Source of the DNA: Arcticibacterium luteifluviistationis
GTDB taxonomy: Bacteria > Bacteroidota > Bacteroidia > Cytophagales > Spirosomataceae
Length of the DNA stretch: 64,000 nucleotides
Reading direction: 5' to 3'
Assembly (NCBI RefSeq): GCF_003258705.1
Contig: NZ_CP029480.1
Coordinates: forward strand, 5,022,001-5,086,000
Position numbers and translations under genes: made by a program. Of this stretch, positions 1-64,000 are shown piece after piece; the first letter of the stretch is position 1; each line of letters opens with the position of its first letter. The notes beneath the pieces were generated by a model that ran no database searches, had not been told where the DNA came from, and worked only from the letters and a program-made list of their open reading frames with translations.

Positions 1-798
1 CGACTAAACCATGGTTTAAAAGAAGAGCGAGCCATCAGAATAGTCCCCTTATTATCAAAAAGTTTAAATATTACCGACAGTCTAAGAATTAATCTTATTC
101 CATACGATGAATTGGTGGGTTACTTTGAAGTAAATGGTAAAGAATATATGCTTAGGCTGAATGTGGAGGAAGATAGATTCTTGGATGAATTTGGCAGGAA
201 TAAAGGCATACAGATTGGTTTAAAAGATAAAACCTATTTTCATATGGCTCCTATTCTTGAACTAAATCAAGACTTCATTATTGAAGATAAGGTCGTAAGA
301 GTATTTGACGTAAGCCCTAACAGAGATTCTGTCAAAATTACTATTGCCCAAAGGCTAAATTTGAAAGACAACAAACCCAATGTTTCTTTAAATTTTGAAA
401 ACTTTATTGAAACTGGACACCTTCATAAAAAAACATATTGGCCGAGCAAAAAACGTGTCCTTATTCTTTGGAAAACATCTTCTGAAGAATCCTTAGCAGC
501 CTTAGATAACTATAATAACATACTTCTTGATTTGGAAAAGAGAATAGATCTGCGAGGCATTCTTTTTGATGAATCCATGTATGATGTAGAAAATGCCTTA
601 CAAGGGAAAAACCTATTTTTCAAGAACTATATATATTCCTCAGAAAAGTTGCCCCTCTTTTTTAATAATATAAAGAACGGCTGCTATCCTACCGTCTTAG
701 TTATAGATAATTATGAAACTATATACAACCAATGCAGGCCCGACTTACAAAGTCTTAGATTATTCTTAAGCGGTTTAGCTGTCCAAAATCCATTTTGA
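1..798 (+). CDS. Secreted thioredoxin-fold-like protein, 5'-truncated by the window
   Basis: The reading frame is open from the first base, so the gene begins before the window; about 265 residues are visible and it stops with TGA at 798. A TTG at 112 could be read as a start, but the open frame upstream codes plausible protein, so I treat the gene as partial. The last 120 residues begin KRVLILWKTSSEESLAAL and end with a segment PTVLVIDNYETI. This resembles the core of TlpA/AhpC-type thioredoxin domains, but the usual CxxC site is replaced by Ser/Glu, so a redox role is unlikely. The upstream part is beta-rich and unrecognised. It is likely an exported protein, but the N-terminus is not visible. 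The fold assignment is an inference from pattern only. Confidence 0.55.
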   Translation, partial: RLNHGLKEERAIRIVPLLSKSLNITDSLRINLIPYDELVGYFEVNGKEYMLRLNVEEDRFLDEFGRNKGIQIGLKDKTYFHMAPILELNQDFIIEDKVVRVFDVSPNRDSVKITIAQRLNLKDNKPNVSLNFENFIETGHLHKKTYWPSKKRVLILWKTSSEESLAALDNYNNILLDLEKRIDLRGILFDESMYDVENALQGKNLFFKNYIYSSEKLPLFFNNIKNGCYPTVLVIDNYETIYNQCRPDLQSLRLFLSGLAVQNPF

Positions 799-1100
799 TT
801 TGAAGAATAATTAAGTATACGAGTCCATTCACATTCACTTCCTCTGAACTTTTCATTTGGTTCACGTCTAAAAAACGAGAGGAAACTCGTGGAAAATTGA
901 ACACAAATTTTAAAAAAAAGATAGACATTTTCTTCAAAATCCTTAAAACCCAATTTCATCGGTATACACTTTTTGTGTATCCGTATACACTCCCACTTTT
1001 TCATTTGTAAACAGCCTCCTTTAGGGTATTCCTTTGTCACATGGATTTAGCGAAGCACTAGAAAATTTGCCAAACCAAGACAACAGAAAAACATATACAA
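799..1100. other. Intergenic region upstream of the outer membrane protein gene
   Basis: This 300-bp gap holds a cluster of GTATAC-containing sequences (listed separately) and a small hairpin CGAG-AGGAAA-CTCG near 878-891. No coding frame here looks real. No clean TAnnTTTG promoter was found close to the start at 1101. Confidence 0.5.
961..990. promoter_or_regulatory. Possible operator: GTATACAC repeats
   Basis: GTATACAC occurs at 962-969 and again at 983-990. Between them GTGTAT at 975-980 forms an inverted repeat with ATACAC (964-969) around five Ts. A further GTATAC lies at 815-820. The cluster sits 110-140 bp upstream of the outer membrane protein gene at 1101, a reasonable place for a repressor or activator site. 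No protein can be assigned to it from the window. Confidence 0.3.
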
Positions 1101-3692
1101 ATGAAAAATTTACTAACATTATTTTTAACAACGCTCATAGGCTTCTCGGCCGTAGCTCAGTTTCCAGGTGGAAACAGACAAGACCCAAACAAAGGACACG
1201 TCTTCGGAAAAATCATTGACAACGAAGGCAAACCTGTGGAATTCGCCACGGTTATTATCATGAAAAGCGTGCTAGACAGTACAACACAATCTCCTAAAGA
1301 AATAGTGGTGAAAGCCCAAACTTCTGAAATGAATGGAGACTTTGATTTCTCAGAATTACCAACTTTTTCAAAAATAAGCCTTAAAGTAAGCTCAGTAGGT
1401 TTTGCTACTACAGATTTCCCAATAGTATTTGACAAACCTGACATGTCGGGCATGAAACCTGGTCAAAAGCCAGACCCTGCCATGATAGCTAAAATGATGG
1501 CAGCCTTTGAAAAAGATTTAGGCAACCTAGTTTTAGAAAACGATACGCAAGTTTTAGATGCCGTAACGGTGACAGCTCAGAAAGCTTTACTGGAAATGGA
1601 CATTGACAAAAAGATTTTCAATGTTGACAAGAACATTGTTACTGCTGGTGGTACTGCGGTAGATGTAATGAGAAACGTACCTTCTTTACAGGTTGACATT
1701 GACGGAAATGTAAAACTGAGAAATGCTTCGCCAACCTTATTTATTGACGGAAGACCTACTACTTTAATGTTAAATCAAATTCCAGCAGATGCCATTGAAA
1801 AAGTAGAAGTCATCACCAATCCTTCTGCCAAATATGATGCCTCTGGAAGCATGGCGGGTATCTTGAATATTGTACTTAAAAAGAATAAAAAAAGTGGCTA
1901 TAACGGTATGTTTAATATTGGAGCTGACAGATACGGTGGAAGCAGTGTAATGGGAAATTTCAACGTGAGACAGGGCAAGGTTAACTTATCTGTAATGGGT
2001 ATGGGCATGAGAATCAACAATAATGTAGATGGCTATAGCGAGCGTAACAGTGTTATAGAAGGCATTTCGGCTAATACGTATCAAGATATTATAAGCGAGA
2101 CTACAGGATTGCTAGGTTTTGGAAGAATAGGTTTAGACTACTATATATCTAACAGAACTTCGGTTTCTGTTGGTGGTGTGATAGGCGGCGGAAAGTTTAG
2201 CCCAGAAGAAAACATTTTAATTACTAACACCGTAGGAAACAACACGACCTTAAGCAACAGATTATCAAACTCTACCAGACAGTTTCAGCCAACAGGTTTG
2301 CAGTTAGGTTTCAGACACAGCTTCCCTACAGCAGGCGAAGAACTGACCATGGACTTTAACTATTTCGGTGGAACAAACGAAAATAATGGTACATACACCA
2401 CCAATTACTTAGGCGATGCGAACCAAATAACTGGCGTTCAAATTCAGAAGAACTTAGGAAATGGAAACAATGGTTTCATGACTTTTCAAACGGATTATGT
2501 AAAACCACTTAAAAACAATGGCAATATAGAGCTAGGCGTGAGAGCACAAATAAACACGCTAGAAAACATTAATGATAATACGCTTAGAGCCATTGGTTCT
2601 GATGTCTTTTTACCAATAGCATCGGCTTCTACAAATTATGAAAGCACTAATAATGTGTATGCCGCTTATATTTCGCTTAGCGGAAAAGTAGGAACAGCGT
2701 TTTCTTATAAAGCTGGCGTAAGAGCAGAAAGCTCTTCTTATAAAGGAGACTTGTTAAACACGGGTGAAAAATTCAGCAATGATTATCCTGTTAGCTTATT
2801 CCCGTCTCTGTTTTTAAGCAAAGACCTTAGCCCAACAGACCAACTACAATTTAGCGTAACCAGAAGAGTAAATAGACCAAACTTCTTCCAGATAATTCCT
2901 TTCATTGACTACAGTGATAGCCTAAACATCACACAAGGAAATGCAGACTTGGTTCCAGAATTTACTACCTCAACGGAGCTGTCTTACAGTAAGTCAAAAG
3001 GTACGGGTACTTTTCTTACCTCTATTTACTATAAGCACACAAACAATTTAATTACTAGATATTTAAGCCAAGAAATAAACCCAATTAGTGGAAACCTTGA
3101 TTTGATTAATACTTATGTGAATGCTAACTCTAGCGAAAACTATGGTGCGGAGATAACTTATACCAATAAGATTCAAAAATGGTGGGATTTCACAGCGAAT
3201 GTGAACTTCTATAACTCTAGAATCAATACGGAGAATATTGAGAACAATTCTTCTCAGGATGCTTTATGGACTACTTTCGGTAAGATTAACAACAACTTTA
3301 GTTTGAAAAACAAATGGGTAATTCAGCTTTCTGGAGACTATCAAGGAAAAACTAACCTTCCAGTTTCTCAGGGGCAAAGCTTTGGACCTCCTAGCACCGC
3401 TCAAAGTTCTTCTCAGGGATATATTGAGCCATTCTACGGCGTAGATGTGGCCATCAAAAAGAGTTTTATGAAAAACGATGTGGCTTCTTTGACACTATCT
3501 GCCAATGACATTTTCCGTACCAGAGGAAATACGCAAGTATCAAGTGGTGATGGTTTTTCGCAGACCTATTATAGACTGAATAATCCGCAGCAAATCAAAT
3601 TAAACTTCTCTTTCAGATTCGGTCAAATGGATGCTAATATGTTTAAGAAAAAAGGAAACGCATCTTCTATGGAAGGAATGCAAATGCAGTAA
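1101..3692 (+). CDS. TonB-dependent-receptor-type outer membrane beta-barrel protein
   Basis: The 863-residue protein starts with a signal peptide (MKNLLTLFLTTLIGFSAVA). A carboxypeptidase-regulatory-like domain follows at about residues 32-120, then a TonB plug-like region at about 155-270 (LDAVTVTAQKALLEMDIDKK, FIDGRP, VITNPSAKYDASGSMAGILNIVLKK). A long C-terminal barrel has the features of the Bacteroidota outer membrane beta-barrel family OMP_b-brl_3. Members of this family are predicted outer membrane channels or receptors, and the ligand is unknown. Two stretches are unusually rich in methionine: residues about 115-135 (MSGMKPGQKPDPAMIAKMMA) and the extreme C-terminus (MEGMQMQ). The gene stands alone and is followed by a clear terminator. 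It is not a SusC protein, because no SusD partner is adjacent. Confidence 0.85.
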   Translation: MKNLLTLFLTTLIGFSAVAQFPGGNRQDPNKGHVFGKIIDNEGKPVEFATVIIMKSVLDSTTQSPKEIVVKAQTSEMNGDFDFSELPTFSKISLKVSSVGFATTDFPIVFDKPDMSGMKPGQKPDPAMIAKMMAAFEKDLGNLVLENDTQVLDAVTVTAQKALLEMDIDKKIFNVDKNIVTAGGTAVDVMRNVPSLQVDIDGNVKLRNASPTLFIDGRPTTLMLNQIPADAIEKVEVITNPSAKYDASGSMAGILNIVLKKNKKSGYNGMFNIGADRYGGSSVMGNFNVRQGKVNLSVMGMGMRINNNVDGYSERNSVIEGISANTYQDIISETTGLLGFGRIGLDYYISNRTSVSVGGVIGGGKFSPEENILITNTVGNNTTLSNRLSNSTRQFQPTGLQLGFRHSFPTAGEELTMDFNYFGGTNENNGTYTTNYLGDANQITGVQIQKNLGNGNNGFMTFQTDYVKPLKNNGNIELGVRAQINTLENINDNTLRAIGSDVFLPIASASTNYESTNNVYAAYISLSGKVGTAFSYKAGVRAESSSYKGDLLNTGEKFSNDYPVSLFPSLFLSKDLSPTDQLQFSVTRRVNRPNFFQIIPFIDYSDSLNITQGNADLVPEFTTSTELSYSKSKGTGTFLTSIYYKHTNNLITRYLSQEINPISGNLDLINTYVNANSSENYGAEITYTNKIQKWWDFTANVNFYNSRINTENIENNSSQDALWTTFGKINNNFSLKNKWVIQLSGDYQGKTNLPVSQGQSFGPPSTAQSSSQGYIEPFYGVDVAIKKSFMKNDVASLTLSANDIFRTRGNTQVSSGDGFSQTYYRLNNPQQIKLNFSFRFGQMDANMFKKKGNASSMEGMQMQ

Positions 3693-3727
3693 ACATATTC
3701 TGTTGTCGTATATGTTTACATAATAAT

Positions 3728-3758
3728 AAGCCATCTCAGTTTTACTGGGATGGCTTTT
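3728..3758 (+). terminator. Rho-independent terminator after the outer membrane protein gene
   Basis: The 12-bp stem AAGCCATCTCAG / CTGGGATGGCTT (one wobble pair) with a TTTTA loop is followed by TT. It lies 36 bp after the stop codon at 3692. Confidence 0.85.
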
Positions 3759-4074
3759 GCTTTATTTTATTGGAAAAGCATAAAGCAAAGTAGAAACAAG
3801 ACAAATAATACCAAGATACACAGCTGAAGACTCAGGGTATCTCATACTTTTAGTTCATTCCACCGCCATTTCTGTTTGCAAAAGATTATTACCAGCCCCC
3901 ATAAAAAACATTACTGTAACTAATCCTTGAAGAATTTAAGAACTCCACAAGCAGCCTTTTGACATACTATTTGATTCCATTTTATAATGGAAGATATTCA
4001 GATTGCTTACTAAATGTGGGTAAAAGTGATTGGTTTCAAATCACCATTAAGGCTTTTCCCTTTATCCGGAAATC
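3759..4074. other. Intergenic spacer
   Basis: This is AT-rich sequence between the terminator and the end of the convergent AraC gene. A short open frame begins at 3959 but runs into the AraC gene on the other strand and has no protein-like features. I see nothing else in it. Confidence 0.4.
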
Positions 4075-4944
4075 CTATAATAAATTTGTCAAACTAGTCT
4101 TAAAACTCTTTGGACTCATACCTCCATGTTTCTTAAAAACTCGTGCAAAATAGGAATGATTTATGTAGCCCATTTCATCTGCCACTTCGGCCACGGTGCT
4201 ATCACTAAAAGTGAGCAAGCGTTTACTTTCTAAAACCACCTTTTCCGAAATAAGCTGCGTCACCGTCTTATTTAAAACCCTTTTACATATTCTATTTAGA
4301 TGCTTCAGTGTAATACTCATTTCTGCAGCATAAAAAGAAGGTAATTTCTCTACTTTATAGTTTTCTTCTAAAATCAGATTAAACTTATTCACCTTTTCGG
4401 AGTACGTATGATAAGGCTTATTTTCAGCCAAATGCATCCTAGAAATCTCTATATGAATAATATCTAAAAGGTTAAGTAGCTTCTCCTCTTTTAAAGATTG
4501 ATTTTCCATATTTTCTTTAACCAAAAGATTGAAATAAACTTCTACATCAGCCATTTCCTTTGCTGTCAGTTTTATCTCAGAAATATTAGAAGCCGGATTA
4601 TAAAAAGCATATTCTTCAATTTTTTTATGACCAAAATGGAGGTTATAAATCTCTTGCGAATAAAAAACAATATAACCTTCTATATCAGCAGAAAGCGTCC
4701 AACTATGCACTTGACCAGGTTTCATCACAAAAAGGCTTCCAGACTCTATTTTAAAAGTATCAAGGTCAATTTTATGTGTTCCACTTCCTGCGGTAAATAA
4801 AACCATCAAATAAAAACTATGACGGTGCGACTGCTCTATAAAGCTATTAGATATCAGGTGCCGTTTAAATGTGTTGACGTATAAATCATTCTGATACCTT
4901 TTCTTATCAAATTTTTTAATCTCATAAACTGGGTATGCTCTCAT
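4075..4944 (-). CDS. AraC-family transcriptional regulator
   Basis: The protein has 289 residues. The N-terminal half is a cupin-like AraC sensing domain, with an SHRHSFYLMVLF segment, a GSLFVMKPGQVHSW turn and alternating beta strands at about residues 35-110. The C-terminal 95 residues form the double helix-turn-helix: YAAEMSITLKHLNRICKRVL for the first helix pair and VADEMGYINHSYFARVFKKH for the second, ending in the usual GMSPKSFKTS. It is a cytoplasmic one-component activator or repressor with an unknown small-molecule ligand. The ATG at 4944 is well placed. The gene is divergent from the DUF983 gene (88 bp apart) and convergent with the outer membrane protein gene, so either could be its target. 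Confidence 0.88.
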   Translation of the reverse strand: MRAYPVYEIKKFDKKRYQNDLYVNTFKRHLISNSFIEQSHRHSFYLMVLFTAGSGTHKIDLDTFKIESGSLFVMKPGQVHSWTLSADIEGYIVFYSQEIYNLHFGHKKIEEYAFYNPASNISEIKLTAKEMADVEVYFNLLVKENMENQSLKEEKLLNLLDIIHIEISRMHLAENKPYHTYSEKVNKFNLILEENYKVEKLPSFYAAEMSITLKHLNRICKRVLNKTVTQLISEKVVLESKRLLTFSDSTVAEVADEMGYINHSYFARVFKKHGGMSPKSFKTSLTNLL

Positions 4945-5005
4945 AAATGTCCTAATAGTGTCACAAATGGCGAATTCTTGAAGTCAAAAAAAACTTCCTT
5001 ATACC

Positions 5006-5013
5006 TATTTTTG
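5006..5013 (+). promoter_or_regulatory. -7 promoter element (TATTTTTG) for the DUF983 gene
   Basis: It matches the Bacteroidota TAnnTTTG consensus exactly and lies 20 bp upstream of the ATG at 5033. A TTG at 4978-4980 might serve as the upstream box, but the spacing is loose. Confidence 0.6.
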
Positions 5014-5032
5014 TATAAAAATAAGACATCTC

Positions 5033-5383
5033 ATGATTCAAAACATCATTTCCATGTTAAACAACAATTGTCCTAATTGTAACAAAGGAAAAGTTTTCAA
5101 AACTAAGAGTATCATTTTATCTTTTGGATTTTCAGAAATGGAAACCAAATGCCCTAACTGTAACAATAAGTTTGAGAAAGAGCCAGGCTTTTTTATAGGA
5201 GCTATGTATGCCAGCTACGGTCTTATTATTGCTGAAATATTCATTACCTATATCATTGCCAGTTTTTTCTTTGAGGAGCCATTTGACCTTAGAATACTAG
5301 GTATCATCACAGCTGTTTTATTAGTTCTAAGCTTTTTTAATTACCGATTCTCTAGAATAATGTGGCTATACGCTTTCGGATAA
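5033..5383 (+). CDS. DUF983 family membrane protein
   Basis: This 116-residue protein has two N-terminal CPNC motifs (CPNCNKGKVFKT near residue 14 and CPNCNNKFEKEPGFF near residue 42) that make a zinc-ribbon-like module. Two hydrophobic helices follow (SYGLIIAEIFITYIIASFFF and ILGIITAVLLVLSFF). This is the characteristic layout of DUF983, a small membrane family of unknown function that is common in Bacteroidota and Proteobacteria. The gene is transcribed alone, with its own -7 element just upstream. Confidence 0.85.
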   Translation: MIQNIISMLNNNCPNCNKGKVFKTKSIILSFGFSEMETKCPNCNNKFEKEPGFFIGAMYASYGLIIAEIFITYIIASFFFEEPFDLRILGIITAVLLVLSFFNYRFSRIMWLYAFG

Positions 5384-5573
5384 TAAAATAAACTTGGCTT
5401 TATCTAGATACAATCTTCTTAAGATTCAAACGCTTAGGACAAAATAAGCTTCAATTCTCATTAAGGGGTAATTCCAGAATAACAATGGAAGGCTGCCGAA
5501 TGGCTTAACAGAAAGTTCCATTGGGCATTTCTGCATATAAGGCATTCCCAAACAAAATACGGGGGCTTAAAAC

Positions 5574-5602
5574 AAAAAAAGCCCACCTTTCGGTGAGCTT
5601 TT
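5574..5602 (-). terminator. Rho-independent terminator after tRNA-Arg
   Basis: Read on the minus strand, the stem AAAGCTCACC / GGTGGGCTTT with a GAAA tetraloop is followed by a run of Ts. It starts two bases past the 3' end of the tRNA, so it ends the GIY-YIG/tRNA transcript. Confidence 0.88.
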
Positions 5603-5603
5603 G

Positions 5604-5677
5604 TGACCTCGCCAGGATTCAAACCTGGAACCTCTTGAGCCGTAATCAAGTACTCTATTCAGTTGAGCTACGAAGCC
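5604..5677 (-). tRNA. tRNA-Arg (anticodon ACG)
   Basis: The 74-nt cloverleaf folds by eye. The acceptor is GGCTTCG / CGAGGTC with two G-U pairs, the D stem is GCTC / GAGT, and the anticodon arm is CTTGA-TTACGGC-TCAAG with ACG at positions 34-36. The T arm is CCAGG-TTTGAAT-CCTGG and the discriminator is A. The 3' CCA is not encoded. This tRNA is expected to read CGU/CGC/CGA after A34 is converted to inosine. Two nearly universal bases are changed together: G19 is A (plus-strand position 5659) and C56 is U (position 5621). That would replace the G19-C56 elbow pair with A19-U56. Its first ten bases overlap the end of the GIY-YIG gene. Confidence 0.93.
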
Positions 5678-5913
5678 AAAATCTTATTTAAATATTCTCT
5701 TCCAACACCAGATTTAAGATATTTCTCTCTTTCTCTAGCTTCTGTACGAGTTGCAAACTCTTCAAAGTGTTTCAATTCCCAAGGAATATGACCTTTTGTA
5801 AACTTACTTTTTCCTCCATTATGTTCTTTCAATCTTCTATCAATGTCTTTCGTCAATCCAACATAACGAATTCCTGATTTTAAAGAAAATAGAATGTAAA
5901 TATAATATTTCAT
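5668..5913 (-). CDS. Small GIY-YIG nuclease embedded in the tRNA-Arg gene
   Basis: The 81-residue protein is essentially a single GIY-YIG domain. It has YYIYILFS (residues 3-10) and RYVGLT (16-21) for the two signature strands, the catalytic-type Arg in DRRLKEHN (26-32) and the conserved Glu in TRTEAREREKYLKS (E58). GIY-YIG enzymes cut DNA through a single tyrosine/arginine/metal site, and short free-standing versions are common in Bacteroidota. The ATG at 5911-5913 comes seven bases after a relic of the tRNA 5' half. Its last codons (Ala-Ser-stop) are the first bases of the intact tRNA, and the TAG stop is tRNA nucleotides 8-10. The arrangement suggests a homing-type element that restores the tRNA it interrupts. 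Expression would come from the tRNA promoter upstream. Confidence 0.88.
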   Translation of the reverse strand: MKYYIYILFSLKSGIRYVGLTKDIDRRLKEHNGGKSKFTKGHIPWELKHFEEFATRTEAREREKYLKSGVGREYLNKILAS

Positions 5914-5919
5914 TCCTTA

Positions 5920-5973
5920 AATCAAGTCCTCTATCCAGTTGAGCCCTGTCTGCCGACAGGCAGGTACGAAGCC
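5920..5973 (-). pseudogene. Relic of the tRNA-Arg 5' half
   Basis: Read on the minus strand from 5973, the sequence is GGCTTCGTA, then a 20-bp insertion, then GCTCAACTGGATAGAGGACT and TGATT. Apart from the insertion and two substitutions it equals nucleotides 1-34 (linear count) of the intact tRNA-Arg, and it ends in the anticodon loop just before ACG. Identity is lost immediately after, at TAAGGAATG, where the nuclease gene starts. The relic keeps the canonical G18G19 that the intact copy lacks. It cannot fold as a tRNA, since it has no 3' half. Confidence 0.85.
5945..5964. repeat. 20-bp imperfect palindrome inserted in the tRNA relic
   Basis: CCTGTCTGCCGACAGGCAGG is self-complementary except for two G-U-type positions. 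It sits exactly between tRNA nucleotides 9 and 10 of the relic. Short CTGCCTG-type palindromes recur between genes in many Bacteroidota, so this is probably one copy of such a dispersed repeat. Confidence 0.7.
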
Positions 5974-6015
5974 ATTCCAGAAATAAATGAAAATATTTTC
6001 CTTTATTTCGGACTG

Positions 6016-6047
6016 CAAAAGTAAGGGTATTTCTATTTTAACGCAAA
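6016..6047 (-). promoter_or_regulatory. Promoter of the tRNA-Arg / GIY-YIG transcript
   Basis: On the minus strand, TTTG (6047-6044) is followed after 20 bp by TACTTTTG (6023-6016), a full match to the Bacteroidota -33/-7 pattern. It lies about 43 bp before the tRNA relic, where the promoter of the ancestral tRNA should be. Confidence 0.65.
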
Positions 6048-6054
6048 CACTTTC

Positions 6055-6360
6055 TCAATTTTTTAACTCGTCCAATAAATCAGGGTTAATAGTTTTATAG
6101 TGTTGTCTTAATTTCAAAATTATTGCAAGTGCCACTGCTACCTCTGAAGCCGCTATTATCATTATAAAAAGGCTGAAAAGCTGGCCTTCAAAAGGGTCAG
6201 ATGCATTTCTAGCTAAAGCCACAAAATTAATATTTACAGCATTTAGCATCAGTTCCACTCCCATTAGCATCATTATTAGATTTTTCTTGGTTATCAAAAC
6301 CGCAAAACCTAAAGCAAACAGAATGGCTGAAACATATAAAAAGTAAGAACTTTCAATCAT
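6055..6360 (-). CDS. nuoK: NADH-quinone oxidoreductase subunit K
   Basis: The 101-residue membrane protein has three transmembrane helices. The family hallmarks are GVELMLNAVNINFVALAR, carrying the conserved Glu in helix 2, and IIAASEVAVALAIILKL with the Glu of helix 3. NuoK is part of the antiporter-like membrane arm of complex I and takes part in proton translocation. The length is normal for the family. The start at 6360 overlaps the stop of nuoJ by four bases (ATGA), so the two are translationally coupled. It is the last gene of the nuoIJK unit. Confidence 0.95.
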   Translation of the reverse strand: MIESSYFLYVSAILFALGFAVLITKKNLIMMLMGVELMLNAVNINFVALARNASDPFEGQLFSLFIMIIAASEVAVALAIILKLRQHYKTINPDLLDELKN

Positions 6361-6893
6361 AACTTCTCTCTTTTAGCAATGTAAGATGCTCCTATTAACA
6401 CCACCAATAATAACACACCAATCATCTCTAATAAGACAACATGGCTAGTCATAAGGTGCATTCCCAACGCGTTAATATGATTTACCTCCCCATAACTTTC
6501 TGCACCCTTCGCCATTTTAAGATTAAAAATCATTAGGCCAAGTCCAGCAGAAATAGCAAAAGCAATTAGCAAAGACAATAGCTTATTGACATTTATCACA
6601 CGAAGAGCGTCTCCTTTGTTTCTGCTATTGGCCGAAAGCATTATTCCAAACAGAATCAGTATCAAAACCCCTCCTACATAAATCATTATTTGTGAAACAG
6701 CTATGAATTCGGCATGTGCCATTAAAAATAAACCTGCCACACCTAAAAGGGACGTCAATAGACCGTAAGCTCCAAAAAGGATATTCTTTGTAAAAAATAA
6801 ATAGGCTGCTCCGCCAAGTGTTATTAAGGCAAAAATGCCGAAAACTATCTGAGCCAATAGATCGGCTTCCAATATTTCTTCAAATACCTCCAT
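6357..6893 (-). CDS. nuoJ: NADH-quinone oxidoreductase subunit J
   Basis: The 178-residue protein has five hydrophobic helices. Its family signature is FIAVSQIMIYVGGVLILILFGIML, containing the helix-3 pi-bulge region that is conserved in complex I chain 6. NuoJ sits in the membrane arm next to NuoK and couples quinone reduction to proton movement. It starts one base before the nuoI stop and overlaps the nuoK start, so nuoI-J-K form one tight operon. The length is ordinary for Bacteroidota. Confidence 0.93.
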   Translation of the reverse strand: MEVFEEILEADLLAQIVFGIFALITLGGAAYLFFTKNILFGAYGLLTSLLGVAGLFLMAHAEFIAVSQIMIYVGGVLILILFGIMLSANSRNKGDALRVINVNKLLSLLIAFAISAGLGLMIFNLKMAKGAESYGEVNHINALGMHLMTSHVVLLEMIGVLLLVVLIGASYIAKREKL

Positions 6894-8504
6894 TTAATCT
6901 TTTTTAGGTTTCTGCGTAGGCTTGAAAGCAGGCTTACTCGGTGTAAACTTTGGCGTAGCTTTTACTTCTTCTTTATTCTCTACCTCCTCACTCTTTGGTT
7001 TCTGCGTAGGTTTAAAAGCTGGCTTGGCTGTCGGTGTAAACTTTGGCGTAGCCTTTACTTCTTCCTTATTCTCTACCTCCTCAGTCTTTGGTTTCTGCGT
7101 AGGCTTGAAAGCAGGCTTACTCGGTGTAAACTTTGGCGTAGCCTCTACTTCTTCCTTATTCTCAACCTCTGCTGCCTTTGGTTTCTGCGTAGGTTTAAAA
7201 GCTGGCTTGGCTGTCGGTGTAAACTTTGGCGTAGCTTTTACTTCTGACTTATTCTCTACCTCCTCACTCTTTGGTTTCTGCGTAGGCTTGAAAGCAGGCT
7301 TACTCGGTGTAAACTTTGGCGTAGCCTCTACTTCTTCCTTATTCTCAACCTCTGCTGCCTTTGGTTTCTGCGTAGGTTTAAAAGCTGGCTTGGCTGTCGG
7401 TGTAAACTTTGGCGTAGCTTTTACTTCTGACTTATTCTCAACCTCCTCAGTCTTTGGTTTCTGACTTGGTTTGAAAGATGGTTTTGCACTCGGCGTAAAC
7501 TTTGGCGTAGCTTTTACTTCTGACTTATTCTCTACTTCCTCAGTCTTTGGTTTCTGACTTGGCTTGAAAGATGGTTTTGCACTCGGTGTAAACTTTGGTG
7601 TAGCTTTTACTTCTGTATTAGTTTCGGCTGTGTCATCTTTTGGCTTCTGACTTGGTTTAAAAACAGGCTTAGCACTTGGCGTAAACTTTGGTGCTGTTGA
7701 TTTAGCCGTTGGTTTAAATACGGGTTTTGGTTTATCCGATCCTTCATCCGCAGGTTTCATCCCTGGTTTGAAGGCAGGCTTTCCAGCCGAAGGCTTGAAT
7801 ACTGGTTTTCCATCGCCAGAAGATTTTGCACTTGGCTTAAATATAGGACTGCCTGTCGGTTTTGCTTTTTGGGTAGGACTAAATACTGGTCTTCCAGCTG
7901 GCTTCTCTGAACCCTCTGTTTTAGCAGTTAATTTCTGTTTTTCAGCTTTTAAAGCTTCTTTTTCTGCTACGAACTGGTCATACAGGTCCCTTTTCTCTTG
8001 AGCGTCTTCCTCTGAAAGGTTAGCAAAAGCAAAATTAAGGTCTGTTACATCCACCACAGAATAGTCGTATTCGCTATTCATGGTCAAGCACTCCGTAGGG
8101 CACACAGTAGTACACAAGCCACAGAAACAGCATTTCGCCATGTCTATGTCAAATTTGGCCGCATGAAGACGTACGGGAGAGCCATCAGAAGTACTCCTGA
8201 TGAGTTCTGGAGACTTTATAGCCTCAATATCAATACAGTCTACGGGACAAATCTTCGCACATTTGTCACAAACGATACAATCATCGATTTCACAATCCAA
8301 CTGATTCCTACCATGATCTGGAATATCTATTTTTTGATGAGGATACTGAATTGTGACATGACCTTTATCTAATTCAAAAAAGTCTGGCTCAGATATCTGT
8401 TTTTCAGCTCGTGAAAAACGTGCGTCAGCCAAATGCTTTAAGGTAAGACTCATGCCTTTGGCAGTAGTCTTTATACCTTTCTTAATGTTTCCGAAATAGG
8501 ACAT
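6894..8504 (-). CDS. nuoI: NADH-quinone oxidoreductase subunit I with a long repetitive tail
   Basis: The ATG at 8504 (MSYFGNIKKGIKTT) fits NuoI better than an upstream ATG at 8540, giving 536 residues. Residues 1-180 are an ordinary NuoI: two ferredoxin motifs, C76-x2-C79-x2-C82-x3-C86-P and C125-x2-C128-x2-C131-x3-C135-P, bind clusters N6a and N6b, which pass electrons to N2. Normal family length is about 150-220 residues. Here some 350 extra residues follow. First comes a charged helix and short FKPSAK-type units, then eight full and one partial copies of a 30-31-residue Lys/Pro/Thr-rich repeat. The tail is probably disordered and on the cytoplasmic arm; its job is unknown. The rest of nuo is not in this window. 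Confidence 0.92.
   Translation of the reverse strand: MSYFGNIKKGIKTTAKGMSLTLKHLADARFSRAEKQISEPDFFELDKGHVTIQYPHQKIDIPDHGRNQLDCEIDDCIVCDKCAKICPVDCIDIEAIKSPELIRSTSDGSPVRLHAAKFDIDMAKCCFCGLCTTVCPTECLTMNSEYDYSVVDVTDLNFAFANLSEEDAQEKRDLYDQFVAEKEALKAEKQKLTAKTEGSEKPAGRPVFSPTQKAKPTGSPIFKPSAKSSGDGKPVFKPSAGKPAFKPGMKPADEGSDKPKPVFKPTAKSTAPKFTPSAKPVFKPSQKPKDDTAETNTEVKATPKFTPSAKPSFKPSQKPKTEEVENKSEVKATPKFTPSAKPSFKPSQKPKTEEVENKSEVKATPKFTPTAKPAFKPTQKPKAAEVENKEEVEATPKFTPSKPAFKPTQKPKSEEVENKSEVKATPKFTPTAKPAFKPTQKPKAAEVENKEEVEATPKFTPSKPAFKPTQKPKTEEVENKEEVKATPKFTPTAKPAFKPTQKPKSEEVENKEEVKATPKFTPSKPAFKPTQKPKKD
6897..7694 (-). repeat. Tandem 90/93-bp coding repeats in the nuoI tail
   Basis: Nine units start with (T/A)PKFTP and contain KPxFKP(S/T)QKPK followed by an acidic stretch of the EEVENKxEVKA type. 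Units 1-4, 6 and 8 are 31 codons, units 5 and 7 are 30 codons, and unit 9 is cut short. From unit 4 on, long and short units alternate (4+5, 6+7, 8+9), so the array last expanded as 183-bp doublets. The reading frame is kept throughout. Confidence 0.9.
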
Positions 8505-8508
8505 ATCA

Positions 8509-8527
8509 CAAAGATAGGACAAAGATA
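8509..8527 (-). promoter_or_regulatory. Tandem -7 elements upstream of nuoI
   Basis: TATCTTTG occurs twice on the minus strand, at 8516-8509 and 8527-8520, eleven bases apart. Both match TAnnTTTG. The nearer copy ends only four bases before the nuoI ATG at 8504, so its transcript would be nearly leaderless. This suggests nuoIJK has its own promoter. Confidence 0.5.
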
Positions 8528-8656
8528 ATTTAAATTTCATTAATCTACTAAATTGATAGACTAAGTTCTTTCAAGTTTAAAACTATACAACCTTCAAAAC
8601 AAGCTATAAGCTTAGAATCTCATCAAAAAATCATGAATTGAATTAACTAAAGAAGT

Positions 8657-8664
8657 TACCTTTG
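8657..8664 (+). promoter_or_regulatory. -7 element (TACCTTTG) for the FAD dehydrogenase gene
   Basis: An exact TAnnTTTG match 30 bp before the ATG at 8695, with TTG at 8638-8640 as a possible upstream box. Confidence 0.5.
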
Positions 8665-8694
8665 TGAAAATTTAAAGGATAAACACCTTTCCAT

Positions 8695-10278
8695 ATGTAT
8701 AAAGAACTAACACTAGTTTTAGACCCAGAAGTTGCCTTAAACGACGAAAGCCTAAAAACATTTCTTGGCAAAGAGTTAAACATTGCCCCTAGCGAATTCT
8801 ATCACCGAGTAAGAAGACAGTCTGTAGATGCTAGAAAAAAGCAAGTCAAAATAAACTTACAAGTAGAAGTTTCTTCTTCTCCGCTCCAACTTAACATTGA
8901 CTTTGAAAAGAATTACCAAGACGTAAGTAAATCTAAACAAGCCGTTATCATTGGAGCAGGTCCAGCAGGACTTTTTGCCGCTTTAAGGTTAATAGAGCTA
9001 GGTATCAAGCCCATTGTATTAGAAAGGGGAAAAGATGTTCAAACAAGAAGGAGAGACTTGGCTGCCATCAATAAAGACCATGTGGTCAACCCTGATTCCA
9101 ACTACTGTTTTGGTGAAGGAGGTGCAGGAACCTACTCTGATGGAAAACTCTATACACGCTCTAAGAAGAGAGGAGATATTAAAAGAACTTTAGAGATTTT
9201 AGTGGCTCATGGTGCTACCGAACAAATACTGGTAGATGCCCACCCACATATAGGTACTAACAAGCTCCCAAAAGTAGTTGAGGAATTAAGAGAGAGTATT
9301 TTAGGTGCTGGCGGTGAAATCCATTTTGACACCAAGGTGACAGACTTTTTGATTTCTAATCAGGAAATGACAGGGGTACTTACCGAAAATGGAAGTACTT
9401 ACGAAGGCCTTGGGGTAATACTTGCCACAGGCCATTCGGCCAGAGACATTTATGAATTGCTCCATAAAAAAAGCATTCTGATAGAGAATAAATCCTTTGC
9501 TATGGGCGTGAGAATAGAGCACCCACAGGGCTTTGTTGATAGCTGCCAATACCATAAAAAAGAAAGAGGTATTCTACCTGCAGCGTCTTATTCACTAGTT
9601 TCTCAAACACATTATAAAGGCGTAAAAAGAGGCGTTTTTAGTTTTTGTATGTGTCCTGGAGGATTCATAGTGCCCGCCAGTACTGCCCCGGGAGAACTGG
9701 TCGTAAATGGCATGTCACCGTCCAGAAGAGATTCGTTCTTTGCCAACTCAGGGGTAGTAGTAGCCATAAATGAACCAGATTGGCAAGCATACAAAGACTT
9801 TGGCCCGCTTGCTGCCTTGCAATTCCAAAAAAGTGTAGAAAGAAAGGCATGGGAAGTAGCCGTAGCAAATAGTCCAAATTATAAAGAACACTGTCAATTA
9901 GCACCTGCCCAGTTAATTCCCGACTTCTTAAACGGAAAGGTTTCTAGGCGTCTGAATGAGTCTTCTTATCAACCCGGACTCGTCTCTGTTGACATGAATG
10001 AAGTATTGCCTTCTAATATTGCAGAGCCATTGAAAGAAGGTATTAGAGCCTTCGGCAATAAAATGAAAGGCTACAACAGCAATGAAGGCCAATTAATTGG
10101 AATTGAAAGCAGAACCTCATCTCCTGTCAGGATTCCGAGAGATAGAGAAAGTTTAGAGCATTTAAGTACCAAAAGGCTATTTCCATGCGGTGAAGGTGCC
10201 GGTTATGCTGGTGGTATTATTAGTGCCGCCATGGACGGAGAACGCTGTGCGGAGGCTCTTGTCAAAATTTATAAGTAA
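8695..10278 (+). CDS. FAD-dependent dehydrogenase (COG2509-type)
   Basis: The 527-residue flavoprotein has a small N-terminal domain (about residues 1-75). The dinucleotide-binding motif follows: VIIGAGPAGLFAALRL (GxGxxG at about 84-89), with the end-of-strand acid in VLERG. Further flavoprotein motifs are CFGEGGAGTYSDGKL, ILATGHSARDIYELL and the C-terminal FAD-contact segment PCGEGAGYAGGIISAAMDGE. This matches the uncharacterised FAD-dependent dehydrogenase family often annotated as NAD(FAD)-utilising dehydrogenase. The substrate is unknown and the protein should be cytoplasmic. Length is typical. It is 57 bp upstream of the Nudix gene and may be co-transcribed with it. Confidence 0.85.
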   Translation: MYKELTLVLDPEVALNDESLKTFLGKELNIAPSEFYHRVRRQSVDARKKQVKINLQVEVSSSPLQLNIDFEKNYQDVSKSKQAVIIGAGPAGLFAALRLIELGIKPIVLERGKDVQTRRRDLAAINKDHVVNPDSNYCFGEGGAGTYSDGKLYTRSKKRGDIKRTLEILVAHGATEQILVDAHPHIGTNKLPKVVEELRESILGAGGEIHFDTKVTDFLISNQEMTGVLTENGSTYEGLGVILATGHSARDIYELLHKKSILIENKSFAMGVRIEHPQGFVDSCQYHKKERGILPAASYSLVSQTHYKGVKRGVFSFCMCPGGFIVPASTAPGELVVNGMSPSRRDSFFANSGVVVAINEPDWQAYKDFGPLAALQFQKSVERKAWEVAVANSPNYKEHCQLAPAQLIPDFLNGKVSRRLNESSYQPGLVSVDMNEVLPSNIAEPLKEGIRAFGNKMKGYNSNEGQLIGIESRTSSPVRIPRDRESLEHLSTKRLFPCGEGAGYAGGIISAAMDGERCAEALVKIYK

Positions 10279-10335
10279 GTACACTTTCTAAAAGGCTTAT
10301 TATTAACGAAATTTGTTTGAAACAGGTTATAACAT

Positions 10336-10956
10336 TTGAATTTCAATTCTTTCATAAATTATTTAGAAACAAAGCTTCAAGAGCCGCTGCCTGGTCATGC
10401 GGATTTTTTGGAGAGGAATGGATATGACCTTAATAAAAGGCAAAAGCCTAATTTAAACAAAATTAAAAAAAGTGCTATTCTCATAGCCTTTTACCCTCAC
10501 CAAGGCGACATCTACCTTCCTTTAATTTTAAGACCTCCTTATGACGGAACTCATGGTGGTCAAATGGCTTTCCCTGGTGGACGAATGGAAGATTTTGATG
10601 AATCTTACGAACGAACTGCTCTAAGAGAAGCCGAAGAAGAGATTGGCCTTAAGGCTCTTGATGTCAACATTATAGGAAACCTTACCGAGGTCTACATAGC
10701 CCCTTCAAATTATTGGGTAAAACCTATCATTGGCACCTTAGACTACAGCCCAAGTTTTTTCCCAGACAAAAGAGAAGTAGCTGCGATACATAAAATTCCA
10801 TGGTCTGAATTTTCAATTCCCGACAGACTCCAAAAGAGAACAATTCAAGTAAGAGGAACTAAAATGGTCACCACTGGTTTTGAAATTCAAGGGCAATGGA
10901 TATGGGGAGCCACCGCCCTTATGATAGCAGAACTGATGCAAGTTTTGAAAAGCTAA
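10336..10956 (+). CDS. Nudix hydrolase, CoA pyrophosphatase-like
   Basis: The 206-residue protein carries the segment THGGQMAFPGGRMEDFDES and then the Nudix helix ERTALREAEEEIGL, with the metal-binding REAEEE core. The GGQMAFPGG lead-in is typical of the NudL/CoA-diphosphatase branch, which cleaves CoA or related nucleotide diphosphates to phosphopantetheine-type products; the substrate is inferred from family resemblance only. The only usable start is TTG at 10336: an in-frame stop lies two codons upstream, and no ATG occurs in the N-terminal stretch. The protein has no signal peptide and should be cytoplasmic. It follows the FAD dehydrogenase gene closely. Confidence 0.82.
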   Translation: MNFNSFINYLETKLQEPLPGHADFLERNGYDLNKRQKPNLNKIKKSAILIAFYPHQGDIYLPLILRPPYDGTHGGQMAFPGGRMEDFDESYERTALREAEEEIGLKALDVNIIGNLTEVYIAPSNYWVKPIIGTLDYSPSFFPDKREVAAIHKIPWSEFSIPDRLQKRTIQVRGTKMVTTGFEIQGQWIWGATALMIAELMQVLKS

Positions 10957-11020
10957 CAAAAGCTTAAGTTTAGGTATATTGGAGAAGATTTTTGATTAAA
11001 ATTCAATCCAGCAGTAAGAA

Positions 11021-11650
11021 ATGCTTCGAATCAGCTTAGTAGATGACCATGAAATTTTCTTGAAAGGCCTAGAAGGCCTACTAAGTAAGCAGGAAAACTT
11101 TTCTATTTCCAATAGCTTTTCATCTGGCAATGCTCTTTTAGAGAAGCTCCCATTGACCGATACTGATGTACTCCTTTTAGACTTACAACTGCCCGACCTG
11201 AAACCAGAAGTGTTGCTTGCCAAGATTAGACAAGTACAACCTGATCTAAAGATTATTTACCTCACATTAATAAGAGGAAACAAGTATTTTAACAAGCTAA
11301 GTAAAATTGGATTTCAAGGTTATATTCTTAAAGATAGCCCTGTGGAAATACTTCAAGAAGCTATTGAGAAAGTAGCGAATGGAGGAGAGTATTTTGGAGA
11401 GAGGTATGGAAAAGAAACAAATGTCAATACCGCAACTACTCCCTCGGCTCAAATATTAAACCTACTGAGCTTAAGGGAAATTGAGGTACTCAAATTAGTA
11501 AGCCAAGAATTATCCAGTGCAGAAATAGCTCAGCAGCTATTTGTAAGTGTCAGTACTATAGACAGTCACCGAAAAAATATCATGCTCAAACTCGGGGTTG
11601 ACAACATTGTAGGTTTAATTAAAATTGCGGTAAATAATGGATTGATATGA
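11021..11650 (+). CDS. Response regulator, receiver + LuxR-type HTH
   Basis: The 209-residue protein has a receiver domain (residues 1-120) with the acidic pocket VDDHE at 7-11, the phospho-acceptor D54 in LLLDLQLPD and the conserved Lys in YILKDSPVE. A NarL/FixJ-type helix-turn-helix follows at about 145-205 (LSLREIEVLKLVSQELSSAEIAQQL). It is a cytoplasmic transcription factor activated by phosphorylation. The stop overlaps the start of the next gene, a histidine kinase, by four bases (ATGA), so the two are almost certainly a cognate pair. Regulated genes are not evident from the window. Confidence 0.93.
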   Translation: MLRISLVDDHEIFLKGLEGLLSKQENFSISNSFSSGNALLEKLPLTDTDVLLLDLQLPDLKPEVLLAKIRQVQPDLKIIYLTLIRGNKYFNKLSKIGFQGYILKDSPVEILQEAIEKVANGGEYFGERYGKETNVNTATTPSAQILNLLSLREIEVLKLVSQELSSAEIAQQLFVSVSTIDSHRKNIMLKLGVDNIVGLIKIAVNNGLI

Positions 11651-13494
11651 GAAAACTCCTACTCCTATTTGCTTTAGCTACTCCCCTATTTTCTTCCGCC
11701 CAGAAAATTGATATTGCCTATGTAGACAGTCTCATTTATTTCACCCAATACTTAGGAATGGACGAGTCTAAAGCAGATTCTTTGATTTTAATGGCAGACG
11801 AAATTGAGGAAAAAGGTTTTGCCATTGACTATAAACTCGGAGCCATTTACGGCTACAGATTTAAGGGCTGGGCTTATGATTATAAAGGTGATTATGATAA
11901 GGCCATTGAGTTTATGCTTAAATTTTTATCTGTTGCCCAAAAGGAAGACTTCAAAGATGAGATAATGATGGCTTACGGTGATTTGGGTGGGCTTTACTCT
12001 TTTATGGGTAGGCATGAAGAAGCAAAAAAAATCTATCTCAAGGCTATTCAAAACAAAACATTCAGAGAAGAACAGCCACGGCGACTATCAACTTTTTATA
12101 ACAACCTTGGTTCTACTTACAATCAGATGGGCAAAAAAGACAGTGCCTTACTGATGTTTACACAATCTCTAAAACTCAAAGAAGAAACGAGCGACAGCCT
12201 AGGTATGGTGAATTTAAAGACCAACCTCTCTACTTTTTTAATAGCCGAAGGTAAATTCTCTGAAGCAGAAAAGATGATTTTAGAGAATATCACACTCTGT
12301 AAACTGATTGACAAAAAAGGGGATTTATGGCATAATTACATTAACTATGGTTCGCTCAGAAACAAACAAAAAAGATTTAAAGAAGCAGAGAAACATTTAC
12401 TAAATGCTCTAACCCTGGCAGAAGAACTAGACAATGACCCTTTTAGAAAAGAGAGCTTTCAAGCCTTAGCTCTTAACTATGAAGAACAGGGCAACTTCAA
12501 AGCCGCTCTCGCCACGGAACAGGCTACAAAAGAAGTTTCTGAAAAGATATTAAACCAGCAAACCAATGATAAGATTAGCGAATTACGTGAAACTTTTAAC
12601 TCGGAAGAAAAGGAGCGAGAAAACAAGCTCCTCAATGCAGAACTTGCTGCCAAAAAGACACAACAAAATCTACTAATCTTAGGCCTTTTAATGGTGGCTT
12701 TGCTTACTGGCATTATTGCTTTCTCCTTGAGAAAAAACAGAATTAAAAACCAAAAACTGGCTCATCAAAACAATTTAATAAACCAACAGAAGGACAAACT
12801 TACAGAGCTGAATGAGGAGAAAAACTCCCTTATAAGCATAGTTTCGCATGATTTGAGGAGCCCATTTAACAGCATTGCTCTCTGGAATAATATATTAAAA
12901 GAGAACTTAGAAAGCTCCCCATTAAAAGTAGCCGAAGCCACCGAGATGATAGGCAAAACAGCCAGCTATGGGCAGCAGATGATTAATAACATTCTGGATA
13001 TTGAAAAAATTGAAATCAATTCGCATCAGCTTGCATTATCAGAGATTGACCCCATAGCGTTAAGTACTGAATTGATAGAAGATTTTGCCCCTGCGGCATC
13101 TGGAAAAGGCATTAAGATTAACTTCAAATCTGAACTAGATGAAAGCCAAAGAATAGTTACCGACGCATCTTTACTTAGAAGAGCTCTGGAAAATCTTATA
13201 TCAAATGCTTTGAAATTCTCTCATCCAAACTCCAAAGTAGAAGTAATGTTGACAAGAGAAAATGACACCATTCTTTTTAAAATCAAAGACTATGGTGTTG
13301 GCATTCCTGCCTCTGAGCAAAGCCAACTTTTTACTAAATATGGGCAAACCTCAGCATCTCCTACTTCTGATGAAACCTCTTCAGGGCTTGGTCTAAGTAT
13401 TGTCAAAAGAATAGCCGAAGAGCTAAGCGGAACGGTTTTCTTTGAGTCACAACTAGGGAAAGGGTCAGAGTTCGTTTTCTCTTTAAAAGCCTAA
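11647..13494 (+). CDS. TPR-containing membrane histidine kinase
   Basis: The 615-residue protein starts with a signal peptide (residues 1-18). An extracytoplasmic tetratricopeptide-repeat region follows (about 70-300; helices such as YDKAIEFMLKFLSVA and HEEAKKIYLKAIQNK), then a coiled coil and one transmembrane helix (about 340-360). The cytoplasmic kinase core has a second coiled coil, the H box VSHDLRSPF with H401, the N box LENLISNALKF and the G boxes YGVGIP and GLGLSIV. It should phosphorylate the LuxR-type regulator encoded immediately upstream. TPR sensors of this kind are common in Bacteroidota and presumably sense a periplasmic protein or peptide signal. No receiver domain is fused. 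Confidence 0.93.
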   Translation: MRKLLLLFALATPLFSSAQKIDIAYVDSLIYFTQYLGMDESKADSLILMADEIEEKGFAIDYKLGAIYGYRFKGWAYDYKGDYDKAIEFMLKFLSVAQKEDFKDEIMMAYGDLGGLYSFMGRHEEAKKIYLKAIQNKTFREEQPRRLSTFYNNLGSTYNQMGKKDSALLMFTQSLKLKEETSDSLGMVNLKTNLSTFLIAEGKFSEAEKMILENITLCKLIDKKGDLWHNYINYGSLRNKQKRFKEAEKHLLNALTLAEELDNDPFRKESFQALALNYEEQGNFKAALATEQATKEVSEKILNQQTNDKISELRETFNSEEKERENKLLNAELAAKKTQQNLLILGLLMVALLTGIIAFSLRKNRIKNQKLAHQNNLINQQKDKLTELNEEKNSLISIVSHDLRSPFNSIALWNNILKENLESSPLKVAEATEMIGKTASYGQQMINNILDIEKIEINSHQLALSEIDPIALSTELIEDFAPAASGKGIKINFKSELDESQRIVTDASLLRRALENLISNALKFSHPNSKVEVMLTRENDTILFKIKDYGVGIPASEQSQLFTKYGQTSASPTSDETSSGLGLSIVKRIAEELSGTVFFESQLGKGSEFVFSLKA

Positions 13495-13680
13495 TCTCTA
13501 AATGTTTGTCATGATTTTGGTACAAAATATCGCCAAACGAAATGACTTACATTAACAAATGTTGCTATTAACATTTCGCTCCTCTGGAGGTATTATGTCA
13601 ATTCTTAGTTGGTCTCAGGTTTTTGAAAATAAACGGTTTAAAACCCCGTACTTTGCTCTGCAATTTACTTATATCAAGAT

Positions 13681-15849
13681 TTGAAAGACCTTTTACTTAT
13701 TACGCCTCCGTTCACGCAGCTAAATACTCCCTACCCTGCTACGCCTTACATCAAAGGTTTTTTGAATACAAAGGGCATTTCTTCCTTTCAAATGGATTTA
13801 GGGATTGAGGTTATTTTAGCCCTCTTTTCTAAGGATAATTTGGCTAGCATCTTTGAAATGGCCTATGAAAACGAGACCATTTCTACAGAAAATGCAGAAC
13901 GTATTTATTGCCTCAGAGAGGAATACCTAAAAAACATAAATGAGATAATTCAATTCTTACAAGGGCAAAATCAGACCTTTGCCAAGCAAATTTGTACAGA
14001 GAATTTTCTTCCTCAGGCCAGTCGTTTTGAACAAATCAATGATTTGGAATGGGCTTTTGGTAGCATGGGAGACCAAGATAAAGCCAAGCATCTGGCCACA
14101 TTATTTTTAGAAGACCTTTCTGATTTCATAAAAGAATGTGTAGATGAGAATTTTGGCTTTAGCAGATACGCCGAAAGACTTGGACGAAGTGCAAATGCCT
14201 TTGATGAACTCTATGATTACCTTCAAGAAGATTTAACGTTAATAGATGAAGTATCTCTCGATATTTTAGAGGAAAGGCTTCAGAAACTTCAGCCAAAACT
14301 GGTATGTTTTTCGGTACCTTTTCCTGGGAATCTTTACAGTGGGTTTAGGTGTGCTCAGTACATCAAAGAAAACTATCCAGAAATTAAAGTGGCCATGGGT
14401 GGCGGCTTTGCCAATACTGAATTAAGAAGCGTAAAAGACAAAAGAGTTTTTGAATTCTTTGATTTTATATCGCTAGATGATGGCGAATTACCACTAGAAC
14501 TTTTAAGTCAACATGTTTTAGGACAGCAGGAGAAACTAGAACTTAAAAGGACGTTTCATCTGCTAGATGATGAGGTAACATATACTAACAACAGTCCGAA
14601 ACCAGATTATAAACAAGCACAGGTAGGCACGCCAGACTATAGCGATTTATGGCTTGACAGCTATATCTCGGTAATAGAAATAGCCAACCCCATGCACAGC
14701 CTGTGGAGTGATGGCCGCTGGAATAAGCTCACCATGGCTCATGGCTGCTATTGGGGAAAATGCACTTTCTGCGACATTTCATTAGACTATATAAAACTCT
14801 ATGAACCTATAGCTGCCAAAATTCTGGTAGACAGAATGGAGGAGCTGATAGAACAAACTGGCGAAAAAGGGTTTCATTTTGTGGATGAAGCCGCTCCGCC
14901 AGCACTGATGCGTTCATTGGCTTTGGAAATACTGAAACGTAAACTGGTGGTAACCTGGTGGACTAACATCCGATTTGAAAAGAACTTTACGGCAGACCTC
15001 TGCAAACTTCTAAAAGCTTCTGGTTGCATTGCTATTTCGGGTGGTTTAGAAGTGGCATCTGACCGACTTTTAGCTTTAATAGACAAAGGTGTTACCGTAA
15101 AACAAGTGGCTCAAGTGACCAGAAATCTCACAGAATCTGGCATTATGGTTCACTCCTACCTGATGTATGGTTATCCTACCCAAACCATTCAAGAAACGGT
15201 AGATAGCTTAGAAATGGTGCGTCAAATGTTTGAATTGGGCGTGCTCCAATCTGGCTTTTGGCATCAGTTTGCCCTGACCGCTCATAGCCCTATTGGGCTT
15301 AAGCCTGAGGCCTTTGGTATAGTGGCAGACTATCAGGATATAAGCTTTGCCAATAACGACATCCAGTTTACCGACAGCACGGGCATAGACCATGATAAAT
15401 TTAGTTTTGGGCTGAAAAAGTCACTCTTTAATTATATGCATGGCATCTGTTTTGAATACCCACTTCAAGAGTGGTTTGATTTCAAAATACCAAAAACCAC
15501 AGTTCCCAAAAACTTGATAATGGATGCCTTAGATGAGCAGGGCGACTTCCTTTTAAAACCAAATACCAAAATAGTTTGGTTAGGTGCTGAACCTTCCGTT
15601 TTCAAGAAAAACGCCAAGAAGCTAAGACTCCTTTTTCATACTAAAACAGATGCTTTTGAAGTAGATTTAGGTATCGAAAACGGTAATTGGTTATTAGACA
15701 AACTGAATGAGCTAAAACCAGAAAACGGAAAACTCTTAACCCTACAAAACCTCAAAGAGGACTACGAGCAGCAGTACGAAAACTTTGAGCTATTCTGGTA
15801 CTCTAAACCTATACAGGTGATGAGGGAGAATGGGTTGTTGGCTCTTTGA
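13681..15849 (+). CDS. B12-binding-type radical SAM protein
   Basis: The protein has 722 residues and starts at a TTG at 13681; upstream there is an in-frame stop with no ATG between. The N-terminal third opens with LLLITPPFTQLNTPYPA and contains LVCFSVPFPGNLYSGFRCAQ and VAMGGGFANTELR, the Rossmann-like pattern of cobalamin-binding radical SAM enzymes. The SAM-cluster motif is HGCYWGKCTFCD with C356, C361 and C364, a CX4CX2C spacing rather than the usual CX3CX2C. GGLEVASDRLLALIDKG and YLMYGYPTQT are typical later barrel motifs. Such enzymes methylate or rearrange unreactive carbons; the substrate here is unknown. The gene has no obvious operon partner, and its downstream end borders a palindromic repeat and the PtuAB-like cassette. 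Confidence 0.85.
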   Translation: MKDLLLITPPFTQLNTPYPATPYIKGFLNTKGISSFQMDLGIEVILALFSKDNLASIFEMAYENETISTENAERIYCLREEYLKNINEIIQFLQGQNQTFAKQICTENFLPQASRFEQINDLEWAFGSMGDQDKAKHLATLFLEDLSDFIKECVDENFGFSRYAERLGRSANAFDELYDYLQEDLTLIDEVSLDILEERLQKLQPKLVCFSVPFPGNLYSGFRCAQYIKENYPEIKVAMGGGFANTELRSVKDKRVFEFFDFISLDDGELPLELLSQHVLGQQEKLELKRTFHLLDDEVTYTNNSPKPDYKQAQVGTPDYSDLWLDSYISVIEIANPMHSLWSDGRWNKLTMAHGCYWGKCTFCDISLDYIKLYEPIAAKILVDRMEELIEQTGEKGFHFVDEAAPPALMRSLALEILKRKLVVTWWTNIRFEKNFTADLCKLLKASGCIAISGGLEVASDRLLALIDKGVTVKQVAQVTRNLTESGIMVHSYLMYGYPTQTIQETVDSLEMVRQMFELGVLQSGFWHQFALTAHSPIGLKPEAFGIVADYQDISFANNDIQFTDSTGIDHDKFSFGLKKSLFNYMHGICFEYPLQEWFDFKIPKTTVPKNLIMDALDEQGDFLLKPNTKIVWLGAEPSVFKKNAKKLRLLFHTKTDAFEVDLGIENGNWLLDKLNELKPENGKLLTLQNLKEDYEQQYENFELFWYSKPIQVMRENGLLAL

Positions 15850-15887
15850 TGATTTATTACCAGATGGGTTTATTAAGGAACTGGAAT

Positions 15888-15926
15888 GCCGCGGAGTCAG
15901 CAAGCTAGACTCTGCTAGGGGAAAAA
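15888..15926. repeat. Palindromic repeat, copy 1, left of the ATPase/HNH cassette
   Basis: The sequence starts GCCGCGGAGTCAGCAAGCTA and continues GACTCTGCTAGGGGAAAAA. It matches the copy at 18933-18970 except for four positions. Arms GCGGAGTC / GACTCTGC form a hairpin. A further GACTCAGAGTC palindrome follows at 15933-15943. Confidence 0.8.
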
Positions 15927-15990
15927 TAGTTCGACTCAGAGTCAGAGTGTATAAATGCATAGGTCCGTGCTTGTATTCATTCGATGACCT

Positions 15991-17055
15991 TTATATAATA
16001 TTTAATATGTTATCAATATCAATCTGCCTTAAAATATCTCTGTTCATTTTTGCCCTTTGGTGTTTGAGGATACTCTTTCTATCGATTGCGATGTCTTTTA
16101 GCAGCAATTCTTTAAAGTCATTTTCAAATTCAGTTCCAACATGTTTTTTATTCTTCCAAAACAAATCAACAAGTTGGTTAGCAGTTTCAAAATGATTAGC
16201 GTAACGAGCGTTAAGGTTTAAGTCATTCAATGTGATATCAAGTAATTTTGAATTTATCTTTTGAATTTCAATACAATCCAAAGGGTCGCCAAGTAAGACC
16301 GTCAATGATATCCTAAATTTATAATTATCATCAAAGGCTTCATGATATGGATTTATATGCGTTTCAATTGAAAAAGGCTTATCTCCTTTATCGCCTGAAT
16401 TACAATCGTGGCATGAAGGAACTAGATTGAAAAAAGAAACAGCAAAAAATGGATTCAACGATTTAGGATAAAAATGATCTAAATCAAGATATGCCTTCAA
16501 TTTAGTTACGGCTGAAGAGTTGCTTCTAAGTTTTACAATATTAAGTTTATTATCATTACAATACGGACAAGTAGCTGACTCAAAACCAATTATTTTAAAT
16601 AATTCTTTACAAAACTCAGAGCCTCTAAAAAAAGCATAATTGAAAATTGTTTCTGATAGTAATTTACCAAATGGAGTTTGAGAATAGTTACCGGGAGTTC
16701 CTGTAAATAAATCATTCGGCTCTAAGATACTGAAGATATCAGCCTTAATTGCTGAAAAACTAATAGGTCTCGATATTACAATTCTTTTTAGTTCTTTTGC
16801 TTCTTTTGCCAAGAGAAAATCAAAAAAAGATTTTTGACGTTTTGCAAATGCCAAATTATCTTTTGCATACTCTTCTCGATAAAGTTCACATTCTGTTTTT
16901 TCTCGATATTTTTTACATTTTTCAATCAATGAGTTCTGCTTAAAACCCTTACCATTGGCTAGTTTTTTATTCAATTCTTCCCAATGCTTTAGTGCCAAAC
17001 CATCCAGAAATGCTTCAGCATCGGTTCTATTTAAGTGCTCTTGAATTTTAATCAT
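15991..17055 (-). CDS. ptuB: HNH endonuclease, PtuB-like (Septu-type defence)
   Basis: With ATG at 17055 the protein has 354 residues; a TTG two codons upstream is the only alternative. The catalytic region is a zinc-framed HNH domain: CPYC (C163, C166), then DLDHFYPKS with H194, NLVPSCHDCN with C215 and C218, and a following Lys/Asp-rich turn. The order CxxC-H-N-CxxC is that of PtuB-type nucleases. About 150 residues precede it and 130 follow, so it is longer than the simplest PtuB proteins. The start overlaps the end of the upstream ATPase gene by eight bases (ATGATTAA), which implies coupled translation. In known Septu systems the ATPase and the nuclease form a complex that restricts phage; here this is inferred from pairing and motifs. 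Confidence 0.75.
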   Translation of the reverse strand: MIKIQEHLNRTDAEAFLDGLALKHWEELNKKLANGKGFKQNSLIEKCKKYREKTECELYREEYAKDNLAFAKRQKSFFDFLLAKEAKELKRIVISRPISFSAIKADIFSILEPNDLFTGTPGNYSQTPFGKLLSETIFNYAFFRGSEFCKELFKIIGFESATCPYCNDNKLNIVKLRSNSSAVTKLKAYLDLDHFYPKSLNPFFAVSFFNLVPSCHDCNSGDKGDKPFSIETHINPYHEAFDDNYKFRISLTVLLGDPLDCIEIQKINSKLLDITLNDLNLNARYANHFETANQLVDLFWKNKKHVGTEFENDFKELLLKDIAIDRKSILKHQRAKMNRDILRQIDIDNILNII

Positions 17056-18751
17056 TTTCAAGAATCTTTTTAATGCGAAATTGAATTACATCATCACCAA
17101 TAATGTTTGCTAGTTTCATAAATCCCTTCTTGTCCTTCAAACTTATTTGCTTGCTTTCAACCGAATCAATAAGACTTTTAATTTTGTTGTAAGCGAAATC
17201 ACTAGTTCTTTTCTTACCTAAGAAAAAGGGTTCAGCGTACAAATCATAAAGATTGCCCCCAAATGTATTTGTTCTCAGTTCAATTCCATCCTGAGAGGAA
17301 CCTGTAAATGATTTATCCAAGATGGTTATGTTTTGTTTAGGCAAGTCGGAAAGCAAAAAGGGAGAATGTGAAGTCAATAACAACTGGATATTGCCAGAAA
17401 AAATGGTTGGTAAAACAGTTAGTAATTTATCGAAAAATTCAATTTGCCACATAGGATGAAGATAAAGGTCTCCCTCATCAATGCAAAGAAGTAAGTTGTT
17501 TTGCCGCGTATATCTTAATTCCTGATAAAGTGAGGAAAATAAATTTAAGTAAGCTTTATGGCCGGAACTAATTCCAATCCAGTTAATATCAAATACACTA
17601 TTTTGACCAAAAAGCGTGATATAATCGTTTATAAATATTTTTGAATACGCCGATTTATAATTGAATATAAAATATTCAATTCCTCTACTTCTTGCACCTT
17701 CAGAGCTGTATTCAATGTTTAATTCGCTTACTGTTATTTTTAGTTTTTTAAGAAAATCAATTTGCTTCAATATCCTTTCAAATTCACTTTCCAACTTCTG
17801 CCTCTCCGAGATTATACTTGGTTGTTCTAAATCCATATTAGAAAACTCATTGTATAAAAAATCAATTAACTTCTCAGAAATATCTTCTGTTTTTAGACTA
17901 AATAATGAACGAATGAACTGTTCAAAATCTCTAAATATAACCCTATCGGCATTCTCCCTATTTCGATTTCTTCTAGAGTAAATATTGTAAATTTCAAAAA
18001 AATACCCGAATCTTAGTAAGTGAATAAATTTATTTTCCGGCCTAATATTTCTAAGTCTATCTCTAAAAATAATTTTCAATTCCCTAATTACTCTATAATT
18101 GCCTCCATAAATATTCTTTTCGTGTGATGCGTTAAACCTATTTATCCATACTTTACTGGTTAACTGAATTTGTGTTGGTAAATCAATATTTAGAGAAGAA
18201 AATATTTTGGATTTTATCAATCTAATCTGCTTCTCGAAGTCTGTTATTTTCTCTCTTCTTAAAAAGTGTTGGCGATTAAATAAGTTGTTCACAGAAATGT
18301 CTGACACCTCCTTGTCAAATTCATTTCTTCTCTCGTCAAATACATTGGAGAAAAAAACAACTTTGAGAGGATTAATAGAACCTATGTAATTCTCAAATGA
18401 AATTTCAAAATCGGCTTGGGGCCTTGAAATATTGGAAAAAGAATGATGACAGATCAATTTATTCCCTTCTTTAACGATAACAAAGAAGTTTGTTTGTAAT
18501 GATGTTTTAGCTCCCTTCAACAATTTACATACCAATTCAACCGCATTACTTTTACCAGAGCCATTTTTGCCAATAACTCCAACTACATCGTTTATTCTTT
18601 CACCAAAAAAGTTGGGGGGCAATGGCTCTACATCCTTCTTAGATAATATCCTATTTTCTGCATCAAATTTAAATTTGTGAGAACTTGAAAGGTTGAAACC
18701 AAAGTTTTCAAAATTTCTAAATTTCTCTACCCATATATAACTAATATTCAT
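17048..18751 (-). CDS. ptuA: AAA-family ATPase, PtuA-like (Septu-type defence)
   Basis: The 567-residue protein has a RecF/SMC-type split ATPase fold. The Walker A motif GKNGSGKS lies at 61-68, after NDVVGVI. A long helical and AT-rich-encoded middle section (about 120-370) follows, then an ISSGHKAYLNLFSSLY signature-like segment. The Walker B sequence LLLCIDEGDLYLHP has D425 and E426, and a LLTSHSPFLLSDLP switch segment comes after. This layout is that of PtuA and related OLD-like ATPases. With the overlapping HNH gene it makes a two-gene Septu-like cassette. No reverse transcriptase or msr/msd-like RNA is adjacent, so it does not look like a retron-associated PtuAB. The cassette is AT-rich and flanked by repeats, which fits horizontal acquisition. 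Confidence 0.78.
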   Translation of the reverse strand: MNISYIWVEKFRNFENFGFNLSSSHKFKFDAENRILSKKDVEPLPPNFFGERINDVVGVIGKNGSGKSNAVELVCKLLKGAKTSLQTNFFVIVKEGNKLICHHSFSNISRPQADFEISFENYIGSINPLKVVFFSNVFDERRNEFDKEVSDISVNNLFNRQHFLRREKITDFEKQIRLIKSKIFSSLNIDLPTQIQLTSKVWINRFNASHEKNIYGGNYRVIRELKIIFRDRLRNIRPENKFIHLLRFGYFFEIYNIYSRRNRNRENADRVIFRDFEQFIRSLFSLKTEDISEKLIDFLYNEFSNMDLEQPSIISERQKLESEFERILKQIDFLKKLKITVSELNIEYSSEGARSRGIEYFIFNYKSAYSKIFINDYITLFGQNSVFDINWIGISSGHKAYLNLFSSLYQELRYTRQNNLLLCIDEGDLYLHPMWQIEFFDKLLTVLPTIFSGNIQLLLTSHSPFLLSDLPKQNITILDKSFTGSSQDGIELRTNTFGGNLYDLYAEPFFLGKKRTSDFAYNKIKSLIDSVESKQISLKDKKGFMKLANIIGDDVIQFRIKKILEND

Positions 18752-18932
18752 TTTCTATTCTTAAAAGTCGTTTGTAAAGATATATTTATGTTACTCCAAA
18801 GCGGTCATTAAAGTGGTAGCAAAACAAAGAAGTAAAATGAAGCTATTGTGTGGTTTGACTCTTTAAAATTAAGAGCTTTTAGCGAAGGGAACTAATGCTG
18901 TGGAAAAGTTTAGAAATTATAGATTTTAGGAA

Positions 18933-18970
18933 GCCGCAGAGTCAGCAAGCTTGACTCTGCGAGGGGAATA
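18933..18970. repeat. Palindromic repeat, copy 2, right of the ATPase/HNH cassette
   Basis: The sequence starts GCCGCAGAGTCAGCAAGCTT and continues GACTCTGCGAGGGGAATA. The arms GCAGAGTCA / TGACTCTGC are a perfect 9-bp inverted repeat. It is in the same orientation as copy 1 at 15888, about 3.05 kb away. Confidence 0.82.
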
Positions 18971-19022
18971 AACGCTGGGTTACACCCACCGCTATTAATA
19001 TTAAGCCCCGCTGGGGCTAAAA
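18971..19022. repeat. REP-like palindrome cluster
   Basis: Directly after repeat copy 2 there are two more small hairpins: GGGT-TAC-ACCC at about 18977-18987, and TTAAGCCCC-GCT-GGGGCTAA at about 19001-19020. GC-rich hairpins of this kind between AT-rich genes are typical REP-like intergenic elements. No transposase accompanies them. Confidence 0.6.
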
Positions 19023-19042
19023 TAAAGGTTTTCAAATCTAGT

Positions 19043-19396
19043 CTAACAAACCTCTATCAATTCTATATCACGGTTTACGGATAGACTGAGCATGTCGTTA
19101 ATTCTCCTTTTTGACACTTTTATAAGCTCGTCATTATTAAGTTTCGCTTGCATTCTCCTGCCGTTTCGGTATAAAGATTTTACGCAGCTCATATTCACTA
19201 CGGCGTTTCGGTCTGTTCTGTAAAAACCGTGGATAGACAGCCGCTGCTCTAACAAACCAATGGTTGTGGCCACTAGCACTTCTTTACCACTTTTGAAGAA
19301 AATTTGTGTGTAGTTTTCTCTGGCTTCTAGCTTTAGTAAGTCTTTTGGCTGAGCGAAGAGATGCCCGCCTATTCTGATTTTCTGTATTGTTTTCAT
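19043..19396 (-). CDS. Single-domain LytTR DNA-binding protein
   Basis: The likely start is ATG at 19396 (MKTIQKIRIGGH), giving 117 residues; a TTG eight codons earlier would add a poorly conserved leader. The protein is essentially only a LytTR domain: LLKLEARENYTQIFFKSGKE, LLEQRLSIHGFYRTDRNAVV and KVSKRRINDML are its typical strands. There is no receiver domain, so activity is not controlled by a fused phosphorylation site. It follows the 785-residue surface protein gene on the same strand. A copy of the shared upstream element lies 55-90 bp before its start. Confidence 0.85.
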   Translation of the reverse strand: MKTIQKIRIGGHLFAQPKDLLKLEARENYTQIFFKSGKEVLVATTIGLLEQRLSIHGFYRTDRNAVVNMSCVKSLYRNGRRMQAKLNNDELIKVSKRRINDMLSLSVNRDIELIEVC

Positions 19397-19449
19397 AAGC
19401 CTTAAACATTTGATAATCAAAGTTCAAGAATTACTTAAAGCGAAAATAT

Positions 19450-19487
19450 CGTGTAAATAGGGGTAAATAAACCGTAAAATAGAATTC
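19450..19487 (-). promoter_or_regulatory. Shared upstream element before the LytTR gene, with direct repeats
   Basis: On the plus strand CGTGTAAATAG (19450-19460) and CCGTAAAATAG (19472-19482) are direct repeats 21 bp apart, with a third GGTAAATAA between them. The same pair occurs at 21880-21912. Two direct repeats two helical turns apart is the usual form of a LytTR binding site. Confidence 0.5.
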
Positions 19488-21844
19488 TAGAAACCATTCC
19501 AAGCATCGAGAATAGAACCAGCTTGAATCTCTAAAACTGCTCCAGTTACAGTTTCAATTTTATTAGCCTTTGCCCGAAAGGGCTGCTCAACAACTACACT
19601 TTTCCCGGCAGGTATAATAACATTTGAGCAATTAGTGGGTACGTAATTTAAGTCCCAGTTTTCATCTTTGAACCAATCATTAGAGAGCGTTCCTGTAAAA
19701 GTATTAGTGGCTACAGAGCTACAAGGTTCCATCTCCTCCCATTCTAATTCAAATGTTCTCAATGGACAGGAAGGTTTATGGCTAGTGGTAAAAAAGAGTG
19801 AAAATGCACCATTGTTTTCTTTAATACCAGTGAGGGCATTGTTACTAAAAGTTCCTGCCAAAATGCTTAAAGCCGAATCATAATAAAAGTTAGTTTCTAA
19901 GAATGAGGGCGAAGAACCCGCTAGGAAGATTGGACTTTCGGCAATTCCCGAAGATATACGACCACTTAATTTCCTTGAAATATACCCTGAATTTATTCCT
20001 TGGAAATTGATTGAACCTGAAGTATTTAAGAAAACTCCCCGATTTATCAAATCAGACATTTCATGGATATTATTAAAAGGATCTATATGATAGTTCTGAA
20101 TAAGTCCATAATTAACGGCAGAGTCATAAGGTGTAGCTACATTAAAGCTTACTTTAAACCTTACATAAGACTTAAGCACACCACACGAATCATTCGTAAA
20201 GCGTCCTCCGGTCATAGCCATTTCCCCTTCAGTTGACTCATCAAGCTCTATAAGTCCGTCATTATAAAAATTCCCTGTACTCCAAATACTACGATTAGTT
20301 GAAGTAGTATTTGTGAATTTAACCTTATGATTATTTTCAAAGCTACCTTGAATTTGAATCAAGATACTTTCAGAAGAACTGTTTTTGACATTCAAATTCC
20401 CATTGTTTATAAACAAGGCTGCGGCAATATCCGAATAAGCTTTTTCTTTGATTTTCCGAAACTCTAGCGTTCCATTATTTTCTGTATATCCTCCAAAATT
20501 ATAAATGGCTTTAGGTATTCTTTTTAATAAAATCATACCATTATTTACCAGGCTATCAAAATTCCCAATAGCGTAGTAATAGCTCGTATTAGAAGTAAGA
20601 CTATCCAGAATGAGCTCAGCATTCACAGTTTGTTCTAATTTTCCAGAAACAATATGTATTCCATACACATAATTTATTACGCCCGAACCACTATCATGCC
20701 CTAAGTTTGAGATAAGAAAAGACCCATTATTTTTGAATAGGCCGTGCTTTTTAATGGAGAGAGCGGTAGACTTATGAGCCAAATCCATTTTCAATGTTCC
20801 ATTATTCACAAAAGTAGAGCTATCCACATTGATAATTTGCTCAAAAGGTGCATTCAGCGAGTCAATAAGAATTATCCCGTCATTATAAAAAAACGAATTC
20901 TGGGCTAAATTGATTGATTTATAACCAGTTTCGAAAATATAAAGGGTGTCTTCATTTACCATTGTGGCCGAATCGCCTAAGATGGAAATAACGGTAGCAG
21001 CCGAATTCTTAATGTAATTTTTATTGACTAAAGTCCCTCCGTCTTTTATCTCAATTAAGCCATTCAAATTCATTATACCCGTGGTACTATTCTCAAATTT
21101 GGCTTCATTACCCACAACTTGCAAGCTATGAACCTGTGTTCCTACAAAACTGAACTCGCCTTGGTTTTCAACATAACCTTGGCCCGAAACTAATAAGACG
21201 GATAAGCTGCCATCATGGTAATAAAGCCCCTTATTCAGGAAAGTACCTGTGTTAGCAAAAGCTTGAGCATTGGTATAATAATGAGTCTTGAAAGTGCCAT
21301 TATTTTGAAAAAAGCCTTCATTATTGATAAATTCAACATGGCAAGTACTCAAATCTACAATAGCATTTTGTGCCACAGTAAAAGTGCCTTTATTACTTAT
21401 CCCAATCTCATTAACTCTATCTGTTTGAATTAGTCCAAACCCAAGGTTTTGTAAACTTTGGCCCAAGCCTACCACAATGCCGTTAGTTCCCGCGTCCTCT
21501 ATCAAAAGGTCACCTCTATTGATTAGATTACCACTTTCTAAGTCACATGAAGTACCAGTGGAAAAGGCTATTTTAAAAGTCGTGCCTGCGGATATACGCA
21601 GGTAGTTATTTTTATCAATTTCCAGACTTTTAATAGTCACACTAGCTAGCGTCATTGATACACTATCCTTTGCAGGATCTGAGGCCGCAATAAGAACATC
21701 ATCTGTACTTTTTGGAAGTGTAAAAGTGTTCCAATTATTAACATCAGACCAAGACAGGCCGTCACCGTCACCTGTCCAAATAATGCTTTGAGCATTGACT
21801 AAAATGGGCAAACTCATCAGAAGCAACATCATGTTCTTTTTCAT
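19487..21844 (-). CDS. Secreted repeat protein, surface family member A
   Basis: With ATG at 21844 (MKKNMMLLLMSLPILVNAQ) it has 785 residues and a signal peptide. The mature N-terminus has the family head module IIWTGDGDGLSWSDVNNWNT followed by a P-x4-D-V-x-I turn. The middle is a long run of short units of the type N-x-G-x-F-x-N-x-G-x-I, which would stack as a beta-helix or solenoid. Near the end comes FTGTLSNDWFKDENW, YVPTNC and VIIPAGKS, a second copy of the head-like module. I see no T9SS sorting domain of the common type. It is most likely an exported surface or adhesin-like protein; function unknown. The LytTR gene follows downstream. Confidence 0.75.
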   Translation of the reverse strand: MKKNMMLLLMSLPILVNAQSIIWTGDGDGLSWSDVNNWNTFTLPKSTDDVLIAASDPAKDSVSMTLASVTIKSLEIDKNNYLRISAGTTFKIAFSTGTSCDLESGNLINRGDLLIEDAGTNGIVVGLGQSLQNLGFGLIQTDRVNEIGISNKGTFTVAQNAIVDLSTCHVEFINNEGFFQNNGTFKTHYYTNAQAFANTGTFLNKGLYYHDGSLSVLLVSGQGYVENQGEFSFVGTQVHSLQVVGNEAKFENSTTGIMNLNGLIEIKDGGTLVNKNYIKNSAATVISILGDSATMVNEDTLYIFETGYKSINLAQNSFFYNDGIILIDSLNAPFEQIINVDSSTFVNNGTLKMDLAHKSTALSIKKHGLFKNNGSFLISNLGHDSGSGVINYVYGIHIVSGKLEQTVNAELILDSLTSNTSYYYAIGNFDSLVNNGMILLKRIPKAIYNFGGYTENNGTLEFRKIKEKAYSDIAAALFINNGNLNVKNSSSESILIQIQGSFENNHKVKFTNTTSTNRSIWSTGNFYNDGLIELDESTEGEMAMTGGRFTNDSCGVLKSYVRFKVSFNVATPYDSAVNYGLIQNYHIDPFNNIHEMSDLINRGVFLNTSGSINFQGINSGYISRKLSGRISSGIAESPIFLAGSSPSFLETNFYYDSALSILAGTFSNNALTGIKENNGAFSLFFTTSHKPSCPLRTFELEWEEMEPCSSVATNTFTGTLSNDWFKDENWDLNYVPTNCSNVIIPAGKSVVVEQPFRAKANKIETVTGAVLEIQAGSILDAWNGF

Positions 21845-21879
21845 GATTAAAATTACTAAGCTGAACATTTAAATGCCAT

Positions 21880-21917
21880 CGTGTAAATAGGGATTTATTG
21901 ACCGTAAAATGGAAAAC
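21880..21917 (-). promoter_or_regulatory. Shared upstream element before surface protein A
   Basis: The plus strand carries CGTGTAAATAG (21880-21890) and CCGTAAAATGGAAAAC (21902-21917). Read on the minus strand the latter is GTTTTCCATTTTACGG, matching the element found before the other surface genes. It ends about 36 bp before the ATG at 21844. Confidence 0.55.
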
Positions 21918-21948
21918 GTGCCCTTATAGCTTTGACACCCTACTACAG

Positions 21949-21982
21949 AAAAAGCACCTAAACAGATGTAATAGGTGCTTTT
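21949..21982. terminator. Terminator after the SulP gene
   Basis: AAAAGCACCT and AGGTGCTTTT form a perfect 10-bp stem with T-runs usable on both strands. It lies 24 bp past the stop of the sulfate-type transporter gene, which is on the minus strand. Confidence 0.85.
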
Positions 21983-22005
21983 AAATGGTCTACTAAGAAG
22001 AGAGC

Positions 22006-23535
22006 TTATATTTTATCTGCCATAATATGATACGTTGGGTCTTCCAATACATTTACTTCAATTATATCATCGGCATTTTCCAATAACAGCTTACAGTCAG
22101 GGCTCAAGTGACGTAAATGCACTTTCTTGCCTACTTTCAAATAGCGTTCTGTGATCTTATTTAATGCCTCAATGGCCGACATATCAACCACTCTACTCTC
22201 TTTAAAATCAATCACTATCTCGTCTGGGTCGTTAAGGATATCAAACTTCTCATTAAAAGCCGTTACTGAAGCAAAAAACAATGGCCCATATATTTCGTAA
22301 TGCTTTACGCCTTTTTCATCTATTGATTTTCTTGCTCTAATACGTCTAGCACTATCATACGCAAAAACCAATGCCGCTATAATTACACCCACTATTACGG
22401 CTAAAGCTAAATTGTGCAAAAAGACCGTTACTAAAGTCACTGTTACTAACACAAAAATATCCGACTTAGGCATTTTATTAAATGTCCTTAAACTGGCCCA
22501 CTCAAAAGTCCCAATGGCTACCATAATCATTAAGCCAGTAAGAGCTGCCATGGGCAGTTGCTCTATCAAGCTTGCACCAAACATTACAAATAATAATAAG
22601 GCCACGGCTGCCACAATTCCAGAAAGCCTAGCTCTGGCTCCATTAGAAATGTTGATAAGGCTTTGCCCCAACATAGCACAGCCTCCCATACCAGAAAACA
22701 TGCCTGACAAAATATTGGCAGCACCCTGAGCCACCGCTTCTTTATTACCTCTACCACGCGTTTCGGTAATTTCATCAATAATATTTAAGGTCAACAAACT
22801 CTCAATTAATCCTACACCAGCCATGATAGCTGCATAAGGGAAAATCAAAACTAGGGTATCAAAGCTGAAAGGTACATTAGGAATATGAAATGGTGGAAAA
22901 CCACCTTGAATAGAAGCAATATCTCCAACCGTTTTGGTGTCAATTCCGAAAACTAATACAATTCCAAAAACCGCTAAAATGGCAACCAGCGAAGCAGGAA
23001 TGGCTCTAGTAAGTTTAGGCAATCCCCAAATAATGAGCATGGTTAATAGTACCAGACCCAGTAAAATATATAAAGACTGCCCTGTTAACCAATTTCCTGA
23101 AGCGTCTTTAAACTGGTCTAACTGCGACATAAAAATGATGATGGCCAAACCATTTACAAAACCGAAAATCACGGGATGAGGCACTAATCGCATCAATTTT
23201 CCCAACCTAAACACTCCTGCCAAAATTTGAATAATACCTGCTAAAATCACCGTGGCGAATATGTATTCAGGACCATGTGAGAGAGACAGAGCAACTATCA
23301 CAACTGCCACGGCCCCAGTAGCCCCTGAAATCATACCAGGCCTTCCGCCCAATATTGAGGTAACCAAACCCATTACGAAAGCGGCATAAAGCCCTGTTAG
23401 CGGAGACAAACCAGCTATTAAAGCAAAAGCTACTGCCTCAGGCACTAAAGCCAAGGCCACAGTTAAGCCAGATAAAACCTCTGTTTTATAATCGATTTTT
23501 TGTTTAAAGTCGAATAAGTTTAAATACTTTTTCAT
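22006..23535 (-). CDS. SulP-family anion transporter with STAS domain
   Basis: The 509-residue inner membrane protein opens with the SulP signature region (EVLSGLTVALALVPEAVAFALIAGLSPLTGLYAAF) and has about 11-14 hydrophobic helices to residue 400. A C-terminal STAS domain follows at about 410-505 (EIVIDFKESRVVDMSAIEALNKI). SulP proteins carry sulfate, bicarbonate or related anions, usually with protons or sodium. The exact substrate cannot be told from sequence. Length and layout are normal for the prokaryotic branch. It is transcribed alone and ends at a strong terminator. Confidence 0.93.
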   Translation of the reverse strand: MKKYLNLFDFKQKIDYKTEVLSGLTVALALVPEAVAFALIAGLSPLTGLYAAFVMGLVTSILGGRPGMISGATGAVAVVIVALSLSHGPEYIFATVILAGIIQILAGVFRLGKLMRLVPHPVIFGFVNGLAIIIFMSQLDQFKDASGNWLTGQSLYILLGLVLLTMLIIWGLPKLTRAIPASLVAILAVFGIVLVFGIDTKTVGDIASIQGGFPPFHIPNVPFSFDTLVLIFPYAAIMAGVGLIESLLTLNIIDEITETRGRGNKEAVAQGAANILSGMFSGMGGCAMLGQSLINISNGARARLSGIVAAVALLLFVMFGASLIEQLPMAALTGLMIMVAIGTFEWASLRTFNKMPKSDIFVLVTVTLVTVFLHNLALAVIVGVIIAALVFAYDSARRIRARKSIDEKGVKHYEIYGPLFFASVTAFNEKFDILNDPDEIVIDFKESRVVDMSAIEALNKITERYLKVGKKVHLRHLSPDCKLLLENADDIIEVNVLEDPTYHIMADKI

Positions 23536-23874
23536 AGTACAAACACTATAAATGAATTAACATTTATATCAATACAGTTTAATGAATATAATGATTTAGA
23601 CAGCTCTGATAGAGCCAGAAGGTAGGTGTGAAATAGTATGCTAATGCGGAGTAGCCACAGGCAAATTCAAATGGTATGTTGTTTCTTTCCTTGTCATTCT
23701 TAGGTGTTGTAAAAATAAGGCATTTCTTAAAAGAAGCCCTACTTAATTAAATTATTTACAATAATATAAAAGTGCTTCTTAACCTATTTCTGCCTCGCTC
23801 TCTAATAATAAAGTAGCACAATCGTTTGATGATTTGTATTATTAAAAATCACCTTTAAGTCTGTAATTAATTCT
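23536..23874. other. Intergenic region between divergent genes
   Basis: This 339-bp AT-rich gap lies between the divergent SulP and small membrane protein genes and must hold both promoters. I found no exact TAnnTTTG box and no coding frame or clear hairpin. Confidence 0.35.
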
Positions 23875-24300
23875 ATGAATCTCAAAAATATTGGAGCCAT
23901 AATCATACTTGGTATAACAGACGCTTATCTCATTAGCCACCCTAACCTGATAGGTAAGCTTGGCGTATTTATTTTCAAATACAGCATGATTAAGACCTTC
24001 CCGAGTGCTCTTATCACCGTTTTCATAACACTCGGAATATGTAGTGGAATTACTTATTTGATAGAAAAGAACGGAGCTAAAACATGGGCTAAATATCTGC
24101 TATGGACTTGCACAGTCCTTTCTCTTTTTATTTTAGCTCAGGTAATTTACAAATTCAGTAGCGGAGCATATGCCCGAACAGGAAAACCATTTGTTTGGGG
24201 TTTGATTTTATTACCAACCTTAATGCTTTACCTTTTTGGTACAGCATGGTTCACCTCAAAAGCAACGGAAACCAATACACCCGAAAAAGAGGAGTTATAA
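23875..24300 (+). CDS. Small membrane protein of unknown function
   Basis: The protein has 141 residues and four hydrophobic helices, roughly residues 5-22, 40-62, 72-92 and 104-126 (for example FPSALITVFITLGICSGITYLI and GLILLPTLMLYLFGTAWF). It ends in an acidic, soluble tail (ATETNTPEKEEL). I do not recognise the family. It stands alone between the divergent SulP gene and the convergent desaturase gene, with which it shares a terminator. The protein-like composition and the separate position support a real gene. Confidence 0.7.
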   Translation: MNLKNIGAIIILGITDAYLISHPNLIGKLGVFIFKYSMIKTFPSALITVFITLGICSGITYLIEKNGAKTWAKYLLWTCTVLSLFILAQVIYKFSSGAYARTGKPFVWGLILLPTLMLYLFGTAWFTSKATETNTPEKEEL

Positions 24301-24306
24301 AACAAA

Positions 24307-24338
24307 AAAACACCTGCGGCAAATGCAACAGGCGTTTT
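24307..24338. terminator. Shared terminator between convergent genes
   Basis: AAAACACCTG and CAGGCGTTTT make a 10-bp stem with one mismatch. It lies between the stop at 24300 and the convergent desaturase stop at 24361. Confidence 0.7.
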
Positions 24339-24360
24339 CAATCACGAGTCTACTATCAAT

Positions 24361-25107
24361 CTACATATAGTTTAAGTCGTTGTTTGGCTTTAGTTTTATC
24401 AAATGAAGTGCATCTAAAATCTTTATTATTGGGTACGTAGGATCTAACTCGTGCCATTTAATTCCAAAATTTGCTCTGCCGCCAAACTTGTGATGGTTGT
24501 TATGATAGCTTTCGCCCATCATTAGAATATCTACGGGTAGTAAATTCCTTGCGGTGTCGTTTACATCAAAGTTTCTGTAACCGTACTTATGTGCATACCA
24601 ATTGATAATTACACCATGAATTGGTCCCATTAAAAAATGGATTGGAAGCAAAAGAAAATATGCCCAATGGTCTGCAAACTGAACATAAAACCATACATAA
24701 AAAGCACACCAAGCTAAACGAATCACCCACGAATCGCCAAGTTTTTCCATGAACGCCCAGTGAGGCACATTCTTTTTAAACTTAGGTTCAATGCTATCTT
24801 CTTTGTGCAAAATGGTGTTATAATAGTTTTTTGTCTTCCACATCATGTCAAAAAGGTTTTTTGAGAAAGACGGTGAGTGTGGGTCTTGTGCAGTATCTGC
24901 ATGGGCGTGGTGCAGCCTATGCATGACACCATAAGCATAAGGACTCAAAAATGAAGACCCCTGAAATATGAAAGTCAAAACATAAAACAGTTTCTCCATG
25001 AAAGGACTCATGGTAAACATTTTATGAGCTGCATATCTATGCAGAAAGAAGGTTTGTGCAAAAAGCGACAAATACCAGTGAGCCAGAAAAAAGGCGATTA
25101 TAATCAT
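24361..25107 (-). CDS. Acyl-CoA / fatty-acid desaturase
   Basis: The 248-residue integral membrane protein has the three histidine boxes of the membrane desaturase family: HRYAAH near residue 24, HRLHHAHADTAQDPHSP near 64 and HNNHHKFGG near 204. These hold the di-iron centre that inserts a double bond into an acyl chain. Hydrophobic stretches flank the boxes. The most likely role is membrane-lipid unsaturation (delta-9 type), although the chain specificity cannot be read. It is shorter than some members (about 300 or more) but has all boxes. It is convergent with the small membrane protein gene. Confidence 0.9.
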   Translation of the reverse strand: MIIIAFFLAHWYLSLFAQTFFLHRYAAHKMFTMSPFMEKLFYVLTFIFQGSSFLSPYAYGVMHRLHHAHADTAQDPHSPSFSKNLFDMMWKTKNYYNTILHKEDSIEPKFKKNVPHWAFMEKLGDSWVIRLAWCAFYVWFYVQFADHWAYFLLLPIHFLMGPIHGVIINWYAHKYGYRNFDVNDTARNLLPVDILMMGESYHNNHHKFGGRANFGIKWHELDPTYPIIKILDALHLIKLKPNNDLNYM

Positions 25108-25283
25108 CAGTGTAATTCAGTGAAATAATTGAATTACAAAACTAAACCGCAAGCATGCGAGAAAAAATGACCTTGGTCAGGTAGACAGATTTATACTTTA
25201 ATTTCTAATTATTTAAAAAAAACTAGGTATAATTAAACTGAGAGAATAATAAGATTCATTCCAATGTGTGGCATTCTGAATCC

Positions 25284-27212
25284 TTAGTTAGGCTCAAACG
25301 TGGCTACCACTCCGGTGGGAGCCAAAAAATATGCTCCGCTTTCTACTAAAATGCTTTTAGCCTGCACTGTGCTTGCTGGGTCTATCTCGCATCGTTGACC
25401 ATTCGGAATTATGACCTTGTCACAATTTCTTGGGATTTCGTTATTTGACCAGTTATCTGGATTATGCCAACTTTCATTTACATGACCCATAAAAGTTACT
25501 GTTTCTGCTGGTGCTGAACTACAATCCCAAACTGGATTTTTATAAAAAGGCAGTTTAAGTATTCTGCTAGCACACTCTCCGAATGTATACGTTATATAGA
25601 CGGTGTCTTTCCTAAAAGCAGATGCATTGGTTTTTAAAACATTATCTTCTGGTGTATAATCTCCGGGACTAACAAATACTCCATTTTCTTTCACTAGTGC
25701 ATTTGACAAATAAGGGGCTGCATCCGGGTGAAAACCTGCAAATAATGGAAAAACCTGAACACCACTTTCTAGTTGTACTGGATTTTTGCTGTAAATAAGA
25801 CCTTCATTATCAAACTGATTTAAAAAGGCCGAAGAGAGGTCTTGCGGCAAAGTAAAAAAGATGGCACCTGCATTATAAAACTCTGGAGAATTTGCCTTAT
25901 TAAAGGCTTTCATTTCCATGTAACCAAGATTGACAATATTGGTACTTGAACCTCCTTGCATTGAAGTAGAGTCTTCTATAATAACAGAAGAACACTCATC
26001 GTTTTGCAAGTTATTTTTATCATTAATTACCAAAGCTGTTGAAGTACTGGTGGCTCCAGCACCAATGATAAGCTCTGCCGATTTACTATTTTCTACAATC
26101 AAATCAGTAGTGCTCAATGCCTCCGTCAAAAGGCCATACTTATAATATCCTTTAATATTTAGAATTCCTGTATTACTAAGTTTAGAGCCACCTGAGAGCT
26201 TAATCCCTTCCCTAATACCATTTAAATTCAGATTTATAGTGCCTTCATTGCTCAAACCAGATGTTGCCCCTGACATAGAAATGGCATAGACATCTTGAAG
26301 TGGAGAGGCTGTAGAGTCCAAGTTTTCTATCACGCCATTTTCCTTATTCACAAGTTCTGCTTGATTTCCAATGACTATATTATGGGTATTAGAATATTTA
26401 AAGAGAAATTGCCCGAAATTATTAAAATTACCATTCCCTCCTACCGACAAACTCCCATAACTTAAACTGTTTGAATGAAGCATGCCCTTATTATTAAAAG
26501 TGCCTAATACAACTAAAAGTCCGGTAGAGGTAAAGCTAGCATTTACCTCATTAGTAAAAGTGGAAGATGGAAACATAACAACAGAACCTTCAAAATTCAT
26601 TTCACCCTTATTTTTAGAACCTACACCCCCTATCTGGGCAGCTCTTAAACCTCCGCCTCCTATATTTATAGTGCCAAAGTTGTTTACAGAAAAAGCTATT
26701 AAACCATCATCATCATAAGTTCCAATGTTTATTTCTCCATGGTTTTCAAGAGAAGCATTCACTGAACTTTCAATCCCATTTTCTCCCACTTGCCCTATTT
26801 CCAGTATACCGTCATTTCCTATAATTAGTTGATTGTTTCCTTCCATTTTAAGGCCTGTATAAAAGCTATTGCTAATTTTAACTTTACTATTTATATAAAA
26901 TTTAGCATCATTTTGCATGACAAGACCATCCGTAGGGGAATTGTTAATTTCAAACTCATAAATTGGTGTGGTGTCATAATTAAGTATGCCGTAATTATTT
27001 AAGATAAGCCCTCTAACCTCAACTCCACCTGTGGCCCAGACGCTATCATCTTGAATAACGGCTATGTCAGAAGACTGAGGTACACCTACAGGGCTCCAGT
27101 TGTTAGCATCGCTCCATGATATTCCATTCCCATTCCCGTTCCAGGTCTTAACTTGAGCTTTAGAAATCATTCCACTCGTTATAAGTAATAAGCAGAGAAT
27201 GTATTTAGTCAT
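25284..27212 (-). CDS. Secreted repeat protein, surface family member B
   Basis: The 642-residue protein has a signal peptide (to about residue 20), then the head module VKTWNGNGNGISWSDANNW with VPQSSDIAVI, a middle of N-x-G-x-I / E-N-x-G-x-I-x-I units, and the tail module FMGHVNESWHNPDNW, IPRNCDKVIIP and ILVESGAYFLAPTGVVATF. The tail is almost identical to that of member D (30772-32715), so the two are recent duplicates or have exchanged their ends. It begins six bases after the stop of member C on the same strand, so C and B form an operon without their own intervening element. It is an exported surface protein of unknown function. Confidence 0.75.
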   Translation of the reverse strand: MTKYILCLLLITSGMISKAQVKTWNGNGNGISWSDANNWSPVGVPQSSDIAVIQDDSVWATGGVEVRGLILNNYGILNYDTTPIYEFEINNSPTDGLVMQNDAKFYINSKVKISNSFYTGLKMEGNNQLIIGNDGILEIGQVGENGIESSVNASLENHGEINIGTYDDDGLIAFSVNNFGTINIGGGGLRAAQIGGVGSKNKGEMNFEGSVVMFPSSTFTNEVNASFTSTGLLVVLGTFNNKGMLHSNSLSYGSLSVGGNGNFNNFGQFLFKYSNTHNIVIGNQAELVNKENGVIENLDSTASPLQDVYAISMSGATSGLSNEGTINLNLNGIREGIKLSGGSKLSNTGILNIKGYYKYGLLTEALSTTDLIVENSKSAELIIGAGATSTSTALVINDKNNLQNDECSSVIIEDSTSMQGGSSTNIVNLGYMEMKAFNKANSPEFYNAGAIFFTLPQDLSSAFLNQFDNEGLIYSKNPVQLESGVQVFPLFAGFHPDAAPYLSNALVKENGVFVSPGDYTPEDNVLKTNASAFRKDTVYITYTFGECASRILKLPFYKNPVWDCSSAPAETVTFMGHVNESWHNPDNWSNNEIPRNCDKVIIPNGQRCEIDPASTVQAKSILVESGAYFLAPTGVVATFEPN

Positions 27213-27218
27213 TTTGAT

Positions 27219-30200
27219 TTAATTTAAAGGGTCAACAACTAAAATAGCCCCTGAACCAGTACTAAAATTTTCTAAGACTTCAATTGAATGAGCCCTAGCT
27301 TTTGAATTAGCCGGTATTTTAATTGCCGTTCCAATAGAAACATTTGTACATCCATCTGGCACCACCTTGTCAACCCACGAAAGAGGCTCATGCCATTGAA
27401 AGTTCGTTGAAATTGCATTAGCACTAGTTGCTGTAGTGTATACTCCACCACAGTCGGCATTTTGCCTAACTGGAATTCTAATTACTGTATTACAGCCCGA
27501 ACCGTAGTTAACTGAAGTGTATAAAGTATCAGCCAAGGCACCTACAGCATTTAAGGAAATAGAATTATCTATACTTGCAAAACCACCTGCCAAAGTGGAT
27601 AGTGATGCGTCTGTGTACAAATTGCTATTAGAAACCGTAAAAGAGGCATGAGCTCTCATAGCGTTTAATTCTTTGACAAGTACAGAAGGTTTACCATTTA
27701 CCTTACCAGTCATTAAACCATCATTATTGAAGAGATTACCTCCCCCTGCTTGCCCTTGTCTCATACCCTTTACATTTTCAAAAACACCATAGTTACTAAC
27801 TCGTATATTGGCATTCACAGGGTCGGGGTGGCTAATAAAACCGTAATTTTCTGTTTGAATTTGATATCCTGTGGTAGACTTAATATAGCCGCAGGCCTCA
27901 TTCATGGGTATGTAGTTATTACTCGTATTATCAAGATAAATCTCTCCTCCGTCTTTGTTCACAGCTCCTCCTGTTAGACCAGTGGTACAGTTCGCTACTT
28001 CTATTTTACCAAAGTTTTGGATTGGAGAAGTTATGCCTATTGTGGCTCCGTCAATTTTTATAAGACCATAATTAATTGATGGACTGTAAACAAAGTGAAC
28101 GCCCTCAGTCACATTCTGAAAATCTATTATTCCTGAAACAGTATTGGTAAATGTATGACCTGGTGCTGCAGTAATGTTACTCAAAATGGTACTTGGAACA
28201 TTGACTGCATTTAAACTTCCTGAATTCAATATTTGATTTGCTTTAATACCATGAGAGGTATTTACAAACTCTAGTTCGCCAGCATTATCTAGCTCTTCCA
28301 CAGAAGATATATTTCCGCAAGCTTCCACCAGTATGTAACCCGTTGGCATATTGGTCAATTTATCAAAGCCTGAAAAAGCTTGCTGAGCGGCATTGTTAAA
28401 TTCTATATCGCCACTGTTTATGATTTCACCAGCACCAAAGGCAGGCATACTTAAGCCAATTTGAGAATTGACCACGCTCAAGTTGCCCTCATTAATAAAA
28501 TCAGTTTCTGTATAAATACCATAATCATCAGCATAACTAATTTGAATAGAGCCACCAGCTTTATTTTTTATGACCCCATTCGTTCCCTTTTGCTGAATGC
28601 CAGTTCCAACAACATAGCTAATATTAATGTTACCAGAGTTAATCAAGGAGTCATTGTCATTAAATTGAATACCATTATGCGGAGAGCTATTTATTTCAAT
28701 AAGGCCTTCATTAATTAATTTATCTTCTACTCTTATAGCACCTTTGATAGTTGAAAAAGTATTTGGTTCTGTATCGTCTATTTGGATGGTACCACTTGGC
28801 AAATTATGAATGGGCGTTCCATTAATTTGACCGTAAGGAATATGAATCAGGCCTGAATTTATAAGGTTATCTGCAACTATTTTATTAAACCCAAGCATTT
28901 GCCCATTGTTGTTTAGTGTTCCACCTATTATGGATATGTTAGTTCCCGTAATAATACCAGTTGAAAAGTTTCGGAAGCTTTCTATAGTATTGAAATCTTC
29001 TCCGTTAAAACCTATAGTGCCATAGTTATGAAGTGTAGCTCCTAAAAAATAAAACGACGAATTCGATTTATCATTGATATCTAGCTGTCCTTTATTAATA
29101 AGTGTTCCAGTACTCTGAAACAGCCCTAATGCGGTTGCACCTTCCAAAGAATCCAGTTCAATAATCCCATTGATTTGGTTCTCAAAAATGGCAGAACTAC
29201 CCAGTTGAATATGATAAGATTGGGTATGGTCTATGGTAAGTGCACCATCATTTATAAAGGAGGATCCTGCAATAATTCCTGTGCCAACCCTCCTAATGGT
29301 AATGCTGGAACCTTGTGTACTTTCAAAAGTAGTGGAAGGAAAAGCCGCTTGAATTCCACCGCCAGTATCTTCAATGGTAATATCTCCTTCATTTATAAAA
29401 GAGGCATTGGTGTACTGATGGACCACGCCTATACCGCTATTTGTTCCAATAGGAGTTTTTCTTAAATCCATAGAACCTTTATTCTCAAATTGTCCTGAAT
29501 TCCGGATATAAGCGACTGCGTCTTCTATAAAGATATTACTTCCTGTTTCTTGCTTAAAAATACTAGTTTCTCCACTATTATGAATTCCTGAACTAGTCGG
29601 CTTATAAATTCGTATGGTTCCGTCGTTTGTAAAAGAATCTGTATTGTCAGTATTCAAAATACCCATTTCAAATGTACCCTGAACTTCTATTTCCCCACGG
29701 TTTATAACTTTGGAACTTGTAGAAATACCAATTAAAGTGGGTGAATTAATTTCAAGCTGACCAATATTTTCAAACTCGCCTCCGGACAAAATCATACCAT
29801 TATCGCCGGCATTATTTAAGGTTATTTCTCCTTCTGAGATAATAACACCAAAGGTAGACTCTATGCCATTCTCAGAAGGGTTCGATATATTAATCTCGCC
29901 ATTATTAGTAATTGTTGCCGAATTAAGTATTCCGTCTATGCCCCCTGATATATTAATATTTCCATTAACGTTATTAAAAAAAACTGCCGTACCTGCATTT
30001 AGAAGTCCCGTTTGACTTTGACTATTTAACTCAATAATTCCATTATTTTGGAAAGCTCCTTGATTGGATATTCCTATAAGGTTTAAGTTACTTGTGGTCA
30101 CTTCACCGAGGTTATTGGTAAAACTTCCATTGTTGTTTATGGCTGCCCCTACGCAAGTTTGGATGTTTAATGTTGGATTACTACTTAAAGCATCTAAAGT

Positions 30201-30653
30201 AAAGACTCCCGATGAACCAATATTTAAGCAATTGTTTCCCGCATTATCTATTTGAAAAAAGCCATCATCTTGTACATCAATGCTTCCATTTTCAAGCTCA
30301 ACCCCTAAAGAAGATGCATTTACAATGCTCAATGTACCTAAAACTAAACAGGAAGCATTATCTTCTATTGTAAGGCCATCTGATGTGGCATTTTTTAAGG
30401 TAAGATCTGATCCTTTATGAATTAATAAACTAGTACTACTCACGCCTGACATACTAATACTTCTCACCTCATAACTTGAGCTAAAAACTACTTGTGCATT
30501 TGCTATTACTACATCACATGTAGGACATGGAATTGTATTAAAATCCCAATTGTCAGGGTCTTCCCAGTTAATCCCATCACCACCACCATCCCAGGTGATT
30601 GTTTGTGAAAAAACAGAAAGAGGTAGTAAAAAAACGAATACTAATAGTTTCAT
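27219..30653 (-). CDS. Secreted repeat protein, surface family member C (largest)
   Basis: At 1144 residues this is the longest of the six. It has a signal peptide (MKLLVFVFLLPLSVFSQ), the head module ITWDGGGDGINWEDPDNW with CPTCDVVI, and the longest solenoid-like middle with repeats such as GIESTFGVIISEGEITLNN and FENKGSMDLRK. The tail contains FASIDNSISLNAVGALADTL and then the end module with VVPDGCTNVSI and AHSIEVLENF. The SIDNS/ADTLY segment is shared with members E and F but not with B and D. It is followed directly by member B. An exported repeat protein, probably at the cell surface; no enzyme motif is visible. Confidence 0.75.
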   Translation of the reverse strand: MKLLVFVFLLPLSVFSQTITWDGGGDGINWEDPDNWDFNTIPCPTCDVVIANAQVVFSSSYEVRSISMSGVSSTSLLIHKGSDLTLKNATSDGLTIEDNASCLVLGTLSIVNASSLGVELENGSIDVQDDGFFQIDNAGNNCLNIGSSGVFTLDALSSNPTLNIQTCVGAAINNNGSFTNNLGEVTTSNLNLIGISNQGAFQNNGIIELNSQSQTGLLNAGTAVFFNNVNGNINISGGIDGILNSATITNNGEINISNPSENGIESTFGVIISEGEITLNNAGDNGMILSGGEFENIGQLEINSPTLIGISTSSKVINRGEIEVQGTFEMGILNTDNTDSFTNDGTIRIYKPTSSGIHNSGETSIFKQETGSNIFIEDAVAYIRNSGQFENKGSMDLRKTPIGTNSGIGVVHQYTNASFINEGDITIEDTGGGIQAAFPSTTFESTQGSSITIRRVGTGIIAGSSFINDGALTIDHTQSYHIQLGSSAIFENQINGIIELDSLEGATALGLFQSTGTLINKGQLDINDKSNSSFYFLGATLHNYGTIGFNGEDFNTIESFRNFSTGIITGTNISIIGGTLNNNGQMLGFNKIVADNLINSGLIHIPYGQINGTPIHNLPSGTIQIDDTEPNTFSTIKGAIRVEDKLINEGLIEINSSPHNGIQFNDNDSLINSGNINISYVVGTGIQQKGTNGVIKNKAGGSIQISYADDYGIYTETDFINEGNLSVVNSQIGLSMPAFGAGEIINSGDIEFNNAAQQAFSGFDKLTNMPTGYILVEACGNISSVEELDNAGELEFVNTSHGIKANQILNSGSLNAVNVPSTILSNITAAPGHTFTNTVSGIIDFQNVTEGVHFVYSPSINYGLIKIDGATIGITSPIQNFGKIEVANCTTGLTGGAVNKDGGEIYLDNTSNNYIPMNEACGYIKSTTGYQIQTENYGFISHPDPVNANIRVSNYGVFENVKGMRQGQAGGGNLFNNDGLMTGKVNGKPSVLVKELNAMRAHASFTVSNSNLYTDASLSTLAGGFASIDNSISLNAVGALADTLYTSVNYGSGCNTVIRIPVRQNADCGGVYTTATSANAISTNFQWHEPLSWVDKVVPDGCTNVSIGTAIKIPANSKARAHSIEVLENFSTGSGAILVVDPLN

Positions 30654-30725
30654 AGGTTATGGCTAATTAAACTACAATCTATAAAGTCATCTATCCATTC
30701 GCCAATTTTTTTGTAATGTTGGTAG

Positions 30726-30743
30726 GTTTTACTGTGTCGATGG
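30726..30743 (+). promoter_or_regulatory. Shared upstream element before surface protein C
   Basis: GTTTTACTGTGTCGATGG on the plus strand resembles GTTTTCTGTGTGAATGG at 32798 and is preceded by the same TTGGTAG. It lies 73 bp before the start at 30653. Confidence 0.45.
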
Positions 30744-30771
30744 TATATAATTCATATAAACTGCTTTAAAA

Positions 30772-32715
30772 TCAGTTCCCTTCTTCTGGGTCAATCAAGC
30801 CAACAATGCCAGTAGGTGCTAAGAAATAAGCCCCACTCTCTACTAAAATACTTTTAGCAGTTACTATGGAAGATGGTGCTATTTCGCACCTTTCACCGTT
30901 TGGGATAATGACATCGTCACATTTGCGTGGTACCTGATTAGACGACCAATTTCCTGCCGTATGCCAGTCTTCTGAAACATTGCCTGTAAAAGTTAAAACT
31001 GCTGGCGATGGACAATCTGAAAAAGTAATAAAAGGGATGCTCAAAGAGCGTAATTGGCAGCCAGAGCCATTAGGTCTGTAATTGAAAAAGACCGAGTCTT
31101 TCCCTACTGCAAAAGCAGGAGGTGTCCAGCTATTTGTATTTGTAATTATTTGACCAACAGGCGTAAGCAAACCATTGCCATTTTGTACAAAAACGGTATT
31201 TCCAACGAGGTCTGCATTAGCGAAATTTGCCTTTCTTAAAAAAGGGCTAACAGTAAGACCACTTATAATAGGAGCCTCTAGTGGATGATACACTATGCCC
31301 GTATTAGTTATTTTATCAATTATACTATTAGGTGAATCTAAAGCCAAGGCAGAATCTGCTAAATAGATAGCTCCCGAATTAGTAAATGCGGCATTAGATT
31401 TTTTATAAAAATGCTCTAACTGCAAAAAACCTTCATTAGTTAAACTCATACCAACACTTCCTTTTAAGGCAAGCGAATCTTCGAGAATAAAATCTGCACA
31501 GGCGGCATTTGTCATTTGCACTCTGGTATCAAATTCCAAAGCCACTGCATCAGCCAACACTCCTTTTCCAATCTTAAAGTAGGCGGTATCCGCATTTATC
31601 AAAACAACCGAATTAAGACCGTTAGCTTCATATGTCAATCCTTTTTCATAAAAGTCACCTATGTAAAAGTCGCCAACATTCTCTATTATGGCCCTGTTAC
31701 TCACCTTTATTCCTTCTCTTCTTCCCAAAATGCCCAAGCTTATAAAACCATGATTTGTGAGCTTTGTATCAGGTCCGTCTATCTTCATGATATACTTGTT
31801 AGGCACAGTGCCTACCGCTGCACTAGTTAATAAAATCACACCATCTTTTTCATTGAATAATTCATAAGAGTTATCCAACAGCAAAGCATCGGCCTGACTA
31901 GGTCTCAGCTTTATATCTCCCTGATTGGTCAAGGTATGATTTGTACTCAAACTAAGTCCAATGCCAGAGCTATTCCTAGCATTTAGCTCACCTTGATTTA
32001 AGAAATCACAGCTAATATTGATAGTTCCACTTGCTCTTATTGTCGCTGAAGATGTATTGGTAAATGAGTTGCTACATTGAATAGAGACTCCTTCTGAGGT
32101 ATATATATCACCCTCATTTAAGCCATTAGCACCGGACACTATTACTGCAGCACCGCCAATATTTTCAATCTGAATTTCTCCTTTATTTGTGAAATCATTA
32201 AGCTCCAAACCATTACCAGCCACATTCACAATAATAAGCTGCCCTTCGTTCATAAAATAATCTCCTGGTACTCCGTTAATTCCCGAGCTATTTGCATCAT
32301 CTATATATAAAATGCCTTCCTGCCTAATGATTAATGAACCATTAGCTTGTAGGTCAATTGCGTTCAGGGCTGACTTTAGAACATGCATTTCACCTGTAAC
32401 ATACAATTTGGCAGAGCCATCTATAATTACACCTTCACCCGCACTTTGTTCCACTGTAAAAATCTTATCCGACACTGTCAAAATAGCCCCTGGCTGAAGT
32501 TCTAACTGACTAATAAGCACCTCATCCGAAACTACAACACTATCTCCAGCTATTTGAACCAAATCTTTTTTTTCTGGAAGTGCATCCGCTACCCAGTTCT
32601 GGGGATCTCCCCATTTTAAACCATCACCATCACCGTCTGAATCTCCATCCCAAACCGCAATTTGAGCATGGCTAAAAAATGGAAAGAGCATTAAAAGGAA
32701 GAGTATTTTTTTCAT
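30772..32715 (-). CDS. Secreted repeat protein, surface family member D
   Basis: The 647-residue protein has a signal peptide (MKKILFLLMLFPFFSHAQ), the head module AVWDGDSDGDGDGLKWGDPQ with an Asp/Gly-rich loop that could bind calcium, and the solenoid-like middle. The tail module FTGNVSEDWHTAGNW, VPRKCDDVIIPNGERCEI and AKSILVESGAYFLAPTG is nearly the same as in member B. It is transcribed toward member C with a 118-bp gap that holds C's upstream element. Its own upstream gap contains another copy of the element and a decayed 3-coathanger fragment. An exported surface protein; role unknown. Confidence 0.75.
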   Translation of the reverse strand: MKKILFLLMLFPFFSHAQIAVWDGDSDGDGDGLKWGDPQNWVADALPEKKDLVQIAGDSVVVSDEVLISQLELQPGAILTVSDKIFTVEQSAGEGVIIDGSAKLYVTGEMHVLKSALNAIDLQANGSLIIRQEGILYIDDANSSGINGVPGDYFMNEGQLIIVNVAGNGLELNDFTNKGEIQIENIGGAAVIVSGANGLNEGDIYTSEGVSIQCSNSFTNTSSATIRASGTINISCDFLNQGELNARNSSGIGLSLSTNHTLTNQGDIKLRPSQADALLLDNSYELFNEKDGVILLTSAAVGTVPNKYIMKIDGPDTKLTNHGFISLGILGRREGIKVSNRAIIENVGDFYIGDFYEKGLTYEANGLNSVVLINADTAYFKIGKGVLADAVALEFDTRVQMTNAACADFILEDSLALKGSVGMSLTNEGFLQLEHFYKKSNAAFTNSGAIYLADSALALDSPNSIIDKITNTGIVYHPLEAPIISGLTVSPFLRKANFANADLVGNTVFVQNGNGLLTPVGQIITNTNSWTPPAFAVGKDSVFFNYRPNGSGCQLRSLSIPFITFSDCPSPAVLTFTGNVSEDWHTAGNWSSNQVPRKCDDVIIPNGERCEIAPSSIVTAKSILVESGAYFLAPTGIVGLIDPEEGN

Positions 32716-32797
32716 GATTCTTGATTAAGGCTACATTACAGACAATTAAAGTATCAAATCTTGTATAGCGAGACATGAAAACTTTGTAGTTGGTAGA

Positions 32798-32814
32798 GTT
32801 TTCTGTGTGAATGG
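32798..32814 (+). promoter_or_regulatory. Shared upstream element before surface protein D
   Basis: GTTTTCTGTGTGAATGG, preceded by TTGGTAGA, lies 83 bp before the start at 32715. On the minus strand, ATTCACACAGAAAAC resembles ATTCACTCAGAAAAC at 53910. Confidence 0.5.
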
Positions 32815-32838
32815 CTTTGCTCTATGTAAAAGAACCAA

Positions 32839-32988
32839 TTAATTAGGTTTACAGCCGGCCTCTAACTCAGTTCTGAAAGTAGTTTGACTATCTGCCTCAA
32901 AAGGTGGTACCAACTCTATAGAATTTTCAGCACTTAAAAGCACCCCTCCGCCCGAAGGAACCGTACCCGAAACTATAATATAAACAGC
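32839..32988 (-). pseudogene. Decayed 3-coathanger-stack C-terminal fragment
   Basis: Between members E and D an open stretch of 49 codons, flanked by stops, encodes SGTVPSGGGVLLSAENSIEL followed by VPPFEADSQTTFRTELEAGC. This is the pattern of the 3-coathanger-stack domain that ends many Bacteroidota surface proteins, including the one at 51443-53836 (SENSIEFKPGF, INAQILGC). There is no start codon or head, so it is the leftover end of a lost gene or a cassette of C-terminal sequence. Confidence 0.7.
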
Positions 32989-33021
32989 CTACCAAAAAAA
33001 TGTAACTCATATACTCCTAAA

Positions 33022-36000
33022 TCAATAATCTTTTACCTCTAAAACTACCCCAAGCTCTGCATCAAACACAGAACCTGTATCACTTAAAATTCTATGAGCT
33101 CTGGCTTTACGACCTGAGGTTATTATACATTTCTTAGTATCTGGTATGATAGCAATAGTGCAATAATCTGGTACACTACCAGTGTCCCAGTTACCGGCAG
33201 TATGCCAGTCTGTAGAAATTGCTTGCGTAAAAGTAGCGGTTGGATGGGTGGTACAAACTGCAGTTTTTAAAATTGGAATAGCCAGTAAATAATCACACGA
33301 ACCGTTATCTACATTCAAGTAAAGAGAGTCTGCAAAAAGAGCATTGAGGTTTGGCTCAAATGAATTATCAATACTGGAAAATGTACCTGCTGTTATATTG
33401 CTTCTATTTATCCACCAGGTGCTGCTTGGAGAAAAAGTAGTTATTCCCGTACTATTAACCAAGTTCATTTCTTTAACCCCAACAGAGACATTGCCTTTCA
33501 AATTATTTATCAGCAACCCTGTGTTCACAAAATTTGGATGATTATTTAATTTATCTGCCATATCTTGAAAAACACCATAATTATAAAACGGATCATAAAA
33601 CTCCGCTTGAGCTATTGAATACCTGTATATAACTACCCCATGATTTTCAAAAGAATAACTTGATGACAATGGCCCTATTAAATCTATATATCCGCATGAC
33701 AGATTTTCTACTTCACCAAAGTTATTTTTGATAGAATAATAATTATTAGCATCTATAATGATGTTTCCTGAATTTGAAATTTTAGCTTGAGAAAAGGCGT
33801 TATAAATACCAGAAGTGCCACTTATAACTGGTGGAGGCAGCTTAATTTCTATTTTCCCTTCGTTTATAATTCTCTGTTGGTTTGAGATTCCATCACCTCT
33901 ATTTAGTGATATTTTAAGAATACTTCCACTCTTATTATAAAGCACAGAACCAGCTCCTGAATTATTTACGCCATCTGTTTGTCCATTAATAATAGTAATT
34001 CTCCCTTCATTTATTAGGCTATCAGCATTTTGATAATTTTTAATTCCTATTCCCAAATTATCATCAACTATTATATCTCCGAGATTAATTAATTTTCGTG
34101 AAACATGAAGTGCTATACCAGTGTTTGAATTGAATTTTATAAGCCCAGTGCTCTGATTAAGAATTACAGCATTCGTACCTAGGTTATGAATTCCTGCAAC
34201 GGTAGTTGAATATACATTTAACTCCCCTTTGTTTATTAATGAGTCATTATTCACTATTCCAGTACCTTGGATATCCTCAATATTTATGACACCCGAATTT
34301 AATAGTGTTTTATCCACCAATAAACCTGTTCCCACATTCCCATAAATATTCATCACGCCTACGTTTGAGAAGTTTGTTTTGTTGTGAATTCCTAAAATTG
34401 GACAGCTTTTTAAGCTGATAAACCCTGAGCCAGTGTTTTCAAACATCCCATCGATGGTATTTTTATCATTTAAAACACCTGCCATTTGGGAAGAATTGAT
34501 TTGAATAAATCCGTTGTTTTCAAATTCGTTCTGATAATTTTCTATACCATGTTTAGAAGGTCGTGTAATGGAAATGGTACCGTTGTTTATCATTTTCTTA
34601 GAAACGTAAATGGCACTTAAATCCGTTGAATCTGCAATGATTTTAGCCCCTGAAACATTAACAAAAGATTTAGTTTTTTGTACATGTTTTAAACCTTCAT
34701 TTGCCCCTTTACTAATGTGTAAAGTTCCATAATTATAGTAGTTTTCCGGTGAAACATTTTCAAAACCAACACCAAGAGAATTAGAAATATAAGTATAACC
34801 GTAATTCAGAAAGTCCTTCGTATTTCTTACACCATTTACCGTAGTACTATCTATGTTTAAATGGCCTGAGCTTTCATTTCTAAATGAAATATCATCGTTA
34901 ATGCCACCCAAATAATCTACCCCATAGGGGCCTTTCTTTATGTTTATATCTCCAAAATTTTTGAATTCAGATTCTGATGTTAAGTTTTTCAATCGACAAA
35001 GAATACCCTGTAAAGTCGCATTCTCTATAAAAATTTCACCATGATTCTCCAAAAAATGTGCGTTTTCTATACCAGCTACAGCCGAATTATATATGAAGAC
35101 TTTAGCTCCTAAAAGATTATCAAAAAAAGAGGTAGACCATGCAACTAAAATCCCTGATGAACCTGAATTATCTACAGTAATGGTATGATGATTTAACAAG
35201 GTATCTCTCACAAAAATCCCTTCAAAATTCGTATTCTTAATATTGACATTATTATGATTTTCAAATTTATCTTGCACATATAAGCCTTCCTTTCCCGTAG
35301 TATTAATTATCAAGTTGCCATTATTAATAGTTATTCCATTTACCCCGCTACAAGAATATCCTACTGCAGCCGCGTCAAGTATTTCAATGGTTCCATTATT
35401 AATTAAAGTGTCGCTATTAGAAAGACCTACACCTTCATAGCTCAAATAATTATTGGCATTAGATACTGTAACTACAGCATCGTTGACAAACATATTTCTG
35501 TTTGAGATAGCCGTTCCGCTAGAATTCACTACTTCTATTTGACCATCTTTGTTTTCAAACCTTCCATTGTTTTTAATGGAGGATTCTCTGCTAAGATCAA
35601 TATTCACATAGCCATAATTACTAAAAAGACCACTTGAAGAAGTAAGGTTAATACCATGTTTAGTAGTATTATAGGTACTTATATTACCTTTCTCAAAATT
35701 GATAAAGTTTGCCGAACTATTAATTCCTTCTTGACAAAGGGTTATGGTCAACAATCCTGTATTGAAAAAACTGGAGTTTGACTGAAGAAGCAAACCATAA
35801 AAAGTATCTGTTATGAAAATTTCTCCAATCGTGCGTAACCTTCCATAATTATGAAGGTCTATGCCAAAAACACTGGAAGGAGCACCATCAATATTTAATA
35901 TTCCAGTATTAGTAATAAATAGTACGCCATTTGGATTAGAGATTGATACACTTTGCACCGTCACAGTACTACTTAAAATCACGGAGTCTGTATCAATAAC

Positions 36001-36150
36001 GACATCACAAGTACTACAAGGAACCTCTACCGTATCCCAGTTACCTTTATCTTCCCACAAATGATTACCAACCAAACCAGTCCATGTTACAGTGGTGGCA
36101 AAAGATTTAGAAGCCAAGATTAAGAAGATAAAAAATAGAACTTTCTTCAT
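33022..36150 (-). CDS. Secreted repeat protein, surface family member E
   Basis: The 1042-residue protein has a signal peptide (MKKVLFFIFLILASKSFA), the head module TVTWTGLVGNHLWEDKGNW with CSTCDVVIDTDSV, and a long middle of N-x-G-x-I-x-I units. The tail is FSSIDNSFEPNLNALFADSL, then WHTAGNWDTGSVPDYC and ARAHRILSDTGSVFDAELG. Tail and pre-tail are nearly identical to those of member F, so the pair probably arose by local duplication. A copy of the shared element lies 77 bp upstream. The stop is followed by the decayed 3-coathanger fragment. Exported; function unknown. Confidence 0.75.
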   Translation of the reverse strand: MKKVLFFIFLILASKSFATTVTWTGLVGNHLWEDKGNWDTVEVPCSTCDVVIDTDSVILSSTVTVQSVSISNPNGVLFITNTGILNIDGAPSSVFGIDLHNYGRLRTIGEIFITDTFYGLLLQSNSSFFNTGLLTITLCQEGINSSANFINFEKGNISTYNTTKHGINLTSSSGLFSNYGYVNIDLSRESSIKNNGRFENKDGQIEVVNSSGTAISNRNMFVNDAVVTVSNANNYLSYEGVGLSNSDTLINNGTIEILDAAAVGYSCSGVNGITINNGNLIINTTGKEGLYVQDKFENHNNVNIKNTNFEGIFVRDTLLNHHTITVDNSGSSGILVAWSTSFFDNLLGAKVFIYNSAVAGIENAHFLENHGEIFIENATLQGILCRLKNLTSESEFKNFGDINIKKGPYGVDYLGGINDDISFRNESSGHLNIDSTTVNGVRNTKDFLNYGYTYISNSLGVGFENVSPENYYNYGTLHISKGANEGLKHVQKTKSFVNVSGAKIIADSTDLSAIYVSKKMINNGTISITRPSKHGIENYQNEFENNGFIQINSSQMAGVLNDKNTIDGMFENTGSGFISLKSCPILGIHNKTNFSNVGVMNIYGNVGTGLLVDKTLLNSGVINIEDIQGTGIVNNDSLINKGELNVYSTTVAGIHNLGTNAVILNQSTGLIKFNSNTGIALHVSRKLINLGDIIVDDNLGIGIKNYQNADSLINEGRITIINGQTDGVNNSGAGSVLYNKSGSILKISLNRGDGISNQQRIINEGKIEIKLPPPVISGTSGIYNAFSQAKISNSGNIIIDANNYYSIKNNFGEVENLSCGYIDLIGPLSSSYSFENHGVVIYRYSIAQAEFYDPFYNYGVFQDMADKLNNHPNFVNTGLLINNLKGNVSVGVKEMNLVNSTGITTFSPSSTWWINRSNITAGTFSSIDNSFEPNLNALFADSLYLNVDNGSCDYLLAIPILKTAVCTTHPTATFTQAISTDWHTAGNWDTGSVPDYCTIAIIPDTKKCIITSGRKARAHRILSDTGSVFDAELGVVLEVKDY

Positions 36151-36226
36151 ATAAAATTATTTAGCCAATGGAATATAAATCAAACTCGAGTAAAAAAAAG
36201 GCACCTTAAAAGGTATATCTGATTAC

Positions 36227-36242
36227 GTTTTCTATTTTATGG
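36227..36242 (+). promoter_or_regulatory. Shared upstream element before surface protein E
   Basis: GTTTTCTATTTTATGG on the plus strand, 77 bp before the start at 36150, is identical to the copy at 40145-40160 and has one mismatch to 36808-36823. Confidence 0.6.
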
Positions 36243-36260
36243 CAGTAAGAACACATTTAA

Positions 36261-36713
36261 TTATTGACGAGTCAAAGTACCTGTAGCTCTATTCTCAGGA
36301 AATGCCTCTTCAAACCATACTACCTTTATACTGTTCTCACTTAAGGCTGTTACTTCAAAGGTTCCATCACCACAGGTAGTGTTAGTTTTATTGATAATTT
36401 GATCAATCTCGTAAAAGTTACCAGACATTGAAAATGTGGAAAGATTGAAAGAACAGGCTAATGGAGTACAGTTAAACTGACTCGGATCGCAAACAGAAAT
36501 ATCACCCGATGTAAATGTTCCTGTACCAGTTTGACCATTAAGCGTAGTATTGTTTATAGAGAAACCAACTAACAACTCACCAAATTCAGGCTGAACGATG
36601 ATTCCTGACCAACTACCCGTAACATTAGATTCTTTGTTAGGTTCGTCTGATTTTGAGCAAGATGAAAGATAAAAAAACGGTATTAAGATAGCGAACAAGA
36701 TGATTCTTACCAT
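36261..36713 (-). CDS. Small lipoprotein 1 of the surface cluster
   Basis: The 150-residue protein starts with a lipoprotein signal peptide ending in the lipobox LSSC (Cys about residue 19), followed by a short SKSDEPNKE linker. The rest is beta-rich (GSWSGIIVQPEFGELLVGF, GQTGTGTFTSGDI) and contains four further cysteines that could form disulphides. No known domain is recognised, although the overall form resembles lipocalin-like small Bacteroidota lipoproteins. It lies between surface members E and F on the same strand, with its own copy of the shared element upstream, so it is likely co-regulated with them. Confidence 0.75.
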   Translation of the reverse strand: MVRIILFAILIPFFYLSSCSKSDEPNKESNVTGSWSGIIVQPEFGELLVGFSINNTTLNGQTGTGTFTSGDISVCDPSQFNCTPLACSFNLSTFSMSGNFYEIDQIINKTNTTCGDGTFEVTALSENSIKVVWFEEAFPENRATGTLTRQ

Positions 36714-36807
36714 TATGAGCTTATGTTTTGAATGAATTTCAAAAAAAACTAGCTTAAAACTCTATTAAATTTAGATAGGCTGTACCTCTATTACTATAAC
36801 TGGGATA

Positions 36808-36823
36808 GTTTTCTATTTTACGG
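36808..36823 (+). promoter_or_regulatory. Shared upstream element before lipoprotein 1
   Basis: AACTGGGATA precedes GTTTTCTATTTTACGG on the plus strand. It is 95 bp before the start at 36713 and overlaps the stop codon of member F. Confidence 0.6.
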
Positions 36824-39502
36824 AACAATATCCACCTCCAATACCACCCCAAGCTCTGCATCTAAGACAGAACCTGTTTCACTTAATATTTTATGGGCTC
36901 TGGCTTTACGTCCAGAAGTGATCACACTTTTTTTAGCATTGGGAATGATAGCGATAGTACAATAATCTGGCACTTCCCCAGTATCCCAGTTGGCAGAAAT
37001 ATGCCAATCTGGGGAAACTGATTGTGTGAATATAGCTGTAGGGAAATTAGGGCAAGATGCCACTTTCCTTATGGGTAACTTTATGGCATGCGTTACACTA
37101 CTATTTGTTACGTCAAAGTACAGCGTATCAGCATAGATCGTGTTTAAATTAGGCGTAAAAGAGTTATCTACTGAAGAAAATACACCGCCTGGCACCGATA
37201 TTAAAGAATTTATATACCAAGTTTTCGCTGGTAAAAATGTAGTTGGCCCCGTTCTTTCTACAATATTCATTTCTTTAACACCGGTAGATGTTTCACCTTT
37301 TAAGGGTTTTAATAACAAACCACTGTTGATGAAATTCACACTTGGGTTTTGAATATCTTTGGTATCTACAAAAACGCCTTTATTTTGAAAAACTTCAGAT
37401 AAAGTGTTATTCAACGCATAGTTTTGAACCACTAAGCCTTCGTTTAAAAAATCATCTTCATTAATCAGTTGCCCATCAAAATGGATTTTGCCAGAAGACT
37501 TATTTAAAAATAAGTTAGAAGCAGACATACCATGATTATTTATACTAACTGGTGAATTCATAATTGAGATTTCCCCATAATTAGTAACAACATTTTTATT
37601 TTCAAGGCCATCACTGCTACATGAGTCAATGCTGATAACTCCTGTGACCAAATTGTCAAGTATTGCAACTGAAGATTGAACTATCCCAAATGTGGAAGAA
37701 TTAGAAAGGAAAATATTCTTAGAATTTGATATTGAACCAAAATTATCGATTAAGGTGCCCGAACAGTTATTTATATTAAAAGTTCCGGCATTTTCTAATA
37801 AGGCTTCAAAATTAACAACCAAACCTTTGGTGCATTCCTTAATGGTAATAGTTCCATTATTTTCTACTTTTCGGTAGTCAATCATACCTTTGCTGCTAGC
37901 CCCAACAATAAGTATCTTATAATTATTTATAAAGTCTTGACCTCCATCATCTACAAGAATCCCCGTTGCTGGAGCATCAATTATATTTATAGACCCGTCA
38001 TTGAAAAAAGGACCAGAGGTATAAATACCTTGTCTCCCCTCATTAGGCATGGAGTTAAAGTTCGATAAAGTAACTACGCCATCATTATTCGTAAAACTCC
38101 CCTGATTAACTATACCTTCATACCTTACATAGTTAATATTAATAATTCCATCGGGTGAAATTTTCAGATTGGAGCCTAAGAAAATTTTGATTCCATGGGA
38201 GTTAGTAGTATCAATATTCAAAGTACCTGCATTCCGAAAATCTGCTAAACTTATTAATTCTAGCCCTATTCCTTCCGAGTTTCCAATAGTTACAATTCCA
38301 CTTTCTTTATTATCCAGAAAACCATTATCTACTGAAATACCTTGTAACTGAGAATTGGAGACTTTTAATTCACCCGAATTGCTCAAGGTATCATCATAAA
38401 CCCTGACGCCATATCCTCCTGTATCTTCTATTAAAATTTCGCCAGCATTCGAGAATTTGGGGCGAACAGTGAGGCCATCGGTACCTGAATTTAAAATTTC
38501 AATTAACCCAGTATTGCTTCTTATTCCAGTGGTAGCCTCTAAAAACATACCCTGTTTTACACTATTTAAAATATGAATTTCACCCGAATTGGTAAAATCA
38601 CCATTTACCCGAATACCTAAAGCGGAGCTATAACTATCTAGTATTACATCTTCAACTTTAAAAAATCCTTGGTTAGTGAAGGTTCCAGATGTTAAAACTC
38701 CTATGCCAATGGAATTAAAAACCGAGAAATTTGCTCCATTAGAATTTAAAAAAATACCATTATCCTCTAAACCCACCCCATTTGTTACTGATGATAAACC
38801 TGGATTAATGTCTGAAACATTTATCTCGCCGTAGTTTCTAAACACAGATTCGTTAAAAATCCCTCTGAACCTTATAAAGCTCATATTAATAGTTCCAGCT
38901 GAAAAATTCTCAAATGTTCCGCTATTCCATATTCCAGCACCTTCACAATTTGCCAGAAAAATGGAACCAGTATTATAAAAGCTTCCATTTGATTGGACAG
39001 AAAGACCCGTTGAACTTTGACCAGAAACATTAAGTGTGGCACCTGCCAGATTAAAAAAGCTCCCTTGCAAAACGAAAACTCCTTCCTCCGTAGATGATGA
39101 AACTGAGCCTAAAACCTGAACAGCGTTGTGATTATTAAACACGCCATTATATGTCACGAATACCCCTGCATTATTGTAATCTCGGCAAAGTAATTCTCCA
39201 TAATTATCCACCAATGAATTATTTACCAAGAAAGAATTCCCAAAAACGTTCAATTTGGCATTGGCTAAAATATCTAAAAAAGTGCCTGACTCTAAAACGA
39301 CCTGGCCAACGGTGTCTATGGTAGAAAAATTAACCGTAGCAGAGGAAATAAATGCCGTACAAGTATTACAAGGAAGTTGGTCTGTGTCCCAATTCATAGG
39401 ATTATGCCAGTCAGAATTCCCTCCTCCTCCATCCCAAGTGACTGTTTGGGCTTGACCTACAAAAACAGGAGCAGAAAATAGAAGGAGTAATAAATATTTC
39501 AT
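36818..39502 (-). CDS. Secreted repeat protein, surface family member F
   Basis: The 894-residue protein has a signal peptide (MKYLLLLLFSAPVFVGQA), the head module TVTWDGGGGNSDWHNPMNW with CNTCTAFI, and a solenoid-like middle of repeated N-x-G-x-I / N-S-G-x-F units. The end is FSSVDNSFTPNLNTIYADTL, then ATFTQSVSPDWHISANW and ARAHKILSETGSVLDAELG. It is the near twin of member E in its last 150 residues. The stop overlaps the upstream element of lipoprotein 1. Exported, probably surface-exposed; function unknown. Confidence 0.75.
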   Translation of the reverse strand: MKYLLLLLFSAPVFVGQAQTVTWDGGGGNSDWHNPMNWDTDQLPCNTCTAFISSATVNFSTIDTVGQVVLESGTFLDILANAKLNVFGNSFLVNNSLVDNYGELLCRDYNNAGVFVTYNGVFNNHNAVQVLGSVSSSTEEGVFVLQGSFFNLAGATLNVSGQSSTGLSVQSNGSFYNTGSIFLANCEGAGIWNSGTFENFSAGTINMSFIRFRGIFNESVFRNYGEINVSDINPGLSSVTNGVGLEDNGIFLNSNGANFSVFNSIGIGVLTSGTFTNQGFFKVEDVILDSYSSALGIRVNGDFTNSGEIHILNSVKQGMFLEATTGIRSNTGLIEILNSGTDGLTVRPKFSNAGEILIEDTGGYGVRVYDDTLSNSGELKVSNSQLQGISVDNGFLDNKESGIVTIGNSEGIGLELISLADFRNAGTLNIDTTNSHGIKIFLGSNLKISPDGIININYVRYEGIVNQGSFTNNDGVVTLSNFNSMPNEGRQGIYTSGPFFNDGSINIIDAPATGILVDDGGQDFINNYKILIVGASSKGMIDYRKVENNGTITIKECTKGLVVNFEALLENAGTFNINNCSGTLIDNFGSISNSKNIFLSNSSTFGIVQSSVAILDNLVTGVISIDSCSSDGLENKNVVTNYGEISIMNSPVSINNHGMSASNLFLNKSSGKIHFDGQLINEDDFLNEGLVVQNYALNNTLSEVFQNKGVFVDTKDIQNPSVNFINSGLLLKPLKGETSTGVKEMNIVERTGPTTFLPAKTWYINSLISVPGGVFSSVDNSFTPNLNTIYADTLYFDVTNSSVTHAIKLPIRKVASCPNFPTAIFTQSVSPDWHISANWDTGEVPDYCTIAIIPNAKKSVITSGRKARAHKILSETGSVLDAELGVVLEVDIVP

Positions 39503-39545
39503 CTTTAAAAATTTTCTTTGGTGCAGCTTATATCCAGTACATAAT

Positions 39546-39558
39546 CTCCTTTTTACGG
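39546..39558 (+). promoter_or_regulatory. Weaker copy of the shared element before surface protein F
   Basis: TCTCCTTTTTACGG (39545-39558) keeps the TTTTACGG end of the element and lies about 45 bp before the start at 39502. It is the most divergent copy. Confidence 0.35.
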
Positions 39559-39585
39559 CCTTATAGCGTAAATGGATTTGAACAC

Positions 39586-40035
39586 TTATTTACTAGCAGT
39601 AATGCTTAAGGATTGTGAAGGGTCTGCATTAGGAATATCCAAAACCACTGTATCATTCGTGTATTTTAAGCTATAACCATGGCTTTCTGTTCCAACTATA
39701 TCTCCTGAAGCATTTTTGGAAAGTTGAATTGTATCGCTTTGTGATCTTGACGAATTCTCTATCCCAGCTTTTGACTGTTTGAAAACAATGATAAAATCAG
39801 CTTCACTATCGCTTAGCTTGTTTATAATAACCCTTACTGTAGCTATAACGCCATCCGAATTTGTGGCAGGTAATGTTATCAATTTAGTACCCGCCGTATA
39901 TGAATCTCCTACATACTCGCCCTCTATTTGATCAGCTAAGGGAATTTCAGGTTCCGGATCGGTAGTGGAACAAGATGTAAGAATGGAAAGATTTAGTAAA
40001 ACGGCGGCGACGAATAAGGCATTCCTAAGTTTCAT
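39586..40035 (-). CDS. Small lipoprotein 2 of the surface cluster
   Basis: The 149-residue protein begins with a lipoprotein signal peptide with lipobox LTSC (Cys about residue 22), then an STTDPEPEIP linker. The body (IEGEYVGDSYTAGTKLITLP, VRVIINKLSDSEADFIIVFK) reads as an eight-strand beta fold of the kind seen in small Bacteroidota lipoproteins. No family is recognised. It sits between surface member F and the LytTR response regulator, all on the minus strand, and a copy of the shared element lies about 110 bp upstream. It is probably anchored in the outer membrane. Confidence 0.75.
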   Translation of the reverse strand: MKLRNALFVAAVLLNLSILTSCSTTDPEPEIPLADQIEGEYVGDSYTAGTKLITLPATNSDGVIATVRVIINKLSDSEADFIIVFKQSKAGIENSSRSQSDTIQLSKNASGDIVGTESHGYSLKYTNDTVVLDIPNADPSQSLSITASK

Positions 40036-40128
40036 AAGTTCAGAGTTTTATGTCATTATTAATTTTGATATAAATCTCCAAATGAATTACTAATTCTTTA
40101 AACCTGTTCAGATAAGCAGTACCCTAAA

Positions 40129-40160
40129 CCCAATAACTGGGATGGTTTTCTATTTTATGG
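40129..40160 (+). promoter_or_regulatory. Shared upstream element before lipoprotein 2
   Basis: CCCAATAACTGGGATG (40130-40145) leads into GTTTTCTATTTTATGG (40145-40160). The CCCA-TGGG inverted repeat and the element recur in the same order before the histidine kinase gene (42899-42931). Confidence 0.6.
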
Positions 40161-40168
40161 TATAAATA

Positions 40169-40879
40169 TCAATGGGTCACTCCTTCAAAAAAGGAATAGA
40201 AGGCAGCTTTCTTAGCTCTGCTTATAGGCAATTTCGCAGCATTTTTTAAGACTAATTCTGCATTTCTAGATTTGATAACCTCAGAAACTTGAGCGGTATT
40301 TACGATGTACTGATTATGTATTCTAAAAAACTGTTTAGAACTCAGTTTCTTTTCCAAATCCTTTAAGATTGAAGTGACTACTTTCATACTCCCATCTATC
40401 TTATGTATGCTACTATAACTTCCTTCAGAAGAAATGTAAAGAATATCATTTAAAGGGATTCTCAAAAGTCCACTTTTCTCTTCAATGTATAAATCTTGAT
40501 TTCCTTCTGCTAAAACGCCTCTTTTACTAATCAATTTTTCTAGCAGCGAGGTTAATTCTTTGGTACTAACAGGCTTCATTAAATAACCTGATGCTTGATG
40601 TTTAAAGGCTTTCAAAGCATATTCGTCATAAGCCGTAGTGAAAATAACATCTGTCACTTTTAGGTCTAGCAATGGAAAGAGTTCAAAACTCTCTTTGCCC
40701 GGCATTTTAATGTCTAAAAAGAGAAAATCAGGTTTAAGGTCTATTAAAAGTGTCTCCGCTTCATCTACAGAATTAGCAAAGCCCAAAATCTCAATAGGAA
40801 GCTTGGTCCAACCCAACTGAGCCGTAAGCGTACGAATGGCATGCTGCTCATCATCTACAAGTATGGCTGTATACTTCAT
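40169..40879 (-). CDS. LytTR-family response regulator
   Basis: The 236-residue protein has a receiver domain (1-120) with VDDEQ at 8-12, phospho-acceptor D56 in DFLFLDIKMPG and the switch Thr/Lys region FTTAYDEYALKAF and MKPVSTKEL. A LytTR DNA-binding domain follows at about 135-232 (LRIPLNDILYISSEGSYSSI, FFRIHNQYIVN). It lies eight bases after the 7TM histidine kinase gene and is its evident partner. It is a good candidate for binding the element found upstream of the neighbouring surface genes and of the kinase itself. Confidence 0.93.
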   Translation of the reverse strand: MKYTAILVDDEQHAIRTLTAQLGWTKLPIEILGFANSVDEAETLLIDLKPDFLFLDIKMPGKESFELFPLLDLKVTDVIFTTAYDEYALKAFKHQASGYLMKPVSTKELTSLLEKLISKRGVLAEGNQDLYIEEKSGLLRIPLNDILYISSEGSYSSIHKIDGSMKVVTSILKDLEKKLSSKQFFRIHNQYIVNTAQVSEVIKSRNAELVLKNAAKLPISRAKKAAFYSFFEGVTH

Positions 40880-40887
40880 GATTTCTT

Positions 40888-42834
40888 TTATTCAAAAAAT
40901 GGTACCTTAATTTTCACCAAAACCCCTTTTCTGTCTTCACGATTATTGATATCAAAGGAAATTTTCTTTTGATACAATTTAAACAAAAGCTCTATCTTTT
41001 CCTGAATATTCTTCAATGCATAAGATTTGTGATTGGCTATTTCATTTTCTTTCAAACCTATGCCATTATCTCTAATCTCTATCAGCACCTCTTCCGCAGC
41101 GTTTTCGCTTACTTCAAGCTCTATCAAACCTTTTCTTTTTAAAGGCATTACGCCATGCCAAACAGCATTTTCTAAAATGGGTTGAAGCATCATTCCTGGT
41201 ATTTTTCGGTCTAATAGCTTCCAGTTTTTTGGTCTTATAATTTTATATTTAAACTTATCCTCAAACCTTAAAGATTCCAGACTCAAATAATCCTCACAAA
41301 ACTGTAATTCTTGCTCCAATGTATTAAATGTTTTGTCAGAATTCCGAAGAATATTCCGCATCATTCTAGCATAAAGTGCTAGGTACTCCGAGGCCTCTTC
41401 AGGCCTTTTTGAAATGATAAAATCATTGATAGAGTTTAACGAATTAAACAAATAATGGGGATTCATCTGGAGCTGCAAAGAGCTTAACTGCGACTGCATC
41501 AATTGTGACTTATTACGCTCATTTTCAGTTGTCAACTTCTCTAAATTAAGTTTTTGTTGACTTGCCATCAGTTTGTCTTGAAGCAGTTCATTCACCTCTT
41601 TCTCCAAAATTTCTTTCTCTTGCAATTGCTCTATCAGCTTCTCTCTTAAGGCCACATTCTCTTTCTCTTTTCTAAGACTTCCATAATTTATACCCATCAG
41701 AAAGATTAAACTTTCAATCACATAACTTATCTCCAAAAAGCTAAAATGCAAAAAGCCACTTGGCTGCGTATAAAAGAAATCTCTTGCCTTAGGAACACCC
41801 ATCACAAATACATTAATTATTTCATTTGATACGGCAAAACCAATAACCCAACTTCCAATAATCAAAAACCACTTTAGCTTATCCTTAAACTTAAAAATTA
41901 TGTAAAAAGTGATGTATGTAGAGAGTACAGTAAGAATCAGATAAACCTTATAGAAATACTTAAAAATAAACTCTTGGTCGCCCCCCGAGAGAATCAGGTA
42001 AAGTGCATGCGAAGAGGTTAATAGAATTATCAAAACTTGAAAAACTTTACTTACTTTAAACAGCCATTTATCCTTCCTTTTGATATCTAAAAGGGCAATT
42101 CCAAATTCGGTATAAACTGCATAAACTATCCCTTGTGGAATGATATTTAAAGCACCGTATTTATCTAAATCATTGGGCAGTAAAAAGTGCCATTGCGAGT
42201 ACTCATCTGTAAAAAGAAACAAAAACAGCAAAATGGAGAATATGTAGCAGCCATAAACTCCGTAAATCCTATTCCTGAGCACCACAAAATGATAAAGAGA
42301 AAAAATCAACAGCAACGACAGCAGTAAAATGCAAATGAGATTAACCGTACGTGCATTTTCGTTTTGCAGATAATAAAGTGAAACAGCATCTTCAATGTCA
42401 CTTCCTAAAACCAACTTGGGTGCTACCGTGAAGTACTTTCCATCATTTTGAGACATTTTGACCAAAAAGTCATTCTCTCCTTTTTTTAAACTAATTGGAA
42501 TCAAATACCTCGCAAAAGGAGATTCCAATGCTGCTTTCGGAGTAAACTTCCCTGCCTTTAAAGTATCCGACTGATTAAAAACATTTATGTATTCGCTGTC
42601 GCCAACATATAGAAGACCCTTTTGGCTTTTTCCGATAGGTATTTTAAGTTTAAAACTGACCGAATCTTTATGTGTAGGAGGAAGTGCTTCTTTGGTGGCT
42701 TTAAAAGTATCCTCAAAAATCTCCTTCAAACAATTCTCACAGATTTCTATAGGTAGAACCTGCTGGGCTTGAACCCCCATTGAGCTAAAAAAAGCGAAGG
42801 TCCAAAAGCAATATGTAAGTATGGTTTTATACAC
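40888..42834 (-). CDS. 7TM sensor histidine kinase (His_kinase / LytS-like core)
   Basis: The 648-residue protein starts with a signal peptide (about 1-23). An extracytoplasmic 7TMR-DISM-type sensing domain follows (about 45-165; it includes GKSQKGLLYVGDSEYINVF), then seven transmembrane helices (about 175-385) and a coiled coil (395-450). The kinase core is of the His_kinase type: LQMNPHYLFNSLNSIND with H460, then MMLQPILENAVWHGV and the ATP-lid motif IEIRDNGIGL. It pairs with the LytTR regulator just downstream. A copy of the shared element, together with a CCCA-TGGG palindrome, lies about 82 bp upstream and suggests autoregulation. The signal sensed is unknown. Confidence 0.93.
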   Translation of the reverse strand: MYKTILTYCFWTFAFFSSMGVQAQQVLPIEICENCLKEIFEDTFKATKEALPPTHKDSVSFKLKIPIGKSQKGLLYVGDSEYINVFNQSDTLKAGKFTPKAALESPFARYLIPISLKKGENDFLVKMSQNDGKYFTVAPKLVLGSDIEDAVSLYYLQNENARTVNLICILLLSLLLIFSLYHFVVLRNRIYGVYGCYIFSILLFLFLFTDEYSQWHFLLPNDLDKYGALNIIPQGIVYAVYTEFGIALLDIKRKDKWLFKVSKVFQVLIILLTSSHALYLILSGGDQEFIFKYFYKVYLILTVLSTYITFYIIFKFKDKLKWFLIIGSWVIGFAVSNEIINVFVMGVPKARDFFYTQPSGFLHFSFLEISYVIESLIFLMGINYGSLRKEKENVALREKLIEQLQEKEILEKEVNELLQDKLMASQQKLNLEKLTTENERNKSQLMQSQLSSLQLQMNPHYLFNSLNSINDFIISKRPEEASEYLALYARMMRNILRNSDKTFNTLEQELQFCEDYLSLESLRFEDKFKYKIIRPKNWKLLDRKIPGMMLQPILENAVWHGVMPLKRKGLIELEVSENAAEEVLIEIRDNGIGLKENEIANHKSYALKNIQEKIELLFKLYQKKISFDINNREDRKGVLVKIKVPFFE

Positions 42835-42895
42835 TTGCTATAAATGTATCAATATCACCTAACATCTTCAACGCTTAAAGAATAACCTGCCACCG

Positions 42896-42931
42896 AAACC
42901 CAATTTCTGGGCCTAGTTTTTTATTTAACGT
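42896..42931 (+). promoter_or_regulatory. Shared upstream element before the histidine kinase gene
   Basis: AAACCCAATTTCTGGGCCTA (42896-42915) leads into GTTTTTTATTTAACGT (42916-42931), in the same arrangement as at 40126-40160. A second similar sequence, GATTTCTATTTTACC, lies at 42964-42978 just before the divergent gene. Confidence 0.5.
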
Positions 42932-42986
42932 ACTTCCAAAGCTTCAATTAATTGAGTTTTACTGATTTCTATTTTACCTTAGCCAC

Positions 42987-43571
42987 ATGAAATTGAATCT
43001 GGATATAAAAGGGGCAAGTAGCCAAGAGTGGTTAGATGCTGTCATGGCTGACTTTAATAGTTTTTTACAAGACCACGCCGACTGCGAACGTAAAGCATCT
43101 GCCATGAATATGAGTTTTGTGGCCAAATATCCAAACAGAACAGAGATACTTCCAGAACTTATAGCCACAGGAATAGAGGAACTTCAGCATTTTGAGGCCG
43201 TTTATAAATTAATGGAAGCTAGAGGCGTAAAGCTACAGCACAGCATTGCTGATGACCCATATATTAAAGCTCTCATGAAACTTAGATACAGCGATGTAGA
43301 AGGACGCTTTTTAGATGGTCTTCTTATTGCCTCAGTTTTTGAAACTCGCGGTGGCGAACGTTTCAAAATGGTAGCAGATGCTCATCCAGACCCTGAAATA
43401 GCCAAATTCTATAAAACGCTGTGGGTATCTGAAGCCAAACACGGACATAATTTTGTCAAAATGGCTCTTAATTATTTCCCAGAAGAAAAGGTTTACGGCC
43501 GACTATCTTATTGGATTGACCAAGAATGCGAAGTAGTCAAAAACTTACCTATTAGAGCTGCTTTGCATTGA
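42987..43571 (+). CDS. miaE: tRNA-(ms2io6A)-hydroxylase-like di-iron protein
   Basis: The 194-residue cytoplasmic protein has the ferritin-like di-iron layout of MiaE. It shows DHADCERKASAMNMSFVAKY (first Glu), ATGIEELQHFEAVY (Glu-x-x-His), FLDGLLIASVFETRGGERF and WVSEAKHGHNFVKMAL (second Glu-x-x-His). MiaE hydroxylates the isopentenyl group of modified A37 in tRNA, using oxygen. The length is typical for the family. It is divergent from the histidine kinase gene and convergent, three bases apart, with the NagB-like gene. The function is inferred from family motifs. Confidence 0.88.
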   Translation: MKLNLDIKGASSQEWLDAVMADFNSFLQDHADCERKASAMNMSFVAKYPNRTEILPELIATGIEELQHFEAVYKLMEARGVKLQHSIADDPYIKALMKLRYSDVEGRFLDGLLIASVFETRGGERFKMVADAHPDPEIAKFYKTLWVSEAKHGHNFVKMALNYFPEEKVYGRLSYWIDQECEVVKNLPIRAALH

Positions 43572-43573
43572 TA

Positions 43574-44290
43574 TTAAATCATACTTCCTGCTGCATCATC
43601 TAGCCAAATAAGTCCGTCTTTATGTAATTGAAAAACAGTGGAAGGTATTTCAGGTGAAACCTGAGATGAAACTGTTTGACTAATAATAGCCGCCTTCTTT
43701 TCTCCTGAGGCCATTAGCATAGCTGTTTTGGCTTCCAGCAAATGTTTTAGACCTACCGTAATTCCTTTTGACAAAGGCGTAGCCGCCTCAAAGTATTTTT
43801 GACCTACGTCTATGGTCATTTGAGCTAAATCTGTCACGTGGCAATAATTACCAAAAGCATAACCGGGTTCATTCAATCCAATATGACCATTTAAGCCAAT
43901 TCCTACTATAATAAAATCTAAACCTCCTCTGTCTAAAATAAGCTTATCCACTCGCTTACATTCAGTGGCTAAATCGGAACTTAAAGAGTCAAAAAACGTA
44001 TAATTTTCTTCGGAAATGTTCAGCGGCTTTAGAAGGCTCTCTTCCACTATATACCTGCAGCTACCTTCACTTTTTGGGCCCACTCCTACCCATTCGTCCA
44101 AACCAATTATCATGCATTTTGAAAAGTCGATCGACTTACCCATTTCAGAAATCAATTGATAGGCTCGTTTCGGTGTATCGCCGGAAGTAAGTACCAGCGT
44201 GGCTTCCGGCTTGTTTTTAATTAGAGCAGTGATGTATTTGGCTACAGCTCGTGAAAGCTCTTCCGTGTCTTTAAATTTTTTAATTTCCAT
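43574..44290 (-). CDS. Glucosamine-6-phosphate deaminase / 6-phosphogluconolactonase family
   Basis: With ATG at 44290 (MEIKKFKDTEELSRAVAKY) the protein has 238 residues; a TTG six codons upstream is possible but less likely. Family motifs are TLVLTSGDTPKRAYQLI (sugar-phosphate loop), MIIGLDEWVGV (catalytic Asp region) and FIIVGIGLNGHIGLNEPG (catalytic His). This pattern is closer to NagB than to 6-phosphogluconolactonase, so conversion of glucosamine-6-phosphate to fructose-6-phosphate and ammonia is the best guess. The start overlaps the end of the glycosyltransferase gene by 11 bases, so the two form a coupled pair. Confidence 0.85.
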   Translation of the reverse strand: MEIKKFKDTEELSRAVAKYITALIKNKPEATLVLTSGDTPKRAYQLISEMGKSIDFSKCMIIGLDEWVGVGPKSEGSCRYIVEESLLKPLNISEENYTFFDSLSSDLATECKRVDKLILDRGGLDFIIVGIGLNGHIGLNEPGYAFGNYCHVTDLAQMTIDVGQKYFEAATPLSKGITVGLKHLLEAKTAMLMASGEKKAAIISQTVSSQVSPEIPSTVFQLHKDGLIWLDDAAGSMI

Positions 44291-45461
44291 TAGCTTCTTT
44301 ATTATCAATTTTTCTAATTCTTAACAATGCATCCTTTAAAGTTAGCGGCTTTTCTTCAATCATCACATATTTAAAATACCAAGCAACTCCTTCCGAAATA
44401 GGCACATCATTTATACCATATTCATCACGCAGGAAGTGCAGATATTTCATTAATTGGAAAGCATCGAAGAACTGAAAGAAACGCTTTTCAAAAGCATCCA
44501 AAGAAGCTACATTTTCTTTAATCAACTCTATTTTTTCTTTGGCATTAATTGACGCTAAATAAGCTTTTAATCCTTCATGTAAACCTGAAAAATCAACATC
44601 GGACTCATAGAAGCTTATTCTTCTTTCTAAAAAAGGTTTGAGTATTAAAAATGCCTCAGGATTATAAGTTTGCCACTTAAAACCCTCTTCTTCATATTTG
44701 AGCATAGCTCTTCCCGTACCAAAAGGCACCCGTTCTGAAATTCTACCCGAAGGGTAAACCGTGGTATCATGAATATTACCACACTCGCCATCTTTTATAA
44801 ATTTATGCATAAAGTAAAAGTCTTCTCCTGCTTTACGCCTGTTCATTCCGCCTTTGGCTAGGTATGTATCTGACATAACAGCCATGCTAGAACCCACCGT
44901 ATGAATAGCAAAAGGTAAATCAAGATACCGTTGCATTAAAATGTAATACCGAAGATGGCTTTCATATTCTATAATATCACGCTGCTCTTTTTCATCATTG
45001 ATAATATGTTCAAAATGAATAGCCGCTGCATTAAATTCTGATTGTTTAAAAAAGGCACTGATGGCTTGAAAGTAATTCTCTTTTACTTCACAGTCGGCAT
45101 CTAAATACACTATGACGCCATTCTGCTTATTGGCTTTATAATTTTGCGAAGCTAAATCTCCTAAAATTTTTCTCGCCAGACCTACACCAGCATGCTTTAC
45201 AGGCAAATCTAAATCTAGAAGAGCTTTAAACTTGATTTGACCTGAATAGGCTTTTATCCATGTATTTACTTCTTCAAACCCTTTTAGATTACGTTCGATG
45301 GTCTCCACATCATCTTTCTTTGACCCGTTTATTAATACATAAACACATGTTGTTAAGCCATCTGTAGCAGCCTGAACCAAGGAGTTTAGCGTAGTTAAAA
45401 TGTCAGGTTCATTATAAGCCGGAATGCAAACTGAAATATAATGATGGTCTCTTTGTTTCAT
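44280..45461 (-). CDS. Family 2 glycosyltransferase
   Basis: The 393-residue protein has a GT-A fold start (YISVCIPAYNEPDILTTLNSL) and, after a GLARKIL segment, the nucleotide-sugar/metal motif VIVYLDADCEVKENYF (DxD at about residues 119-121). A conserved GEDFYFMHKF region follows. No transmembrane segment is obvious, so it is probably cytoplasmic or peripheral. GT2 enzymes move a sugar from an activated nucleotide donor; donor and acceptor are unknown. It is the first gene of a two-gene unit with the NagB-like gene, which could link it to amino-sugar supply. Confidence 0.85.
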   Translation of the reverse strand: MKQRDHHYISVCIPAYNEPDILTTLNSLVQAATDGLTTCVYVLINGSKKDDVETIERNLKGFEEVNTWIKAYSGQIKFKALLDLDLPVKHAGVGLARKILGDLASQNYKANKQNGVIVYLDADCEVKENYFQAISAFFKQSEFNAAAIHFEHIINDEKEQRDIIEYESHLRYYILMQRYLDLPFAIHTVGSSMAVMSDTYLAKGGMNRRKAGEDFYFMHKFIKDGECGNIHDTTVYPSGRISERVPFGTGRAMLKYEEEGFKWQTYNPEAFLILKPFLERRISFYESDVDFSGLHEGLKAYLASINAKEKIELIKENVASLDAFEKRFFQFFDAFQLMKYLHFLRDEYGINDVPISEGVAWYFKYVMIEEKPLTLKDALLRIRKIDNKEANGN

Positions 45462-45601
45462 TAAACACTAAAGTAAGAATTCTGTTTTATGAAAAATATT
45501 TAGATATTTAACTAAATAATAAATCAACCTAGGTAACCGAATCAATTTGGTATTTTTTTTTGCTTTACATGCGAAGTCAAGTTAAATCCCCTACAATTTT
45601 T

Positions 45602-45609
45602 TATTTTTG
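45602..45609 (+). promoter_or_regulatory. -7 element (TATTTTTG) for the topoisomerase IV gene
   Basis: An exact TAnnTTTG match 37 bp before the ATG at 45646. An in-frame TTG at 45607 is part of this box and is therefore not the start codon. Confidence 0.65.
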
Positions 45610-45645
45610 CATACACCCCCTTCAAAGACTAGCATTTCTAACATA

Positions 45646-48357
45646 ATGAGTGATAAAAACCAAGCTTACGACCCAACCCAACAAGACGAAGTTTTAGATG
45701 ACATGTTTGAGGATTATTTCCTTGAGTATGCATCCTACGTAATTTTGGAAAGAGCCGTACCTGCCTCTGAAGACGGCTTAAAGCCTGTTCAAAGACGATT
45801 AATGCACGCTCTCAAAGAAATGGACGATGGCCGATTTAATAAAGTAGCCAATGTTATTGGAGCTACCATGCAGTTTCACCCGCACGGTGATGCGTCTATT
45901 GGAGATGCCATGGTAACTATTGGTCAGAAAGAGCTTTTGTTAGACATTCAGGGAAACTGGGGAGATGTTAGAACTGGGGATAGTGCTGCGGCACCAAGAT
46001 ACATTGAGGTAAGGCTTTCAAAGTTTGCCAATGAGGTTCTTTTTAATGAAGATACCACCGAGTGGCAAATGTCTTATGACGGACGTAAGCGTGAGCCAGT
46101 AACATTACCTGCCAAATTTCCATTATTGCTAGAAATGGGTGTGGAGGGAATTGCGGTTGGGCTTTCTACCAAACTGATGCCTCATAACTTTATTGAGATT
46201 TGTGAAGCTTCTATAAAACACCTTAAAGGTCAAAAATTTGCCATTTACCCAGACTTCCTTACCGGAGGTATCTTAGATGTAAGTGCTTATAATGATGGTG
46301 CCAGAGGTGGTAAGATAAAAGCTAGAGCTAGAATTTCAGAAGTTGACAAAAAGACTTTAAAAATATCTGAGATACCCTACGGAACTACCACTGGTGGTTT
46401 GATTGACTCTATCATCAAAGCCAATGAAAGGGGAAAAATAAAAGTCAAAAAGGTAGAAGATAACACCGCCCGTGATGTTGAGATTATTATACATCTAGGA
46501 ACCAATACATCGCCAGACATTACCATTGACGCTCTTTATGCTTTTACATCTTGTGAAGTTTCTATCTCTCCTAATGCAGTAGTTGTTAGAGACGACAAAC
46601 CACACTTTGTCAGTGTAAGTGACATCTTAAGAGACTCTACAGACCAAACATTACATCTTCTAAAAAGAGAATTAGAGATTAAGAAGTTTGAGTTAATGGA
46701 AAAGCTTCTTTATAGTTCTTTAGAGAAAATTTTCATTGAAAATAGAATATACCGCGACATTGAAGAATGTGAAACTTTTGAAGCGGTGATTGACTCCATC
46801 GACCAAGGATTAGAGCCTTACAAAAAAGATTTTTACAGAGAGATAGGTAGAGAAGATATTCTGAGATTGACCGAAATCAGAATTAAAAGAATATCAAAGT
46901 TTGATGCTTTTAAGGCAGATGAGCTTATGACTAGGTTACTTGAAAGCCTTAAAGAGGTTAATCACCACCTAGACAACCTTACAGACTACGCCATTGACTT
47001 CTTCAATAACCTGATCAAAAAGTATGGTGAGGGTAGAGAACGAAGAACAGAACTTTTGGAATTTCAAGAGGTGAAAGCCACTGTGGTAGCGGCAAACAAT
47101 CAAAAGCTTTATGTAGACCGTCAAAACGGCTTCATAGGTTATGGCATTAAGAAAGAGGAGTTTTTAATGGACTGCTCCGACATTGACGACATCATTGCTT
47201 TTAAAAGAGACGGAACATATAGCATCTCTAAAGTTTCAGATAAAAACTTTGTAGGTAAAGACATTATCCATTGCTCTGTTTGGAGGAAAAACGACGAGCG
47301 TAGAATTTACAATGCCATTTATCTAGATGCTAAGTCGGGTAAAACTTATGCGAAACGTTTCAATATAACAAGCATTACAAGAGACAAGGAATATAATGTA
47401 ACCAAAGGAGCTCCAAAATCTAAAGTGCTATACTTTAGTGATAATGAAAATGGAGAAGCCGAAATAGTTACTGTTAGTCTTACAGCCTCTAGTACAGCAA
47501 AGAAAAAACAGTTTGATTACAACTTTGCTGATTTACTTATCAAAGGCCGCTCTTCTATGGGGAACATGGTCACCAAGTATCCTGTAAGAAAAGTAGCTCT
47601 TAAGTCTGCCGGTAAATCGACACTTGGTGGGGTTGATATTTGGTACACACCAAATCTAGGTCGTTTAAACAGAGACGAGCACGGTGATTACATTGGAAAC
47701 TTTGAGGCAGAAGATAAGGTATTGGTACTTTATAAAACTGGCGAGTATGAACTGACCAATTTTGAGCTAACCAATCACTATGACGCTCGCTCTGTCATGC
47801 TGATAACAAAACTGGAAGAAGAAGGTATAATATCCGCCATTTACTACGATGGAGAAAGCCGAATTTATTACATCAAAAGGTTCCAAATAGAAACCACCAC
47901 TATGGATAAGAAGTTTGCCTTCTTAACCGAACATAACAGAACTGAGCTTCTAGGAATATCTTATGATGACTTGCCAAGAGCAGAGTTAAAAGTCAAAAAA
48001 GACCGTAAGTCAAACATAGAAAAAATAGAATTCAAGCTAGAAGAACTGGTAGGCGTAAAAGGCTGGAAAGCTATTGGAAACAAGCTTCCATTTATGAAAA
48101 TAAGTGAAGTAAAAATGCTAGAACCGGAAATCATTGAGAAAGAAGAGCCTGAAGAAAACGAGGACGATAACGATGACAACAATAGCTCTGAAAGCGGTAA
48201 GGCACCAAGTGTAGAAAACACTGCAGATAACAATTCGGATGAATCTAAGGAAAAGCCAAAGCCTGAAGAAACACCTAAAGCCGAAGGACCAAAGCCAGAA
48301 CAAAAGAAAGACAAGCCTAAAGATCCTGATTCAGAAAATCAAATAAGCTTATTTTAA
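45646..48357 (+). CDS. parC: DNA topoisomerase IV subunit A
   Basis: Starting at ATG 45646 (MSDKNQAYDP) the protein has 903 residues. The winged-helix breakage-reunion core is at residues 20-500, with RAVPASEDGLKPVQRRLMHA, the AAPRYIEVRLS motif carrying the catalytic Tyr at 119, and FHPHGDASIGDAM. The C-terminal domain is a divergent beta-pinwheel without a clear GyrA box, favouring ParC over GyrA. The last 90 residues are a low-complexity acidic and Lys/Pro tail ending QISLF. The enzyme decatenates chromosomes by passing one duplex through another; the B subunit gene is not here. Its stop is followed two bases later by the AraC sensor gene, so the two may share a transcript. Confidence 0.93.
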   Translation: MSDKNQAYDPTQQDEVLDDMFEDYFLEYASYVILERAVPASEDGLKPVQRRLMHALKEMDDGRFNKVANVIGATMQFHPHGDASIGDAMVTIGQKELLLDIQGNWGDVRTGDSAAAPRYIEVRLSKFANEVLFNEDTTEWQMSYDGRKREPVTLPAKFPLLLEMGVEGIAVGLSTKLMPHNFIEICEASIKHLKGQKFAIYPDFLTGGILDVSAYNDGARGGKIKARARISEVDKKTLKISEIPYGTTTGGLIDSIIKANERGKIKVKKVEDNTARDVEIIIHLGTNTSPDITIDALYAFTSCEVSISPNAVVVRDDKPHFVSVSDILRDSTDQTLHLLKRELEIKKFELMEKLLYSSLEKIFIENRIYRDIEECETFEAVIDSIDQGLEPYKKDFYREIGREDILRLTEIRIKRISKFDAFKADELMTRLLESLKEVNHHLDNLTDYAIDFFNNLIKKYGEGRERRTELLEFQEVKATVVAANNQKLYVDRQNGFIGYGIKKEEFLMDCSDIDDIIAFKRDGTYSISKVSDKNFVGKDIIHCSVWRKNDERRIYNAIYLDAKSGKTYAKRFNITSITRDKEYNVTKGAPKSKVLYFSDNENGEAEIVTVSLTASSTAKKKQFDYNFADLLIKGRSSMGNMVTKYPVRKVALKSAGKSTLGGVDIWYTPNLGRLNRDEHGDYIGNFEAEDKVLVLYKTGEYELTNFELTNHYDARSVMLITKLEEEGIISAIYYDGESRIYYIKRFQIETTTMDKKFAFLTEHNRTELLGISYDDLPRAELKVKKDRKSNIEKIEFKLEELVGVKGWKAIGNKLPFMKISEVKMLEPEIIEKEEPEENEDDNDDNNSSESGKAPSVENTADNNSDESKEKPKPEETPKAEGPKPEQKKDKPKDPDSENQISLF

Positions 48358-48359
48358 AT

Positions 48360-50279
48360 GTGAGAAGCTTTTATGAAAATATTGGCCAAGGTCTTCAAAG
48401 AATCTTTCTTTCGAGCTTGGTCATACTATGCTTTCAGACCCTTGGGCTCTCGCAGTTAAAAGTAGATGTAAAACTAGAAGTAGAACCACTTATTGAAAAA
48501 GGGGATATCTATATTTCTACTGACTTTAGTGATTGGAATGCTGGAGACCCTGACTTCCGGATGACCAAGATTGGTCCTTCGCAATACAGTATCATTTTAG
48601 AAAACCCACCAGAGAGTTTTGAATATAAATTCACCCAAGGCACTTGGGCTACCGCAGAAGGAACTCCCGCAGGCTTGGCCTTGCCAAACAGGATTTATAA
48701 TAGAAACGATCAGAATCAAACAGAAATAAAGAACAGCATCTTAGGCTGGGAAGAACAGATAGTTTATAGTTTTATAGTAAACGCAATTCCGGAAAACACA
48801 CCAGAAGATGCCTCCATTTATGTAGCTGGAAATTTCAACAATTGGGACCCTGCTGATGAGCACTACAAACTAAAAAGATCTATTGACGGCAGTTATAGAT
48901 GTAAGCTCTACTCTGATTCAGAAGAGATTGAGTTTAAATTCACCAGAGGTTCATGGGATTCGGTAGAGGGAAGAGAGAGTGGAAAAGCTAGACCAAACCG
49001 AACATTAAAAAGGCAGTTTACAGAAGATGTAGACAACTTAACCTTTAGAATAGTAGGCTGGGAAGACCTGCAAGGAGCTTTTAGCTTTTATTCTATTTAT
49101 GACCTGCTATTACTATTTTCTGTTTTTCAGGGAATTTTACTTTTAATTTCTATCCCGAACTTGCAATCAAACAATACAGGCACTAATAAATGGCTGCTTT
49201 GTACCATTGGACTTTCTACTTTTAGTATCTTTTTCTATCTGCTATCAAACTATCAAAACTCTGTACAGTCGTTTTCTCAAGTGCTTTTTTTCTCCGACTT
49301 TGTAATTTTCCTTTATGGTCCAATTTTTTACTTCTACCTGAGAAAACTACTTTTCAACATTGAGAATTTACCATCTAAATGGTACTTACATTTCATTCCC
49401 TTTCTGATTCAGCTTATTATCTATTTGCCATTTTTATTGCAACCAGATAAAACCCTGCTCGACAGAATCATGAATCAGGAATCTACATTGGTTATCTTGT
49501 TTTTAGGCATTGGATTCGCAGGTTTCTTATGGAATTCGTACTACTGGAATTTGTTCCGAAAAACCATCAAAAACTACCAAGAGCAGTTTCAGTCAAATTT
49601 CAGTTACGACCAAAACTTAAACTACCTAACCACCATATTAATCATACAGTTTGTCTGTTTAACTATTTGGTTTGCCTTCTTTGTGGTTTTCGGCTTGTCT
49701 AGGTTTTTCAATTATGAGACCGTAGACTTACAGGAAAACTTCATTGACCTTATCTGGCTTTCTTTCTCTATGATTACCTACATTTTGGGATATTTTGCCA
49801 TTCACCAGCCCGAAACCTTCAAAGCTACGCCAGAAAATATCTCCATTTTTGATGACATTCTGGAAAGTACAATACCAAAAAAAGCTTCAAATACGGTAAT
49901 AAAAAAAGACCCAACAACTACAGAAGCCATTCTGCCAGTTATAGAAGCTTTGGAAAAAAATATTGAGAATAATAAGCCCTTTTTAAACCCTAAGCTTACC
50001 CTAAGTGAGCTAGCCGCTCAAATAAACAGCCAGCCGCATATTTTGTCAAAAGCCATTAATGAGCATTATGGTAAAAACTTCTTTGAGCTTATCAACGGCT
50101 ACAGAATAGACGAGTTTAAAAGCCTAGTGGAGCAAGAGAAATTCAGCCATTATACCTTGCTGGCATTGGCATACGAAGTAGGCTTTAATTCAAAGACTGC
50201 TTTTAATAGGTCTTTCAAGAAAATCACAAAGCAAACGCCTAAAGAATATTTTGAAGAAGTGAAAGAACGCTCAAACTAG
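48360..50279 (+). CDS. Membrane AraC regulator with two starch-binding-like sensor domains
   Basis: The start is GTG at 48360, because the ATG two bases earlier (48358) runs straight into TGA. The 639-residue protein has a signal-anchor (about 13-32). Two tandem extracytoplasmic modules of the CBM20/48-like type follow, at about 36-135 and 140-240: IYISTDFSDWNAGDPDF and IYVAGNFNNWDPADEH, each with an EFKFTRGSW- or YKFTQGTW-type strand. Then come seven transmembrane helices (about 250-480) and a C-terminal AraC double HTH (LSELAAQINSQPHILSKAI and YEVGFNSKTAFNRSFKK). It would sense an alpha-glucan outside and act on DNA directly. The Sus-like locus at 54-63 kb is the obvious target, by inference. 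Confidence 0.85.
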   Translation: MRSFYENIGQGLQRIFLSSLVILCFQTLGLSQLKVDVKLEVEPLIEKGDIYISTDFSDWNAGDPDFRMTKIGPSQYSIILENPPESFEYKFTQGTWATAEGTPAGLALPNRIYNRNDQNQTEIKNSILGWEEQIVYSFIVNAIPENTPEDASIYVAGNFNNWDPADEHYKLKRSIDGSYRCKLYSDSEEIEFKFTRGSWDSVEGRESGKARPNRTLKRQFTEDVDNLTFRIVGWEDLQGAFSFYSIYDLLLLFSVFQGILLLISIPNLQSNNTGTNKWLLCTIGLSTFSIFFYLLSNYQNSVQSFSQVLFFSDFVIFLYGPIFYFYLRKLLFNIENLPSKWYLHFIPFLIQLIIYLPFLLQPDKTLLDRIMNQESTLVILFLGIGFAGFLWNSYYWNLFRKTIKNYQEQFQSNFSYDQNLNYLTTILIIQFVCLTIWFAFFVVFGLSRFFNYETVDLQENFIDLIWLSFSMITYILGYFAIHQPETFKATPENISIFDDILESTIPKKASNTVIKKDPTTTEAILPVIEALEKNIENNKPFLNPKLTLSELAAQINSQPHILSKAINEHYGKNFFELINGYRIDEFKSLVEQEKFSHYTLLALAYEVGFNSKTAFNRSFKKITKQTPKEYFEEVKERSN

Positions 50280-50412
50280 ACTAGCTCTTAAACACCTAGT
50301 GTCCTGCTATAACACCCTGTTCTTTTTTAAACAAAAGCGACCTTAGCCTTTAAAATACTCAAGGGCTGCCTTATCTTTAAAGAACAAAGACACCCACAGA
50401 AAATAAGGCTCC

Positions 50413-51123
50413 ATGAAATTAAGTAGCATTATTATTGAAGACAGCAAAATTGCCAGAGTAGCTTTAGAGAGACAGTGTCAAGGCCATAAGTCTATTGAGC
50501 ATATCGCTTCTTTCGAAATGGCATCTGAAGCACTCGATTTCCTTGCAGAAAATGAGATAGACCTTATTTTTCTAGATGTAGAAATGGAAGGAATGAATGG
50601 TTTTGAGTTTTTAAATGCCTTAGCTGTCTTACCTGCAGTAATCATGACTACGTCTAGTAAAGAATACGCCTATGAGGCTTTTCAATACAGCATTGTTGAT
50701 TATATTCAAAAACCTATCACTAAGCCGCGATTAAACATGGCGATAGAAAAAGTTTTAGAAAAGTGGAATACTTCTGAGCCCCAAACTAGCAGCTATACCG
50801 TTGAAGAGTCTGGAGAAGAAAACATTTATGTGCGAATTGATCGAAAATTTGTCAGAATCAGAAAACCTGATATAAGTTACATAGAAAACCTAGGTGACTA
50901 TGTAAAGATATTTACAGAAAAAGAGAGCTATGTAATGCTCGGCCTGCTTAAAAATTTAGAAGTAAAATTGGGCAGCTCTTTTTTCCGTGTTCACCGTTCT
51001 TACATTGTCAACCTTAACAAAATACTCGATGTAGATGACAATAATCTTGTGGTTAAAGATAAAGTCATCCCCATCAGCCGTCGACAAAAAACAGAATTTC
51101 TTCAGCGATTAAACATTCTTTAA
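50413..51123 (+). CDS. Orphan LytTR response regulator
   Basis: The 236-residue protein has a receiver domain with phospho-acceptor D55 in LIFLDVEMEGMNGFEF and the switch motif MTTSSKEYAYEAF, then QKPITKPRL. A LytTR DNA-binding domain follows at about 140-234 (VRIRKPDISYIENLGDYVKI, FFRVHRSYIVNLNKI). No histidine kinase is adjacent. The gene lies 133 bp after the AraC sensor gene. Its last four bases (TTAA) are also the end of the convergent LytTR gene. The target is unknown. Confidence 0.9.
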   Translation: MKLSSIIIEDSKIARVALERQCQGHKSIEHIASFEMASEALDFLAENEIDLIFLDVEMEGMNGFEFLNALAVLPAVIMTTSSKEYAYEAFQYSIVDYIQKPITKPRLNMAIEKVLEKWNTSEPQTSSYTVEESGEENIYVRIDRKFVRIRKPDISYIENLGDYVKIFTEKESYVMLGLLKNLEVKLGSSFFRVHRSYIVNLNKILDVDDNNLVVKDKVIPISRRQKTEFLQRLNIL

Positions 51124-51413
51124 AGACCAGTCAAAACATCAAACCTTCTTCTTGATACTTTTGCCAAAGTCCCATCCATAAGAAGTACAGCTTTATCTGC
51201 ACCTTCGCTTACTATTTCCTTAATAAACTTTGGATTTAATAAATACCCCCTACTAATACGTAAGAAATGATTATACTCATCTCTTTCTTCATGCCTCTTA
51301 AGTGTAAACCCTGAAATCACTTTCTTTCCGTTGTTAAGGCTATATACTGTATAATTAGTGTCTGCCTTTAAATAAAGGACCTCTTCTGGATTTTCTACTA
51401 ATGCTTTTACCAT
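51120..51413 (-). CDS. Single-domain LytTR DNA-binding protein 2
   Basis: This 97-residue protein is little more than a LytTR domain: VLYLKADTNYTVYSLNNGKK, FLRISRGYLLNPKFIK and AKVSRRRFDVLTGL. No receiver or membrane part is present. It lies 29 bp after the DUF4114 surface protein gene on the same strand, which repeats the surface-protein-then-LytTR order seen at 19-22 kb. Its stop shares the palindrome TTAA with the convergent response regulator gene. Confidence 0.83.
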   Translation of the reverse strand: MVKALVENPEEVLYLKADTNYTVYSLNNGKKVISGFTLKRHEERDEYNHFLRISRGYLLNPKFIKEIVSEGADKAVLLMDGTLAKVSRRRFDVLTGL

Positions 51414-51442
51414 GTTACTTATATTTTAAATATGTGTGCGAA

Positions 51443-53836
51443 TTAATTTTGACAGCCTAAGATTTGAGCATTTATCACTGAGCCTGATTCTGTTGAAAAA
51501 CCTGGTTTAAATTCTATAGAATTTTCCGAAGTAAATACAACTCTAGATGCATCTTTGGCTTTACTTGTTACCTGCATATTCCCGGTAGAGGCATAAACCT
51601 CATTGGAATACGAAGTAGCCATTATCTCTGTATCATTTTCGCAACCATTTACTTTACTGAAGCTGATATTATTAAACTTAAAGTCAAAGGGAGCAAAAGA
51701 TGCATTATCGCCAATAGCAGAAAAAGTAAGTGCTGTTATGTCATAATTACTCAGAGTCCCACTAGAAGCATCTAAAAACTCACTTAAAGGGATATAAAAC
51801 CTAGAAGCAGTCGAAGTCAAATTGATGACTTTTCTAGGTTGATCTAACCATTCTGTAACACCCTCATGACTCAGAACTATTTCAATAGATTGTACTCCTT
51901 CGGCCACAAAAGAAAGATAAGAATACTGAGTAAGGTCCACCGCCCTTAAGCCTAAACGTAATGGCCTGTGCACGGAATAGTAATTCTTAACATCACCTGA
52001 AGCTTCAAAACTTCTTTCTATCCAATAATGATTATCATTCTCAACAATTTTATCCAAAGGAAATATCGAAAGATTAACATTAGCGACGTTCGCTTCCTCA
52101 AAATTGGCTATCCAAGCACCATCTGCTAAGTAAATGGCATCAATTTCACTTGAGCCATCTTTATGAATATTGAGACCTGCGTCAAAAACACCAGGCGTAT
52201 CGAAGGTTATTTCTTGTAAAAAAGAGCCTGTAAGTTCTACACTGTCTTTAAACATAATAGAGTTTGTTTGCTCTGAGTTTCTCAAAGTACCCTCTACAAA
52301 TACTTTCCCTGTTTCACGTTTTGAATTAATCAATGTCAATTTGAATTCGCCTTGAATATATTCTCCAAAACGCATAGCTATAGCTGGACTTTCTGAAAAA
52401 GAAGCTGTCTTTGAAAGAGCAAATGACTCACTAAATATATTAATAACTTGTTCTGCCAAATAGAATACATCTGAAGGCTTTCTTCCCCACAACTGAAAGT
52501 TAAGAAAGACACCTCCTGAAGGATAATCTGTTATGTTCCAGTGACTGTTAAATTGATACTGATCATCTCCCAATTCTTTAAGCGAAAAAGACATGGCATA
52601 TTCTACCGCTCCATCTCCCCTTTTCAAACTTATTAGCGTCCCCGGATATTCTCCGCCTATCATGACAGTCTTAGCTCCTAATAGCTCTGCACCACCTACT
52701 CTATCGCAAATACTTTTAGTATGGCTATAAACCTCGCCTATAGTTTTGGTTACTAAGCAAACGGCCTCTCTATTAGACGTACTATCAAAGAAATCAACAG
52801 ACAATACTTCAATAGCATTGGTCAAATCTAACAAATCGGTAGGGGTACTTTGAAATGCATCCGATGAATCAGGACCTACACCTGGCACTAAAGCTGTTAA
52901 TGGAATCTCTTCCAAAGTAGAAAATATGCCTTTTACTTGTGCATGAGAACTCATAGAAATAGATTGATATCTATTCTCATCTTTATTAAGCAAATCTTTT
53001 TCAAGATTCCTTTTTGCAATCTTTTCTGCAAGAGAGCCATTGCTTTCCAAACCTCCCTGATTTCCAGAACTAATTGCCCCTTCTACTGGAGAGGTATAAT
53101 TAATATTGCTAAGCGAAATGGATTCAATTGGGTTAGCCGAAATATAAAAAATAGCGTCATTAAAGTCTTGGTCGCATGAGGCGTAATCTCTTCTTATGTC
53201 TTCAAAACCTAAAACTATCCTTTCTGTTTCTTCATCTATAAGTTGCACATTGTGATACTTTAGGCTTTGCACAGCTTCCGGATTATAAGCTGGATTTGAA
53301 TAAACTGTCCATTGTTTATTTTCTACCAATTGCTTTCCCGAATCCCAGCCATTGGCTATTAAAACCCAGCCAATACCAGTACCAGCAGCAAAGCTCCCTA
53401 GATGCACTTTATTTCCAGGAAGCAGCCCACCTCCACTATATAAGCGAGATACATTTGGAAAAATAATATTTATGTCTTCTGCCGCCGGAGCAGTTGCCGA
53501 TGGATTACTAGCATCAAAAGTATAGTAGCCTAAGGCATTTTTATAACCAGCACCCTCAGCCACAAAAGTTATCCAGATATCTGCACTATCAATTAAGACA
53601 ATGTTACTTTCTGTACCTGTAGCAATGTAATGTGAGTTATAAAAAGGTACAGGATAGCTTTCAGGTAAAGAAGCATCTACCTTATTGAGAAATGCTTGGC
53701 TCACCACATCTGATGTGGTAAGGTAGTTAGGTACACCATTAGAATTATAGGTGCCCATGTAACTATAATTTTGACCGAAACCGATAATAGATAATAACTG
53801 AAATAAAAAGAAACTGACTTTAAATACAACTTTCAT
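51443..53836 (-). CDS. Secreted DUF4114 protein with 3-coathanger-stack C-terminus
   Basis: With ATG at 53836 (MKVVFKVSFFLFQLLSIIGFG) the protein has 797 residues and a signal peptide. Residues about 90-240 carry the DUF4114 pattern, ending VLGFEDIRRDYASCDQDFND followed by AIFYISA. The middle is unassigned. Residues about 570-730 form a beta-sandwich-like region with carbohydrate-binding-domain features (WIERSFEASGDVKNYYSVH, FDFKFNNISFS). The last 70 residues are a 3-coathanger stack: SENSIEFKPGFSTESGSVIN then AQILGC. Such ends are typical of cell-surface proteins in Bacteroidota. It is followed by a LytTR gene and has a copy of the shared element upstream. Confidence 0.8.
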   Translation of the reverse strand: MKVVFKVSFFLFQLLSIIGFGQNYSYMGTYNSNGVPNYLTTSDVVSQAFLNKVDASLPESYPVPFYNSHYIATGTESNIVLIDSADIWITFVAEGAGYKNALGYYTFDASNPSATAPAAEDINIIFPNVSRLYSGGGLLPGNKVHLGSFAAGTGIGWVLIANGWDSGKQLVENKQWTVYSNPAYNPEAVQSLKYHNVQLIDEETERIVLGFEDIRRDYASCDQDFNDAIFYISANPIESISLSNINYTSPVEGAISSGNQGGLESNGSLAEKIAKRNLEKDLLNKDENRYQSISMSSHAQVKGIFSTLEEIPLTALVPGVGPDSSDAFQSTPTDLLDLTNAIEVLSVDFFDSTSNREAVCLVTKTIGEVYSHTKSICDRVGGAELLGAKTVMIGGEYPGTLISLKRGDGAVEYAMSFSLKELGDDQYQFNSHWNITDYPSGGVFLNFQLWGRKPSDVFYLAEQVINIFSESFALSKTASFSESPAIAMRFGEYIQGEFKLTLINSKRETGKVFVEGTLRNSEQTNSIMFKDSVELTGSFLQEITFDTPGVFDAGLNIHKDGSSEIDAIYLADGAWIANFEEANVANVNLSIFPLDKIVENDNHYWIERSFEASGDVKNYYSVHRPLRLGLRAVDLTQYSYLSFVAEGVQSIEIVLSHEGVTEWLDQPRKVINLTSTASRFYIPLSEFLDASSGTLSNYDITALTFSAIGDNASFAPFDFKFNNISFSKVNGCENDTEIMATSYSNEVYASTGNMQVTSKAKDASRVVFTSENSIEFKPGFSTESGSVINAQILGCQN

Positions 53837-53908
53837 ATTTTCTGACTTTGTGTGTAACAAAAGTATCTTGGATACTTCCAGATTAATTAATATTTCGATG
53901 AAGGGCAG

Positions 53909-53933
53909 GATTCACTCAGAAAACGGTAAAACC
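53909..53933 (-). promoter_or_regulatory. Shared upstream element before the DUF4114 gene
   Basis: The plus strand reads ATTCACTCAGAAAAC, then GGTAAAACC. ATTCACTCAGAAAAC matches the minus strand at 32798-32814 with one change. It is about 74 bp before the ATG at 53836. Confidence 0.5.
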
Positions 53934-54168
53934 ATATACTTCTCACGAAAAATTATTATTGAAGAATAAATGACATGCTGTTTAAATAAAACAACCCTTG
54001 CCATATTGTCCTCGATAAATTAATAGTACAATTCAAAGGTTCACATTCCTACAATTCGTACCGAATCATAAAACGAACCCTTTAAAATCCTTATATATAA
54101 GCTTTTATACAAATCCAAAACTTGGATTAAAATCAGTAAAGTGGAACGAACAGTCCTTGCATTGATGG

Positions 54169-54176
54169 TACTTTTG
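54169..54176 (+). promoter_or_regulatory. -7 element (TACTTTTG) of the glucan locus
   Basis: An exact TAnnTTTG match 24 bp before the GH53 start at 54200. Confidence 0.6.
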
Positions 54177-54199
54177 TATTGTGAAATATTACTTTCCCA

Positions 54200-55327
54200 A
54201 TGCAGAAATACCAAAACTACATTCTAATACTGTTCTTCTCTGGCTTTCTCTCTTCTTGCGAGGTAGTATCTCAAAAAAGACAAAACCACATTTACTTAGG
54301 TGCTGATCTCTCCTACGTAAATGAGTTGGTGGCGTGTGGTGCCAAATTCACTCATAACGGAAAAGCGATAGAACCATATGATTTTTTTGCGTCAAAAGGA
54401 GCAAATCTTACTCGTCTCAGACTTTGGCATAAGCCTACGTGGACGAGCTACTCAACCCTCGCTGATGTAAAAAAATCTATTGCTAAATCAAAAGCAAAAA
54501 ACATGCCTGTTTTACTTGACTTTCATTACTCTGATACTTGGGCAGACCCTGCTCATCAGCTAATTCCGAGTGCTTGGTCGGGCATTACAGATACCGAAAT
54601 ATTAGGAGATAGCCTTTATCTCTATACGAAAGCTACTTTGACCGAGCTGAATAACGAAAACCTACTTCCTGACTTTGTTCAGATTGGCAATGAAACCAAT
54701 TCTGAAATTTTGATGGAAAAAGAAACAAAGGAAAATGGTCCAACCAATTGGCCAAGAAATATAAGCCTATTTAATAAAGGACTAAAAGCTGTTAGCGATT
54801 TCAATAAAACAAATAACAGCAATGTTCAAACCATGCTTCATGTAGCCCAACCTGATGAAGCACTTGAATGGTTTGAAAATGCAAATAATAATAACCTTCA
54901 GAGCTTTGATTGGATTGGTTTATCCTATTATCCAAATTGGTCAAAGTTTGACCTAAAACAGTTGGAGGAAACTATTTCCACACTAAAGAGCACTTACAAT
55001 AAGCATGTTATGGTAGTAGAGACTGGCTATCCCTATTCTACCCGAAACTTTGATGAAGCTAGTAATGTTTTAGGCAACGTCTCTGGCCTAAAAGGATACC
55101 CTATAAGCCCAGAAGGTCAGCTAAGTTTTATGATAGACTTAACCGCTAGTGTAATAAAAGCTGGTGGAGAAGGTGTCATTTATTGGGAACCAGCTTGGGT
55201 AAATTCAAACTGTAAAACACAGTGGGGAACTGGCTCACACTGGGAAAACGCAGCTTTTTTTGACGCAAGTCGTAACAATGAAGCCCTCCCAGTCTTTCAA
55301 TTTTTTGGACATAATTATTTTAAATAA
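54200..55327 (+). CDS. GH53 family endo-beta-1,4-galactanase-like lipoprotein
   Basis: The 375-residue protein has a lipoprotein signal peptide (lipobox LSSC, Cys about 19). The GH53 barrel runs from GADLSYVNEL, through FHYSDTWADPAHQ and the acid/base motif QIGNETN (E165), to the nucleophile VVETGYP (E274), and ends EPAWVN. GH53 enzymes cut beta-1,4-galactan in arabinogalactan and pectin side chains. All catalytic residues are present. Its position as first gene of a locus otherwise built for starch is unexpected, and it may widen the substrate range. It should be anchored at the outer membrane. SusC starts 46 bp downstream. Confidence 0.9.
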   Translation: MQKYQNYILILFFSGFLSSCEVVSQKRQNHIYLGADLSYVNELVACGAKFTHNGKAIEPYDFFASKGANLTRLRLWHKPTWTSYSTLADVKKSIAKSKAKNMPVLLDFHYSDTWADPAHQLIPSAWSGITDTEILGDSLYLYTKATLTELNNENLLPDFVQIGNETNSEILMEKETKENGPTNWPRNISLFNKGLKAVSDFNKTNNSNVQTMLHVAQPDEALEWFENANNNNLQSFDWIGLSYYPNWSKFDLKQLEETISTLKSTYNKHVMVVETGYPYSTRNFDEASNVLGNVSGLKGYPISPEGQLSFMIDLTASVIKAGGEGVIYWEPAWVNSNCKTQWGTGSHWENAAFFDASRNNEALPVFQFFGHNYFK

Positions 55328-55373
55328 ACTGAATAAATACGAAACCATAATTTAAACTTAAACCTAGAAAAGA

Positions 55374-58361
55374 ATGAAACAAAATTATAGTGATAACACA
55401 AAAGCCCTTCTCGGGAAACCAAAGTTCCTTTGGCTTCTCATGCTGAGCTTGTGTATGGGTCAGGCTTTTGCCCAAAGCAATGTTACCGGAAAAGTAACAG
55501 ACCTAGAAGAAAAAATAGGTCTTCCGGGAGTAACTATTGCCATAAAAGGAAGTACCAAAGGTACCTCTACAGATATGGACGGAAATTATACAATCTCTAC
55601 TGCAGGTGTCCAAAACCCAATTTTGGTCTATAGCTTTATTGGAAAAGAAAGCCAAGAAATAGTAGTAGGTAACCAAACGGCTATTAATGTATCCTTAGCT
55701 AACGACAGCCAATCATTGGATGAAATAGTAGTGGTAGGTTACGGTACACAAAGGAAAAATGACCTTACAGGTGCCATTACCTCTATTACTGAAAATGATT
55801 TTGTAAAAGGAAACGTAAGTACACCTGAGCAATTAATCACTGGTAAACTTGCTGGTGTTCAAATCACTTCTGGTGGCGGTGCTCCGGGCTCTGGTAGCAC
55901 TATTAGAATTCGTGGTGGTTCTTCTCTTAATGCCAGTAATGACCCACTTATCGTTATTGACGGTGTGCCAATTGACAATAGCGATATATCAGGTTCTGCA
56001 AACCCTTTGAGTTTTATCAATCCTAACGACATTGAATCTTTCAACGTTCTTAAGGATGCTTCTGCGGCCGCTATTTATGGTTCTAGGGCAGCAAACGGAG
56101 TTATCATTATTACTACAAAAAAAGGAAAGAAAGGTGCTCAAACTCGTTTGAGTTTTAACAGCCGTTTTTCTGTAGCAAACAATATCAATCAGGTAGATGT
56201 GCTTAGCCCATCTGAATTTGTAGATGCTGTTGGGGCTTACGGAACTGCCTCTCAGCAAGCTTTATTAGGTACCTCTAGTACCAACTGGCAAGATGTAATT
56301 TACAGAACGGCTTTGACGCAAGACAATAACCTTAGCTTAACAGGTAATTTAAAAGGTGTTCCTTACAGAGCTTCTGTAGGTTTCTTAAACCAAAACGGTA
56401 CACTGCAAACGTCTAACCTTAAAAGGACTTCTGCATCTTTAGGTTTGTCTCCTTCTTTTCTTGACGACCACCTTACTTTAGATTTAAACTTAAAGGTTGC
56501 TAATAGCAAATCTCAGTTTGCCGACGAAGGAGCTATAGGAACTGCCATAGGTTTTGACCCTACGCAGCCAGTATATGCAAGCAATAATGAGTTTGGTGAA
56601 TACTTCAACTGGATTGACCCGAACGGAAACGGCATTGAGGCTCTTGGACCAAGTAACCCATTGGCTATGCTTAATTTGAGAGATAACGTTGGCATTCTTA
56701 ACAGATACATTGGTAATGCAAAATTGACATACTCTTTCCATGGTTTACCTGAATTAAAAGCTGTAGTAAATGCTGGTTTTGATAAATCAAATACGGACGG
56801 AAATGATGTAACTAGCCCTTTAGTATCGGCTAACTCATTCAATAACCAAGGTTCTACCGCTTTCTATAAGCAAGACAGAAACAACACTACTTTCCAAGCT
56901 TTCTTAAACTATGTCAAAGAAATCAATCAACATCGTTTTGATGTGATGGGAGGTTATGAGTACCAAAACTTTATCAGAGAAAACGAAACGGGTACAGACT
57001 ACGGTAAATCCGATGTAACGCCATTAAGAAACTATTTCAAAACTGAATACAGACTAGCGTCTCAATTTGGAAGAATAAACTACGGTTTCAATAATACTTA
57101 CTTAGCTACATTCACAGTAAGACGTGACGGAACATCAAGATTCGCTCCAGATAACAGATATGGTATTTTCCCATCTGCTGCTTTAGCTTGGAAATTGAAT
57201 GAGCAATTTGACATAGACAATACCTTTTCAGACCTTAAATTGAGATTTGGTTGGGGTGTAACTGGTCAGCAAGATATTAACTCTGGCGACTTCCCATACT
57301 TAGCTGCTTATACTCCGGGACAAGGTTTATTGTACCAATTTGGAGGAGCATTTTATGACGTCCTTCGTCCAAACCCTTATGATGCTCAAATCAAATGGGA
57401 AGAAACTACTTCTACTAACTTTGGTTTAGACTTTGGAATTCGTGCAGCTAAAATCTCTGGTAGTATTGACTTCTACATGAAGAAAACAACTGACTTGATT
57501 AATGAGATTGACGCCCCTGCGGGTACCAACTTCTCTAATAAAGTAGTGACTAATATTGGTTCTCTTGAAAATAAAGGTGTTGAGTTTACCATAAACTACA
57601 CGCCTATTCAGAAAGCGAACTTCTCTTGGGATTTAAACTTTAATGCTACGTATAATCAAAACAAGATTACAGCATTAACTAGAAATAACAATGAAGATTA
57701 CTTAGGTGTACTTACAGGTGACGTTAGCGGCGGAACTGGAGCCTACGGCCAAATCCACTCTACTGGATATGCTCGTTCTACTTTCTTCCTTTACCAGCAA
57801 GTATATGACGACAACGGCAAGCCTTTAGAAGGTGTATTTGTTGACCAAAATGAGGACGGCGTAATTAGTGAATTAGACAGATATCACTACGAAAATCCTG
57901 ATGCAAACTTCTTCTTAGGCTTTTCTTCTCAGATGCAGTACAAGAACTTGAACTTCGGCTTTATCATGCGTAGCAATCTTGGAAACTATGTTTTCAATAA
58001 CGTAGCTTCCGGCTCAAGTAGCTATTACAACATGACTGGTGCGGGTAATTTTATATTTAACCTTAACTCAGATGTGAAAGATACTGGTTTCAGTTCTTCA
58101 ACAGGAAGAGACAGAATCAACCTTTCTGATTACTTCGTGGAGAATGCTTCTTTCCTCAAAATGGATAACATAAATGTAGGATATGACCTAAGTTCATTAT
58201 TCAAAACAAGTAAACTTAGAGCTAACCTTGGTTTTATAGTTCAAAACGTATTTACCATCACAAACTATACTGGCCTAGACCCAGAGGTACAAAACGGGAT
58301 TGACAGAAACATCTACCCACGTCCGCGTACTTACAGTTTGAACCTAAATCTTAATTTCTAA
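55374..58361 (+). CDS. susC: SusC-type TonB-dependent outer membrane receptor
   Basis: The 995-residue protein has a signal peptide (cleaved near LMLSLCMGQAFAQ), a carboxypeptidase-regulatory-like domain (about 35-110), and the SusC box LDEIVVVGYGTQRKNDLTGA with the plug (about 115-240; GVQITSGGGAPGSGSTIRIR, AAIYGSRAANGVIIITTKKG). A long barrel ends in YSLNLNLNF. SusC proteins take up oligosaccharides with their SusD partner and energy from TonB. The length is typical. It is followed at 12 bp by SusD and lies in one operon with GH53, SusD and the SusE/F-like gene. The substrate is inferred to be an alpha-glucan. Confidence 0.95.
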   Translation: MKQNYSDNTKALLGKPKFLWLLMLSLCMGQAFAQSNVTGKVTDLEEKIGLPGVTIAIKGSTKGTSTDMDGNYTISTAGVQNPILVYSFIGKESQEIVVGNQTAINVSLANDSQSLDEIVVVGYGTQRKNDLTGAITSITENDFVKGNVSTPEQLITGKLAGVQITSGGGAPGSGSTIRIRGGSSLNASNDPLIVIDGVPIDNSDISGSANPLSFINPNDIESFNVLKDASAAAIYGSRAANGVIIITTKKGKKGAQTRLSFNSRFSVANNINQVDVLSPSEFVDAVGAYGTASQQALLGTSSTNWQDVIYRTALTQDNNLSLTGNLKGVPYRASVGFLNQNGTLQTSNLKRTSASLGLSPSFLDDHLTLDLNLKVANSKSQFADEGAIGTAIGFDPTQPVYASNNEFGEYFNWIDPNGNGIEALGPSNPLAMLNLRDNVGILNRYIGNAKLTYSFHGLPELKAVVNAGFDKSNTDGNDVTSPLVSANSFNNQGSTAFYKQDRNNTTFQAFLNYVKEINQHRFDVMGGYEYQNFIRENETGTDYGKSDVTPLRNYFKTEYRLASQFGRINYGFNNTYLATFTVRRDGTSRFAPDNRYGIFPSAALAWKLNEQFDIDNTFSDLKLRFGWGVTGQQDINSGDFPYLAAYTPGQGLLYQFGGAFYDVLRPNPYDAQIKWEETTSTNFGLDFGIRAAKISGSIDFYMKKTTDLINEIDAPAGTNFSNKVVTNIGSLENKGVEFTINYTPIQKANFSWDLNFNATYNQNKITALTRNNNEDYLGVLTGDVSGGTGAYGQIHSTGYARSTFFLYQQVYDDNGKPLEGVFVDQNEDGVISELDRYHYENPDANFFLGFSSQMQYKNLNFGFIMRSNLGNYVFNNVASGSSSYYNMTGAGNFIFNLNSDVKDTGFSSSTGRDRINLSDYFVENASFLKMDNINVGYDLSSLFKTSKLRANLGFIVQNVFTITNYTGLDPEVQNGIDRNIYPRPRTYSLNLNLNF

Positions 58362-58372
58362 TAAGTAAAAAG

Positions 58373-59914
58373 ATGAAAAAAATATTAAATATACTCTTCG
58401 CAGGTTTGATGCTTTCGGCATTAAATTCCTGTAACGATTTGGACACAACACCTTATGTGGGTGAAGTATCAGATTTAGTCTATCAAGACGCTGATAATTA
58501 TAAAAAAGTATTGGCTAAGCTATATGCAGGTTTAGCAGTATCAGGTATTGAGCCACAAGATGGCAATGTGGACCTGAAAGGAATTGACGGAGGTTCTCAA
58601 AGTTACTTAAGAGCTTACTGGTACCTTCAAGAGTTCACAACAGATGAGGCCGTAGTAGGTTGGGGAGACCCAGGATTGCCTGATTTGCATGCTTCTTCTT
58701 GGACTGCGTCAAACCAATGGACTTCAAACTTTTACAGCAGAGCTTTATACCAAGTTACTGTTGCAAACGAATTCATCAGAGAATCTTCTCCAGAGAAATT
58801 AGAAGCTCGAGGATTAGCTGGTAATACACAAATCCCTCTTTATCGTTCGGAAGCTAAGTTTTTAAGAGCATTGTCTTATTATCATGCATTAGACATGTTT
58901 GGTAGTGTTCCTTTTGTAACGGAAGCTGACCCTGTGGGTGCCTTCTTACCAGAGCAAATCAGCAGAGCTGACCTTTTCACTTACCTAGAAACGGAGCTTA
59001 AAGCTTTAGAAAATGAACTTCCTGGCCCACAAGCCAATGAATACGGAAGAGCTGACCAAGGAGCCGTTTGGATGACGCTAGCTAAACTTTACTTAAATGC
59101 TGAAGTGTATACAGGAACTCCCAAGTACAATGAGGCTGCTGAATATGCTAAAAAAGTGATAGACGCAGGTTATACGCTAAGCCCTAACTATCAAGCCAAC
59201 TTCATGGCAGACAATGACCAATCTAACGAGCTTATTTTTACTATAAATTATGATGGTAATCAAACTGCTACATGGGGAGGAACTACAACACTTATTCATG
59301 CTCAAATAGGTGGAACTATGAATCCAGCAGACTTTGGTGTTGACGGTGGATGGAGCGGTTTCCGTACCACGCCTGAATTTGTAGCTCTATTTGATAACGG
59401 AACAGACGGTAGAAGGTTACTTCACAGTGATGGTCAAAAACTAGAGATTGACGAAATTGGAACATTTGATAATGGCTATGCGGTAGCCAAATGGTCTAAC
59501 TTAACTTCAGCTGGTGTGGCAGGTAAAAGCCTGGCTCATACAGATACTGACTTTGGTGTTTACAGACTTTCTGATGCCTACTTAATGTATGCTGAGGCGG
59601 TAACAAGAGGTGGTAGCGGCGACCAAGCTTTAGCCTTAAGCCTAGTGAATCAATTAAGAACACGTGCTAATGCCGCTCCAGTAACGGCTCTTTCTTTAGA
59701 CTTTTTACTAGACGAAAGAGGAAGAGAACTTTTCTGGGAAGCTCACAGACGTACAGATTTAATTCGTTTTGGAAAATTCACTACCGGTTATAACTGGGCA
59801 TGGAAAGGAAACATCAAAGAAGGACGTGATATAGGTACACACATGTCATTATTCCCAATAGCTTCTTCCGACATCGTGGCCAATACCAACCTTGTTCAAA
59901 ACTCAGGTTACTAA
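58373..59914 (+). CDS. susD: SusD/RagB-type outer membrane glycan-binding lipoprotein
   Basis: The 513-residue protein starts with a lipoprotein signal peptide with lipobox LNSC (Cys about 20). The SusD fold is shown by the TPR-like helices (SEAKFLRALSYYHALDMFGS, VPFVTEAD) and the C-terminal RagB part: DERGRELFWEAHRRTDLIRF and the end PIASSDIVANTNLVQNSGY. SusD proteins cap the SusC barrel and bind the incoming glycan at the cell surface. The gene sits 12 bp after susC and 20 bp before the SusE/F-like gene. Length and layout are ordinary. Confidence 0.95.
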   Translation: MKKILNILFAGLMLSALNSCNDLDTTPYVGEVSDLVYQDADNYKKVLAKLYAGLAVSGIEPQDGNVDLKGIDGGSQSYLRAYWYLQEFTTDEAVVGWGDPGLPDLHASSWTASNQWTSNFYSRALYQVTVANEFIRESSPEKLEARGLAGNTQIPLYRSEAKFLRALSYYHALDMFGSVPFVTEADPVGAFLPEQISRADLFTYLETELKALENELPGPQANEYGRADQGAVWMTLAKLYLNAEVYTGTPKYNEAAEYAKKVIDAGYTLSPNYQANFMADNDQSNELIFTINYDGNQTATWGGTTTLIHAQIGGTMNPADFGVDGGWSGFRTTPEFVALFDNGTDGRRLLHSDGQKLEIDEIGTFDNGYAVAKWSNLTSAGVAGKSLAHTDTDFGVYRLSDAYLMYAEAVTRGGSGDQALALSLVNQLRTRANAAPVTALSLDFLLDERGRELFWEAHRRTDLIRFGKFTTGYNWAWKGNIKEGRDIGTHMSLFPIASSDIVANTNLVQNSGY

Positions 59915-59934
59915 CCTTTAAAGATTAATTAAGA

Positions 59935-61245
59935 ATGAAAAATATATTAAATAAAGTCTACGTCCTTTTAGGAATGGTAGTTCTTCTTAGTTCATGTGAA
60001 AAAGAAGAGATTAGAGCAGTTTTAGACCCTGCCGCAAAGCCAGTGGTTACATTAAGCAGCAGTTCATTAGAGCTTTCTAAAGAAAATGCTGACGCCAATG
60101 CCTTAACAGTTTCTTGGGAGAAACCAGCATTTGGTTTTAATGCAGGAGCCCAATACCGTATTTTGGTTGGCAAGGCAGGTTCAAACTTTGTAGAAGCACA
60201 GGTTTTCAGCACAGGTTCTGACTTGAGCCGTTCTTGGACAAACAAACAACTAAACGGATTGTTGCAAAGCATGGGTTTTGAACCAGCTGCTGCCGGAGAA
60301 TTAGAAATCGCTGTGGAGTCAATCTTAAGCGAAGCTCAAGTGCAGCGTTCAGAAGTGATGCCTTTATCTGCGGTAGGATATTTAGACAAATTAGACCTTA
60401 GTTCTCCTTGGGGAATAGTAGGTTCTGCTGCCGCAAACGGATGGGATGGACCAGATATGCCATTTTTCAAAACATCAGAAGCTGGCATTTTTGTAGCTTA
60501 TGTCATGTTAGCAGATGGTGAAATAAAAATCAGACAAAATAACGATTGGGCTGTTAACTATGGTGACACTGGTATGGATGGTGTTTTAGACGATGGTGGT
60601 GACAACATAGCAGTAACAGCTGGAACTTATGCCGTAACATTTAATTCAAATAACCTTAGCTACACCATTGAACCACTTTCATGGGGAATAGTAGGTTCTG
60701 CCGCTCCAAATGGTTGGGATGGTCCAGATTTAGAATTCTCTTATGACCCAAGTTCTGACCAGTGGAGAGCAATTGGCACATTAGCTGATGGCGAAATGAA
60801 AATCAGAAAAAATAATGACTGGGCTTTAAATTATGGTGACGTTGGTGCTGATGGAAGTCTTGAAGAAAACGGCGATAACATTGCTGTTTCAGCTGGCACT
60901 TATTTAATCACTTTTAATCAAACTGAACTTACCTATACCATTGAAGCCATTGACATTCCTGGAATAGTAGGAGATGCTTCACCAAACGGTTGGGATGGCC
61001 CAGATGTAAGCCTTATGCCTGACTTCTCTAGAGAAGGTGTTTGGGTAGCTTATAATGTCACCCTAACTGACGGAGCCATCAAAATTAGAATGAATAACGA
61101 CTGGGCTGTAAACTACGGTGACACAGGAGCAGACGGTACTCTAGATCAAGATGGTGACAATATTTCAGTAAGTGCAGGTACTTATGACGTTGAGGTTAAC
61201 CTAGCTGACTTAGGAAACATTACCTATACGCTTACAGCAAAATAA
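59935..61245 (+). CDS. SusE/SusF-like surface glycan-binding lipoprotein
   Basis: The 436-residue lipoprotein (lipobox LSSC, Cys about 22) has an N-terminal SusE domain (about 25-150; AKPVVTLSSSSLELSKENAD). Three tandem modules of about 90 residues follow, each beginning GIVG(S/D)A(A/S)xNGWDGPD and containing KIR-x-N-NDWAxNYGD and GTYxxxFN. These are the starch-binding modules of SusE/SusF, which hold malto-oligosaccharides at the cell surface. Bacteroides SusF has three and SusE two, so this is SusF-like in module number. The C-terminal terminator separates it from the amylase gene. Confidence 0.9.
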   Translation: MKNILNKVYVLLGMVVLLSSCEKEEIRAVLDPAAKPVVTLSSSSLELSKENADANALTVSWEKPAFGFNAGAQYRILVGKAGSNFVEAQVFSTGSDLSRSWTNKQLNGLLQSMGFEPAAAGELEIAVESILSEAQVQRSEVMPLSAVGYLDKLDLSSPWGIVGSAAANGWDGPDMPFFKTSEAGIFVAYVMLADGEIKIRQNNDWAVNYGDTGMDGVLDDGGDNIAVTAGTYAVTFNSNNLSYTIEPLSWGIVGSAAPNGWDGPDLEFSYDPSSDQWRAIGTLADGEMKIRKNNDWALNYGDVGADGSLEENGDNIAVSAGTYLITFNQTELTYTIEAIDIPGIVGDASPNGWDGPDVSLMPDFSREGVWVAYNVTLTDGAIKIRMNNDWAVNYGDTGADGTLDQDGDNISVSAGTYDVEVNLADLGNITYTLTAK

Positions 61246-61276
61246 AATTGGCCTAAAAAAGTCGAATCTCGACGCT

Positions 61277-61310
61277 AAAGCATGAGGCGTTTCGTCTCAT
61301 GCTTTTTTTA
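61277..61310 (+). terminator. Strong terminator between the SusE/F-like gene and the amylase gene
   Basis: A 13-bp stem AAAGCATGAGGCG / CGTCTCATGCTTT (one G-U) with a TTT loop is followed by seven Ts. It should stop most transcripts before the amylase gene. I found no clear promoter after it. Confidence 0.88.
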
Positions 61311-61328
61311 TACCCTTTCAATACAATT

Positions 61329-63158
61329 ATGAAAAAAGCATTATTACTAATTCTGTTTATTCAGAGTACGCTATCTGCTCAGCACATTGAGCGAGTAGAA
61401 CCTAGCAACTGGTGGATAGGCATGAAAGAACCTATGGTTCAATTGCTAGTGCATGGCAATCAAATCTCAGATTTCGCTCCTTCGTTTAAATATAAAGGGG
61501 TCAAAATAGAGGCCGTACACAAAACAGAAAACCCAAACTATCTTTTCCTCGATTTAATAATTTCAAAGAAGGCTGAAGCTGGAATTGTTAACATCAATTT
61601 TGCTAACAAGGCAGATAAGGAAACCTTCAAATTCGAATTAAAAGCAAGGAGACAAAACTCCGCTCAAAGAGAAGGATTCAACACTTCAGATGCCATTTAT
61701 TTGATTACACCAGACAGGTTTGCCAACGGAAACCCTAATAATGACAATGTAGATGGCTACTCCGACAAAGCTGCTCCGAGCAAAGAATTTGGAAGACATG
61801 GTGGCGATATTCAAGGTATCACTGAGCATTTAGATTATATCTCAGATATGGGTTTCACAGCTATATGGCCAATGCCATTGGAAGAAAACAACATGGACGA
61901 CGCCAGCTATCATGGATATGCCATTACAGATTTCTATAAGATTGACCCAAGATACGGTTCAAATCAAGAGTACTACAAACTATCTGCCGAAGGCAAAAAG
62001 TATGGTGTAAAACTTATCAAAGATGTGGTGCTAAACCATTGCGGAAGTAATCACTGGTGGATGAAAGACCTACCATCAAAAGACTGGATTAACTACGAAG
62101 GAAACTTCAAAGGCACCAACCATAGAAGAGAGGTTCAAAGAGACATTCATGCCTCTCAGGCAGATACTAAGGTATTTTCGGACGGTTGGTTTGTAAGTAC
62201 TATGCCCGACATGAACCAAAGGAATCCGTTTCTTGCTAATTACTTGATTCAAAATAGCCTTTGGTGGATTGAAATGGCAAACCTTGACGGTTTACGTGTA
62301 GACACCTACCCATATTCTGACCAAAGCTTTTCTAGCAGATGGAGCAAAAGAATCATGGAGGAGTATCCAAATTTCAATATCACCTCAGAAGAATGGAGTA
62401 CAAACCCTGCCATCACATCTTACTGGCAAAGAGGAAAAGTAAACGCGAATGGCTACCAATCTTACGTGCCTACGCCTATGGATTTTCCGTTGCAAGATGC
62501 TTTGGTAAAAGGACTGAATGAGTCGATAGCTTGGGGTACAGATTTCAACAGAGTGTACCAATCTATCTCTAATGATTTTCAATACGCCGATGCGTCTAGT
62601 TTATTGATTTTTGCAGATAACCATGACATGAGTCGTATTTATACACAGCTACATGAAAACTATGACCATTTTAAAATGGCAATGGTTTTGATGGCTACCA
62701 TGCGTGGTATACCTCAGTTTTATTATGGTACTGAGATATTGATGACCAACCCAAACTCAGATTCTCATGGAGAAATAAGAGGAGATTTCCCTGGTGGTTT
62801 TGAAAACATGAGTAGGAACGCTTTTACAGCTATTGGCCTTTCGGAACAACAAAAAGAAGCACAAAATCTCCTTAAAACACTCTTAAACTACAGAAAATCA
62901 AACCCTGTATTGCACACTGGAAAACTAATACACTTCGGTCCAGAAAATGGCGTGTATGTTTATTTCAGACATTCTGATGCCGGTAAGGTAATGGTGATTT
63001 TAAATAAGAATGAGAAGCCGCAAACTCTTGATTTGAGTAGATTTAGGGAGTTATTACCTGAAAACAGCATTGTAAAAAATGTACTTTCTAAGGAGACTTT
63101 GACCTTAGGTCAATCATTAGAACTAAAAGGTAGCTCTGCTACTGTTTTTGAATTTTAA
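61329..63158 (+). CDS. GH13 alpha-amylase / neopullulanase (SusA-like)
   Basis: The likely start is ATG at 61329 (MKKALLLILFIQSTLSAQ); an earlier in-frame ATG at 61299 lies inside the terminator. The 609-residue protein has a signal peptide, a cyclomaltodextrinase-type N-terminal domain (about 20-110), the GH13 catalytic barrel and a C-terminal beta domain. Barrel motifs are DAIYLITPDRFANGNPNND, the nucleophile region DGLRVDTYPYSD (D325), SEEW with the acid/base Glu (E355), and ADNHDMSR with D433. The length matches SusA (about 617) of the Bacteroides starch system. It is probably periplasmic and cuts imported malto-oligosaccharides. Confidence 0.92.
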   Translation: MKKALLLILFIQSTLSAQHIERVEPSNWWIGMKEPMVQLLVHGNQISDFAPSFKYKGVKIEAVHKTENPNYLFLDLIISKKAEAGIVNINFANKADKETFKFELKARRQNSAQREGFNTSDAIYLITPDRFANGNPNNDNVDGYSDKAAPSKEFGRHGGDIQGITEHLDYISDMGFTAIWPMPLEENNMDDASYHGYAITDFYKIDPRYGSNQEYYKLSAEGKKYGVKLIKDVVLNHCGSNHWWMKDLPSKDWINYEGNFKGTNHRREVQRDIHASQADTKVFSDGWFVSTMPDMNQRNPFLANYLIQNSLWWIEMANLDGLRVDTYPYSDQSFSSRWSKRIMEEYPNFNITSEEWSTNPAITSYWQRGKVNANGYQSYVPTPMDFPLQDALVKGLNESIAWGTDFNRVYQSISNDFQYADASSLLIFADNHDMSRIYTQLHENYDHFKMAMVLMATMRGIPQFYYGTEILMTNPNSDSHGEIRGDFPGGFENMSRNAFTAIGLSEQQKEAQNLLKTLLNYRKSNPVLHTGKLIHFGPENGVYVYFRHSDAGKVMVILNKNEKPQTLDLSRFRELLPENSIVKNVLSKETLTLGQSLELKGSSATVFEF

Positions 63159-63186
63159 GCATAGAAAGACATATTAGCTAAATCTT

Positions 63187-63217
63187 AAGAATCTCCAGGA
63201 ATGGGGATTCTTTTTTT
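63187..63217 (+). terminator. Rho-independent terminator after the amylase gene
   Basis: The stem AAGAATCTCC / GGGGATTCTT (one wobble) with a short loop is followed by seven Ts, 28 bp past the stop at 63158. Confidence 0.85.
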
Positions 63218-63315
63218 GCATTAAAGAGAATAAAAAGTTCCTAAAGGTTACAAAAACACATACCACCCGGATATAGCATAAATGAAGTTTCTCATACATT
63301 TAAAACTATATCTAA

Positions 63316-64000
63316 ATGAAAAAATTAATACCACTATTAGTCTTTTTCTCTTTAACCATTACCTGTATGGCACAGTCCATAACCTTAAATGGAGCGTCTC
63401 CTAATGGTTCTTCTTATGAATACAATGGAGTCTATAATTTATCGCAAACCAATCCTCCCTTTTTTAGTGGAAAAGACTCTGGCACAAATGTTTATGCTAA
63501 AAGCAACACAAACCAAATATATTCTTACCACTACATTTTTCGATCAAATAATTATTGGTATATAGCAAATGACTGGGATGCCAACCTTGGTTACTACGGC
63601 TCTCAAATTGCTTACAGATGGAATACCTTTTCTAATTCCATAGACCCACCATGTCTTGCGGATTGGGAAAAATACACTGCCCCCGTATATACAGTACCAT
63701 TCACCCCCACTCCTATTACTCCAGAAATGCCATCTGGCAATTTTGAGACGCTTGCCATTAACGGAAATTGTTTTGACACCACATCTTGCAATACTTCTTT
63801 TCTAGCTGCTCCTCAGTATATTCAAATGCCAACTATTCCAAATCAGGATATAAACAGTATTAGTCCACCCCATAAAAGTATGATGACCTATGATTGTGAA
63901 TTAGGAAAACTTATGCTGCACGACGGCACAGAATGGATAATGGTACAAGGCTCTAAAAAAGACGTGATTTTACCAAACGCTGCTAATGTAGTTTTTGATA
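63316..64000 (+). CDS. Secreted protein, 3'-truncated by the window
   Basis: ATG at 63316 opens a frame that is still open at the last base, giving 228 visible residues. It begins with a signal peptide (MKKLIPLLVFFSLTITCMAQ). The visible body is aromatic- and Asn-rich (SYEYNGVYNLSQTNPPFFSG, YSYHYIFRSNNYWYIANDWD) and later has DCELGKLMLHDGTEWIMVQG, a pattern seen near the start of Bacteroidota proteins with tail-fibre-like or collagen-like regions. I do not recognise a domain. It follows the amylase terminator, so it is probably a separate transcription unit. Confidence 0.7.
   Translation, partial: MKKLIPLLVFFSLTITCMAQSITLNGASPNGSSYEYNGVYNLSQTNPPFFSGKDSGTNVYAKSNTNQIYSYHYIFRSNNYWYIANDWDANLGYYGSQIAYRWNTFSNSIDPPCLADWEKYTAPVYTVPFTPTPITPEMPSGNFETLAINGNCFDTTSCNTSFLAAPQYIQMPTIPNQDINSISPPHKSMMTYDCELGKLMLHDGTEWIMVQGSKKDVILPNAANVVFD

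Follow-up and report, generated by a model that had tools for sequence, protein, structure and literature searches.

The window, a 64,000-nucleotide stretch of the Arcticibacterium luteifluviistationis genome, probably carries one member of a family of minimal GIY-YIG elements that lack an intron, reside in tRNA genes and have putative mobility and cutting. In our reading, each element goes with a single tRNA family and a single class of palindrome, and one working tRNA is kept.

All parts of the locus lie on the minus strand, in the order nuoK, promoter, relic, GIY-YIG gene, intact tRNA-Arg and terminator. The nuoK gene (6360-6055; Pfam Oxidored_q2) is followed by a putative tRNA-gene promoter read from the sequence (6016-6047), with TTTG at 6047-6044 and TACTTTTG at 6023-6016. 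By the Bacteroidota consensus these two motifs are promoter-like, and the uninterrupted tRNA-Arg genes of relatives are preceded by a TACTTTTGCA-like element. The promoter now stands upstream of the relic and the nuclease gene. The relic (5973-5920) corresponds to nt 1-34 of the tRNA-Arg(ACG) 5' half and consists of GGCTTCGTA, a 20-nt palindrome, and 25 nt reaching to the anticodon loop. It matched the intact tRNA-Arg at 32 of 34 positions, with an alignment score of 47; the highest score among 40 shuffled flanks was 23. The 81-aa nuclease is encoded at 5668-5913 (Pfam PF01541, E 1.4e-17), and its stop codon TAG forms nt 8-10 of the intact tRNA-Arg(ACG) at 5603-5677 (ARAGORN; Rfam RF00005, 56 bits). 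An intrinsic terminator lies at 5577-5602. The sequence-only reading had described this order of promoter, relic, 81-codon gene and tRNA as well as the shared stop codon, and both were confirmed.

The palindrome, CCTGCCTGTCGGCAGACAGG (5945-5964), had been missed by that reading. Alignment and pattern search located it between relic nt 9 and 10, at the edge of the D-arm. Its pattern had no other match within the 64-kb window, even at three mismatches. The identical 20-mer was present in three copies genome-wide, including that of the relic, and no tRNA likeness was found in the surroundings of the other two. The predicted RNA structure of the relic leader was not unusual (z 0.39). Positions 5550-6100, compared with Rfam under an E limit of 1, returned the tRNA and four sub-threshold families only, none of them an intron, in agreement with the intron-free unit proposed earlier. 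The GIY-YIG gene was the only ORF of at least 60 aa between the relic and the tRNA, so this interval encodes no site-specific integrase. Elsewhere in the window, a minus-strand gene (6894-8540) encodes a 4Fe-4S protein with Fer4 matches at residues 88-153 and a long repetitive tail (FKPTQKPK-like). By gene position only, it is in the place of NuoI; a DNA repeat of period 93/183 bp lies within the gene at 6907-7691.

Residues Y6, Y17, R27, H31 and E63, presumably the catalytic residues of the GIY-YIG nuclease, were invariant in 41 aligned relatives. The predicted structure of the 81-aa protein had a pLDDT of 93.9, and its nearest folds were UPF0213 and SLX1. The nearest solved relatives by sequence were the same two, UPF0213 (1zg2) at E 4e-13 and SLX1 at E 3e-7. 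Similarity to the I-TevI type was weak, with 1mk0 at E 0.0025 by sequence and a sub-threshold match to NCBIfam TIGR01453. SLX1 acts on branched DNA. Together with the predicted fold, this makes a structure-specific cut at tRNA arms plausible for the present nuclease.

A search for tRNA-Arg in 61 genomes of the family gave a match in 42 and yielded 30 loci, nine of which have nuoK upstream of the tRNA. The nuclease is present in two of the nine, the window and G019. The other seven (L204, L205, L206, L213, L226, L227 and L229) gave no nuclease match in the locus. In these seven, the tRNA starts 52-85 nt from nuoK; the relic in the window starts at 81 nt and the intact tRNA at 380 nt. Judged from this spacing, the seven loci show the GIY-YIG unit as an insertion at nuoK-tRNA-Arg, and the earlier proposal of an insertion that keeps the tRNA was upheld. 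In six of the seven, nothing within 500 nt resembled a further tRNA-Arg copy clearly better than shuffles did, and the seventh, L226, has two intact tandem copies and no nuclease. In G019, the nuclease has the intact tRNA-Arg on its upstream side and a second, full-length relic on its downstream side. This genome also has a short relic upstream of the tRNA, whose palindrome stands at nt 9, the position seen in the window; it comprises 17 nt around the palindrome, was read by eye, and its alignment score of 21 against 22 for shuffles is not above chance. At another locus (L202, G033), an intact tRNA-Arg(ACG) is followed about 200 nt downstream by a degraded partial copy, with no nuclease seen between them. 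This is perhaps a site that lost its nuclease.

Empty and filled sites were also found within one genus at tRNA-Leu(TAA), where the filled G374 and the empty G107 are 98% identical over 225 nt (L231 vs L232). After the Leu terminator, G374 has the nuclease, a tRNA 3' part with a palindrome and a second terminator, followed by a flank similar to that of G107. The intact tRNA-Leu of the filled L245 is identical to those of the empty L239, L241, L244, L246 and L258. Filled and empty genomes can therefore share the intact tRNA, and cutting of the tRNA gene by the nuclease should also hit the genome that carries the element. At first, filled and empty sites seemed to differ in the variable arm of tRNA-Leu(TAA), as expected for immunity through a changed tRNA, but the difference disappeared with more loci.

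The arrangement recurs widely. A nuclease match at E up to 1e-3 was present in 44 of 99 relatives (own genome counted). Within the order, a nine-row profile found matches at 1e-12 in 172 of 390 genomes, with 0 to 9 matches per genome. Loci were sampled from the profile matches listed in the 390 genomes, in four batches that left out about the last two dozen. A named-genome scan gave 45 loci from Bacteroidota, Chlorobiota, Ignavibacteria, WOR-3 and Patescibacteria records, many of them MAGs, and from one Clostridiales MAG, whose locus scored 58 bits and had no tRNA. Altogether, 218 HMM hits across 186 loci were reduced to 167 distinct sites by dropping hits under 70 bits and identical neighbourhoods. 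These sites belong to Bacteroidota, Chlorobiota, Ignavibacteriota, WOR-3 and Patescibacteria. An intact same-strand tRNA lies within 110 nt at 117 sites, upstream at 71 and downstream at 46, so that the mirror order of tRNA, nuclease and relic is the commoner in this sample. The 50 sites with neither were compared with a library of 140 tRNAs, which revealed a tRNA-like flank on the nuclease strand in 38 and none in 12. Thus, 155 of 167 sites are linked to a same-strand tRNA or tRNA-like sequence. A tRNA flank was present in five of 19 GIY-YIG sites under 60 bits; since tRNA-linked copies made up most of the profile, such linkage is expected among high scorers, and 155/167 versus 5/19 contrasts subfamilies rather than random draws. 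Tandem arrays of two or three units, spaced about 310-405 bp, were also seen. The relic-nuclease-tRNA order, which the sequence-only reading suggested looking for elsewhere, was found in other genomes and at other tRNAs.

Phages gave no match to the element. Viral contigs gave two partial loci among 28 pattern matches, and plasmids gave eight records with tRNA-length matches only. One family nuclease (L119, G183) lies 221 nt downstream of a tmRNA gene and not of a tRNA, and tmRNA may be a further target. A high-scoring nuclease without a tRNA (L005, G087 contig 5) has flanks that seem to hold an inverted repeat, CAGGTTGAATAA / TTATTCAACCTG. A distant GIY-YIG subfamily occurs near tRNA-Ala(GGC) in f1 genomes (L016, L017, L019, L022-L025, L027 and L028), on the opposite strand in five of the nine, and is perhaps a settled descendant.

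A relic was accepted where its score beat all 100 shuffles by more than 5. This held at 98 of the 117 tRNA-flanked sites, on which all relic counts rest. Intact tRNAs of one kind flank the nuclease on both sides at L076 and L089. With the tRNA downstream, translation ends inside the tRNA at 22 of 46 sites, most commonly with TAG at nt 8-10 (9) or at nt 21-23 (8).

The relics bear directly on a first alternative, in which a classic homing unit carries the nuclease and a replacement tRNA half from donor to recipient and uses one fixed cut site. Empty and filled alleles do exist, the enzyme is a GIY-YIG nuclease, and passages of PMC3630166 describe the mobile ORFs of fungal mitochondria as working in this way. 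However, relics with a downstream tRNA end anywhere between nt 20 and the last nucleotide of the tRNA, and full-length relics are present. The anticodon loop, which the sequence-only reading had named as the insertion point, was therefore abandoned as a general site. In addition, the relic matched the intact tRNA of its own genome best in 61 of the 81 relics compared (of 98), with 14 ties and another tRNA better in 6, though gene conversion could produce this and mask a donor origin. The duplicate is thus host-like, by origin or by gene conversion, and the carried-in replacement half of the earlier reading is at most partly supported. A homing gene is also expected to interrupt or alter its site and so leave the carrier immune. 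If the site lies in the tRNA, this does not hold here, the retained tRNA being uninterrupted and at times unchanged; a site outside the tRNA is possible. Overall, we consider a donor-borne homing unit unlikely.

The nuclease lineages are sorted by tRNA. When the amino acid of the adjacent tRNA is mapped onto a tree of 117 nucleases, 21 changes are needed, against at least 66 (mean 74) in 300 shuffles. For the side on which the intact tRNA lies, the same tree needs 22 changes, where shuffles had a mean of 36.5 and a minimum of 26. By these counts, the nuclease phylogeny follows the tRNA amino acid. The Leu group mixes Patescibacteria and Bacteroidota. The nuclease trees were built from 77 columns and their deep forks are unstable. 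A Met/Asp/Ala/Pro clade of 34 rows, which had support 88 in the quick tree, was not recovered as such in the careful tree, so no claim here rests on that clade alone.

The palindrome is a regular part of the relics. An insert of at least 12 nt occurs in 76 of 98 relics, mostly palindromic and usually at tRNA hairpin loops. On folding, half or more of the bases paired in 68 of the 76 and eight missed this threshold. The inserts lie in or at the edge of a hairpin loop in 79 of 100 cases (expected 42.0), and in 65 of 85 distinct inserts (expected 36.2; p below 1e-4). The other 22 relics were read by eye: 18 have an arm palindrome that had not come out as an insert in the alignment, and L049, L096, L175 and L177 have no clear one. 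In Asp, Ala, Pro and Met relics, the palindrome replaces the anticodon arm. At one tRNA-Leu(TAG) locus (L192, G069), a relic with a palindrome (744-763) is followed by an intact tRNA-Leu with no room for a nuclease between; it is a nuclease-less remnant or a non-autonomous form. The anticodon arm of tRNA-Asp (CCTGCCTGTCACGCAGG, e.g. L009) resembles CCTGCCTGTCGGCAGACAGG, and on this likeness a tRNA origin of the palindrome is conceivable.

The palindrome precedes the other decay of the relics. Counting mismatches, deletions and small insertions as changes, and leaving out six of the 98 relics with under 25 aligned nt, the insert was present in 22 of 23 relics with no other change, 30 of 30 with one or two changes, and 23 of 39 with more. 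Without counting small insertions, the figures were 27/28, 29/30 and 19/34. Since otherwise unchanged relics already hold the insert, it is early and does not belong to late decay, unless gene conversion keeps the relics fresh.

The palindrome classes also go with the nuclease. Three classes (CCTGCCTG/CCCGCCCG-like, TCCCGA and TCCGCC), whose patterns were written after seeing the sequences, were assigned in 75 of 98 relics, the remaining 23 being set aside as other or double. The minimum number of changes for three classes is 2. We found 3 on the quick nuclease tree and 2 on the careful tree, where free shuffles gave at least 15 and at least 16, respectively (500 shuffles for the careful tree). 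The link persisted with shuffles restricted within amino acid (p 0.002) or within host family (p 0.0005 to 0.001). Palindromes of the CCTG kind at Asp (L072, L073), Ala (L067) and Ser (L176) accompany nucleases that group with the Arg/Glu/Gln/Leu-type in the quick tree. A pattern-free comparison of 93 of the 98 palindromes gave a Spearman coefficient of -0.51 between palindrome similarity and nuclease distance, more extreme than all 999 shuffles under each of four schemes, a test that cannot separate shared descent from recognition. Descent of nuclease and palindrome as one unit is enough to explain the class link, with recognition a possible further cause.

Outside the relics, the strict palindrome was found in seven of 99 genomes, all among the eight with the best nuclease hits, and its reversed control in none. 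Of its 20 sites, seven are within tRNA relics, among them the 17-nt relic of G019 read by eye. A looser pattern, which also catches longer dispersed repeats, chiefly in family f19, was present in 59 of 90 nuclease genomes against 23 of 300 others (p 3e-28), genomes that are not independent draws, the positive set (E up to 1e-17, 90 of 390) having been chosen after the profile search of the order. The association held outside f19 (13/36 vs 13/281, p 2e-7) and within it (46/54 vs 10/19, p 0.009), and the reversed control matched four of 390 genomes. Many dispersed palindromes of f19 genomes (L278-L320) lie within longer conserved repeats, e.g. GTCATG-palindrome-CTCGATTTCAT. A general preference for hairpin tips was also considered and rejected, as non-tRNA sites had 5.19 crossing pairs against 4.81 in shuffles (73 sites, among the matches listed).

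These distributions allow a second alternative to be weighed, that the palindromes are unrelated to the nuclease and belong to the ordinary dispersed repeats, which Y1 (RAYT-type) transposases carry into neutral tRNA relics. The same kind of palindrome does occur elsewhere in genomes, often within longer repeats, and G163 has 24 palindromes without a nuclease hit at 1e-12. Y1 transposases are common, with genes in 72 of 99 relatives. However, they are present in five of the seven genomes with the strict palindrome, so there is no Y1 link to the palindromes, and Y1 transposases were rejected as the palindrome partner. The confinement of the strict palindrome to genomes with the best nuclease hits, its share of sites in tRNA relics, its presence in unchanged relics and the class link that survives restricted shuffles all argue against this alternative, which we regard as quite unlikely.

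Selection acts on the nuclease itself. In 13 close pairs (dS up to 0.5), dN/dS had a median of 0.17 and a range of 0.07-0.36, and the sequences of these close pairs indicate purifying selection; the median was 0.62 in 61 less close pairs. Such selection would suit a domesticated host gene kept beside tRNA genes, for example for their repair or regulation, with the duplication incidental, and so would the distant GIY-YIG genes near tRNA-Ala in several relatives. Against this stand the presence and absence of the nuclease within one genus, the range from 0 to 9 matches per genome, the tandem arrays, the many different tRNAs and the nuclease tree sorted by tRNA, and we find a host function very improbable. 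A plain tandem tRNA duplication with a chance ORF between the copies, for which the tandem tRNA-Arg copies of L226 without a nuclease might speak, is scarcely tenable given the Pfam GIY-YIG match, the tRNA linkage of 155 of 167 related sites and the recurrence of the same gene at this place.

The explanation we prefer is therefore a minimal element of three parts. The unit consists of a single-domain nuclease gene (about 240 nt), a second tRNA copy, partial or full, and a short palindrome in an arm of that copy. The nuclease, of a lineage tied to one tRNA family, would break that tRNA gene, and repair of the break would install the nuclease gene and duplicate part or all of the tRNA. One tRNA would stay functional, leaving translation unharmed. 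The other copy, upstream or downstream, would be disabled early by a palindrome put in, or swapped for, a hairpin arm, and would then decay. Where the intact tRNA lies downstream, the nuclease stands behind the tRNA promoter and often borrows its stop codon from the tRNA. The anatomy, the empty sites, the ties of nuclease lineage to tRNA and to palindrome class and the early arrival of the palindrome are observed, whereas we infer the cutting, the mobility and the agent that installs the palindrome.

A stronger form of this explanation is possible, though we put it forward tentatively. It is a three-part selfish system unlike any known, in which an SLX1-like single-domain GIY-YIG nuclease belongs to a lineage devoted to a single tRNA family and a single class of palindrome. 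The enzyme, or the outcome of repair, would install the palindrome in the hairpin arms of a tRNA copy, and the cell would keep the working copy. The nuclease might then play for its palindrome the role that RAYTs play for REPs, with GIY-YIG chemistry, and some dispersed palindromes might be by-products.

If the explanation holds, this would be a very small self-spreading unit of about 0.3 kb with one 81-aa enzyme, and a way of living in essential genes without harm. It would explain why many Bacteroidota genomes have several small GIY-YIG genes of the tRNA-linked nuclease family, and would provide an annotation rule for the ORFs of this family and the adjoining tRNA relics. That palindrome class goes with nuclease lineage suggests that another, unrelated type of enzyme stands behind mobile palindromes in bacteria, and makes the origin of some repeats directly testable.

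A literature search covered the top-ranked papers by title and abstract start, with preprints and most subscription papers outside its scope; none of these papers concerned the nesting of GIY-YIG genes and tRNA genes in bacteria. Within the same literature, no paper contained the palindrome in any of four spellings. The element was compared with the closest known systems. Islands with a tyrosine integrase insert in tRNA genes and leave the tRNA functional; they carry the integrase and are kilobases long. The present element likewise occupies a tRNA gene whose tRNA is functional, but has one 81-aa nuclease and no integrase. It shares the GIY-YIG fold with group I intron endonucleases of the I-TevI type, but the similarity is weak, the GIY-YIG domain makes up the whole 81-aa protein, and an intron is absent. 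UPF0213 (1zg2) and SLX1 are closer, as the nearest solved sequences and fold. SLX1 is a structure-specific nuclease that works with a partner protein, and we know of no tie of SLX1 or UPF0213 to tRNA genes.

In REP-RAYT systems, the palindrome class goes with the enzyme lineage, and the same feature appears here, with 2 changes against at least 16 in shuffles. RAYTs belong to the IS200/IS605-type (Y1) enzymes and have two inverted REPs at their flanks (PMC2817692). The likeness lies in an enzyme gene beside a short palindrome with copies elsewhere in the genome; the present enzyme differs in being a GIY-YIG nuclease, its palindrome lies inside a tRNA copy, and Y1 genes are not associated with these palindromes. 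The mobile endonuclease ORFs of fungal mitochondria, in Allomyces atp6 and in Glomus atp6, atp9, cox2 and nad3, are described in passages of PMC3630166 as endonuclease genes within a host gene but outside an intron, with the host 3' part doubled and a whole gene remaining. One of the four Glomus cases is GIY-YIG (PMC3630166). As in these passages, the endonuclease gene lies between an intact and a displaced copy of the host gene, here at 98 of 117 tRNA-flanked sites. The fungal ORFs differ in occupying protein genes, in doubling the C-terminal part only, in being larger and in a duplicate held to be foreign, and the passages of PMC3630166 mention no palindrome partner. The present elements occupy bacterial tRNA genes at either end, with a host-like duplicate and a palindrome class linked to the nuclease. 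SegB, a homing nuclease near tRNA genes in T4-like phage, shares the linkage of a homing-type nuclease to tRNA genes; it is a phage gene, and the abstract start of PMC13096335 mentions no tRNA relics or palindromes.

Features of free-standing homing genes found here are a GIY-YIG domain with invariant residues and empty alleles at the same place. In view of the uninterrupted tRNA, if this is the site, and of the lack of an Rfam intron and of a Y1 link, we have not filed the element under any of these systems. Taken together, a tRNA-linked nuclease with a broken spare tRNA copy, beside many tRNAs in distant bacteria, points to an undescribed kind of minimal selfish element.
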